Assembly (NCBI GenBank): GCA_021781555.1
Contig: JAJXWQ010000027.1
Location: 1 to 41,727, forward strand
Length of the DNA: 41,727 bases
Direction: 5' to 3'
From: a bacterium
GTDB lineage: Bacteria > Cyanobacteriota > Sericytochromatia > S15B-MN24 > VGJW01
This document shows, in pieces, positions 1 to 41,727 of this stretch. The notes under the pieces are model-generated. The model did no database searches and was not told the DNA's origin. It saw only the letters and a list, made by a program, of their open reading frames with translations. Every line of letters starts with the position of its first letter. Positions within the stretch are counted from its first letter, which is position 1. The translations under genes and the position numbers were made by a program.

Positions 1-104
1 GCCTTTTGCAGTTTGAACGGGTCCCTCTGCGCGGTCGCTTCGCTGCGCAACCGGGCCCCGTTTGACTCATCGGGCTCGATCCATTCAAACCGGGAGCACT
101 CTTA
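1..104 (+). repeat. Interspersed GC-rich hairpin repeat, copy A
   Basis: This is a full-length copy of the repeat family found about twelve times in the window. It starts with ccttttgcagtttgaacgg, contains a central gcgcggtcgct/cgctgcgcaaccgg segment, and ends with the TTTGACTCATCGGGC... to TCAAACCGGGAGCACTCT tail. The left part can fold into a long hairpin, and GTTTGA/TCAAAC form a second inverted pair. It lies about 65 bp before the next gene and may be cut by the window edge. Confidence 0.85.
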
Positions 105-170
105 GGACATTCTTAAGCGCGACACGACGTCGGCCGGGAATAAGGATAAGGAGTCCAAGGGAGAGAACTG

Positions 171-1619
171 ATGAGCACCGGCCCGATCGAACAACGCCAG
201 CGCAGCGCTTCCGTCCGGCGCACCGCTCCGCTGCCGGCCAATCCGCAGCCGCAGGGCGCTGCGCCGGCCGTCGCGAGCGGGGATCGTGCCAGCCTCTCGG
301 GCACTACCGGAACGCGACCCCTCTCGGCCGCACTCGCCGAGGCTCAGGCCAAGAACCCCCTGGCGACCCTCGGCAACAGCGTGGTCACCGGTTCCAGGGA
401 CCTGATCGAGGGAGGCTATCGCTATCCCCCCAACGACACCAACCAGTACTATCACATCGCCGGCAAGATCGGATGCTGTGCGGATTTCGCCTGCGATTCC
501 TATGCCAAGGCCGGAGACGACATCGCCCAGCAGATGAGCCAGCTGGGCTACAACCCGCACTACTGCCCGTCCATGGTGCAATACTTCCAGGCGCATCAGC
601 TCCTCATCAGCCCGCACTCCAGGGCCCACGTCGGCGACATGGTGTTCTTCAACTGGGATGGTAGCGGGACCGCCGATCACGTGGCCATCGTCACCAAGGT
701 GGACGCCAACGGCGTCCCCACCCAGATCGCCGAGTCGAGCAACTTCAACCAACCCGCGCACCTGACCACGGTCAACTCGTACCTGCTCTCGCACATGATC
801 GCCTTCGGGCGGGTCAAGGGAGCCGGGGCCGACGACGGGGCCGCCGCTCAGCTGTCGCCGATCACCAACCCCGCGCCGGCCGAGGGCCCGGAAGCCGGGT
901 CGTCGAGCAGCTACGGCGGGGATTCGGGAACCTACGCCTCGGCGCCGGCCGGCAGCGGATACGATGCGCCCGGCGCGGCCACGAGCGTGCCCTCGGAACC
1001 GACGAGTGCCGAGAACGAACTGGCCCAGCTCATGCTGCTCGACTCCCTCTACGACATGCTCGGCAAGGACTTCGGCATCAGCCCGGCCAATGCCAAGGCC
1101 CTTCTCGACGCCAAGCGGGCGGGCAAGGACGTGGCGGCCGAGGCGCGCAAGCTCGGCATCCCCGAGAACAAGATCCCGCAGCTCCTCAAGGAGGTTGACC
1201 GAACTGCCGCCAAGGCAGACCAGATCGCCGGCAAGAACAACCTTCCGCTCCCGTCCGGGCAGGATGCCTGGGGCCTGAACAAGGCCGACGGAGAGAAGGC
1301 TTTGGCGGCCCACCGGACCGAGATCGATCGGGCGGCCAAGGCTGCGGGCATCGATCCCAAGGCCCTGGCCGCGGCGCTCTGGATGCACGGCAACTTCGAT
1401 CTTGGGTCCAACCCGGCGGCCACGATCCAGGCGGCGGCATCCGACCTCAAGGCGCACTGGAAGTCCGGTGACCTGGCTGGCAGCGTGATGGCAACCCTCG
1501 ATCCCGGCGGCCGGATGTCGCCCGGGGATCGCGACCAGACCCTCCAGCTGTTTGCCAATCGCTACGCGGCGGTGTCAGAGATCGAGGCCAAGGACGAGCC
1601 GGCCAGCGCGGCGCGTTAG
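171..1619 (+). CDS. CHAP/NlpC-P60-like cysteine peptidase or amidase with helical C-terminal domain
   Basis: A 482-residue protein, started at the ATG that follows a clear GGAGAG ribosome-binding site. Residues 1-60 are Pro/Ala/Arg-rich and probably disordered, with no signal peptide. Residues about 80-215 look like a papain-fold cell-wall hydrolase: a C102-C103-A-D-F motif (C103 likely nucleophile), then a VGDMVFF strand and a D169-H170-V-A-I-V-T-K motif supplying the histidine. Such domains usually cut peptidoglycan peptides. Residues 220-270 are a low-complexity linker and 270-470 are Ala-rich helices. The segment IDPKALAAALWMHGNFD resembles the start of lysozyme-like transglycosylase domains (usually ending ESGF), but the catalytic glutamate is absent. 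The fold call is from motifs only; the substrate and the export route are unknown. Confidence 0.7.
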   Translation: MSTGPIEQRQRSASVRRTAPLPANPQPQGAAPAVASGDRASLSGTTGTRPLSAALAEAQAKNPLATLGNSVVTGSRDLIEGGYRYPPNDTNQYYHIAGKIGCCADFACDSYAKAGDDIAQQMSQLGYNPHYCPSMVQYFQAHQLLISPHSRAHVGDMVFFNWDGSGTADHVAIVTKVDANGVPTQIAESSNFNQPAHLTTVNSYLLSHMIAFGRVKGAGADDGAAAQLSPITNPAPAEGPEAGSSSSYGGDSGTYASAPAGSGYDAPGAATSVPSEPTSAENELAQLMLLDSLYDMLGKDFGISPANAKALLDAKRAGKDVAAEARKLGIPENKIPQLLKEVDRTAAKADQIAGKNNLPLPSGQDAWGLNKADGEKALAAHRTEIDRAAKAAGIDPKALAAALWMHGNFDLGSNPAATIQAAASDLKAHWKSGDLAGSVMATLDPGGRMSPGDRDQTLQLFANRYAAVSEIEAKDEPASAAR

Positions 1620-1651
1620 GGGGCTACCGATCCGGTCTCGGCGAAAGGGCT

Positions 1652-2125
1652 TCAGGCGAGGCCCGGCAGGAGTTGCCGTTCGCGCTCTTGCCGCAGGGAC
1701 TCCTCACGCCCGAGCTTGATGCGCTTGCGTTCGGCCTTGCGGTATTCCTCGAGTTCCTGGCGCAAGGCGTGGCCGCGCAGCCTGCGGCCAGAAGCCAGAT
1801 AAAGGCGGGTCGCTGCTCGGACGTTGCGGGCCGCGTCGAGGTTGAAGGAGGTTCCGAGCCCGACGCCGAAGAGGAGGTTCACCCACTTGATGCCCGGTCC
1901 GACCAGGACGGCCCAACCCAGCTCGGGGCCGGCGGCCCGCAGTATGGTCAAGGCGTCGTCCGTGGAGAGCGTCGCGCCCGAGCGCCGGGCCTCGTCGTGG
2001 ACCAAGAACCAGAGCAGCGTACCGTAGGCTCCGACGTCGAATCCGAGGGGTGGCAGGCTGGCGGCGACCCCGCAGGCGATGCGCAGGGCCGAATCGCTCC
2101 GGGACGGAGCATCCGCTTCGATCAT
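1652..2125 (-). CDS. Hypothetical protein downstream of ABC exporter
   Basis: A 157-residue protein that I do not recognise. An ATG at 2152 is also open, but the ATG at 2125 is preferred because GAGGGAG lies about 8 nt before it, whereas the earlier ATG abuts its purine stretch and overlaps the upstream gene. The middle has hydrophobic segments (LPPLGFDVGAYGTLLWFLV and GWAVLVGPGIKWVNLLFGVG) that may be membrane-associated helices. The C-terminal 40 residues are strongly charged (Arg/Glu/Lys) and probably helical. It follows the second ABC subunit by 13 nt on the same strand, so it is probably co-transcribed and may be an accessory of the exporter. That role is inference from position only. 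Confidence 0.6.
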   Translation of the reverse strand: MIEADAPSRSDSALRIACGVAASLPPLGFDVGAYGTLLWFLVHDEARRSGATLSTDDALTILRAAGPELGWAVLVGPGIKWVNLLFGVGLGTSFNLDAARNVRAATRLYLASGRRLRGHALRQELEEYRKAERKRIKLGREESLRQERERQLLPGLA

Positions 2126-2138
2126 CTTGAGCACTCCC

Positions 2139-4073
2139 TCATGCCGCACCATCCTCTCGCACGTACTGACCCTGCGCCAGCCCCGCGGGGCTTTTGCCAG
2201 CGCGACTATCCTCTGTGTCGGCCTGGAGCAGCCAAAGCTTGCGATAGAGGCCGTCCAGGGCGAGCAACTCGGCGTGGGTGCCGACCTCGCGGATCTGGCC
2301 CTTGTGGAGCACGACGATCCGATCTGCCTGCTGCACCGTCGCCAGGCGATGCGCGACGATGAGCGTGGTGACCTCTCCAGAGCGCCGTTCCAGGGCTTTT
2401 TGCAGAATTTCCTCGGTGTGGGAATCCACGCTCGCGGTCGCCTCGTCCAGGATCAAGATGGTCGGACGTGCCGCCAGGGCCCTGGCAAAGGCGACCAGCT
2501 GCCGTTCTCCGGTCGAGAGGCTGGATCCTCGCTCTGCGACCTCGGTCGCCAGCCCGGCGGGCAGTCCCGCCAGCAAGTGGTCTCCGCCGGCCTCGATCAG
2601 GAATCGAGCCGCATTCTGGTCCGCCGTCAAACTTTGCCCGGCCAGGCCCGTCTCGGTGGCTTCGGTGGCACGCCAGAGGAGGATGTTCTCGGCGACGCTT
2701 CCGGTGAACAGGAAGGGTTCTTGCAGGACCAGACCGAGCTTCGACCGGAGATCGGCCTGGCGCCAGTCACGGACATCCTTGCCGTCCACCAGCACCTGGC
2801 CCCGCTGGACGTCGTAGAAGCGCGCCACCAGGCTCATGATGGACGATTTCCCGGCGCCGGTGTGCCCCACGAAGGCGACGGTCTGGCCCGGTTCGACCGT
2901 GAGCGAGACGTTCTTGAGCACCCAGCGCGGCTCGGCAGGATCCTCGGGAGTGTCGTACGCGAACCAGACGTCGCGCAGCTCGACCCGACCCCCGGGCGAG
3001 CTGGCCGGGGGGATGTCGACCGGTGGCTCGGGAGCTGCCGCGGCGTGGACTTCCATGTCGGGATCGCGGACCTGCGGCTGGGTGTCGAGCAGCATGAAGA
3101 TCCGCTCGGATGATGCCATGGCCGCTTGCATGGTGTTGAACTTCTCGGCGAGTTCGGAGATCGGGTTGTACAGCTGGCGGAGGTAGCTCGTGAACGCGTA
3201 GAGAGTGCCCAGCTCGACGGCATGCCCCATGGCCTGCCGGCCGCCGAACCACAGCGTGGCCATCAGTGCGACCTGCCCGAGGAAATCGAGCAGCGGGCGG
3301 CTGATGGCGGAGATCCGGAGCTGGGACCAGGACGCCTGGAAATACTCGTCGTTGATGGCCTCGAACTCGCCAAGCTGGTGCTCCTGGCGGTTGAAGATCT
3401 GGATGACGCGCATCCCGGAGAAGTTCTCGGCCAGGGTCGCGTTGAGCCGGGCCAGACGGACGCGAACGACGCGCCAGATGGAGCGGAGCAGGCGTTGCGC
3501 CGTGACCGTCGTCAGGGCGACCAGCGGCATCATGGTGAATCCGACCAGCGCCAGGTGCCAGTCGAGCCGCAGCATGATCGCAACGGTCCCCGAAATGATG
3601 AACACGTCGCGGAAGAGATTGACCAGGACGCTGGTGTACATCTCGTTCAGGGCGTCGGTATCGTTCGTGACCCGCGTGACGAGGCGCCCCACGGGATTGC
3701 GATCGAAGAACGCCAGACCCAGCGACATCAGGTGGTCGAAGATCTGCTGGCGGATGCGCTGGATGATGCGCTGGGCGGTCCCCTGGATCAGGAGGGTGTT
3801 GCCGTAGAGGATCGCGCTGGCCGCAGCGCCGACCGCGACGTAGGCGATCGCCAGCGCCGCCAACCCCGCGAGCGTGCCGTGGTGCGAGACGAGGTCGCGG
3901 TCGATCGCTACCTTGAGCAGGTAAGGCTGGGCGAGCTGGAGGGCCGTCACGATCCCGAGCAGACCCACCGCGGCGACGATCGTCAGGGCCTGGGGGCGGG
4001 CATAGGCGAGGAGGCGCCGGACCAGGGCCGGGTCGTAGAACGTTCCCAGGGCGTCTTCTTCGAGATCGTGCAT
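2139..4073 (-). CDS. ABC exporter half-transporter, subunit 2 (canonical Walker B)
   Basis: A 644-residue half-transporter with an N-terminal six-helix type IV (ABC_membrane) domain and a C-terminal nucleotide-binding domain. Visible motifs are Walker A GHTGAGKSS (around residue 405), Q-loop LVLQEPFLF, signature LSTGERQ, Walker B ILILDEATASVD with the catalytic glutamate (around 540), and H-loop VAHRL. The start is the ATG four nt after the stop of the upstream ABC subunit; the reading frame stays open upstream, but that stretch overlaps the neighbour's coding region and does not look like protein. Its signature has T and E where LSGGQ is usual, as in one half of heterodimeric exporters. It should pair with the gene at 4078-5859. 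The substrate (drug, lipid or peptide) cannot be told. Confidence 0.92.
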   Translation of the reverse strand: MHDLEEDALGTFYDPALVRRLLAYARPQALTIVAAVGLLGIVTALQLAQPYLLKVAIDRDLVSHHGTLAGLAALAIAYVAVGAAASAILYGNTLLIQGTAQRIIQRIRQQIFDHLMSLGLAFFDRNPVGRLVTRVTNDTDALNEMYTSVLVNLFRDVFIISGTVAIMLRLDWHLALVGFTMMPLVALTTVTAQRLLRSIWRVVRVRLARLNATLAENFSGMRVIQIFNRQEHQLGEFEAINDEYFQASWSQLRISAISRPLLDFLGQVALMATLWFGGRQAMGHAVELGTLYAFTSYLRQLYNPISELAEKFNTMQAAMASSERIFMLLDTQPQVRDPDMEVHAAAAPEPPVDIPPASSPGGRVELRDVWFAYDTPEDPAEPRWVLKNVSLTVEPGQTVAFVGHTGAGKSSIMSLVARFYDVQRGQVLVDGKDVRDWRQADLRSKLGLVLQEPFLFTGSVAENILLWRATEATETGLAGQSLTADQNAARFLIEAGGDHLLAGLPAGLATEVAERGSSLSTGERQLVAFARALAARPTILILDEATASVDSHTEEILQKALERRSGEVTTLIVAHRLATVQQADRIVVLHKGQIREVGTHAELLALDGLYRKLWLLQADTEDSRAGKSPAGLAQGQYVREDGAA

Positions 4074-4077
4074 GACG

Positions 4078-5859
4078 TCAGGCCTCGGCCGCCAGGGCCG
4101 CCTCCGCTTGCTGCTGGTACCACATGCGGGCGTACTCGCCAGCTTGAGCCAGGAGCTGCCGATGGGTACCGCGTTCGACGATCCGACCGCCGTCGAGGAC
4201 GATGATGTGGTCGGCGTCGCGAACGATGGACAGGCGGTGGGCGACGAGGATCGTGGTGCGCCGCTCCCCACCCGATCGCCGCTCCCCGAATCCCGAGAAC
4301 GAGCGCAGCGAGGCGAGGATCCGTGCTTCCGTGGCGGCGTCGACGGCCGACAGGCAATCATCGAGGACCAGGATCCGCGGATCTCGCACCAGCGCGCGCG
4401 CCAGGCTGACGCGCTGCCTCTGGCCGCCGGACAGCGTCACTCCGCGCTCGCCCAGCACCGTTTGCAGGCCGTCGGGTAGGCTCGCGGCCTCGTCCGACAT
4501 GGCGGCCAGGTCGAGGGCATGGAGTACGGCGTCCCGCCCCCGCCCCGGCTGGGCGAAGTCGACGTTGGACTCCACCGAGCGCGAAAACAGGAAACTGTCC
4601 TGCGGAACGAAGCCGATGGCCGACCGGAGCTCCGCGAGCTTGATTTCCAGGACGTCGACACCGTCGACGAAGAGGGTGTCCGGCGGGGGGTCGTAAATCC
4701 TCTCCAGGAGGGAGACGAGGGTCGACTTGCCGCTGCCGGTCCGGCCCACGACGCCCAGCACCTGGCCGGCTGCCAGGTCGAGATCGATGCCGGACAGGAC
4801 CGGACGGCGATCGGGGGAATAGGCGAACGTGAGGTTGCGGATCGTGATGGCGCCAACCGGATCGGGGAGATCGATGGCTCCGGGAGCATCGGCGACGTCG
4901 GGAGGCGTCCGGAGGAGGTCCTGAAGGCGGCTCATGGAGGCACTTGCGCGCTGCAGCAGGTTGTAGGCCGATCCGATCGCAAGCATCGGCCAGACCAGCA
5001 TGTTGAGGTACCCGAAGAAGCTCACCAGCTGACCCAGGGTGAGACTGCCGGACTGGACCATCCGCCCCCCCAGCAGGAGGGCGATGGCCGAGCTGGATCC
5101 GGCCAGCAAGCCGATGATGGGATCGAAGCCGGCGACGAATCGCTCCATCCCCATGAACCGCCGGCGGTAGGAGTCCGCCACGCCCACGAACTGCTGCCGG
5201 ATGGCGTCTTCCTGCACGAATCCCTTGACCACGCGGATGCCGCTGGCGGCCTCCTGGGTGCGGTCCGAGAGATCCGAGAAGCTGCCCTGGACGACCTTGT
5301 ACCGGCTGTATACCTGGCGGCCGATCGCCGAGATGATCAGCGTCAGGAAGGGCAGCGGCAAGAGGCTCGGCAAGGTCAGGCGCCAGCCGACCGTGAAGAG
5401 CATGACGCCCACGGTGCTGGCGACGTAGAACAGCGGGTCCAGGAACTCGAGCACGCCTTCTCCGCACATGCCGCGCACCGTCAGCACGTCGTTCGTGGCG
5501 TGGGCCATCAGGTCGCCGATCTTGTGGTGGCTGTAGAACGACGCCGAGAGGGACTGGAGATGGCTGTACAGGCGCTGGCGGAGATCGCGCTCGACCATCC
5601 GGGCGGTCCCGAAGACGTAGTGCCTCCAGCCATAGCGCCCGGCCGCGACCATGACCGCGAAGCCCAGCAGGGTCAGCACGTCGATTCCCAGTCGGTGGAT
5701 CGACAGTCGCCCGGAGCGCAGCCCGTCGATGATCACGCCGACCAGCCAGGGCGCCACCAGCTGCCCCAGGTCGCAGCCAAGGAGGATCACGCCGCCGAGG
5801 AGATATCGGCGGCGGTAGGGGCGCAACAGGCCCCACAGGGCCTTGATGGGATCGGTCAT
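4078..5859 (-). CDS. ABC exporter half-transporter, subunit 1 (degenerate Walker B)
   Basis: A 593-residue ABC half-exporter when started at MTDPIK; an ATG 36 nt upstream (5895) is also possible and neither has a strong ribosome-binding site. The N-terminal half is an ABC_membrane domain; the nucleotide-binding domain has Walker A GRTGSGKST (around residue 375), Q-loop FVPQDSFLF, signature LSGGQRQ, Walker B ILVLDDCLSAVD (around 495) and H-loop VAHRL. The residue after the Walker B aspartate is Asp instead of the catalytic Glu. In known heterodimeric exporters (TM287/288 and BmrCD types) this marks the subunit whose Walker motifs form the non-hydrolysing site together with the partner's altered signature. 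The partner starts four nt downstream, indicating translational coupling. Confidence 0.92.
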   Translation of the reverse strand: MTDPIKALWGLLRPYRRRYLLGGVILLGCDLGQLVAPWLVGVIIDGLRSGRLSIHRLGIDVLTLLGFAVMVAAGRYGWRHYVFGTARMVERDLRQRLYSHLQSLSASFYSHHKIGDLMAHATNDVLTVRGMCGEGVLEFLDPLFYVASTVGVMLFTVGWRLTLPSLLPLPFLTLIISAIGRQVYSRYKVVQGSFSDLSDRTQEAASGIRVVKGFVQEDAIRQQFVGVADSYRRRFMGMERFVAGFDPIIGLLAGSSSAIALLLGGRMVQSGSLTLGQLVSFFGYLNMLVWPMLAIGSAYNLLQRASASMSRLQDLLRTPPDVADAPGAIDLPDPVGAITIRNLTFAYSPDRRPVLSGIDLDLAAGQVLGVVGRTGSGKSTLVSLLERIYDPPPDTLFVDGVDVLEIKLAELRSAIGFVPQDSFLFSRSVESNVDFAQPGRGRDAVLHALDLAAMSDEAASLPDGLQTVLGERGVTLSGGQRQRVSLARALVRDPRILVLDDCLSAVDAATEARILASLRSFSGFGERRSGGERRTTILVAHRLSIVRDADHIIVLDGGRIVERGTHRQLLAQAGEYARMWYQQQAEAALAAEA

Positions 5860-5896
5860 TCGGGCCAGAACCCAGCGCGGCCCCCGGGGCGGCATC

Positions 5897-5920
5897 CGAG
5901 AGGGGCAGCGGCCCCTCTCG
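5897..5920 (-). promoter_or_regulatory. Perfect 10-bp hairpin in leader of ABC exporter operon
   Basis: cgagaggggc and gcccctctcg form a perfect 10-bp stem around an AGCG loop. It lies just upstream of both possible starts of the first ABC gene. There is no U-tract on either side, so it is not a standard terminator; it may affect translation or mRNA stability. Confidence 0.5.
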
Positions 5921-5972
5921 AGGCACTGCCGGCGCAGCCGGAGGCTAGAATTTTCACGTCAGGCAAGATTCC

Positions 5973-5981
5973 ATTTTAGCA
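5973..5981 (-). promoter_or_regulatory. Possible extended -10 promoter for ABC exporter operon
   Basis: On the minus strand the sequence reads TG-C-TAAAAT, which fits an extended -10 element (TGnTATAAT). It is in the only AT-rich patch between the divergently read neighbourhood and the ABC operon. No good -35 hexamer was found. Confidence 0.3.
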
Positions 5982-6231
5982 TCGCGGCTCGCTCGGGCGG
6001 ATGGCGTCAAGAAACGCTCGAGACAGCGGCGTTGCGGGGGTGAACCGGATCAGGACCGCGTTCGTCGCGCCGGCCGAGGGTCGTTGGTCCGGCCCGGCTG
6101 GGAAGGTGGCCCGGCCAGCCCAGCCGCGGGCCACCGCTCGAGTAGCCGATCTGGCCGATGGCTTCGCTGAGGTTACCGGCGTCGATGCGCGCGGCAACCG
6201 GTGCCCGTCAGGAATTTCGCCCGAACCGTCC

Positions 6232-6254
6232 CCGGCCGACCGAGGGTCAGCCGG
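6232..6254 (-). terminator. Hairpin over the pmbA stop codon, possible terminator
   Basis: On the minus strand CCGGCTGACC and GGTCGGCCGG form a 10-bp stem with one G-U pair and a CTC loop. It overlaps the last codons and stop of pmbA. There is no clear U-tract, so terminator function is uncertain. Confidence 0.35.
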
Positions 6255-7590
6255 CCGTCACGACGATGCCTTCGATCGCGATCGTGGGGAAGCGCGTCGA
6301 TCCGAAGAGCTGCAGGCGATCGCTCGACAGAGCCACGATGTGTTTGAGCGCTTCGTAGAGGTTGCCCGCGATCATGGTCTCGGCCACGGGCATGCGCTCC
6401 CCGTTTTCGAGGAGGAACCCACCCTTGACCACGCCCGAGAAATCCCCCGTCGCCATCTCGACCCGCCCCGAAAAGCGCGGGACCAGTAGCGCGAGCCCCA
6501 GGTCGCGTTCCAGGACCGCCGCGGGCTCGCTGCCCGGGAGTACCTCGATCATCCCCGCACCGGGCCGCGGCGGGCTGGTCGCTCCGCCTTGCGCGTGACC
6601 GGTAGAGCTGCGGCCGGCGACGCGAGCTTCGTAGGAGTCGTAAAGGAAGGTGTGGAGCGCACCCTGGCCGATGAGGTCCAGGGGGCGGATCGGGAGTCCC
6701 TCCCGGTCGAAGGTCCGGCCGCCGAAGCAGCCCAGCCGGTGGCCCGGGTCGCGAAGCGTGAAAGCCGGTGCGGCAACGAGGTCGCCCAGGCGGCCCGCCA
6801 GCGGACTGCGACCCTTGCGCACCGCATCTGCCCCCAGTGCCTCGAGCAGTGGACCGACCAGGATCTCTCCGACGGCATCCGGGGTGAGCAGGACGGTCCC
6901 CTGGAAGCTCCGGCCCTTGCGTGGGCGCAGGGCTCCGACGGCCTTCTCGACAAAGCGATCGACTCCCCGCCAGAGCTCATCCGTGACGGCGGATCGCACG
7001 TTGCCGGCGGCCCCATCGTAGGTGAACGATCCGACCTCTTCGCCCTCCTTGACCATCCCCATGACGAAGCCCGAAAGGTACGTCGCCTCGGACTGGCCGC
7101 GGGCTCCGCTCGAGGATGCGATCGCCTCGAAGACCTCCTCGACCGACAAGCGCACCTGATCGATGGCCACCCTGGCATCCCTTCGAGCGATCCCGTCCAC
7201 CACCGCTGCCGTGAGCCGGGTCAGATCCTCTGGCTCGATCTGGGCGACCGCGGGATCGTAGAGTTCGCCATCGGTCGGATCGACGGCCGCGCCCTCGGGC
7301 AGGGCGTTGTGGTCGTCCGGGGGGGAGATGCGGGCGATCGCCACGGCCTGGCGGGCGGCCTCGGCCAAGGCCGCGGGCTCGTTGGTGCTCACGAAGGCCA
7401 TGCTCTTGCCCGCGAGCACCCGGATACCGATGGCGAGTTCTTCGTCGGCACGGGCGAGGTTGAGGTCGTTCTTCTCGTAGACGACCTCGCGGGTCCTGCG
7501 GCGGGTCGCAAACGCCTCGGCGCCGTCCGCACCTGCCTTCCGCGCCGCGGCGACGGCCTGGGTGCAAAGGTCCATGATCTCGGTGTTCAT
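6247..7590 (-). CDS. pmbA: PmbA/TldE subunit of TldD-TldE metalloprotease
   Basis: A 447-residue protein, close to the ~450 residues of E. coli PmbA (TldE). The start is the ATG of MNTEIMDLC, preceded by GGAAAG at 4-5 nt spacing; a longer open frame upstream overlaps the end of tldD. Family features include the N-terminal helix with AAARKAGADGAEAF, the strand with IGIRVLAGKSMAFVSTN, and the C-terminal FSGVVKGGFLLENGERMPV segment. PmbA is the metal-free partner of TldD; the heterodimer is a protease that removes leader peptides or degrades unfolded peptides (microcin B17 and CcdA in E. coli). It lies 49 nt after tldD on the same strand, so the two are probably one operon. No RiPP precursor is evident next to them. 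Confidence 0.92.
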   Translation of the reverse strand: MNTEIMDLCTQAVAAARKAGADGAEAFATRRRTREVVYEKNDLNLARADEELAIGIRVLAGKSMAFVSTNEPAALAEAARQAVAIARISPPDDHNALPEGAAVDPTDGELYDPAVAQIEPEDLTRLTAAVVDGIARRDARVAIDQVRLSVEEVFEAIASSSGARGQSEATYLSGFVMGMVKEGEEVGSFTYDGAAGNVRSAVTDELWRGVDRFVEKAVGALRPRKGRSFQGTVLLTPDAVGEILVGPLLEALGADAVRKGRSPLAGRLGDLVAAPAFTLRDPGHRLGCFGGRTFDREGLPIRPLDLIGQGALHTFLYDSYEARVAGRSSTGHAQGGATSPPRPGAGMIEVLPGSEPAAVLERDLGLALLVPRFSGRVEMATGDFSGVVKGGFLLENGERMPVAETMIAGNLYEALKHIVALSSDRLQLFGSTRFPTIAIEGIVVTAG

Positions 7591-7639
7591 CGTTCTTTCC
7601 GTGAAGTAGACATGCTCCGGGTTCGGGCCCACGCCGGGA

Positions 7640-9034
7640 TCAGCCGAGCTGCTGCCCGCCCAGGAGGACCTCGCAGCGGAGGTAAGGACCGCCGGCATCC
7701 ACCTTCATCCGCTGGCCCTTACCGCAGTAGCCAGCCCCCATGTCCCACTTGAACTCGCGGGACACGGCGTCGACCGAGCGGAGCACGTCGAAGGCGATTC
7801 CGGAGACCGTCGCGCCTCGGACCACCTCGGCGAGCTTGCCAGCCTTGATGCGCTGGGCCCGGGCCACGGCGAACATGAACTCGCCCGTCGCATCGGCCTG
7901 GCCGTTGAGCGGGCCATCGAGCAGGAAGCCGTCGTCGATGCCGGCGATCATCTCCTCCAGGCTCGTATCGCCCGGCTCGATGTAGGTGTTCCGCATGCGG
8001 ATGAGTGGTTCGTCGGCGTAGGCCCAGGCCCTGGCATTGCCGGTGGGCGCCACGCCGAAGTGGGCGGCGGACTCGCGGCTGTGCAGGTAGCTCTCGAGGA
8101 TCCCCTCGCGGATGATGACGGTCCGCCCGGCCAGGATGCCCTCGTCGTCCACGGGGATGCTGCCCCCCGCGCCCGCGTAGTACTCGGAAGCGCCCGAATC
8201 GCACAGCGTGACGAACTCGCTGCCGACGCGCTGGCCGAGCTTTCCCTGGGCAATCGATCCGGCCATGACGAAGTCGGCCTCGACCGTGTGGCCGATCGCC
8301 TCGTGGACGAGGAGACCGACGATGCTGGGCGCCAGGATCACCTTGAACCGGCCCCCGGGGGCATACGGAGCCTGCGCGAGGTCCACCGCCTTGCGCGAGG
8401 CGCGGACCGCGAGCTCCTGGCTACTGGCATCCCGGAAAGCACAGTCCCAGCCACCGGTCACGCCGACCATCTCCGAGAAGGTCGCCCGGTCGCCGTTCTT
8501 CACGGCCACGGCGTTGACCCGGAATTCCGGCCGCACGAGCCTGAGATCGCACGAGGCTCCGTCGCTGGTGACGATCGTCTTCTCCTCGAACAGTTCGCGA
8601 TAGGTGCTGCGGGCCGTCTCGATCAGCGGGGAGGCAGCCCGGGCGGCGCGCTCGGCCTCCTCGGCCAGCTGGATCTTGGCTTCCAGGGGTTGGCGGTAGA
8701 GGTCGTCGTAGCCCGGCTCGGAAAACCTTCCCCGGGCCATCGTCGCGGCGGGGAGGCCCAAGAGCTTGGCCTTGCGGAAGGTCGCCGATGCCCTGGCGGC
8801 GTTGCGCGCCTGTTCCACGGCCCGAGCGATCGCCTTCTCGCTGGCGTCGCTGGTGGCGGCAAAGCCCCAGGTGCCTTGTTCCAGCACCCGCACGCCGACC
8901 CCGCTCCGCTGGGACAGGATGGAGTTCTCGACCCGCCCCTTCTCGACCTCGAAGGCCCGGGTCTCCTGCCGGTGGAACCTGAGCTCGACGAATCCGTCGG
9001 CGTTGTGCACCAGCCGTTCAAGAATTTCGCGCAT
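7640..9034 (-). CDS. tldD: TldD zinc metalloprotease subunit
   Basis: A 464-residue protein (E. coli TldD is 481). The start chosen is the ATG of MREILERLV, with GGAAG about 5 nt upstream. The zinc-site motif HEAIGHTVEAD (an HExxxH variant) lies around residue 245. The C-terminal half carries the family's GQADATGEFMFAV and AGYCGKGQ segments. TldD provides the catalytic zinc centre of the TldD-TldE protease. The next gene, pmbA, encodes its partner. Confidence 0.94.
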   Translation of the reverse strand: MREILERLVHNADGFVELRFHRQETRAFEVEKGRVENSILSQRSGVGVRVLEQGTWGFAATSDASEKAIARAVEQARNAARASATFRKAKLLGLPAATMARGRFSEPGYDDLYRQPLEAKIQLAEEAERAARAASPLIETARSTYRELFEEKTIVTSDGASCDLRLVRPEFRVNAVAVKNGDRATFSEMVGVTGGWDCAFRDASSQELAVRASRKAVDLAQAPYAPGGRFKVILAPSIVGLLVHEAIGHTVEADFVMAGSIAQGKLGQRVGSEFVTLCDSGASEYYAGAGGSIPVDDEGILAGRTVIIREGILESYLHSRESAAHFGVAPTGNARAWAYADEPLIRMRNTYIEPGDTSLEEMIAGIDDGFLLDGPLNGQADATGEFMFAVARAQRIKAGKLAEVVRGATVSGIAFDVLRSVDAVSREFKWDMGAGYCGKGQRMKVDAGGPYLRCEVLLGGQQLG

Positions 9035-9302
9035 AGATCTTCCGATACCATCCTCCCGGTCGCCGCGGCGGCGGCGATCCTCGAAGTATAGCGCGTCGAG
9101 GCCCGAGCGACACGCCCTGAGCCGAGTTCGCGCGTCATGCGCAGGCTCGAGTCCGTCCGGATGCGTTGACTCGCGTCGTGCATGGGTTAAGTTGATTTTG
9201 GTGCAGGTATCGACCTTGGGGTCGATCGAGACGACGCCGAGCCGGCCGGTGCGCTCGCTCCCGGGGGCGTGACCGCACAGCTTTCGAGCAAGGAGAGACC
9301 CG

Positions 9303-9734
9303 ATGGACCCCTTGAACCCCGCCGTTTCCCTGGTCCTCGACCGTACCCTCGAGGGGACCCTGGGTATCGAGCTGATCGAGGTCACCGAGGATCGTGTGGT
9401 GGCCCGGCTTCCGGTGACCGATCGCGTCCGCCAACCCTACGGAGCGGTTCATGGCGGGGCGATCCTGGCCATGGCGGAGGGGCTGGCCTCCATGGGCACG
9501 CTGCGGGGGATCGCTTATCCGGCCGAGGTGTGCTTCGGCCAGGAGATCAACGGATCGCTGCTGCGGACGGTTTTCGACGGCCATGTCGAGGCCACGGCGA
9601 CGATATTGCACCGGGGCCGGACGACCTGGGTCTGGGATGTCCGTGCCCTCGATTCCGAGGGGAGACTGGTTGCGGTCGCCCGGTGTTCGATAGCCGTCCG
9701 GCCCAACCGGCAGCATGCTCCCGACCCTGCCTGA
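9303..9734 (+). CDS. PaaI/MenI-like hotdog-fold thioesterase
   Basis: A 143-residue single-domain hotdog protein, started at the ATG after a good AAGGAGAGA site. The central motif QPYGAVHGGAILAMAEGLAS matches the PaaI-type pattern, in which a glycine/histidine-rich turn before the long helix positions the acyl-CoA thioester, with the helix glutamate as likely catalytic residue. Family members hydrolyse phenylacetyl-CoA-like, hydroxybenzoyl-CoA or 1,4-dihydroxy-2-naphthoyl-CoA thioesters. No menaquinone or phenylacetate genes are nearby to fix the substrate. The gene is transcribed divergently from tldD and convergently with the hydrolase gene at 9805-10848. Confidence 0.82.
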   Translation: MDPLNPAVSLVLDRTLEGTLGIELIEVTEDRVVARLPVTDRVRQPYGAVHGGAILAMAEGLASMGTLRGIAYPAEVCFGQEINGSLLRTVFDGHVEATATILHRGRTTWVWDVRALDSEGRLVAVARCSIAVRPNRQHAPDPA

Positions 9735-9804
9735 GCGGATGCCGCGTCGGGGGCAGGGGCTCAGATGGCTCGTTTCAGCCTGCCAAGAGCGCCGAGAGGG
9801 CGGC

Positions 9805-10848
9805 TCACTTCGCGTCGGTGAGCTTGCTGGCGTTGATGAAGCTGAAGACGATGTCCGAGACCCGTTGTGCGGCTCCCGGGACCTTGTCTTCTTCGGGGCT
9901 GAGCATCGCATGGGGCACGTGCAGCTTGGAGCTGAACGTGAACCAGCCATCGCGCGCCAGACCGCCGGAATTCTGGATCAACGGTGCGATATGGGTTGAA
10001 CCCGAGAGCGTGTCGCCCGGGGTCGACAGGTACTGCACGGGGCAGGGGATCTTGGTGAGCTTGCGCCCGACCTCGAGCATCGCGAGCGCCTGACCCAGAG
10101 AGCCCTCGGTGTGCGGCGTGGGATCGCCGGGCACGCGGATGTTCTTGCCTTCAGGGATGAGGTCGAGAATCCGGCCGGCGAGGCCGAACGTGAGCTTGTT
10201 CAGCACGGGCATGATGTCGAAGATCCAGCCCTCGGGACCATTGCCCCCGAGGTAGGGCGACATGGCGGCCACGCTCTTGACCTGGGGGTGCCGGGAGGCC
10301 ATGTCGAGGGCGAGGTCCGCTCCCCCCGAGAGACCGACCGCGCAGACCGGACCCCCGAGGGCGGAAGCGTCCGCAAAGGCCTGGTCCACGAAGGTGTCGT
10401 ACTGCTGGCCCTGGTAGGACTTGGGGATCTCGGCCCCGGTGGGCGTGCCGTCTGCCGTCTCCATGCCGTGGCCGGGCAGGCGCGGGATGTAAACGTTGTA
10501 GCCAGCCTGGTAGAAGCGCTGGGCCATCTCGGTGTACTGCCATGGACCGGCCGTGTAGCCGTGGAACATGACCACCGTGCCCTTGTCGGTGGGGGTCTTC
10601 TGGGGAAGAAAAACGCTCTCCATGCCGGGGCGCAGCTTGAGACCGTTGGCGTCGGGCACCTGCTGGAGCTGGCGATCGGCCTGGATGCGGCCCTGGAGCT
10701 GCGCGACCCCGCGGGCGAAGCGGGACGAAGCCAGGCTGGCCGCGGCGGCAGTCGGCCGGACCGGCACAGCGCTAGCCTGGGCCGGATTTCGTGGGCCTCC
10801 AGCTGGCGCGAGCTGACGTCGATCGACCGTGCTGGCGATGGGACCCAT
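9805..10848 (-). CDS. Alpha/beta-hydrolase (lipase/esterase-like) with disordered N-terminus
   Basis: A 347-residue protein with a clear AGGAGG about 7 nt before the ATG. Residues 1-70 are a Pro/Ala/Arg-rich leader without a signal peptide. The hydrolase domain starts around residue 75: HG at 96-97 forms the oxyanion turn, G172-L-S174-G-G is the nucleophile elbow, D279 is the probable acid and H313 (HVPHAML) the catalytic histidine. The arrangement is typical of carboxylesterase and monoacylglycerol-lipase relatives. The N-terminus (MGPIASTVDRRQLAP) resembles that of the peptidase-like protein at 171-1619, which suggests a shared leader type. The substrate is unknown. Confidence 0.82.
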   Translation of the reverse strand: MGPIASTVDRRQLAPAGGPRNPAQASAVPVRPTAAAASLASSRFARGVAQLQGRIQADRQLQQVPDANGLKLRPGMESVFLPQKTPTDKGTVVMFHGYTAGPWQYTEMAQRFYQAGYNVYIPRLPGHGMETADGTPTGAEIPKSYQGQQYDTFVDQAFADASALGGPVCAVGLSGGADLALDMASRHPQVKSVAAMSPYLGGNGPEGWIFDIMPVLNKLTFGLAGRILDLIPEGKNIRVPGDPTPHTEGSLGQALAMLEVGRKLTKIPCPVQYLSTPGDTLSGSTHIAPLIQNSGGLARDGWFTFSSKLHVPHAMLSPEEDKVPGAAQRVSDIVFSFINASKLTDAK

Positions 10849-10932
10849 TCCTCGTCCTCCTCTATCTCTGGAGCTGCTATCGGGAGGTGGAGGCCGGGCC
10901 TTGCTCGATTTAACTGGACCCCGACAGTCTTC

Positions 10933-12591
10933 TTAACTTTGCGGCCCCTCGGCCTCAGGGGCGGCCGTGGGGAGTTCGAACCAGAACGTGACGCGCCCAT
11001 CGGGGCTCTCGACGCCCATCTGGCCGTTCATCTTCTTGATGGCGGCTTGCGATGCGAAAAGGCCGATGCCCGAGCCGGATATCCCCTTGTGGCGCGGCAA
11101 GCGGCTGAATCGCTGGAACAGGTGCGCCGCATCGTCGGCCGAGATCGGCTCGCCGAGGTTGGTGACCTGGATGCGGAGCATGCCGGGATTCGCGGCCGGG
11201 CGCCACCCGATCTCGGGCCGCCCCTGGGCGGGACCGTACTTGAAGGCATTGTCCAGGAGATTGAGGAGGACGCGCTCGAGGGCCACCGGATCGGCCACGA
11301 CCATGGCGTCATCCCCCTGGGAGACCGGATCGCGGTGGGGATAGCGCTCCGCGAGGAGGGGCAGGACGTCGTCGAGCGCTGCCAGGACCGAGATGGCCTG
11401 GAGGTCGAGTTCGAGGTTGCCGGACTCGAGGCGGGACAGGTCGAGAAGGTCCTCGACGAGGGTGCCCAGCCGCTCGACGGCATCGCAGACCCGCCGGGAA
11501 AAGGTCTGGCGCTCGGCATCGTTGAGCGAGAACTCCGGCGAGGACAGCATCTTGGCGTATCCGCGAGCCACCGCGACCGGGGTGCGGAGTTCGTGAGAGG
11601 CGATCGCCACGAACTCGCTCTTGAGGCGGGCCAGATCCTCGAGGGCACGAACCGCCTCGATGTTGGCCAGCGCGACGCCGACCTGGGCCGCCAGGAGGTC
11701 GAGCAGGGCCGCGGCCTCGGGCCGAAATGCCCCGGGCGCGTGGGATGAGAGCACCAGGAACCCGTAGCGCTGCTCCCGGATGAAAAGGGGGACGAACATG
11801 AGGCTGCGGACTGCGGCGTCGAAGATTTCCGTGCGCTCCTGGGCGATGGTCTGCACCCGTTCGGGGTCGAGAATGAGCGGCTGGGTGAGTTCGAGGAGGT
11901 AGGTGCGGTCGGGGGCGGGGGGCGGGATGCTCTTGCCGACGAGCGCGCTGGATGCGTCCGGCCAGTTGGCCTCCACGCAGAGGTCGCCGGCCGCGGCGTG
12001 CTTGAGCACCGTCACGGCGTGCAGGGGGAACAACGAGCCGAGTTCGCGGCCCAAGGTGGCGAGCAGATCGCCCAGGGAAAGATTGGCGCTGATCGCCTGA
12101 TTGATGGCCTGGATCAGAGCGAGCTGTCGGTTTTGCCGCTCTAGCCTGGCCCGATCCTGCCCGAGCTGGCGTTCGGCCCGGATACGCTCCGTGACATCGT
12201 GTCCGATCACGCACAGCGCCTGTTGCTTGCCATGAGGAATCAGCGTGATGAAGATGTCCATGAAGCGAATATGTCCATCTTTGCACCGCCAGCGCCTCAC
12301 GCCGAGGTCCAGGGCTCCGGTGGCGCGGCAAATTTCGATGTTACTCCGGATGCCCTCCGGATCGTGGGCGACGAAATCCGAGAGCGCGAGCCCCGGCAGG
12401 TCTTCCTCGCTGAAACCGCAAAGTCGCGTGAAGGCTGGGTTGGTCGAGAGTAGACGCCAGGTGTCCAGATCGGCGATGTAGATGGCCTCGCTGGAGCGCT
12501 CGAAGACAGCGCGGTAGCCGGCTTCGCGTTCGAACTCGGCAACTTGGGGACCGACCGCCGAGAGGGAGTAGGCACCTGGATCATGCGGCAT
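10933..12591 (-). CDS. Soluble PAS-GAF sensor histidine kinase
   Basis: A 552-residue kinase when started at the ATG of MPHDPGAYSL; a GTG 42 nt upstream is open but has no ribosome-binding site. Domains in order: PAS (about 25-140, ending in the usual DVTERIRAE), a helical linker, GAF (about 155-312), HisKA with phospho-acceptor H333 in ASHELRTPVA, and HATPase_c with N-box LLNLLDNAFKYG and G-box GSGIGLF. There is no transmembrane segment, so it should sense a cytoplasmic signal, possibly redox or a small ligand through PAS/GAF. No response regulator is adjacent, so it is an orphan; the NarL-type regulator at 24.3 kb is a possible but unproven partner. Confidence 0.88.
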   Translation of the reverse strand: MPHDPGAYSLSAVGPQVAEFEREAGYRAVFERSSEAIYIADLDTWRLLSTNPAFTRLCGFSEEDLPGLALSDFVAHDPEGIRSNIEICRATGALDLGVRRWRCKDGHIRFMDIFITLIPHGKQQALCVIGHDVTERIRAERQLGQDRARLERQNRQLALIQAINQAISANLSLGDLLATLGRELGSLFPLHAVTVLKHAAAGDLCVEANWPDASSALVGKSIPPPAPDRTYLLELTQPLILDPERVQTIAQERTEIFDAAVRSLMFVPLFIREQRYGFLVLSSHAPGAFRPEAAALLDLLAAQVGVALANIEAVRALEDLARLKSEFVAIASHELRTPVAVARGYAKMLSSPEFSLNDAERQTFSRRVCDAVERLGTLVEDLLDLSRLESGNLELDLQAISVLAALDDVLPLLAERYPHRDPVSQGDDAMVVADPVALERVLLNLLDNAFKYGPAQGRPEIGWRPAANPGMLRIQVTNLGEPISADDAAHLFQRFSRLPRHKGISGSGIGLFASQAAIKKMNGQMGVESPDGRVTFWFELPTAAPEAEGPQS

Positions 12592-12824
12592 GCGATTCAG
12601 TCTAATCCCTTTTGAGGCCAAACGCACGACCACCCGAAGACGTCGAGCAAGAGCATCGAACGCATATCAGGCCGGCCTTGCGGGGGCGGTGGACCTGGGG
12701 CCCGCAGACGGCGTCGGTTCGGGCAATAAGCTCGCCGCCGCCGAAGAACCAAGCGCGTTCGGTTCAGCGATCTCGACGAACAAAGCCTTCCGATTTCGAG
12801 AGTCAACGCGGCCCGGAGCCGTCC

Positions 12825-13760
12825 ATGCTGGGCCAGGGCGAGAAGCGGCATGCCATGCGAGACGAACAGGCGCATTCGAGACGAGTGGCATCCGGTCGAT
12901 CCGGTTGCCTGGCTCCACCGAGCCGTTCTTTTCCGGGCCGGCCGCGAAGGGCTGCCCTGGAGCTGGCGAAGGCCGGCGCGATCGTCCTCCTGGCACTGCT
13001 GGTCCAGGGTGGGCCCGTCGAGGGGACCGGGCGCTCGGATTTTGTGGCTCGGGCGCTTCTGGACGCCCAGGCGCTGGCTCGGCGGCATCTTCCCGACCGG
13101 GCGGCGTTGCGGTTGCAGGCCGCCCGGCAGCTGGTGGGCGACGACCCCGAGCTCCTGCTGGCGTTGGCCCGGATGGACGAGGACCTCGAAAACTATGCAG
13201 AAGCCGAGCGTCTGTGCCGCGACGCGCTATCCCGGCGTCCTGAGGATCTCGATGCCGCCTTCAACCTTGCCGAGGTCCTGGTGTGCGAGGGGAAGGCCGA
13301 GCTGGCGAGTGAGATGGTCCGGAAGCTCTCGCGGCACGATGGCTTGCCAGCGCGCCTGGTCGGTCGCCTGCGGTTCCTGGAACTGGAGATCAAGGGCCTG
13401 GGGATCCAGAAGCGCGGCCTCCTCGCTCTGCTGGCGTACGGGGCATCGGTCCTGCCAACCTTGCGCGGGGCCGTCAGGCTGGCTCCGGATTCAGCGGATA
13501 TCCGCTACGCCCTCGGCCGCTTTTATCTGCTGGCCCCCGTGCTGATGGGGGGGGACCTGCGCCAGGCGCGCAGCGAACTCGGCAAGGCGTGTCAGCTCGA
13601 CCCGGCGAGCTTCGAGTTCCGGGCCTGGGCGATCGCCGCCGACTCCCGGGCTGGCCTCGACACTTCCTTCGAGCAGCGGGAGTATCGGGCCGATTTCGGG
13701 CATCTGGTCGGGGCGGGCAAGGCCCTGGCCAGGGCCCTTGCCTTCAAGCTGGGAGCTTAG
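12825..13760 (+). CDS. Membrane-anchored TPR protein
   Basis: About 311 residues if started at the ATG at 12825 (CGGAG about 8 nt upstream); an in-frame ATG at 12855 is equally plausible. After a basic N-terminus there is one hydrophobic segment (LAKAGAIVLLALLVQGG), probably a signal anchor. The rest is tetratricopeptide-like: RLQAARQLVGDDPELLLALARMD, then NYAEAERLCRDALSRRPEDLDAAFNLAEVL and a later PDSADIRYALGRFYLLAP repeat. TPR proteins mediate protein interactions. The next gene, a polytopic flippase-like protein, starts 4 nt after its stop, so the two are likely co-translated and may work together at the membrane. Confidence 0.72.
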   Translation: MLGQGEKRHAMRDEQAHSRRVASGRSGCLAPPSRSFPGRPRRAALELAKAGAIVLLALLVQGGPVEGTGRSDFVARALLDAQALARRHLPDRAALRLQAARQLVGDDPELLLALARMDEDLENYAEAERLCRDALSRRPEDLDAAFNLAEVLVCEGKAELASEMVRKLSRHDGLPARLVGRLRFLELEIKGLGIQKRGLLALLAYGASVLPTLRGAVRLAPDSADIRYALGRFYLLAPVLMGGDLRQARSELGKACQLDPASFEFRAWAIAADSRAGLDTSFEQREYRADFGHLVGAGKALARALAFKLGA

Positions 13761-13764
13761 GGAC

Positions 13765-14835
13765 GTGGCGGCCTGGCCGACCTGGCTGGATCCGCGTCGA
13801 CTGCGCCAGGGCCCGGCCCGCATCATCGTCCCGGCCATTTTCAGCGCGGGCCTGGTGGCTTTTCTGCTGGGGGTCGCCGATCTCAAGACGCTGCGGATCG
13901 CGATCGTCCTTCCGGGACTGGCCATTGCCGAGATGGTCGGCTTGACGGCCGTGTTCCTCGTGGCCAAGGGGATGGTCTGGTACTGGCTGGTCCGGAAAGC
14001 CGGGATCACCGCGAGCCCGATGGCCATCTTTTTTGCCTACCTCGGGGGCGAGACCACCAAGGTGCTCCCCGGCGGCATCTACTTCCAGAATTACCTGCTG
14101 GGGAAGTTTTCGGGGCACCGGGCGGAAAAGGGCGTCGCCACGTCCCTGGTCATGGTGGGGATGGAGGCCGCCGTCTGCATGGGGCTGGTACTTGGCTTTG
14201 GCATAGCTGGCTGGACCTGGCTTCGCCCCGCGCTCCTGGGGGTCTCCGGAGCCTGGGTCGTGATCCTGCTGGTGCTCTGGAGATCGGGCCTGGTCGGTCA
14301 ACTGGAGGCCTGGTCGCGCGGACGCCACCCGCTGCTATGCCAGGTCCTGCGCGAGCTCGAGCTGCTCTACGAGGGGCTCCGCTCGGTCTGGCATCCCGTA
14401 CTCTGGATCGAGCTGCTGGGCCTCACCGCCGTCTATCTCCTGGCCCACTGCCTCGAGCTATGGGTCGTCTCCCGGGGAAGTCCGGCGAACTTCCCCTTGG
14501 CCCTGGTCGAGTCGATTCCGATCGCGGCGATCTCGATCCTCTTGCCCCTCATGCTACCGGTCCCCGTGCAGCTGGGGTTCGCCGAGCTCTCGGGAGCCGG
14601 CGCCCTGGCCGCCACCGGGATGCCCTACGCCAAGGCCATCAGCTTGATGTTCGCGCTGAGGCTGTGGGGGACGGGCCTGATCTTCGTCCTGGCGCTTCCG
14701 GCGATGGCCTTCATGCGTGGCGAATGGCGTCTCGCGATGGGCCCCTGGCCCGAGCAGACCGGCTCCGGGCGAGCCGATCTGCCGCCCTGTGATGGATCCT
14801 CGACAGCCGAGGCGGAGCCGCGGCTGCCGAGGTGA
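13765..14835 (+). CDS. UPF0104/LPG synthase TM-domain-like integral membrane protein
   Basis: About 356 residues from a GTG start that lies just after the upstream stop, with GGGAGCTTAGGGA before it. It has about eight hydrophobic helices, and the segment FFAYLGGETTKVLPGG plus the late LPVPVQLGFAELSGAGALAATGM helix resemble the transmembrane flippase domain of MprF and the UPF0104 family. Members move lipids or lipid-linked groups across the membrane. The soluble lysyl-transferase domain of MprF is absent. It probably works with the TPR protein upstream. The family call is by pattern and the substrate is unknown. Confidence 0.68.
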   Translation: MAAWPTWLDPRRLRQGPARIIVPAIFSAGLVAFLLGVADLKTLRIAIVLPGLAIAEMVGLTAVFLVAKGMVWYWLVRKAGITASPMAIFFAYLGGETTKVLPGGIYFQNYLLGKFSGHRAEKGVATSLVMVGMEAAVCMGLVLGFGIAGWTWLRPALLGVSGAWVVILLVLWRSGLVGQLEAWSRGRHPLLCQVLRELELLYEGLRSVWHPVLWIELLGLTAVYLLAHCLELWVVSRGSPANFPLALVESIPIAAISILLPLMLPVPVQLGFAELSGAGALAATGMPYAKAISLMFALRLWGTGLIFVLALPAMAFMRGEWRLAMGPWPEQTGSGRADLPPCDGSSTAEAEPRLPR

Positions 14836-14859
14836 TCAGAGCCCTGCCTGCGCGACCGG

Positions 14860-16287
14860 TCACGCCCGCAGGTGGATGGGGCCGGGCTTCGGTTCTGCGA
14901 GTTTTTCGAGCAATCCCAGGGAGCGCTGGCTCATTTCGGGAATCGCGATCGCCGTCAGCACGGCTCCAGCCAGGGAGACGAGGGCGAGCATGCCCATCGT
15001 GGTCGGCAATCCCACGGCCTGCAGGACCAGCGGCATCATGAAGGCTCCGAGCGCTGCGCCGATCTTGCCCGAGGCTGCCGAGATGCCATGCCCCATACCC
15101 CGCACGCTGGTCGGGAAGGCCTCGGTCGGAAGCAGGAAGGTCGTCGTGTTGGGACCGAACTCGATGAAGAAGAAGCTGAGCATGTAGAGACCCACGAAGA
15201 GCGGCAGATCCCCGAGGATTCCCGGTGCCATGAACATCGCGCCGTAGGCCAGGGCCATGACGACGAATCCCAGGCTCTGGATGGCCTTGCGACCCATCTT
15301 GTCCATCAAGAAGGCCGCGACGAAGTAGCCTGGAACCGCCGCGATGGCGAAGATTCCAGCAGAGATCAAGGTCGTGCCGAGGAGACTCGCGTGCGGGAGC
15401 ATCTGGCGCAAGATGAGCTGCTGCGAGACGCCGTTGCCGTAGAACGCCACGTCGACGAGGAACCAGCAGCCCGCCGTACCCACGAGCCGGAGCAGGAAGG
15501 GCTGCCGGAGCAGGCTCTGGCGAGCGAACGAGCCGTCTTCCGCGACATCCTTGCCCGTGAGACCCGTGACGACGGTGCGAGCTTCCGCGGCGCGCCCGCT
15601 GGCCACCAGATAGCGCGGGGGCTCCGGCAGCGTGCGCCGGAGGTAGAAGACCGAGGCCGCGGGAAGGGCGCCCAGACCGAGCATGAGCCGCCAGATCATC
15701 TCGTGGGGAAGCCCCGAAGCCAGGAAGGCCGAGGCCACCAGGGGACCGGCGAGCAGGCCCAGCCCTTGCATCGCGAAGACCATCGTGACCAGGAAGCCGC
15801 GCCGCGAGCGGTTGGCGTACTCGGACATGATGACGGCGCTGGTTGGATAGTCACCACCCACGCCGATTCCCACGATGATCCGGGCCAGGAGCAGGAGGCC
15901 GAACGAGGGGGCGAATGCCGAGAGAATCGCGCCGCTGACCAGCAGCAGGAGCTCCGTCCCGTAGATCGGCTTGCGGCCGAAGCGATCCATGAGGCGGCCG
16001 AAGAGCAGCGCTCCCAGGACCGAAGCCGCCAGGGCCGTTGCGTTGAGAACCGAGAGCTCGACGGTCGAAAGATGCCACAGGGGCGCGAGGATGGCGGTGA
16101 CCGTTCCGATGATGAAGAGGTCGTAGGCGTCGGTAAAGAAGCCCATTCCCGACGTCAGGACTGCCTTCCAGTGAAACCGGGCGACCCCGGCCTCGTCGAA
16201 AGCCTCCAGGGCGGTCGAGCGAGACGGGGGCGGGACGACATCGCGCACGACTGCGCGACGGGGTTCTGCGAGTGAAGGGACTGACAT
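14860..16287 (-). CDS. MFS inorganic phosphate transporter, PHS family
   Basis: A 475-residue, twelve-helix MFS protein. The start at MSVPSLAEP is preferred (GAGAGGA about 12 nt upstream), though an ATG 30 nt earlier is open. Diagnostic PHS (phosphate:H+ symporter) motifs are SGMGFFTDAYDLFIIG in helix 1, GRLMDRFGRKPIYG in the first loop, VGIGVGGDYPTSAVIMSEYA in helix 4, and FGPNTTTFLLPTEAFPTSVRG. It probably takes up inorganic phosphate. It follows phoB- and phoR-like genes on the same strand, and an 11-bp-period direct repeat like a Pho box lies in the gap before it. Close MFS relatives carry aromatic acids, but the GGDYP motif favours phosphate. Confidence 0.84.
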   Translation of the reverse strand: MSVPSLAEPRRAVVRDVVPPPSRSTALEAFDEAGVARFHWKAVLTSGMGFFTDAYDLFIIGTVTAILAPLWHLSTVELSVLNATALAASVLGALLFGRLMDRFGRKPIYGTELLLLVSGAILSAFAPSFGLLLLARIIVGIGVGGDYPTSAVIMSEYANRSRRGFLVTMVFAMQGLGLLAGPLVASAFLASGLPHEMIWRLMLGLGALPAASVFYLRRTLPEPPRYLVASGRAAEARTVVTGLTGKDVAEDGSFARQSLLRQPFLLRLVGTAGCWFLVDVAFYGNGVSQQLILRQMLPHASLLGTTLISAGIFAIAAVPGYFVAAFLMDKMGRKAIQSLGFVVMALAYGAMFMAPGILGDLPLFVGLYMLSFFFIEFGPNTTTFLLPTEAFPTSVRGMGHGISAASGKIGAALGAFMMPLVLQAVGLPTTMGMLALVSLAGAVLTAIAIPEMSQRSLGLLEKLAEPKPGPIHLRA

Positions 16288-16337
16288 GCGGATGAGTATC
16301 CTCTCGAAGGGAGACATCCTCAGCCTACGGACCTTCG

Positions 16338-16355
16338 GTGACGATCCTGTGACAG
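16338..16355 (-). promoter_or_regulatory. Pho-box-like PhoB binding site
   Basis: On the minus strand CTGTCAC is followed exactly 11 bp later by TCGTCAC. The E. coli Pho box is two CTGTCAT/C heptamers at 11-bp spacing, so the first repeat is near perfect and the second matches 5 of 7. The site lies between the PhoR-like kinase gene and the phosphate transporter. This suggests PhoB control of the transporter from an internal promoter. Confidence 0.55.
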
Positions 16356-16365
16356 CCCGTTCAGT

Positions 16366-17649
16366 TCAGCGGTTTTCACCAACCTCGTTCTCTCCGATAC
16401 CGAGGGCCGGAGGCTTGCCGGTCGGGGTGTCGGACGCCCGGGAAAGCGCGGGGCGCGCATCTCCTGGGACCTCGCGCGGCAGCGTGAACCGGAAGGTGCT
16501 GCCCCTACCCACCGTGCTCTCCACGCTCGTCGTGCCTCCCATGGCCTCGACGAGGTGCTTGACGATCGCCAGCCCGAGGCCCGTCCCCCCCACCTCGCGC
16601 GAGCGACCCGCATCCACCCGGTAGAACCTTTCGAAGAGGCGGGGCAGGTGCCTCGCCTCGATGCCGGGCCCCGAGTCCGAGATCGAGACCTGGACCATGC
16701 GTCCCTCCGGGTGGGCTCTCACGGCGATCGCTCCGCCTTCGGAGCTGTACTTTACGGCGTTCTCCAGGAGATTGGAAAGAACCTGTTCGAGGGCGCCCGC
16801 GTCGGCCAGTGCCGGCGGGAGGAACGGCGAGGGCTCGGCCTTGATCGCGATCCCCTTGGCGGCGGCCATCTCCTTGAACTGGGCCGCCACGCGGCGGATC
16901 TCTCCCGCCAGTTCGATGCGCGAGACCGGCAGCCGATGCTGCCGGGATTCGATACGGGAAAGGTCGAGCAAGTCCTCCACGAGCCGCTCCATGCGCTTGG
17001 CATTGCGACCGATGGCGTCGGCCAGCGTGACGGCCATCTCGGGATCGCGGCCCAGGGCCTGGTCCAGCGTCTCCGTCGCCGAAAGAATGGTTGCCAGGGG
17101 GGTTCTGAGTTCGTGCGAGACGTTGGCGACGAAATCCCGGCGTACGACCTCCAGCCGGCGCAACTCCGAGACGTCCACGCACACGGCGACCAACCCGCGC
17201 CCGGCCAGGCCGGTCGCGTGGACGAGGAGGCGCCGGCAGGGGCCGGAGGGGAGGATGAGCTCGATTTCCCCCGAGACCGCCGCCTGGGCCCCCCACCCGC
17301 GGGCGAGCAGCTCTTCGAAGCCCGGGTGGGACACGGCCTCGATCGGGAGGCGCTCGGAGGGCTCTCCGGTGATGTCGAACATCTCCCGGAATGCCCGGTT
17401 GGCCAGCACGATCCGGCCGCCGGCATCCAGGGCGAGAATGCCCTCTTGCATGGCCGCAAGAATGTCGCGAAGGCGGTCGCGTTCCGGCTCGAGCCGGGCG
17501 CAGGCATCCTTGAGCGCGCCGACCTCGGCGTGCAGTCGGGCGATCTCCCGGGCCTGCGCGCGGTGGCGCTGCCCCCCGAGCGAGCCCGCGAGCAGGCCAC
17601 CGGCCAGGAGACCCGCCAGGGCCGGTACGAGCGTCAAGACGGCGGCCAC
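16366..17649 (-). CDS. phoR: PhoR-like sensor histidine kinase
   Basis: A 427-residue kinase from a GTG start 3 nt after the regulator's stop. One N-terminal hydrophobic segment (residues 4-26) anchors it; there is no periplasmic domain. A helical linker is followed by a PAS domain (about 55-165), HisKA with H179 in NVSHELRTPL, and HATPase_c with N-box SNLLENAVKYS, DSGPGIE and GGTGLGLAIVKHLVEAMGG. This single-TM, PAS, no-periplasmic-sensor layout is that of PhoR, which reads phosphate status through PAS contacts with PhoU and the Pst transporter. Adjacent phosphate transporter and PhoB-like regulator support the name. No pst or phoU genes are in the window. Confidence 0.8.
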   Translation of the reverse strand: MAAVLTLVPALAGLLAGGLLAGSLGGQRHRAQAREIARLHAEVGALKDACARLEPERDRLRDILAAMQEGILALDAGGRIVLANRAFREMFDITGEPSERLPIEAVSHPGFEELLARGWGAQAAVSGEIELILPSGPCRRLLVHATGLAGRGLVAVCVDVSELRRLEVVRRDFVANVSHELRTPLATILSATETLDQALGRDPEMAVTLADAIGRNAKRMERLVEDLLDLSRIESRQHRLPVSRIELAGEIRRVAAQFKEMAAAKGIAIKAEPSPFLPPALADAGALEQVLSNLLENAVKYSSEGGAIAVRAHPEGRMVQVSISDSGPGIEARHLPRLFERFYRVDAGRSREVGGTGLGLAIVKHLVEAMGGTTSVESTVGRGSTFRFTLPREVPGDARPALSRASDTPTGKPPALGIGENEVGENR

Positions 17650-17652
17650 CAG

Positions 17653-18345
17653 CTAGAGGTCCGGCGACGCGACGAACCGGTATCCGACCCCGCGGACCGT
17701 CTGGACGTAATCGCAGGCCGGTCCGAGCTTCTCGCGGAGCCGCTTGATGTGCGTGTCCACCGTGCGGAGCGTCATCTCGCCCTGAAAGCCCCAGACGTCG
17801 TCGAGGAGCCTCTCGCGGGTCTGGACGCGATCCCTGCGGTCGAAGAGCGTGCAGAGCAGCCGGAACTCGAGCGCCGTGAGTTCGATCTCATCGCGGTCGA
17901 CCCAGACCCGGTGGGCTTCGGCGTCGATCGCCAGGAGGCCGAAAGGCACGAAGCTCGCCGTACGGGCCTCCGGCAGGGGCTGCCGCTTGAGAATGACGCC
18001 GATTCGCAAGAGGAGTTCCTTGACGCTGAACGGCTTGACGACGTAGTCCTCGGCTCCGAGCTCGAAGCCCGCGATCCGGTCGGCTTCCTGGCCCCTGGCG
18101 GTGAGCATCAGGATCGGGATCCCGGCCGTCGTGCCGTCCAGCTTGAGGCGCTGGCAGACCTCGGCGCCGTCGAGATCGGGGAGCATCAGGTCGAGCAAGA
18201 TGGCGTCCGGATGGGATTGTATGGCCAGGCGTAAACCCTCGTGGCCACCCGTCGCCGTCAGCACCTCGTGGCCCTCCTGGCGCAGGTTGTAAGCAAGAAC
18301 GAGCAGCAGGTCCTTTTCGTCCTCGACGACCAGGATTCGAGCCAA
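17653..18345 (-). CDS. phoB: PhoB-like OmpR-family response regulator
   Basis: A 230-residue regulator starting at TTG (LAR.. read as MARILVVEDE) with GAGGT about 4 nt upstream. The receiver has the acidic pair E8-D9, phospho-acceptor D52 in LLDLMLP, T82 and K104 in YVVKPF. The C-terminal half is a winged helix (TALEFRLLCTLF, DDVWGF, TVDTHIKRLREKLG, VRGVGYRF). The OmpR/PhoB assignment is secure; the PhoB specificity rests on its kinase partner and the phosphate transporter. It is co-oriented with phoR, which starts 3 nt after its stop. Confidence 0.84.
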   Translation of the reverse strand: MARILVVEDEKDLLLVLAYNLRQEGHEVLTATGGHEGLRLAIQSHPDAILLDLMLPDLDGAEVCQRLKLDGTTAGIPILMLTARGQEADRIAGFELGAEDYVVKPFSVKELLLRIGVILKRQPLPEARTASFVPFGLLAIDAEAHRVWVDRDEIELTALEFRLLCTLFDRRDRVQTRERLLDDVWGFQGEMTLRTVDTHIKRLREKLGPACDYVQTVRGVGYRFVASPDL

Positions 18346-18432
18346 ACGTACCTCAGTAGGACATCCGGGAGACCTTCAAGAGGTTACCCGTGCCGGCACA
18401 TCGCGGCAAGCGCCCGCAAGCCGGGCCCGCCG

Positions 18433-19218
18433 TCAGCTCGCGGATGCCGTGAGGTTCTGTAGGTCCCAGCTTCCAGGGGGGGTGGTCCAGAAGCTGCTGG
18501 ACACGGTTTCCTCGACCACCGGAGCCGTCACGATCCGCAGCGTGGGAGCGGGCTGACGCCTCCAGCTGCGACCGAGCAGGCGCAAGCTGGCGGCAGCTCC
18601 GGCAAGGAACGCCAGGCCGTCGAGGCCCGTCCAGCCGAGGCTCCGGTGCGGCCCTGGCGCGCTGGCCGGCCCCGGTACCGAGAGGACCGGCTGTAGCTGG
18701 AAGTCGTTCGCCGCGGACGTGTCGCGGCTCGGCGACGTCGGGCGAACCTGCGCGGGAAGTTCGGCCTGCGATCTCCCGGGCAGACGCTCGACCACCACTC
18801 CGGCCGGGACGATCTCGACGGGAAACCGGGAGGCGGCCGCCGCTGGCCCGGCGGCCCGACCCAAAGACGTTGCGCCGGCGCTCAGGGCCGGCAGCTGCAA
18901 AACCTGACCCACCATGATGCGCGCAGGATCGGTCAGGTGGTTCAGTCGGGCGATCTCCGGCCACCGACTCCCCGAGCCGAGATCCCTGGCTGCGATGCGA
19001 TACAGGGATTCCCCTGCCACGACGACGTGCTGGGCTTGCTCGGCGAGGGCCTGGCCAGCGGATCCCACGATCACCGCGACCGCAGCGGCAACAGGCAACA
19101 CCGGGAGCTCCCGCTTCGGCTCGGGCTCCAGGGCCGCGAGCAGAACGGCGATCTCGGCGTGGATGTCAGGCTGGTCTGCAAACGAGGCCTGAAGTCTGGC
19201 GAACCTGCGGGCATTCAT
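18433..19218 (-). CDS. Membrane-anchored LysM-domain protein
   Basis: A 261-residue protein with GGAGAGA about 5 nt before the ATG. Residues 1-38 are cytoplasmic and charged; 39-58 (PVLPVAAAVAVIVGSAGQAL) form a transmembrane anchor; 62-110 form a LysM module (HVVVAGESLYRIAARDLGS..WPEIARLNHL..IMVGQVLQLP), which binds peptidoglycan glycan strands. A Pro/Ser-rich linker follows, then a second weak hydrophobic segment near 200-215 (GLAFLAGAAASLRLLG) and an Arg-rich stretch. This resembles the LysM part of large membrane regulators, but no effector domain is seen. It is 87 nt upstream of phoB on the same strand. Confidence 0.75.
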   Translation of the reverse strand: MNARRFARLQASFADQPDIHAEIAVLLAALEPEPKRELPVLPVAAAVAVIVGSAGQALAEQAQHVVVAGESLYRIAARDLGSGSRWPEIARLNHLTDPARIMVGQVLQLPALSAGATSLGRAAGPAAAASRFPVEIVPAGVVVERLPGRSQAELPAQVRPTSPSRDTSAANDFQLQPVLSVPGPASAPGPHRSLGWTGLDGLAFLAGAAASLRLLGRSWRRQPAPTLRIVTAPVVEETVSSSFWTTPPGSWDLQNLTASAS

Positions 19219-19331
19219 GCGTGTCTCTCCGGGGCGGCGCGACCGGGGCCAATGATAACAAGCGGTGGATCCCGCCCGAGGTGGCCGCGCTCACAATTAG
19301 CAACACTTCCCGGGTACAAGGCCTGCGTCCC

Positions 19332-19940
19332 ATGTCGCGATCCCTTTTCTTCGCCACCGCGCTCGTCGTGCTGGCCGCTGCCTGCAGCGTCCGGTCACCG
19401 GCCGCTGCGCCGAATCGACCCGCGCTCGCACCGTCAGCGACGCCGCAGCCTTCGGACCTGGTCACCCGTACCGGCATCACCCATCCCCTGCACGCCGACT
19501 GGAACGCGGGCGTTTTCTTCCACACCTACAACTTCGACTTCCCCACCGGGACCTTCGAGGACCTGCCGGCCACCTCCGACTTCGGGCAGGTCGACTTCGA
19601 GGCCGATGGCGCTGGCGGCGGCGGTGCGGGCAACTACTTCGTCGCCCAGCGCACGTCCCTGTCCCGGCCCGTCGTCGTGTACTTCCAGGACGAGACCGCG
19701 GTGGGTTACGCCGCGCTTGCGGTCGCGCCGACGTCCGGCTGGGGATTTCCGGGCGGCCCCCAGCCCTATCTGGCGATCGCCTCCGGAAGCGTCGTCGCCT
19801 TCCAGGTCACGGTTCCGCCGGCAACGGCCAGTTGCTACGGGAAGCTCCGCGTCACCTCGACAGGTCCCAGTGCCCAGGGGCCCGAGATCGGGTTCGACTA
19901 CACCTACCAGATGGCTACCGGCAGCACGATCCTCGAGTGA
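19332..19940 (+). CDS. Predicted lipoprotein of unknown function
   Basis: About 202 residues from ATG at 19332; the open frame continues upstream but only this start gives a signal peptide. Residues 1-18 (MSRSLFFATALVVLAAAC) form a lipoprotein signal with lipobox LAAAC, lipidated Cys18. A Pro/Ala-rich linker follows. The mature part is rich in Gly, aromatic residues and beta-type segments (FFHTYNFDFPTGTFEDLP, VVVYFQDETAVGYAALAV) and has one late cysteine. I do not recognise the family. It is divergent from the LysM gene. Confidence 0.65.
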   Translation: MSRSLFFATALVVLAAACSVRSPAAAPNRPALAPSATPQPSDLVTRTGITHPLHADWNAGVFFHTYNFDFPTGTFEDLPATSDFGQVDFEADGAGGGGAGNYFVAQRTSLSRPVVVYFQDETAVGYAALAVAPTSGWGFPGGPQPYLAIASGSVVAFQVTVPPATASCYGKLRVTSTGPSAQGPEIGFDYTYQMATGSTILE

Positions 19941-19989
19941 TGGCCGTGCCGTCCCCGGCATGGTCGCTCGCATCTTGGCGGAAAAGTCA

Positions 19990-20036
19990 CGGGCCCCGTT
20001 TGCCGCCTCGGGGCCGATCCCTGCAAACCGGGTGCG
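19990..20036 (+). repeat. Truncated copy B of interspersed repeat
   Basis: This matches only the right half of the repeat family: gggccccgtttg, a diverged middle and a caaaccggg end. The left hairpin half is missing. It lies between the convergent lipoprotein and DUF421 genes. Confidence 0.55.
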
Positions 20037-20048
20037 CCCTGTATGGGT

Positions 20049-20603
20049 TCAGCCGGGATGGTGAATGGTCTTGACCACCCGATGGGCTCGCTTCACCTCG
20101 GTGCCGGTGGGAACGATGCTGATCGAGCCGTCGAGTTCGAGGACCGCGAGCTTGACCCCGGAGGGATCGTCCACGCCATGCTCGCGCATCGCCTGCTTGA
20201 TCTCCTCCACGTTCACGCGCTCTCGCCTCATATTCTCGTGGAGCCAGTTGCCGTCGTGGATGAGGAGGACGGGGCTACCCTCGAGCAGCCGCCGTGCCCG
20301 CGCCGAGCGGGACTCGATCAGCGAAACGATCCAGTTGACGATGATCAGCGTCAGGGCGGCGATCAAGCCCCCGCTCAGGCTCGTGTCCGGGCCCACCATC
20401 GCGTTCTGGACGGCGTTGGAAATCACCAGGATGAGGGCCAGATCGAAGACGTTCATCTGCCCCATCGAACGGCGGCCGAGGAGCCGGAAAACCGCGATGA
20501 GGAAGCCGTACACGACGAGCGTCCGGAAGACGATCTGGAGCAGCGGCGTCCCGGGGATCCAGGCCGGAGCGACCAGGCTCCAGAGATGCTGCGGCACGGA
20601 CAT
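20049..20603 (-). CDS. DUF421 (YetF/YcaP-like) membrane protein
   Basis: A 184-residue protein from ATG at 20603; the upstream extension of the frame runs through the tRNA-Leu gene and is not real. Three N-terminal hydrophobic helices (about 15-85) carry the family's FRTLVVYGFLIAVFRLLGRR and MNVFDLALILVISNAVQNAM motifs. The C-terminal cytoplasmic part has the typical GSPVLLIHDGNWLHENMRR strand-turn and a second small beta unit. DUF421 proteins occur in many bacteria, YetF among them in Bacillus; their role is unclear. It is 84 nt downstream of the tRNA gene on the same strand. Confidence 0.85.
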   Translation of the reverse strand: MSVPQHLWSLVAPAWIPGTPLLQIVFRTLVVYGFLIAVFRLLGRRSMGQMNVFDLALILVISNAVQNAMVGPDTSLSGGLIAALTLIIVNWIVSLIESRSARARRLLEGSPVLLIHDGNWLHENMRRERVNVEEIKQAMREHGVDDPSGVKLAVLELDGSISIVPTGTEVKRAHRVVKTIHHPG

Positions 20604-20687
20604 GTGCAAAGCATACAACGGGCCAGGCATGGAAGGCAGGACCGGCCTCGCCGGTACCCGGGCCGAAACCCGCATCCTGCCGCGTAG

Positions 20688-20768
20688 TGGGGGAGGGGGG
20701 ACTTGAACCCCCACGCCTTGCGGCGCCTGATTTTGAGTCAGGTGCGTCTGCCATTCCGCCACTCCCCC
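20688..20768 (-). tRNA. tRNA-Leu(CAA)
   Basis: On the minus strand GGGGGAG pairs with CTCCCCC as the acceptor stem, followed by discriminator A; CCA is not encoded. The anticodon loop is CTCAAAA in a CTGA/TCAG-type stem, giving anticodon CAA. GCGCCGCAAGGCGT forms the long variable arm of a class II tRNA, and GGGGG-TTCAAGT-CCCCC is the T arm. The length of 81 nt without CCA fits tRNA-Leu. Confidence 0.96.
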
Positions 20769-20783
20769 GGAGTGAGGAGCTTC

Positions 20784-20792
20784 AGTCTACCA
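20784..20792 (-). promoter_or_regulatory. Possible extended -10 promoter for tRNA-Leu
   Basis: On the minus strand TG-G-TAGACT lies about 15 bp before the tRNA 5' end, at the expected distance for a -10 element. No clear -35 is visible. Confidence 0.3.
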
Positions 20793-21094
20793 GACTTCCC
20801 GGCGCCGGTGGCCGGTGTCCAAGCACAGGTGCGGCCGGTCGGGCGAGCCCCCCGGATCTTGCCCGAGATGTTGCCACTTCTGCGTGATGCGTTGTACCGG
20901 ATCGGTCACGACAACGCCCGGGTCGCCGATGCATCGGGGCCTGGGCGGGATGCGCGAGGTTGTCGTGAGCCTATGGTGAAAGATTTAATGAAACTTCTTC
21001 GGTCGTGGCGTGGTCTTCCAGTAGTTTCCCTCGGTAGTATGATGCTAGATTGTTACGCGCCGTAGTTATGCAAGTCGTTGAACGGGAGGGGACG
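20793..21094. other. Gene-free stretch with possible promoter at 21038-21043
   Basis: These ~300 bp lie between tRNA-Leu and the small gene at 21095 and hold no convincing gene. The second half is noticeably more AT-rich than its surroundings. TATGAT at 21038-21043 is a fair -10 hexamer for the downstream gene, but only a weak -35 (ttccag) is present. Confidence 0.4.
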
Positions 21095-21442
21095 ATGCCT
21101 ATAAACGCGCCCATTATCGATGTCCAGATCGCGATCGACGTCATCGGGCAGATCGAGGCCAAAGCGGAGCTTTCGCATCTACGGGTAAAGAAGTACCGGA
21201 ATTTCCTCACGATCTACAGCTTCGAAGGCAAGTCCTCCAAGCGGCACGCTCGCCTGGCCTTGGGCGAGGATTCGAGCTGGCAGCTGCACCTTCCGATCGG
21301 CAACGATGACTGGGAGATGACCCGGCTCTGCCGGACCCTGGAGGACGTGATGCAAACCCTGCTTGGCGATTGTCTGAACGGACTGGCCCAGGGGCCAGAT
21401 GCACTCAGGTTGGACGTGATCCGCATCGGGTACCTCGGATAG
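21095..21442 (+). CDS. Small hypothetical protein
   Basis: A 115-residue protein started at the ATG with GGGAGGGG only 3-4 nt upstream; an earlier ATG at 21050 lacks such a site. It has no signal peptide or membrane segment. Hydrophobic and charged residues alternate normally (IIDVQIAIDVIGQIEAKAEL, then FLTIYSFEGKSSKRHARLAL, then WQLHLPIGNDDWEMTRLC), indicating a real folded alpha/beta protein. I do not recognise the family. It precedes rsmG by 249 bp on the same strand. Confidence 0.65.
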   Translation: MPINAPIIDVQIAIDVIGQIEAKAELSHLRVKKYRNFLTIYSFEGKSSKRHARLALGEDSSWQLHLPIGNDDWEMTRLCRTLEDVMQTLLGDCLNGLAQGPDALRLDVIRIGYLG

Positions 21443-21574
21443 AGGGACGAGCCGATCTCCGTGCGGCTATCTCGGGGCCGACAAGCCTGGGTGCAAGCAT
21501 GTCGATCGCCAGACTTTTCGTGAAAAACCCACGATCGTCTGGCGGTCAATTGTGACGTCAAACTTAACGATCAT

Positions 21575-21604
21575 TTGTTCCGCCCGGCGCATAGTCGGGA
21601 TAGT
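21575..21604 (+). promoter_or_regulatory. Possible promoter upstream of rsmG
   Basis: TTGTTC and GATAGT are separated by 18 bp within a relatively AT-rich patch. They lie about 90 bp before the rsmG start. Both hexamers match the sigma-70 consensus at four of six positions. Confidence 0.3.
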
Positions 21605-21691
21605 GGACGGGTATAAGGCCTGTGCCGGGAGGCTTGGAACACTCTGATTACGCCGTGGGAGCTACTAGTAGAGTCTGCTAAGGCTTATCAG

Positions 21692-22324
21692 GTGAGCCTT
21701 TCGGTAGAACAGGTCGAGAGTTTTCGGCGCTATCACGAGCTTCTGCTCGAGGGCAACGAGGCTTTCAATCTGACTCGGATCACCGGGGAGCGTGAAGTTG
21801 TCGTCAAGCACTTCGTCGATTCCCTGGCTACCCTTCAAGGCGTTCCCTTGCCCTGGCGAGAGCGGGCCGTCACCCTGCTGGATGTCGGTTCCGGCGCCGG
21901 GTTCCCCGGGATTCCGGTTCTACTTGCCTGTCCTCGCTGGCACGGAATACTGCTCGAGGCCCGGCGGAAGAAGGCCGAGTTCCTGGCCCACGCGATCGTG
22001 CAGCTCGGTCTTGCCGAGCGGGTCCAGGCCCGGTGGGGGCGCGCCGAGGAGGCTCCACGGGATGAACTTGGTCGGTATGATGTGGTGACGGCAAGGGCGG
22101 TGGCGGATCTGGGGCGGCTGGCGGGCTGGACGCTCCCGTTCGTGAAGCCGGGGGGGCGGGCGGTTCTACCGAAGGGTCCCCGGGCCGACGAAGAGGTCGA
22201 AGCTGCCCAGATCGCGATGGCGCGGTCGGGCGGGGCCCGGCCCGAGGCGGTCGGCTTCGAGCTCCCGGAGGGGCACGGTAGCAGGTCCCTGGTGGTCATC
22301 GAGAAGCAACATACGGAAAAGTAG
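21692..22324 (+). CDS. rsmG: 16S rRNA (guanine527-N7)-methyltransferase RsmG
   Basis: A 210-residue protein; the GTG start is fixed by an in-frame stop just upstream (21679). The N-terminus carries the family's FRRYHELLLEGNEAFNLTRIT and VKHFVDSLATL motifs. The SAM-binding loop is LLDVGSGAGFPGIPV, followed by LLEARRKKAEFL, VTARAVADL and KPGGRAVLPKG. RsmG methylates G527 of 16S rRNA; its loss causes low-level streptomycin resistance. It is often beside mnmG or parAB, none of which is here. Confidence 0.95.
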   Translation: MSLSVEQVESFRRYHELLLEGNEAFNLTRITGEREVVVKHFVDSLATLQGVPLPWRERAVTLLDVGSGAGFPGIPVLLACPRWHGILLEARRKKAEFLAHAIVQLGLAERVQARWGRAEEAPRDELGRYDVVTARAVADLGRLAGWTLPFVKPGGRAVLPKGPRADEEVEAAQIAMARSGGARPEAVGFELPEGHGSRSLVVIEKQHTEK

Positions 22325-22426
22325 ATTTATCAACTTCCTGATATAGGTTTCCGTTTCGCAGGGTACATGGGGTTGGGTAGCGGTCCCGTCCGCGGGGGGC
22401 GGGGTCGCAAGTCGAAGAGGTTGGCT

Positions 22427-22822
22427 ATGAAGAACTTCTCGGTCGTTCAGGAGCACTTCAAGAAGCTGCGCTGCGCTCATTGCAATGAGGCTTTCACCCC
22501 GGATGGAGTCAAGCTCTTGCGAGAGGAGAAGGACTACTGGGTCGTCAAGGTCCACTGCACGGCTTGCAACCAGCCCGCCGGTGTGGCGATCGTCGGCGTG
22601 GAGTACGAGAGCGTCGAGGCGCAGGCCGGGCGCGATCGCGGTGAGCTGCCCGCTCCGGCCCAGGGCTACAACACCCGTAGCCGGTCGATCTTCTCGTCCC
22701 GGCGGGAAGAAGAGCGCTTTGCCGGCCTTCCCGCCATCTCGCCGGACGAGGTCCTGGACGCGCACAAGTTCTTTTCGGATCTGGGATCCAACTGGGCCGA
22801 CCTCCTTCCCAAGCGCAAGTAA
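22427..22822 (+). CDS. Small zinc-ribbon protein
   Basis: A 131-residue protein with GAAGAGG about 7 nt before the ATG. Two knuckles, C16-x2-C19 (CAHC) and C44-x2-C47 (CTAC), separated by about 24 residues form a typical zinc ribbon. A charged linker and a helical C-terminus (ISPDEVLDAHKFFSDLGSNW) ending in LLPKRK follow. The helical end suggests a protein- or RNA-binding partner site. The function is unknown. It lies 102 nt after rsmG on the same strand and converges with the Memo-family gene. Confidence 0.72.
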   Translation: MKNFSVVQEHFKKLRCAHCNEAFTPDGVKLLREEKDYWVVKVHCTACNQPAGVAIVGVEYESVEAQAGRDRGELPAPAQGYNTRSRSIFSSRREEERFAGLPAISPDEVLDAHKFFSDLGSNWADLLPKRK

Positions 22823-22926
22823 CCAGGCGACCTTCAGCCAGGGGCCCGGGGCGATACCTTCGCCTTTCGGGCCTCTCTCGCATCCAGGGGCCGGGGCGTA
22901 TCCGGAGCTGACGGCAACCTGGCGCT

Positions 22927-24096
22927 TCAGGCAAAGAAACTCATGGCCGCGAAGGTGACGCGGCTGTCTTCTTGATCCATCACGGCATGGTTGTAATCGA
23001 GCAGCGTCCCCCCCTTGGGCCCGACGAGCTGGAGCATGGACCAGACGCTCGAGTGCCCGCAGATGCGCGTCGAGTTGCCGTCGGCGTGAATGGCGCTCCA
23101 GAAGCCGGCGTCGTCTGCCAGGACCAGGCGGTCGATGGCCGAGCGGTCGCGGTCTTCGATGCGATCCAGCATGGGCCCGGCGGCCTGGCGATCGCCGTAC
23201 ATGGGCCCGATATGCGAGAAATCGACGCTGGCCACGACCGTGACGCGCTTTCCCGATTCGGCGAGCACGTCGCGGAGGATCTTCAGGACCGGGCGAAGGC
23301 GCTGCACGGAGTCGGGGCCGAAGGCCGTCAAGAGGGGCACCATGGTGAAGGGCGCCCGCGCCAGGTGGCGGAGGAAGACGGCCTGAAACTCGACGCTGTG
23401 CTCGCGCTGCTGGACCAGTTGATCCGCCAGGATCCAGTCGCCCAGTCGGCCGACGAGCTCAGCGCAGATCTCTCGATCAGCCGGCACGGGGCCCAGCGGG
23501 GTGGCGAAATCGACGGGCGCCAGGGAGAGCCCGTGCTTGAGACCGGCGTGGCCGATGCCCAGCACGACGTAGACATCCGCGGGCGCGGCGTCCACCAGGG
23601 AACGGTAGCCATGAGCATAGGTGGCGCCGCCCAGGCGCGGATCGATGTGCGGGAGCACGAATCCGGCTAGCTGCTCGCTGCGTCGAGATGGGGCGGTTAC
23701 CTGCGCGAGGAGTCCGTCGATCCAGCGGGCCGTTTCCAGACCTACCTCCGGATAGCACTTCCCGGCCAGCCGCGCTGGCCGGGGTTCCGAGAGCGCCCGG
23801 CGTTCCAGGAGCCCGATCTTCTCGAGGACCCGGGCGTCTGCCAGGAGCTGGAACTCGGCCAGCTGCTCGGCCACGAGCGTCACCGTCTGCGCCGAGACGG
23901 CCTGGCCCTCTCGGCCAAGGCTCCTGGCGATAGCTTCGACCGTACTGACGCCGTCGAAATGCCGGGCTATGGCGAGGAAAGCGAGCGGTACGGCAACGGG
24001 GTCGGGCTGCAGTTCCAGGGGGTCGATGACGACGAGCCGAGCGGGATCCTCGGGGAAGGGGCGAATGTCGAGCGGGCGGAGGGCTGACGGAACCAT
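22927..24096 (-). CDS. Memo-family (AmmeMemoRadiSam system B-like) protein with extra N-terminal domain
   Basis: A 389-residue protein from ATG at 24096 (no strong ribosome-binding site; an upstream extension looks non-coding). The C-terminal ~260 residues carry Memo motifs: FVLPHIDPRLGG, VVLGIGHAG, QQREHSVEFQAVFL and VASVDFSHIGPMYG, whose histidines and acids line the metal pocket in LigB-type dioxygenase relatives. The first ~130 residues are a separate helical domain (FLAIARHFDGVSTVEAIARS..), perhaps PqqD- or winged-helix-like, not part of the minimal Memo fold. The usual partners (AMMECR1 and a radical SAM enzyme) are not in the window. The reaction is unknown. Confidence 0.82.
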   Translation of the reverse strand: MVPSALRPLDIRPFPEDPARLVVIDPLELQPDPVAVPLAFLAIARHFDGVSTVEAIARSLGREGQAVSAQTVTLVAEQLAEFQLLADARVLEKIGLLERRALSEPRPARLAGKCYPEVGLETARWIDGLLAQVTAPSRRSEQLAGFVLPHIDPRLGGATYAHGYRSLVDAAPADVYVVLGIGHAGLKHGLSLAPVDFATPLGPVPADREICAELVGRLGDWILADQLVQQREHSVEFQAVFLRHLARAPFTMVPLLTAFGPDSVQRLRPVLKILRDVLAESGKRVTVVASVDFSHIGPMYGDRQAAGPMLDRIEDRDRSAIDRLVLADDAGFWSAIHADGNSTRICGHSSVWSMLQLVGPKGGTLLDYNHAVMDQEDSRVTFAAMSFFA

Positions 24097-24326
24097 GACG
24101 ACAGCGTAGCGGATCCGGCCGCGATCGGATGTCCGCAGCCTCCGGTCGCAAGGTGTTGGTCGGCACTCGGGTACCCGACGCCAGGATCCCGGCCAGTGCT
24201 GGTCTCCGGGGCTCGGCAAAATGGCGTAGCCCGATTTCGCCGATCGGCTGGTCATGGCAGGGGCCTGGCGCGGTAGAATAGGGCCAGGAGCGCGTCGTGG
24301 TTTGCGTCTCCCCCTGGGGAGCTCCG

Positions 24327-24992
24327 ATGATCCGAGTTCTCGTCGTCGACGATCACCCGATAGTCCGTCGCGGGACCTGCGAAATTCTCGCAGATGCGCC
24401 GGACCTCGAGGTCGTGGGCGAGGGATCCAACGGCGCCGAGGCGATCGAGCTGTCGGACCGGTTGAGGCCTGACGTGCTGATCATGGACGTATCCATGCCC
24501 GTGCTGGACGGCGTCGAGGCTACCCGCCGCCTTTCGGCCGTGCCCGGTGGCCCCGGGGTCCTGATCCTGTCTGCGGGTGGCGAGGACGATCAGATCCTCG
24601 GCGCCTTGCGCGCGGGCGCACTGGGATACCTCCTCAAGACGGCCCCGGACGAGTTGCTCATCGAGGCGGTCCGGTTGGTCGAGCAGCGCAAGCCTGCGGT
24701 CTTGCAGCCCGAGGTCACGCGAGTTCTCGTCGGCGGGGTTTCCGAGACTTCCGGAGCCCGCGAGGTTCTGGACCTTCAGGAGTCCCTGTCGGAACGTGAG
24801 ATCGAGGTTCTGAAGGAAGTAGCCAAGGATCTTGCCAACAAGCAGATCGCGACTCGGCTTGCCATCTCGGACCGCACCGTGCAGCAGCACCTGGCCAATG
24901 TCTATGGCAAGCTCGGGGTTTCATCTCGTACCGGGGCCGTGCTGAAAGCCTTGCAGCTTCGGCTCCTGGCTCTCGAAGACTGCAAGCTCTGA
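24327..24992 (+). CDS. NarL/FixJ-family response regulator
   Basis: A 221-residue regulator, started at the ATG of MIRVLVVDDH with GGGGAG 5 nt upstream. The receiver has D8-D9, phospho-acceptor D54 in LIMDVSMP, S82 and K104. The C-terminal LuxR-type helix-turn-helix reads LSEREIEVLKEVAKDLANKQIATRLAISDRTVQQHL (in parts). No kinase gene is adjacent. The FecR-domain gene begins 15 nt after its stop and a barrel-like gene follows, so the three probably form an operon. Confidence 0.9.
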   Translation: MIRVLVVDDHPIVRRGTCEILADAPDLEVVGEGSNGAEAIELSDRLRPDVLIMDVSMPVLDGVEATRRLSAVPGGPGVLILSAGGEDDQILGALRAGALGYLLKTAPDELLIEAVRLVEQRKPAVLQPEVTRVLVGGVSETSGAREVLDLQESLSEREIEVLKEVAKDLANKQIATRLAISDRTVQQHLANVYGKLGVSSRTGAVLKALQLRLLALEDCKL

Positions 24993-25007
24993 GGGGAGAC
25001 GGTGGCG

Positions 25008-26468
25008 ATGAGCGAATCGATTCTCAGGCGGACGGCGAGCGTTTGCGGCCGGGGGCCTGGCGGCTGGCGCCAGGTCCGCCCCGCAGTCCTGGCGATCGCC
25101 GGGCTGCTGGCCACGGCTCCGGTGGCTCGCGCGGCGGATTTTGCCCAGGTGTTGCGGGTCGTCGGTCCGGTCGAGTACCGACATGCCAGGGTCTGGAGCC
25201 CGGCGAAGGTCGGCACCGAGCTGGACCCGGGCGATGCCATTCGAACCGGCGACAAGGCCTACGCCACGATCCGGGACCGGGGGGCCGTCACGAAGCTTTA
25301 CCCCCTGACCACGCTCGACATCACGAGCGATTCCCAGCTTTCGGTCACCGCCGGCCGGATCTGGTCGCACTTCCTGCACGTGCTCGGTTTGCCCCGCGAG
25401 ATCCGGGCACCCGACGCGGTGGCCATGATCCGGGGGACGACCCTGTCGGTCGGGGTTTCGTCGGCCGAGAGCAACGTGACGGTCCTCGAGGGCCATGTGG
25501 TGGTCCAGGCCCTCTCCGGGGCGAGTGCGATGGTCAACGGCGGCTTCTCGGTGGGCGTCGACCACGGGATGCTGGGGTCGGTGCTGCAGGCCAATCCCGT
25601 TTTGCTGGATCAAGGTCGGGCGTTCCTCGAGCGAGCGCTCCCGCTCATGAAGGGGATGAGCGCAGCTCCGGGCCGGCCGCTCGGCCGAGATGAGGCCCGC
25701 AACGCCAGGCGCGCTCCGGGCGAGGCTCCGGGGATGGTCCGGGCCGATCGATCGGGCGGCCCGGCACCCTCCGGTGGCGCTCCGGTTGCACGAGCCTCCG
25801 AGGCCCTCGGCGGGACTGACGCGGCGCGGGATACGGTGGGCGGGCCCGGACAGCTCCGGCCACCAGCGGGCGGGGCCAGCCCTGGGCTTGCCGGCCAGAT
25901 GCCGGCGCGTCCGGGCATTCCCGGAGCTGGAACGACCCGTCCGGGAGCCGGGCCGATCGGTCCGCATGCGCTGCAGTGGCACCGCCCGGACGCCGAGCAG
26001 CGATCCGAAGCGGAGTGGGACGCGGGCAGGCTCGGCGCGATGGACCTGCAGCGGGGCTCCAACCCGTTGGTGTTCCGGCGGGCCGGGCCTGGCCGCGGCA
26101 TGGTCGGCCGCCGTGGCTTCCCTGCCCAGAATGCGCCGATGGGCCTCTTCCGGACCGGGCCCGGGCCGTCGATGATGGGAGGTCCGGGGCCCGTTGGCGA
26201 TCTTTCCGTCGAGCGGATGGAGCGTCCGGCTGGCGTGGTCCTTCCGAATGGCCGGCCGATGGCGAGAGTGCCGGTCCAGGGCGGTGCAACATCCGGGCTG
26301 CCTGGCCCCGTGCAGGCCACGGAGCCGCGCGACGGCGCCACCAGTCCACTCACCGGCGCTACCAGTCCACTCACCGGAACGAGCCCGTCCCAGGTGGAGC
26401 CGGTGTCGAGTCAAGGCGAGCATACGGAGTCACTGCCGCAGGGGACCGGTGTCCGCCAAACCAGATAA
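25008..26468 (+). CDS. Secreted FecR-domain protein with long Pro/Gly-rich tail
   Basis: A 486-residue protein; ATG at 25008 is favoured over the GTG at 25002 because GAGGGGAG then sits 9 nt away. A signal peptide ends around ATAPVARA-A. Residues about 45-175 form a FecR domain: repeated short beta strands with PGDAIRTGDKAYATIRD, TLDITSDSQLSVTAGRIW, and the family-typical IRAPDAVAMIRGTTLSV followed by VTVLEGHVVVQ. From about residue 215 the protein is low-complexity and rich in Gly, Pro, Arg and Met, ending in a TSPLTGATSPLTG repeat. FecR domains are known as anti-sigma regulators and in secreted polymer- or signal-binding proteins; with no TM helix or sigma factor, a periplasmic or surface role is more likely here. 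Confidence 0.82.
   Translation: MSESILRRTASVCGRGPGGWRQVRPAVLAIAGLLATAPVARAADFAQVLRVVGPVEYRHARVWSPAKVGTELDPGDAIRTGDKAYATIRDRGAVTKLYPLTTLDITSDSQLSVTAGRIWSHFLHVLGLPREIRAPDAVAMIRGTTLSVGVSSAESNVTVLEGHVVVQALSGASAMVNGGFSVGVDHGMLGSVLQANPVLLDQGRAFLERALPLMKGMSAAPGRPLGRDEARNARRAPGEAPGMVRADRSGGPAPSGGAPVARASEALGGTDAARDTVGGPGQLRPPAGGASPGLAGQMPARPGIPGAGTTRPGAGPIGPHALQWHRPDAEQRSEAEWDAGRLGAMDLQRGSNPLVFRRAGPGRGMVGRRGFPAQNAPMGLFRTGPGPSMMGGPGPVGDLSVERMERPAGVVLPNGRPMARVPVQGGATSGLPGPVQATEPRDGATSPLTGATSPLTGTSPSQVEPVSSQGEHTESLPQGTGVRQTR
26334..26375 (+). repeat. Two 21-bp tandem units inside the FecR gene
   Basis: Two adjacent 21-bp units differ at one base and encode GATSPLT twice. They lie in the low-complexity tail close to the stop codon. 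A copy-number change would keep the reading frame. Confidence 0.8.
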
Positions 26469-27261
26469 GTTCGGGCCGGGGCCAGCTGACGCAGCCACGC
26501 TCGCCGTCGTCATGGCGTGGCTGCTTTCTGCCGGCCCCTGCCAGGCCGCGGATGTCCAGCCTTTCACCCAGGTGGCCGCCGTCGGTGCATACGATGGGAA
26601 CATCTCGGGCCACTCCGATGTGGCGATCTCGCCCTGGAACACGGTCTACACGAAGGGGCCGGCGGACTGGCACGGCGGGCTGGTTGCCGGTGGGGGCGTC
26701 AATCTGGATGTCGACGACTGGCTTTCGGCACTCTGTGTCGTCGACGTGGCGGGTCAGCGATATGTCGACTACCCGGCCCTTAGCGGGTTCTTCGGGTCGG
26801 CCTCGTTCCAGGGTAAGGCCGTGGATCTTCCCGGCGATATCGATGCCATTCTGACGTACAGCTTCCGGGAGGATTTCCAGGGCGACTCCGGGCACGATGT
26901 CTCGGGCGGAATCGAACGGCCGCTGCCCTTTGCGGTCGTGGGCGCTTCGGATATCGGCTACGACTGGAGCCTGGCGGCCGACAGCTCCCTGGGCTACCAG
27001 GGCCCGTACGTCGATATCGGAGCCAACCGCCGATTTCGGGCCACGGGTACCTGGCTCATGGCCCGGGTGACCGGCTTGGTCGAAGGGTATTCTGGCCGCA
27101 CCGACGGGATCGTTTCGACTTCGGCCGAGGTCTCGCAGGACCTGGGCGAGCAGACGGCCATCTTCGGCCGGGTGAGCTACGACTGGGTTTACAGCACCGA
27201 GGCCGGCCGCTCGCTTTCGAGCCCGGAGTTTCTCGTGGGGACCGTCTGGACCTATCCATAG
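26449..27261 (+). CDS. Probable outer-membrane beta-barrel protein
   Basis: A 270-residue protein starting at GTG (26449) after AGGGGACCG and overlapping the end of the FecR gene by 20 nt, which implies translational coupling. A signal peptide ends at GPCQA-ADVQ. The mature part is made of alternating polar/aromatic strands typical of barrels (QPFTQVAAVGAYDGNISGH, DIDAILTYSFREDF, VGASDIGYDWSLAADSSLGY, TAIFGRVSYDWVYS) and ends in SPEFLVGTVWTYP, close to the aromatic C-terminal signature of outer-membrane barrels. It probably works with the FecR protein at the outer membrane. No specific family was recognised. Confidence 0.75.
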   Translation: MSAKPDKFGPGPADAATLAVVMAWLLSAGPCQAADVQPFTQVAAVGAYDGNISGHSDVAISPWNTVYTKGPADWHGGLVAGGGVNLDVDDWLSALCVVDVAGQRYVDYPALSGFFGSASFQGKAVDLPGDIDAILTYSFREDFQGDSGHDVSGGIERPLPFAVVGASDIGYDWSLAADSSLGYQGPYVDIGANRRFRATGTWLMARVTGLVEGYSGRTDGIVSTSAEVSQDLGEQTAIFGRVSYDWVYSTEAGRSLSSPEFLVGTVWTYP

Positions 27262-27266
27262 ACGGT

Positions 27267-27482
27267 TTGCAGTTGAACGGGTCCCTCTGCGCGGTCGCTA
27301 CGCTGCGCAACCGGGCCCCGTATCTTTTTCAGTGTGAATGGGTCCCTCTGCGCGGTCGCTACGCTGCGCAACCGGGCCCCGTATCTTTTTCAGTGTGAAT
27401 GGGTCCCTCTGCGCGGTCGCTACGCTGCGCAACCGGGCCCCGTTTGACTCCTTAGGCTCGAGCCCTGCCAGCCGGGAGTACT
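27267..27482 (+). repeat. Three tandem copies (C) of the interspersed repeat
   Basis: The left half of the repeat occurs three times at a 61-bp period; only the third copy has the full right half. Copies one and two end in gtatctttttca, giving a T-rich stretch after each hairpin on the plus strand. The array separates the convergent barrel and aldo/keto reductase genes, and its right end (gtactcta) contains the TAG stop of the latter. It could terminate transcription from both sides. Confidence 0.85.
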
Positions 27483-28355
27483 CTACTCGGGATCGGGCTG
27501 TCGGTCGCCCGCGGTTCGCGCACGATTCACGCTGGCGGCCAGGCGGGCATTGGCGTGAACCTCGGCGAGGCTTTCCATCCCGACCAGAACGCAGTGGATG
27601 AAGGGGCGTTCGAGATTCCACCGGATGCTTTCCTCGGCCACGTGGGCCAGCCGTCCCTCGCCCACGGCCTTCATCACGGCAACTCCGGCCCCTGCTGCAT
27701 GGTGGGCTTCCAGGGCCCGGGTGTAATCCTTGAGGCTGGCATCCATGTGGTCCTCGAACCGGTTGAAGTTGGTCATGACGACGTCGATCTCGGGCCGGCC
27801 CACCAAGGCCTCGAGCGTGTCGATGTTGTGCGTCGAGAGGCCGATGGCCCGCACGAGGCCCTGGGCCTTGGCCTTCAGGAGGGTCTCGAGGGCTCCCCTG
27901 CGACCCTCGAGTTCCTCGGGGGAGTCCAGGTCATGAAGGAAGAAGAGATCGATGCAGGAGACGCGGAGCTCCTGCAGCGCGAGTGCGATCGATCGCCCGG
28001 CCTGGTCGGCGGTCCGAGCGTGAGTCTTCGTGGAGACGCGCACGCTCTCCCGGCCGACGACGCCGAGGGCCATGGCCAGATGGGGGTGGGTTCCGTAGTC
28101 GTCGGAAGTATCCCACCACGACACCCCCAGCTCGTGCGCGGCAAGCAAGATCCGGGAAAGCTCCTCGGGTCGCTGTCCCGATTGGCGGCTCTGGCAGGCG
28201 AATCCGCTGGTCCCCGTCCCGATGCCCAGGCGCGGAAACACCAGGCCCGATCGGCCGAGAACTACCGTTCCTGGACCGACCTCGGTCGAGCGGGCCTCGC
28301 GAACCTGCCCGGATTCCGTGCCACCGGACGCTGGCACCTGTTGCGGTTCGATCAA
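27483..28355 (-). CDS. Aldo/keto reductase
   Basis: A 290-residue protein starting at TTG, overlapping the stop of def (TTGA), so it is translationally coupled. The first ~25 residues are loose. The core is a TIM-barrel aldo/keto reductase with the catalytic tetrad D82, Y87 (WWDTSDDYG), K110 (STKTH) and H141 (FFLHDLD). The NAD(P)H-binding end is GVAVMKAVGEGRL onward. Such enzymes reduce aldehydes and ketones. Its stop codon lies within the end of the adjacent repeat element. Confidence 0.87.
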   Translation of the reverse strand: MIEPQQVPASGGTESGQVREARSTEVGPGTVVLGRSGLVFPRLGIGTGTSGFACQSRQSGQRPEELSRILLAAHELGVSWWDTSDDYGTHPHLAMALGVVGRESVRVSTKTHARTADQAGRSIALALQELRVSCIDLFFLHDLDSPEELEGRRGALETLLKAKAQGLVRAIGLSTHNIDTLEALVGRPEIDVVMTNFNRFEDHMDASLKDYTRALEAHHAAGAGVAVMKAVGEGRLAHVAEESIRWNLERPFIHCVLVGMESLAEVHANARLAASVNRARTAGDRQPDPE

Positions 28356-28900
28356 TCGGCGAACTGGGGCAGCGGAGTCTGCCAGAAGCGTTCGAACTCC
28401 CGCTGATGCGCGAGCCGGGTCATGTCGTCCATGCGATCGAGAAAGAGCTGGCCGTCCAGGTGATCCGTCTCGTGCTGCACGATGACCGCGGCCAGGCCGT
28501 CGAGGTCGAGCGTGCGTTCATCGCCCTGACGGTCGGAATACTGGACCGTGATGGCCGAGGGACGGCGCACGAGGCCGCGAAGGTTGTCCACCGAAAGGCA
28601 GCCTTCCCAGACCGCGAGGGTGTTTTCGGAGCGGATGGTGATCTCCGGGTTGATCATCACCTTGAGCGGGAGCGCAGGAGCCCCCGGTGTGCGGGGGGTG
28701 GGCCGGAGCTCGACGATCAAGATCCGCTTGGAGACGAAGACCTGCGGGGCGGCAAGGCCGATGCCTTCATGGTCGCGCATGGTGGCGATCATATCGTCGA
28801 TCAGACGGGAGATGTCGGGGTCCCGGAGTTCGTCGAGGGTCAAGGGCTCGGCGATGCGGCGCAGGATGGGGTGGCCGAGCTTGGCGATCTGCAGCAACAT
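28352..28900 (-). CDS. def: Peptide deformylase
   Basis: A 182-residue enzyme with all three family motifs: G46-IGLAAPQV (motif I), W98-EGC101LSV (motif II) and Q142-H143E144TDH147LDG (motif III). C101, H143 and H147 bind the metal and E144 is catalytic. It removes the formyl group from new N-terminal methionines. Motif II ends in CLSV, not the commonest CLSVP/CLSLP. The start overlaps the moaE stop as TGATG and its stop overlaps the reductase start. Confidence 0.95.
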   Translation of the reverse strand: MLLQIAKLGHPILRRIAEPLTLDELRDPDISRLIDDMIATMRDHEGIGLAAPQVFVSKRILIVELRPTPRTPGAPALPLKVMINPEITIRSENTLAVWEGCLSVDNLRGLVRRPSAITVQYSDRQGDERTLDLDGLAAVIVQHETDHLDGQLFLDRMDDMTRLAHQREFERFWQTPLPQFAD

Positions 28901-29322
28901 CAGCAGTCATTCTCCTGCCATCGTGAAGTTCCGTCGGCGTAGTGCTCGTGCTTCCAGATCGGCACGTCTCGCTTGACGGCGTCGATGCCATAACGGCAGG
29001 CCTCGAAGGCCTCGGCGCGGTGCAAGCTGGCCACGCCGACCACGACCGCGGTCTCGCCGACCAGCAGCCGGCCGATGCGGTGAACGATCGCCACGCGCCG
29101 GATCGGCCAGCGGGCGGTCATCGTCGCGGCGATCGCCCGGAGCTGCTCGCCAGCCATCTCGGCATAGGCCTCGTATTCCAGTGCGAGGACCTGGCGATCG
29201 TGGTGCCGATCCCGGACCACCCCCTCGAACAGAACACGCCCGCCGCTGGCGGGATCCTCCAGGTGCCGGTCGATGGCGGTCGGGTCGATGGCTTCCAGCG
29301 TGACGTGAACCCAGGAGAGCAT
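28900..29322 (-). CDS. moaE: Molybdopterin synthase catalytic subunit MoaE
   Basis: A 140-residue protein with the MoaE features GRVLFEGVVRDRH near 29-40, the EYEAYAEMA segment, VAIVHRIGRLLVGETAVVVGVAS, and the active-site region AVK117RDVPIWK124HEHYADG (E. coli Lys119 and Lys126 equivalents). With MoaD it inserts sulfur into precursor Z to form molybdopterin. The ribosome-binding site is an AAAAGG about 8 nt before the ATG that belongs to the end of a repeat element. moaD is upstream, separated by two repeat copies. Confidence 0.94.
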   Translation of the reverse strand: MLSWVHVTLEAIDPTAIDRHLEDPASGGRVLFEGVVRDRHHDRQVLALEYEAYAEMAGEQLRAIAATMTARWPIRRVAIVHRIGRLLVGETAVVVGVASLHRAEAFEACRYGIDAVKRDVPIWKHEHYADGTSRWQENDC

Positions 29323-29330
29323 CTCTATAC

Positions 29331-29533
29331 CTTTTGCAGTTTGAATCGGTCCCTCTGCGCGCTCGCTGCGCTGCGCAATCGAGCCCCGTTTGACTCCTCG
29401 GGCCCGCTTCCTTCAAAGCGGAGCACTCTAGACCTTTTGCAGTTTGAACGGGGCCCTCTGCGCGCTCGCTTCGCTGCGCAACCGGGCCCCGTTTGACTCA
29501 TCGGGCTCGATCCATTCAAAGCGGAGCACCCTA
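29331..29533 (+). repeat. Two head-to-tail copies (D1, D2) of the repeat between moaD and moaE
   Basis: Two full copies of about 100 bp each lie head to tail. D1 has ctcgctgcgctgcgcaatcgag, diverged from the consensus; D2 is close to consensus with an ACGGGGCCC/GGGCCCCGT arm pair. The right end of D2 (gcaccCTA) includes the TAG stop of moaD, and the left end of D1 supplies the AAAGG preceding moaE on the minus strand. They therefore fill nearly the whole moaD-moaE gap. Confidence 0.9.
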
Positions 29534-29773
29534 GCCGCCACTTACCGGGGGGATCACCGCAACCTCGTCGCCGACGCGTATCGGGGTGTCCGCATCGGCG
29601 AAGGCCCGGTTGATCGCGATCCGGGCAGACGGCATGAGCGGTGCGACGAGGGGGAACCGCTCCACGATGGCCGAGGCGACATCCGCGGCGCGAGCATCGT
29701 CCGGGAGCTCCAGCTGGATCGCGGAGGTCCCGGCGAGCTCCCGGACCTGCGCGAAGAGCCTGACAACCACCAT
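29531..29773 (-). CDS. moaD: Molybdopterin synthase sulfur carrier subunit MoaD
   Basis: An 80-residue ubiquitin-like protein, MVVVRLFAQVRELAG to the terminal PPVSGG, whose C-terminal Gly-Gly becomes the thiocarboxylate. VAVIPPVSGG is diagnostic. The start ATG is fixed by family length; GGGGT is the only purine-rich site nearby. It begins the moaD-moaE-def-reductase series on the minus strand. Other cofactor genes (moaA, moaC, mogA) are not in the window. Confidence 0.93.
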   Translation of the reverse strand: MVVVRLFAQVRELAGTSAIQLELPDDARAADVASAIVERFPLVAPLMPSARIAINRAFADADTPIRVGDEVAVIPPVSGG

Positions 29774-29839
29774 GCTTGAGATTCTACCCCGGCGGGTCGG
29801 TGAGCAGGCCCGCAAAAGCCCGCATGCTGCCTTGGGCTG

Positions 29840-29872
29840 TTGCAGTTTGAACGGGTCCGAACCCGGGCCCTC
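29840..29872 (+). repeat. Internally deleted copy E of the interspersed repeat
   Basis: The left end ttgcagtttgaacgggtcc runs directly into cccgggccc with the central ~25 bp missing. This leaves only the outer arms of the hairpin. Confidence 0.6.
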
Positions 29873-29880
29873 CACAAAGA

Positions 29881-29908
29881 ATCGGAGCCCCTTGTAGGGG
29901 GCTCCGAT
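29881..29908 (-). terminator. Rho-independent terminator of the 91-residue protein gene
   Basis: ATCGGAGCCCC and GGGGCTCCGAT form a perfect 11-bp stem with a 6-nt loop. On the minus strand it is followed by TCTTTGT. It is 65 nt after the stop codon of the small gene, between that gene and moaD. Confidence 0.8.
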
Positions 29909-29972
29909 CGAGGAGGAGGAGGAGGATGAGGAGGGGGTTGGGGATAAAAACTTGCAGCGGGGCCGCGTCGGC

Positions 29973-30248
29973 CTACAGGCCGTGGAAGATCGAGCTGATG
30001 GCGTTCCAGAGCCCTCCGAGCAGAGGCCCGAGGAACTGGTCCCACAAGTTGGAGAATACGCTCTTGACCGTGACCACGCCCGAGGAGGTGCTGGCGGCCG
30101 GGGCGACGGAAGCCGCGCCGTAGCTGTCCTGGCCGAGCGAGCTGCCCGAGGCAGCCTGGGCCGAGGGACCCGAAGCTTCGATCTGGGGAGGATTCCAGGG
30201 CAGCACCTGCGGCAACTGGAAAGCCGGACCAGCGGTAACCATTGCCAT
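29973..30248 (-). CDS. Small 91-residue protein with amphipathic C-terminal helix
   Basis: The ATG at 30248 has AAGGAG at 6-7 nt spacing and encodes 91 residues. The first ~60 residues are Pro/Ala/Ser-rich (MAMVTAGPAFQLPQVLPWN..), with no signal peptide. The last ~30 (VKSVFSNLWDQFLGPLLGG and LWNAISSIFHGL) look like an amphipathic, membrane-active helix pair. The gene has a hairpin-bearing leader, a possible promoter and a strong terminator, so it appears to be its own transcription unit. It could be a secreted peptide, a bacteriocin-like toxin or a membrane-associated small protein; no homologue is recognised. Confidence 0.7.
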   Translation of the reverse strand: MAMVTAGPAFQLPQVLPWNPPQIEASGPSAQAASGSSLGQDSYGAASVAPAASTSSGVVTVKSVFSNLWDQFLGPLLGGLWNAISSIFHGL

Positions 30249-30270
30249 GCAGGGCTCCTTATCCGGCGAA

Positions 30271-30297
30271 CCGCCTCCGGAGACCTCTCCGGAGCGG
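30271..30297 (-). promoter_or_regulatory. Leader hairpin before the 91-residue protein
   Basis: Two copies of the self-complementary octamer CTCCGGAG, separated by ACCT and flanked by ccgc/cgg, fold into a strong stem-loop. It lies about 23 nt before the start codon, just upstream of the ribosome-binding site. It may control translation or stabilise the mRNA. Confidence 0.55.
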
Positions 30298-30384
30298 CTC
30301 GCAAAACCACCGTTCACCACGTGTCCCAGGGGGCCTTTCCCGCCGGGGCTGATGTCTTTTACTTCGGGCGTTAGGCGGGTGTTA

Positions 30385-30413
30385 AGAGTAAAGCGACGCC
30401 TAAGCCTTGTCTA
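30385..30413 (-). promoter_or_regulatory. Possible promoter of the 91-residue protein
   Basis: On the minus strand TAGACA (5 of 6 to TTGACA) is followed after 17 bp by TACTCT (3 of 6 to TATAAT). The patch is AT-rich against its surroundings. It starts a leader of about 130 nt. Confidence 0.35.
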
Positions 30414-30432
30414 AATTTCGCTATGCCAAAGG

Positions 30433-32859
30433 TTAACGTACGGCCGTGTGGCAAGAGAGTCGCGCATCCGGGCTGGTTGGCGTCGGGTTTCGGAGCCCCC
30501 GCATGGCCGGAGCATCGAGCAGGCGCATGCCGTTGAGCACGACCAGCAGGGTCGTGCCGACATCGCCCAGCACCGCCACGCTCAGGGTGAGCACATGGGC
30601 AAAGGCCAGGGCCACGAGCGCGGCCTTGACGAGGAGCGCCAGGGCGATGTTCTGGCCGATGATCGCCACGGTCTGCCGGCCGAGCTTGATGGCCGGAGCC
30701 AGCAGACCGAGGTCGTCGCGCACGAGGGCCACGTCCGCCGTCTCCACCGCTGCCGCGGTTCCGCGCTCCCCCATGGCCACGCCGACCGTGGCCGTGGCGA
30801 GCGCCGGTGCGTCGTTGATGCCATCGCCGACCATGACGACCGCATCGCCGTGGCGGGCGATCAGGTTTCGTACGGCGAGGACCTTGGCGTCGGGCAAGAG
30901 CTCCGCGAAGCTCCCGTCCGCCCCGAGGCTCCGGGCGAGCGGGTCCGCGACGCCCTGGCGATCGCCCGTCAAGATGGCGATGTGAGCGATGCCGGCTTCC
31001 CGCAGGCCGGCGATCGCCCGGCGGGCTTCCGGCCGGAGCTCGTCCGCCAGGGCCAACGCGCCCAGGAGCCGACCGGCGCCAGCCGGCTGCTGCGCGCCAC
31101 CGGTGGGAGCCCCCGGTACAACCTCGCCGATCAGCACGGCGGTCTTGCCCTCCTGCTGCCAGGCTTCCAGGCGCTCGCTGACCCACGGGGCGACGACGCC
31201 GCGGTCGGCCATGAGCTGAGGATTGCCGATGCAGAAGGCCTGGCCGCCGATCGTTCCGCAGACGCCCCGTCCCGGGATCGCGATGAAGTCCTCGACCGGC
31301 CGGAGGCGATCGTGATGGCAGAGCCCTGCATGCTCGTGAGCGTCGTGACTCCCGTGCTCGGGCTCGTCGTGCCCGGCATCCGAGCTCGCGCAGCGGGAGT
31401 CCAGGTCGTGCCCGAGCCTGTGGTGTTCGCGCACGATCGCCTCGCCGTAGGGATGCTCCGAGCGACGCTCCAGCGCCGCGGCGAGGGCCAGGAGGTCCAG
31501 CGGTTCGACGCCGTCGGCCGTGACGACGTCCGTGACGGTCGGACGGCCGCGGGTGAGGGTTCCGGTCTTGTCGAAAACGACGACCCGGGCCCGGCCAAGG
31601 GCCTCGAGGAACGCCCCTCCCTTGATCAGCAGGCCCTTGCGGCTGGCCCTGGCGATGGCCGCGGCGACCGCGACCGGCGTGGCCGCTGCCAGCGCGCATG
31701 GGCAGCTCACGATCAGGAGGGCCAGAGCCTGGTAGGCCCAGGCGCGAGCGTCCGGCCGCCCCAGGAGGGCGGGGATCAGGGCCAGCGAGCCCGCCAGGGC
31801 CAGGACCGCCGGCGTGTACACGGCGGAGAATCGGTCCACCCGCAACTCGATGGGGGTCCGCCTGGCCTGGGCGTCCTCGACGAGCCTGACGATGCGAGCC
31901 ATGGCCGAGTCCTCGGCACGCTGGGTTGCCAGGATCGTCAAGGTGCCGTTGCCGTTGATCGTGCCGGCCAGGACCGCATCCCCGGGCTGCCGGGACAGGG
32001 GCATCGATTCTCCGGTAAGCGCTGACGGGTCGACGGTCGAGGTTCCCTCCGTCACCTCGCCGTCCACGGGGATGCGCTCACCCGGGCGCACCAGGACGAT
32101 CGTTCCCGGCAACACGTCTGCGAGCGGCCTCTTGAACTCGCGATCACCCTGGCGAACCGTGGCGTGCGACGGGGCGAGCGCGAGGAGGGCGCGCAGGGCC
32201 GAGCGGGTCCGGTCCATCGTCGCCCCGGATAGCAGGTTGCCCGCGTTGAACAGGAAGACGACCTCCGCGGCTTCTTCCCAGTGACCCAGCCAGAGGGCAC
32301 CGATGACAGCCAGCGTCATCAAGAGGTTGATCTCGAAGCTGCGGGAGGTCTTGAGGGCGGTCGCGGCGGCCCTGGCCATGTAGTAACCCCCCGCCAGGAT
32401 CGCGATGGCGAACAGCGCGAGAGCTGCCTGCGGAGAGAAGGGGATCCGGGTCCCGAACGGGCCGCCAAGAGCGTGCACCGCCAGCCCTGCACCGTAGGCC
32501 AGGCCCGACGCCAGGGTCAGGAAGGTCTTGCTGCCGCCGAGCTGGATCCATCGTGAGCGCGCCTGAAGCGAGCCGGTCCTGGCATCGCCGTCAGGATCGG
32601 ATACGGTTGCGATGCCATATCCGAGCTTGCCGATGGTCGCTCCGATCGCCTGTTCGTCGGTCGCCCCGGGGGTGTAGGCGACCTTGAGCCGGGCGGTCGA
32701 GAACGCCAGATTCACGTCGATCACGCCGGGAAGGGCCGCAAGTGCCCGCTCGAGCGAGACGGCACAGTCTGCGCACTCGAGGCCCGTCAGGGTGAGTGTG
32801 GACACGCGCGGCCGGGGCGAGCCGCCGTCCAAGGGCAGGTCGGCTGCTCGCTCAACCAT
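30433..32859 (-). CDS. zntA: Zn/Cd/Pb-type P1B heavy-metal exporting ATPase
   Basis: An 808-residue P1B-ATPase. An N-terminal HMA domain has C29-A-D-C32; TGES at 282-285 is the actuator loop; the transmembrane metal motif is C386-P-C388; D430-KTGTLT is the phosphorylation site; HP at 469-470 and GDGINDAP at 678 onward complete the set. In the last helix D766 in VLGDVGTTLLVVLNGMRL matches the ZntA/CadA-type motif and not the copper-pump motif. A His/Asp-rich insert at 478-516 (for example GHDEPEHGSHDAHEHAG) in the nucleotide domain may bind metal. It overlaps the repressor gene by 8 nt, so both are in one operon. Confidence 0.92.
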   Translation of the reverse strand: MVERAADLPLDGGSPRPRVSTLTLTGLECADCAVSLERALAALPGVIDVNLAFSTARLKVAYTPGATDEQAIGATIGKLGYGIATVSDPDGDARTGSLQARSRWIQLGGSKTFLTLASGLAYGAGLAVHALGGPFGTRIPFSPQAALALFAIAILAGGYYMARAAATALKTSRSFEINLLMTLAVIGALWLGHWEEAAEVVFLFNAGNLLSGATMDRTRSALRALLALAPSHATVRQGDREFKRPLADVLPGTIVLVRPGERIPVDGEVTEGTSTVDPSALTGESMPLSRQPGDAVLAGTINGNGTLTILATQRAEDSAMARIVRLVEDAQARRTPIELRVDRFSAVYTPAVLALAGSLALIPALLGRPDARAWAYQALALLIVSCPCALAAATPVAVAAAIARASRKGLLIKGGAFLEALGRARVVVFDKTGTLTRGRPTVTDVVTADGVEPLDLLALAAALERRSEHPYGEAIVREHHRLGHDLDSRCASSDAGHDEPEHGSHDAHEHAGLCHHDRLRPVEDFIAIPGRGVCGTIGGQAFCIGNPQLMADRGVVAPWVSERLEAWQQEGKTAVLIGEVVPGAPTGGAQQPAGAGRLLGALALADELRPEARRAIAGLREAGIAHIAILTGDRQGVADPLARSLGADGSFAELLPDAKVLAVRNLIARHGDAVVMVGDGINDAPALATATVGVAMGERGTAAAVETADVALVRDDLGLLAPAIKLGRQTVAIIGQNIALALLVKAALVALAFAHVLTLSVAVLGDVGTTLLVVLNGMRLLDAPAMRGLRNPTPTSPDARLSCHTAVR

Positions 32860-33166
32860 GCTCGGCGTGCCGCACCGCTTGCTCCAGGAGGGCGGTCACG
32901 TGGTGGTCGTCGACGGCATAGCGGATGGATTTGCCCTCCCGCCGCGTGCGCACGACGCCGGCCTGTCGCAGAACCCGCAGCTGATGGGACACGGCAGAAA
33001 GCGACATGCCCAGCAGTTGCGCGAGGTCGGTCACCGAGATCTCGCCTTGCTCCATGGCCAGCAGGAGCTGCAATCGGGTGGGGTCGGCCAGCACCTTGAA
33101 GAGATCGGCGACCGCCATCCGCGTGGAGGCGGACAGGAGCTTGGGCGCTGAAAGCGAGAGATTCAT
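32852..33166 (-). CDS. ArsR/SmtB-family zinc-responsive repressor
   Basis: A 104-residue winged-helix repressor from ATG at 33166; an ATG at 33202 is also open but would lie inside the operator. Core motif: FKVLADPTRLQLLLAM, then VTDLAQLLGMSLSAVSHQLRVLRQAG. The last helix reads D87-x-H89-x10-H100-x2-H103, exactly the alpha-5 zinc site of SmtB/CzrA. The alpha-3 cysteine box of ArsR/CadC (ELCVCDL) is replaced by EISVTDL, so arsenite or Cd/Pb sensing through that site is unlikely. It should repress itself and the downstream ATPase until zinc binds. Confidence 0.93.
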   Translation of the reverse strand: MNLSLSAPKLLSASTRMAVADLFKVLADPTRLQLLLAMEQGEISVTDLAQLLGMSLSAVSHQLRVLRQAGVVRTRREGKSIRYAVDDHHVTALLEQAVRHAEHG

Positions 33167-33201
33167 GGAATCGAATACCACCACCGCCGCGAATCCGGCC
33201 A

Positions 33202-33238
33202 TTCAATTGAATGATTGTTCAAATGATATGCTTTTCAA
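33202..33238 (-). promoter_or_regulatory. SmtB/CzrA-type operator overlapping promoter
   Basis: TGAA-N6-TTCA at 33208-33221, inside a 26-bp (12-2-12) imperfect inverted repeat at 33202-33227, is the classic ArsR/SmtB operator form. The adjoining palindrome ATTCAATTGAAT (33201-33212) may be a second half-overlapping site. On the minus strand TTGAAA (33233-33238) and AATCAT (33211-33216) at 16-bp spacing make a promoter that the operator covers. Confidence 0.75.
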
Positions 33239-33350
33239 GTGATGGGCGTCAAGGGAACAGAGTTTCAACGTTCCTTTCTCGAAACTTAGACCTCCTTTAA
33301 GAAGATCAAGGTCAGCATCGCCGACAAGGCTAGGACAGGAGGCGTCGAGC

Positions 33351-34487
33351 TTGGTCACCTGCTTCTATCATCCCAAGCGCGAGGCGATCACCGCGTGCAA
33401 GCGCTGCATGATCCCGATCTGCGAGGATTGCCACGAGGATCGCTATTGTCCCGAATGCCGGGAGATCGTGCGCTACATGCGGACCGGAATCAGCGGCTCC
33501 CGGCCGCCGCGCCTGGTCGAGGACGACAACCGGCGGCGCGGATCCATCACGCGTGAGCTGATGATCAACCGCCTGTCGGAGGCCGTCCTTGCGGAGCAGG
33601 CCCGGCGGGAACCCGCCAGGTCCAGAGGCGCTGGCCCGAAGCCGGCCCGTCGACGGGCTTCAGCCGGGTCGGAGGCGCGTCGGCAGGGGCAGCCTGCTGG
33701 ATCTGCGGCTGCCGTCGCAAGCGTTCTGGCGCTGATCGGAGCCTTCGGGCTCGGCACCCTGACCAGCCACCGGGCAGTTCAGGCTGCCCCGGCGACACCG
33801 GCGCACACGGTCCAGGCCTCTTCGGTTGCGCCCGCCCCCGGGGCCGAAGCGATGCGGTCCGGCTTCGCGGTGCAGCCGCGGTCGCTCCTGCAGCGCACGA
33901 ATGAGCAGCCAGCATTGCCGAGCCTGCCGCCCCCGGTGGATACCCGGCCCTTGCCCGCAGAGCTTTCCCGCCCGGCGCTTCCTGCCGAGAGTTCGCAGGC
34001 TGCGCTTGCTCGCTTCGTTCCGGTCAAGCAGCAGAGCTCGTGGGTCGTCCAGCCCGCCGGGCACTTCACGCCCGTCACGCAGCAAAGCGGTTGGGTGGTT
34101 GCAAGTGCGCCCCGGGCCCACCGCATGCCGCCGGTTCCGCCTCAAAGCGGCTGGGTGATGGTCGGATCCGCGCCCGTGGGCCCAGCCCAGGTCGTGGCGC
34201 AAGGCCCCACGCCCCACGTTGCCATCGCCTACCCGAGTGCTGGCAACACGTTGCGCCTTACCAGCTACATCAAGGTGCGGGTCCAGGATCCGGGCGCGGT
34301 CTCGGTTCTCAGTGTCGCCGTCGATGGCAAGACCGTGGGCAAGACCGATACCGTGCGGGGACAAACCGAGATCCCGGTCGATACGACGACCCTGGCCAAT
34401 GGCAACCACGAGCTTCAGGTTCTGGCGATGACCCAGTCGGGAGGCATGATCCCGGCCGCTGGCGTGCCCATTTCGGTCTTCAACTAG
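33351..34487 (+). CDS. Zinc-finger, single-TM protein with extracytoplasmic Ig-like domain
   Basis: A 378-residue protein starting at TTG with AGGAGG about 8 nt upstream. Residues 1-40 are a B-box-like zinc cluster: C4, H7, C16, C19, C24, C27, C33 and C36. A charged cytoplasmic segment leads to one transmembrane helix (about 119-138). The outer part has a Pro-rich stretch with three copies of a QSGWVV-like motif (QQSSWVV, QQSGWVV, PQSGWVM), then a C-terminal Ig-like beta domain (IAYPSAGNTLRLTSYIKVRV..PVDTTTLANGNHELQVLA). I do not know a family with this order. It may link a cytoplasmic zinc-bound partner with a surface structure. Confidence 0.78.
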   Translation: MVTCFYHPKREAITACKRCMIPICEDCHEDRYCPECREIVRYMRTGISGSRPPRLVEDDNRRRGSITRELMINRLSEAVLAEQARREPARSRGAGPKPARRRASAGSEARRQGQPAGSAAAVASVLALIGAFGLGTLTSHRAVQAAPATPAHTVQASSVAPAPGAEAMRSGFAVQPRSLLQRTNEQPALPSLPPPVDTRPLPAELSRPALPAESSQAALARFVPVKQQSSWVVQPAGHFTPVTQQSGWVVASAPRAHRMPPVPPQSGWVMVGSAPVGPAQVVAQGPTPHVAIAYPSAGNTLRLTSYIKVRVQDPGAVSVLSVAVDGKTVGKTDTVRGQTEIPVDTTTLANGNHELQVLAMTQSGGMIPAAGVPISVFN

Positions 34488-34492
34488 CACGC

Positions 34493-34562
34493 TTGCGCCC
34501 GGACGGGATCGGGCCAAAGGAGTCAAACGGGGCCCGGTTGCGCAGCGCAGCGACCGCCTGAA
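34493..34562 (-). repeat. Truncated, inverted copy F of the interspersed repeat
   Basis: This copy is in the opposite orientation to all the others. It runs from atcgggcc through gagtcaaacggggcccgg and gcgcagcgaccgc and is then cut off. It lies directly after the plus-strand gene at 33351-34487, so relative to that gene it has the same orientation as the copies downstream of minus-strand genes. Confidence 0.7.
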
Positions 34563-34747
34563 AACTCCTCCCCGGCCCCCGAAAAGCCGCTACAGATTTT
34601 CCTTGGAGGAACCGGAATCATTGCGCTGACGGCCCTTGGCCGCCTTTGGGATTGTTATGTTCGTCACGGAGGGTGCGATCTTCACGCGGTAGCCTGAGAC
34701 CAGGCCGGCGATCGGATGCCGGCGCTCGTACTTCGAAAGGCTCCGGC

Positions 34748-35230
34748 TTGAACATCTCCGCAGCAGCAGAGGCGCTGGACTCCTCACCGGAAACCCTGCG
34801 CAACCCGGCGGGCCGTCGGGGACTCGAGGACCCGCACCAGGAGCTGCTCCAGGCCATCCATCGGCTGAGAGGGTACGGGCGGAGCTCCGAGTGCATCCGG
34901 GTGAGTCTCGAGCCGTCTTTGCCCGAGCTCATGGCCGTCGCTCCCGTCGACGTGCACACCGATCCACGCGGGCGCTGGCTCAGGGCAACCCTGCTCGCCG
35001 CCGGCGAGGCGGCCCAGAGCCGGGCGCAGGCGCTCGAGGGCGCCCGGTGCGAGATCACTCGGCTCACGGCTGCCGTCGAGGCCCTCGACGCCCGCCTGGC
35101 GGGCCTTCAGGTGGACAACAACCACCTGCAAGAGGCTCTCGAGGCCTCCGAGGATCGACTGCAACGAACCGAGCTCATTCACGCCGTGCGTCAGATCCGG
35201 CCCGAACGCTCCTGGTGGCGATTCTGGTAG
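34748..35230 (+). CDS. MerR-like HTH and coiled-coil protein
   Basis: About 160 residues from a TTG start with AAAGG about 7 nt upstream; the frame is open further but reads as unstructured basic sequence. The first ~65 residues (NISAAAEALDSSPETLR, RRGLEDPHQELLQAIHRL) resemble a MerR-type helix-turn-helix with wing. A variable middle is followed by a long heptad-like coiled coil (LTAAVEALDARLAGLQVDNN..) and an aromatic end, SWWRFW. MerR-type regulators bind DNA as coiled-coil dimers. The effector is unknown and the family call is tentative. Confidence 0.6.
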   Translation: MNISAAAEALDSSPETLRNPAGRRGLEDPHQELLQAIHRLRGYGRSSECIRVSLEPSLPELMAVAPVDVHTDPRGRWLRATLLAAGEAAQSRAQALEGARCEITRLTAAVEALDARLAGLQVDNNHLQEALEASEDRLQRTELIHAVRQIRPERSWWRFW

Positions 35231-35323
35231 CTGGCGACTGACCGGGCGATCTGCACTCGACCGGCATTCCAGGTCGCGCCGGGCCATGCGTTCCGGTTCA
35301 CGGTCGCGCGGATGGATCGCCCT

Positions 35324-36118
35324 TCAGAGCGCCACATCCTCGTCGAGGCTGGGACGCTTGCGCTTGCGTACCGCCTGGCCGGGGGCGGCGTTGGAACCGC
35401 CGTTTCCGCTGCCTTCGCGGTCGGTAGAGCCCCCTTGCGATCCGGACTTCTGGCCCAGCACCACCTTGAGCTCGCCCGTCTGCAGTTGATGCTGGCCCAG
35501 GATGTTGCGAATGGCCCCGAGCTGCAGATCGAGGTGCTCCTTGGCCTGCGCCGTGGCCGCGATGATGTTGACCGACACCTTCTCCTGGGCGTAGGTGAAC
35601 GCCAGATCGAGCTTGCCGAGGTCCGGCGGATCGAGCTGGACGCGAATCTGGGTCGCGGGAATGCCGTCGGTCTGGAGCCGCTGGACTTGGGCCGCGATGA
35701 GCTGAGGAACAGCCGCGGGCGTGACGGTGCGGGATTCGTCGTCAGCGACCGGTGCAACCGGCGCGAGCATGACAGGCTGTGGCTGGATGGATCCGAGGCT
35801 CGCCAGCACGTCGCGATTGGCATCGCGGGAATCGGCCAGCCGGGGCTCGGGCCGCCGGGGGGATGCCGTCGGGAGGGTCGCCAGGGCATCGATGCGCTCG
35901 CCCGGCATGGGATCGGGCGCCGGGGCATGGGGCTGCGGCACCAGTCCCGGGACAAACTGTGCAAGGTAATGGATGAAAGGGTGGGATTCCTCGTCCTTGG
36001 CCGCTTGCTGGGCCTTGGCCTCCGGACTCTGGTCGGGTCGGGTCGGCGTGTCATAGGGCGTCAGCTTGTGCGTGACGGGAGCAGCTTGCAGCCCCCCGCT
36101 CTGGGCCATCGAATCCAA
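35324..36118 (-). CDS. fliK: FliK-like flagellar hook-length control protein
   Basis: A 264-residue protein starting at TTG with AGGAGGGG about 8 nt upstream. The first two thirds are Pro/Ala/Gln-rich and disordered, as usual for the ruler region. Residues about 155-225 form a Flg_hook-type C-terminal domain: IRVQLDPPDLGKLDLAFTY, then VNIIAATAQAKEHLDLQL, then LGQHQLQTGELKVVLG. It ends in a Gly/Ser and Arg/Lys-rich tail. In the same orientation it follows a FliJ-like gene, 162 nt away with a repeat copy between. FliK measures hook length and switches export specificity. At 264 residues it is shorter than most. Confidence 0.72.
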   Translation of the reverse strand: MDSMAQSGGLQAAPVTHKLTPYDTPTRPDQSPEAKAQQAAKDEESHPFIHYLAQFVPGLVPQPHAPAPDPMPGERIDALATLPTASPRRPEPRLADSRDANRDVLASLGSIQPQPVMLAPVAPVADDESRTVTPAAVPQLIAAQVQRLQTDGIPATQIRVQLDPPDLGKLDLAFTYAQEKVSVNIIAATAQAKEHLDLQLGAIRNILGQHQLQTGELKVVLGQKSGSQGGSTDREGSGNGGSNAAPGQAVRKRKRPSLDEDVAL

Positions 36119-36187
36119 GCCTTGACCCCTCCTGTTTTTGTATCACGCAAATCTACCTGACGTATCCCCCGGATCGTCTTTCTTGAA

Positions 36188-36280
36188 ACCCCTGAACGGA
36201 TCCCTCTGCGCGGTCGCTACGCTGCGCAACCGGGCCCCGCTCGCCTCCCCGGGGCCCGATCCTTCCCGGGCGAAAGCGAT
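36188..36280 (+). repeat. Diverged full copy G of the repeat between fliJ and fliK
   Basis: The central hairpin (tccctctgcgcggtcgc to gcgcaaccgggccccg) is conserved, but the right half is diverged (ctcgcctccccggggcccg). Its right end abuts the TAA stop of fliJ at 36281-36283. It therefore lies inside a flagellar gene pair. Confidence 0.75.
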
Positions 36281-36874
36281 TTAGAGCTCTGGGCCCGGGC
36301 GTTCTGGCTTGCGGCGCCGGTCAGCCTCGGCCTCGGCGGCCGCCATCAGACCGGTGATCCACGCCGATCCGCCATCGGCGGCGAGCTGCGCCTCGTGCTC
36401 CGCCTCCTCGGCCTCGTCCTCGAGGCGGCGTCGCTCCCGCTTGAGGTAGCCCTGCACCGCGAGCTCGTTGATCCAGTTGGCTTCCTTGCGGTTCTCCTCG
36501 AGCTGCCAGCGCTCCTTGCTCTTGTCCTTGTGCTTCTCGAGGATCTTGACGTCCCGGGTCGCGAGCTTGACGGCCTTCTCGAGCTCGGCGATCCGATCCT
36601 CGGCTGCTTTCACCCTCTTCGCTTGTTCGGCGATCTTCGTCCCGAGCGCTGCCGAGTACTCGTTGCCCATCTGGACGTTGGCGGTCTGGCCGCTGGCCAG
36701 CGAGTTGCCCACGGCTTTTTGAGATGCCGACAGGCGCGCCTGCAGCGCGTCGAGGAGATCGCGTTCGCGATCGCGTTCCCGCTCGGCCGTCGCGAGTTCA
36801 CGCTTGGTGCGGTCCTCCTTGAGGACACGCACGTCGAGGACCTTACCCAGCCGGTATCGGAACTTGTCTGGCAA
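36281..36874 (-). CDS. fliJ: FliJ-like flagellar export chaperone
   Basis: A 197-residue, almost wholly helical and highly charged protein; the start is the ATG of MPDKFRYRLGKVLDVR, with GGGAGG about 13 nt upstream. FRYRLGKVLDVRVLKEDRTKR matches FliJ N-termini (F-x-[FY]-x-L-x-x-[VL]-L), and ILEKHKDKSKERWQLEENRKEANWINELA matches the FliJ second helix. FliJ is a coiled-coil part of the flagellar type III export ATPase complex. The length exceeds the usual ~147 residues through an Ala/Glu-rich C-terminal extension. It is followed by fliK. Confidence 0.82.
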   Translation of the reverse strand: MPDKFRYRLGKVLDVRVLKEDRTKRELATAERERDRERDLLDALQARLSASQKAVGNSLASGQTANVQMGNEYSAALGTKIAEQAKRVKAAEDRIAELEKAVKLATRDVKILEKHKDKSKERWQLEENRKEANWINELAVQGYLKRERRRLEDEAEEAEHEAQLAADGGSAWITGLMAAAEAEADRRRKPERPGPEL

Positions 36875-36891
36875 TCCCGGGACCTCCCTTG

Positions 36892-37066
36892 TACCGTTTT
36901 CGGTTTGAACCGGTCCTCTGCGCGGTCGCTACGCTGCGCAACCGGGCCCCGTTTGACTCTTAGACCTTTTGCAGTTTGAACGGGGCCCTCTGCGCGGTCG
37001 CTACGCTGCGCAACCGGGCCCCGTTTGACTCATCGGGCTCGATCCATTCAAACCGGGAGCACTCTA
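36892..37066 (+). repeat. Two head-to-tail copies (H1, H2) of the repeat before fliJ
   Basis: H1 has only the left half (gtttgaaccggtcc to gactcttag). H2 is full-length and close to consensus, with ACGGGGCCC/GGGCCCCGT arms and a GTTTGA/TCAAAC pair. They lie between the DnaJ-TPR gene and fliJ on the minus strand, upstream of the fliJ start and about 55 nt after the DnaJ gene's stop. Confidence 0.88.
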
Positions 37067-37121
37067 AGGTCCGATCCCCGCCAGGCCAAACTGCTCTGTC
37101 ACCCCGGTGGGGCCGAGTACC

Positions 37122-37901
37122 TCATTCCCTCCCGAAGCGGCCAAGTAGCTTGCCCAGCAAGGTCGCCCAGAAACCGGCGCGCTTCTTGCGAAACCGCTGC
37201 GTGCCCTTGAGGGCGGCGGCCTTGGCCGACCTGGTCGACTTGGCCTTTCCGCGTTTGCCCTTTTTCTTTCTCTTGCCCTTGGTCTGGGTCTTGCCTGAGC
37301 GGGCTTCGTGCTCTGCCTGCTCGGACGGGACGCCGACGACCTTCTGGTAGAGCTTCTTGGCCACCGGATCTGCCGGGGCCAGCCGCAAGGCGGCTTCCAG
37401 CTCGGCCTTGGCGTAGCTGTGCCAACCACGCTTGTCGTAGAGCGCCCCCAGGAGCGTGTGGTACTGGGCGACGTTGGGACAGAGTTCGGCGGCTTCTTTG
37501 ACGGCCTCGATCGCATGCTGCAGGTCGCCCTCGGTCTGGAGCTGCAGGGCCTCGCGGTACTTGCGATCGCCGACCTCCCGCTTGTACCCGGTCTCCTCGA
37601 CCGGGGCGTCGACGACCTCGATGCCGTCGTCGAGGCCGCGCTGGCGCTGCATCTTGCGCTCGAAGTCGTACTCGGACCGGGCGGTCCGATCCTTGAGCAC
37701 GTTGTAGGCGTTGGAAACCTTGGCGAACCGTTCCTGCGCCTCTTCCTGGGCCTCGGCATCCCCGATGAAGCGATCGGGGTGTAGCTCCTTGGCCAAACGC
37801 TTGTAGCTGCGCCGGATCTCGTCGTCAGCGGCATCCTCCGAGATTCCGAGGATGGTGTATAGATCGTCGGTGGCGGTGCTAGTCACTTGGCTTGCATGCA
37901 A
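37122..37901 (-). CDS. DnaJ-domain protein with TPR-like region and basic tail
   Basis: A 259-residue protein apparently starting at TTG; GGA about 8 nt upstream is weak, and GTG at 37886 is an alternative. Residues 12-80 form a J domain with H41-P-D43, the Hsp70-stimulating motif. Residues about 105-185 are TPR-like (YREALQLQTEGDLQHAIEAVKEAAELCP). Residues 200-235 are a Lys/Arg-rich stretch, and the C-terminus (FWATLLGKLLGRFGRE) is a short amphipathic helix that could touch membrane or ribosome. J-TPR proteins act as specialised co-chaperones. No dnaK or grpE is nearby. Confidence 0.85.
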   Translation of the reverse strand: MHASQVTSTATDDLYTILGISEDAADDEIRRSYKRLAKELHPDRFIGDAEAQEEAQERFAKVSNAYNVLKDRTARSEYDFERKMQRQRGLDDGIEVVDAPVEETGYKREVGDRKYREALQLQTEGDLQHAIEAVKEAAELCPNVAQYHTLLGALYDKRGWHSYAKAELEAALRLAPADPVAKKLYQKVVGVPSEQAEHEARSGKTQTKGKRKKKGKRGKAKSTRSAKAAALKGTQRFRKKRAGFWATLLGKLLGRFGRE

Positions 37902-38023
37902 TCAAATTCCGTTACTTGCTCTCTTATTCCCGGCCTTGGCGCCAACAACAATCCGCCAGGCCAAGCTGGCCGACCAGGGGGCTGGCAAAGGTTCGGTGCA
38001 CTTCCCGGGTGCGCGGCACGGGC

Positions 38024-38743
38024 CTACCGGAGCAAGCTGGTCGCGGTGTCGATGCGGGTGAGGTAATCGCTCGAGAACAGGATCTCGCGGTAGTTGTCGT
38101 CGATCTCGCGGCTCTCCACGGCGGACTCGAGGCAGGAGATGACGGTACGGGTGACGGGATGGATCGTGAGTGCGGGGGTGGCCTCGGGTCGCAGGCGAAT
38201 GGCTTGCTCCCAGTAGGTCCTGGCCGCGGCGTAGTAGTCGATGCCGTCGCGATCGGCCAGGGCCACGCAAACATGGCCGGCCAGCTCGAAGGTGACGCCG
38301 AGACTCCAAAGATCTTGGTTGTCGCTGGTCCGCACGGAGTCGACACTCCGTAGGGACTCCTCGACGAAGATGAGCGCCCTCCGGAATACCGTTGCCGCCG
38401 TGCGGGGGCGACGGGAGCGGGTGTACAGTGCTCCGGCGCGCAAGAGGATGTAGATCGCCGCGTGAAACGCCCCGAACCCGGAACGAGCGGGGTTGATCAC
38501 GGCCTCGGCGGGAGCCTCGAGGCCCAGTCGCTCCTGCGCCACGACCTCGAGGCAGCGGCCTGCCTGATAGTGCTGGCCAGCATCGCAGAGGTGCCCGACC
38601 ACGCGCGCGACGTCCTCGTCCGAGAGCTTGGCGACGTTCAGGATCGCATGGTGGAGGAGGAGCGGATCCGAGAGATCGAGATCCGTGGCATCCGGATCTG
38701 GAAGCCAGAGTTCACCTCGGTCGTCGCCCATCGATCGGAACAT
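38024..38743 (-). CDS. Helical-repeat (TPR-like) protein of unknown function
   Basis: About 239 residues; ATG at 38743 abuts AGGGAGG, while an in-frame ATG at 38731 has better spacing. There is no signal peptide or membrane segment. After an acidic start (DPDATDLDLSDPLLLHHAI) the protein has helix pairs with TPR spacing (YQAGRCLEVVAQERLGLEAPAEA, YTRSRRPRTAATVFRRALIFVEESL, YAAARTYWEQAIRLRPEATPAL). It is divergent from mutL, with 97 bp between them. A scaffold or regulator role is inferred from fold type only. Confidence 0.68.
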   Translation of the reverse strand: MFRSMGDDRGELWLPDPDATDLDLSDPLLLHHAILNVAKLSDEDVARVVGHLCDAGQHYQAGRCLEVVAQERLGLEAPAEAVINPARSGFGAFHAAIYILLRAGALYTRSRRPRTAATVFRRALIFVEESLRSVDSVRTSDNQDLWSLGVTFELAGHVCVALADRDGIDYYAAARTYWEQAIRLRPEATPALTIHPVTRTVISCLESAVESREIDDNYREILFSSDYLTRIDTATSLLR

Positions 38744-38840
38744 CCTCCCTGTGGGTCTGCGGCGAGCGCTCGCAGGTAAGCGCGATCCCATGCATTCTAC
38801 CCAGGTTGCCCAGATGCCTTGCCGGGCGCTAGAATGCGCC

Positions 38841-40700
38841 GTGCCGAAGATCCACCGGCTCTCGGACCAGCTGGCCAACCAGATCGCGGCCGGCGAGGTC
38901 ATCGAACGCCCCGGCTCGGCCGCCAAGGAGCTGGTCGAGAACGCCCTCGATGCTGGCGCCACGCGGATTGACGTCGTCATCGCCGAAGGCGGACGCTCGC
39001 TGCGTGTGACCGACGACGGCGAGGGCATGGGGCCTGATGACGCCCTGCTGGCCTTCGATCGCTTCGCCACCAGCAAGGTGAGCCAGATCGACGACCTTTT
39101 TTCCCTGCGGACGATGGGATTCCGCGGCGAAGCCCTGGCTTCGATCGCGGCGGTCGCGCGGGTGGAGCTCCGTACGCGCAGACGCTCGGACGATGCGGGG
39201 ACGCTGGTTCGGATCGAGGGCGGCGAGATCGTCGCCAGCAGGCCATGCGGCACCGCCGAGGGCACGACGCTGGCCGTTCAGGATCTCTTCTTCAACACGC
39301 CGGCTCGCCTCAAGTTCATGAAGGCTCCGGCGACCGAGGCCGCCCACGTCGTCGAGGCCGTGACGGCCCTGGCCCTGGCCCATCCAGAGGTTGCGATGAG
39401 GGCCACCAGCGGGAACCGGGTGGTCCTCGATACTACCGGGGCGCGCGATCTGGCGGAGGCCGCGGCCCTGGTGCTGGGGGCCGAGATCGGTCCGGCGCTG
39501 TTGCGATGCCAGGCCGACGGCGAGGCCGGGCATGTCCATGGGCTCATCGCCCCGCCCGAGCTGATCCGCGGGGATCGCGCCAAACAGTGGCTGTTCGTCA
39601 ACGGTCGGCCGGTTCGCAACCCGGCTCTGGCCCGAGCGGTAGACGAGGCCTTCTCGGGGCACATTCCGGCCTCGCGCCATCCGATCTACGCGATCGCGGT
39701 CACGATCGATCCCGAGGCGGTGGACTTCAACGTCCATCCGACGAAGAAAGAGATCCGGCTGCGCGATGGTGCGACGCTTTATGCACTGGTCCGCGACGCC
39801 GTGAGCCGCGGCTTGCGTCAGCTCCCTCCGGGCGACAGCGGGCTGGCGCGGCGCTGGCCCGACGCGACGAGGGCGCCAGATCGGCCTGGCTTCGCCGAGC
39901 CCCACTTGAGCCATCTGGCGCGGGGCGTGCCGGATCCGGCCAGGCGCGGGAGGGCTATCGAACTCGGATCGGTGGGCGCGCAGCAGGCGCTCGATCTCTA
40001 CCGGCCGGCACTGAAGGAGGCTACGAGCTCGTATGACCCGGGTTCGACGGCGGCCTCCGGCGCATCCCTCACGGCTTCGACCCACGCCGAGTCGGCTGCC
40101 GACGCCGGGGGCCGGGATTTCCCGTGGGATGCGTTGACCGTGCTGGGCCAGCTGCACGACACCTACCTGGTGCTGGAGCACCCCGACGGCCTGCTCCTGG
40201 TCGACCAGCACAACTCGCACGAGCGCTTCCTCTACGAGCAGCTCGGGGCGGAGCGGGTGGCTTCCCAGGAGCTGCTGATCCCCAGGATCGTCGACCTGCC
40301 CGCCGCGTCAGCCGAGGCGCTCGAGGCTCAGCTGGGGCCATTGGCCGAGCTGGGCTTCGCCCTCGAGCGACTCGGTGAGGGGTGCTGGCAGCTGCGCGCC
40401 GCGCCTGCAGTGCTTGCCGCCGAGGAAGCCGAGCGCACGCTGCTGGCCTTGCTCTTCGAGGCTGCCGATGGGGGACTGACCCCTGGTCGGCAACTCTCGG
40501 ACCGCTGGCGGGTGACCCTGGCCTGTCATTCTGCAACCAAGGCGGGCGATCGCCTGGCACCTGGAGCGATCTCCCGCCTGATCGCCCAGTGGCGCACCTG
40601 CCAGCAGCCGTTCACCTGCCCCCACGGTCGTCCCACGTCCATCTTGATCCCGCTGGGCGAGTTGCACCGCCGGTGCATGAGGGGAATGCAGACGCGGTAA
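38841..40700 (+). CDS. mutL: DNA mismatch repair protein MutL (endonuclease type)
   Basis: A 619-residue protein; the GTG start is chosen because family members begin just before the IHRLSDQLANQIAAGEV motif. The N-terminal GHKL ATPase has KELVENALDAGAT, DDGEGM and GFRGEALASIAAV, followed by FFNTPARLKF and VHPTKKEIR. A Pro/Ala linker leads to the C-terminal dimerisation domain with DQHN-S-H-E-RFLY-E, the metal-binding motif of latent-endonuclease MutLs (usually DQHA), plus ACHSATKAGD and CPHGRPT. So the protein should nick DNA itself. No mutS is in the window. Confidence 0.95.
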   Translation: MPKIHRLSDQLANQIAAGEVIERPGSAAKELVENALDAGATRIDVVIAEGGRSLRVTDDGEGMGPDDALLAFDRFATSKVSQIDDLFSLRTMGFRGEALASIAAVARVELRTRRRSDDAGTLVRIEGGEIVASRPCGTAEGTTLAVQDLFFNTPARLKFMKAPATEAAHVVEAVTALALAHPEVAMRATSGNRVVLDTTGARDLAEAAALVLGAEIGPALLRCQADGEAGHVHGLIAPPELIRGDRAKQWLFVNGRPVRNPALARAVDEAFSGHIPASRHPIYAIAVTIDPEAVDFNVHPTKKEIRLRDGATLYALVRDAVSRGLRQLPPGDSGLARRWPDATRAPDRPGFAEPHLSHLARGVPDPARRGRAIELGSVGAQQALDLYRPALKEATSSYDPGSTAASGASLTASTHAESAADAGGRDFPWDALTVLGQLHDTYLVLEHPDGLLLVDQHNSHERFLYEQLGAERVASQELLIPRIVDLPAASAEALEAQLGPLAELGFALERLGEGCWQLRAAPAVLAAEEAERTLLALLFEAADGGLTPGRQLSDRWRVTLACHSATKAGDRLAPGAISRLIAQWRTCQQPFTCPHGRPTSILIPLGELHRRCMRGMQTR

Positions 40701-40887
40701 GGCCTCCGGAATCCAGGGCTTGGTTTCGCTTCGCATTTGCATTCCCTGGCCGGGCACAATCTCCCATCAAGACGCCCTGCCGCACGTAGCCCCTGCTGGA
40801 CGGGCCACTGGGGGCGGCTCTCCGGCGATGGCCGTCGCTCCTCTAACCTTCCGGGAGGGCGTTGCCCCACCCCCCCGTGGCCTCCTA

Positions 40888-41727
<840 letters not shown>

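Follow-up and report, generated by a model that had tools for sequence, protein, structure and literature searches.

A NarL-type regulator, an exported FecR-domain protein and a candidate outer-membrane barrel as probable parts of an envelope-spanning CHASE2 two-component system

Here we describe a conserved gene set from a non-photosynthetic class of Cyanobacteriota in which a candidate outer-membrane barrel, an exported FecR-domain protein and a NarL-type response regulator would serve as the outer, periplasmic and cytoplasmic-output components of a two-component system that spans the envelope, with a CHASE2-domain histidine kinase encoded on another contig (C173) of the same genome as its sensor. 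We put the probability of this reading at roughly two in three. The three genes lie together at 24327-27261 of the window, the whole 41,727-nt contig (C24) that was analysed, all on the + strand, in a genome assembly of 3.8 Mb that is 98.65% complete. The class is taken to be non-photosynthetic because the photosystem reaction-centre family PF00124, present in other families of the phylum, has 0 matches in it.

The locus and its three products

The gene set is isolated on the + strand, between a divergent Memo-family gene on one side and a convergent aldo/keto reductase gene on the other, and in the sister species (G001) the same three genes are flanked by the same neighbours. The coordinates confirm the tight packing described in the original prediction, with 15 nt between the regulator and FecR genes and a 20-nt overlap between the FecR gene and the third gene. 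A promoter and terminator scan found neither. The dN/dS ratio between the window species and its sister is 0.16 for the regulator, 0.32 for the FecR domain and 0.20 for the barrel gene, and because these values indicate purifying selection they support the view that all three open reading frames are real genes.

The first gene (24327..24992, + strand) encodes a predicted NarL-type response regulator of 221 aa, with a receiver domain (Pfam Response_reg, E 3.2e-24) and a GerE/LuxR DNA-binding domain (Pfam GerE, E 1.9e-19). Its receiver residues are conserved in an alignment of eight orthologues, and it shares 53-67% identity with orthologues of other genera as against 40% with its nearest paralogue in the same genome, which lies on contig C6 near other receiver and kinase genes.

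The second gene (25008..26468, + strand) encodes a protein of 486 aa (Pfam FecR, E 1.1e-6) from an ATG 15 nt past the regulator stop, with an alternative in-frame GTG at 25002; the FecR domain occupies 25236..25499 (+ strand; residues 79-166 of the GTG-start product) and is the only FecR-family match in the window genome. Several features claimed for this protein from its sequence were borne out: its N-terminus resembles a signal peptide and no other hydrophobic helix follows, as expected of an exported protein; there is no ECF sigma factor in the operon; and the Gly/Pro/Arg-rich C-terminal tail, put at about 270 residues, measures 271 (25653..26465, + strand), with 19% Gly, 14% Pro and 11% Arg in a low-complexity composition. 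The tail shows the weakest constraint in the operon (dN/dS 0.52). In more distant relatives it is shorter (absent to 151 residues, the copy in genome G002 being cut by a contig end) and of different composition, variation that suggests a flexible tether more than a folded domain. An AlphaFold model of the FecR domain, built on an alignment of two sequences, reached a pLDDT of 30 and was discarded, and the sole match of a PDB search with the FecR alignment was to the FecR-like N-terminal part of MtxA (4z29; E 0.0014).

The third gene (26449..27261, + strand, GTG start) encodes an exported protein of 270 aa that is likely to be an outer-membrane beta-barrel. Its start resembles a signal peptide, it lacks membrane helices, and its counterpart in the sister species, 84% identical, aligns from the same residue 1. 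On a simple home-made measure of alternating-residue hydrophobicity, which is not a trained predictor, the protein scores z 4.3 over shuffles, with 12 segments where 5.8 are expected; most of its homologues behave similarly (z 1.3 to 4.4), and two controls, the regulator and the tested kinase region, were negative. Phe is the usual last residue of outer-membrane barrels, and it ends four of the seven third-protein homologues, the window protein ending in Pro. One homologue has a match to Pfam OMP_b-brl that does not reach the curated cut-off (E 2.4e-4). Profile comparison of the third protein with the PDB gave chance matches only (MOP-family transporters, E 0.15), a search of a plasmid collection returned no matches, and no TonB-dependent receptor domain was found in its 270 residues. 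The protein is the fastest-changing of the four considered here (13-36% identity between genera), as expected for a surface-exposed part. The earlier view of this gene as an outer-membrane barrel draws indirect support from export, the amphipathic strands and the one weak OMP_b-brl match, but not from structure prediction, which again rested on two aligned sequences and gave an uninformative model (pLDDT 29) that was discarded.

A CHASE2 histidine kinase and its linkage to the operon in relatives

The window genome encodes a single CHASE2 protein, a histidine kinase on contig C173 (locus L050; 8872-10797, minus strand). Behind its N-terminal CHASE2 domain come additional membrane helices, an H-box resembling HisKA_3 and an ATPase (HATPase) domain; the HisKA_3 match clears the Pfam cut-off for the kinases of G006 and G007 but not for that of the window genome, which nevertheless keeps the H-box residues. 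The kinase is intact, belongs to the same family as the kinases that adjoin the regulator in relatives, and, like the window regulator, retains its catalytic residues. It is likewise retained, and unlinked from the operon, in the sister species; in this one genus the kinase has moved away from the operon. The regulator had been described as having no adjacent kinase, which is true of the window locus but does not make it kinase-less, since an intact, cognate-looking partner is present elsewhere in the genome and adjoins the regulator in five relatives. The notion of an orphan regulator was set aside once this kinase was found, and we infer that the C173 kinase is the partner of the window regulator. 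Its CHASE2 domain carries a Gly-, Pro-, Ser- and Arg-rich insert of some 40 residues, which is absent from the kinases of other genera and resembles the FecR tail in composition.

The three genes are also linked in relatives, in some of them as part of a longer gene row than that of the window. In five genomes of the same order (G005-G009) the CHASE2 histidine kinase gene lies directly upstream of the regulator gene. G006 and G007 have kinase, regulator, FecR and barrel as four adjacent genes in one direction, and the row in G005 is identical, although its assembly leaves bases of the kinase gene unresolved. In G008 a CheX-like gene takes the barrel's place after kinase, regulator and FecR, with no barrel at the locus, and in G009 the row is kinase, regulator and barrel, with FecR on a separate contig; neither FecR nor barrel is therefore strictly tied to the operon. 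In G002 the regulator and FecR genes run off one contig, and a second contig carries the barrel gene and, convergent to it, the kinase gene, the two being separated by one DUF4382 gene.

Of the 10 genomes of the order, 8 have kinase, regulator and FecR and the other two lack all three, namely G003 (98% complete) and G004, whose assembly is 64% complete, so that absence from it carries little weight. A barrel gene was identified in seven of the eight. These counts are small and all come from one order. Among the matches listed from a search of 386 genomes of the phylum, which scored at most the best three candidates per genome and could thus pass over weaker copies, the full-length kinase occurs only in those eight genomes; the other matches align to part of the kinase model, mostly the CHASE2 part. 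Evolutionary distances correlate highly among the four protein families (r 0.86-0.98), but this comparison was made with no control gene, shared species history alone could explain it, and it is given no weight here.

FecR genes also have other company in the class. Its other families have a further pairing of FecR with an outer-membrane barrel, in which the FecR-domain gene directly precedes large genes for Porin_5 porins, some of them with an SLH match, and no kinase gene adjoins (L041, 7601-9853; L043, 5753-8007; L045, 7056-9284; L042, 6736-8715), and G002 has a second FecR gene beside a CHASE2 adenylate/guanylate cyclase gene (L047, 3576-6172), a known kind of pair.

Relation to known FecR and CHASE2 systems

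CHASE2 is a widespread sensor domain and the factors that it recognises are not known (PMC5192318). That a CHASE2 sensor can have a FecR partner is already known. The BiofilmReg operon of Burkholderiales, whose interruption abolished biofilm formation, encodes a regulator, a LysM-FecR protein and a CHASE2 kinase (PMC5192318), and the gene set was confirmed in an example from Paraburkholderia (L120). BiofilmReg and our set thus share a response regulator, an exported FecR protein beside it and a CHASE2 histidine kinase as one gene set, but BiofilmReg has an OmpR/CreB-type regulator, LysM on the FecR protein, a PAS plus HisKA kinase and a DUF4136 protein as its fourth gene, whereas our set has a NarL (GerE)-type regulator, no LysM match, no PAS, a HisKA_3-like kinase and the barrel as its fourth gene. 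In Campylobacterota a CHASE2 adenylate cyclase is clustered with a FecR-domain outer-membrane protein (PMC9239204), again a CHASE2 sensor with a FecR partner, but there the output is a cyclase and a phosphodiesterase, accompanied by a TPR protein, with no two-component output. MtxA of Magnetospirillum (PDB 4z29) is encoded next to a CHASE2 adenylate cyclase (PMC4439547) and resembles our set in its FecR-like N-terminal part and CHASE2 sensor gene partner; it differs in its C-terminal domain and its cyclase partner, and no barrel gene is reported in the passages of its description that were examined (PMC4439547).

The closest parallel is with NsrA and CyaK of Sinorhizobium meliloti. There the response to ribosomal protein uL2 requires both NsrA, an outer-membrane receptor, and CyaK, a CHASE2 cyclase, and residues 600-1200 of NsrA are treated as a beta-barrel (PMC7529298). 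In CP140934.1 the nsrA and cyaK genes overlap by 1 bp in one transcription direction, and in NsrA a signal peptide is followed by a FecR domain (E 2e-15), by TPRs and by the C-terminal part. The FecR domain of NsrA (L119, 2399-6001, pSymB) is clear, at residues 66-160, and has no mention in PMC7529298. By hhalign the window FecR domain is homologous to that of NsrA (probability 96.7%, E 4e-10) and the CHASE2 sensor to that of the NsrA system (probability 99.3, E 1e-20, CHASE2 part), but homology between the two barrels was not detected (probability 0.1). Both systems thus associate a FecR domain and a barrel with a CHASE2 sensor, NsrA-CyaK by means of one 1200-residue protein that combines FecR, TPR and barrel, with cAMP as output, and ours by separate FecR and barrel genes, the barrel being small, with a histidine kinase and NarL regulator as output. 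The fusion of FecR and barrel beside a CHASE2 sensor in NsrA is the best evidence that the two act together as a receptor, and our set, a split version of the NsrA design with phosphorelay output, is most likely an envelope-spanning surface sensor.

The original prediction noted that the arrangement departs from that of known FecR systems. This stands in so far as there are no sigma or TonB partners, but the arrangement is not wholly new, FecR-CHASE2 sensor pairs being known; the literature searched contained no example in which a small barrel and a FecR protein are encoded separately and the output is of the HisKA_3-NarL type. We suggest tentatively, at somewhat less than even odds, that FecR domains are general periplasmic adaptors coupling outer-membrane barrels to CHASE2 receptors, and that in this order barrel, adaptor, kinase and regulator, all separate proteins, form a direct chain from outer membrane to phosphorelay. 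Such a chain would add a surface-sensing pathway to a poorly studied, non-photosynthetic sister group of the photosynthetic cyanobacteria, and, being built of small separate proteins, it would be more readily tested part by part than the 1200-residue NsrA.

A model for signal transfer and its alternatives

The occurrence of CHASE2, FecR and a probable barrel as separate genes of a conserved set suggests how such receptors may work, in that the barrel would receive, FecR relay and CHASE2 read. According to the model, the outer-membrane barrel would meet an external or envelope-derived signal, and the FecR protein, with its long flexible tail, would pass the barrel's state on through the periplasm to CHASE2. 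The kinase, with its HisKA_3-like and HATPase regions, would then phosphorylate the NarL-type regulator, which in its phosphorylated form would change transcription. The sequences themselves establish the gene set, its linkage and co-occurrence in relatives and the integrity of kinase and regulator; we infer the barrel fold, physical contact of both barrel and FecR with CHASE2, the signal's direction and the pairing of kinase with regulator in the window species. The model is favoured because kinase, regulator, FecR and barrel are adjacent in three genomes, and three of the four in two more; because the only CHASE2 protein of the window genome is an intact kinase of the same family; because the regulator is nearer to its orthologues than to its own paralogue; because kinase, regulator and FecR co-occur or are jointly absent in the order; because NsrA, which acts with the adjacent CHASE2 cyclase, joins a FecR domain and a barrel in one protein (PMC7529298); and because FecR adjoins CHASE2 sensors in BiofilmReg, in Campylobacterota and in the MtxA locus (PMC5192318, PMC9239204, PMC4439547). 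Against it stand the unlinked kinase of the window genus, the missing barrel at the G008 locus and the FecR gene on a separate contig in G009, the lack of detectable homology to the NsrA barrel and the uninformative fold model. The surface sensing that was first proposed, and a functional link among the three genes, are supported both by linkage in relatives and by the NsrA fusion, whereas nothing was found in support of the other proposal, an export system.

The main alternative, which we regard as unlikely, is that FecR and barrel are the output rather than the input, such that the envelope is sensed through the CHASE2 kinase and the NarL regulator, and the regulator controls FecR and barrel as an envelope or surface module. 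Regulators often adjoin their targets; kinase and regulator persist in different company where the barrel is missing (G008) or FecR lies elsewhere (G009); and the FecR genes that adjoin Porin_5 porins in other families of the class do so without a kinase. However, in several phyla FecR is found with CHASE2 sensors irrespective of whether a cyclase or a kinase is the output (PMC5192318, PMC9239204), and NsrA, a FecR-barrel fusion, acts upstream of its CHASE2 cyclase (PMC7529298). It is far less probable that the window regulator uses a kinase other than that on C173, or drives FecR and barrel alone as an orphan: kinase and operon are indeed on different contigs in both species of the genus, but both retain the kinase, which is intact and the single CHASE2 kinase of the window genome, the regulator keeps its receiver residues, and its orthologues adjoin the same kinase family in five genomes.

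Descent, with loss of parts, from a sigma-factor surface signalling system of the FecI-FecR-FecA type known from iron citrate signalling, which shares with our set a periplasmic FecR domain and an outer-membrane partner, was rejected and is given almost no credence, since its defining features are missing: there is no sigma factor in the operon, the third protein shows no TonB-dependent receptor domain, the exported FecR protein has neither a transmembrane nor a cytoplasmic anti-sigma segment, and the partner in relatives is a CHASE2 kinase. The envelope-spanning CHASE2 system remains our preferred reading.

The window also contains a hairpin-forming intergenic repeat, which lies just 3' of the barrel gene as three tandem 61-nt copies (27274-27456) and recurs at 26-59, 29342-29505, 36205-36238 and 36917-37022. 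Its core has 286 exact matches in the window genome and 0 in the reversed control, 1 match in the sister species and 0 in five other genomes of the order, and this abundance in one genome and near absence from the relatives examined argue that the repeat has spread recently.
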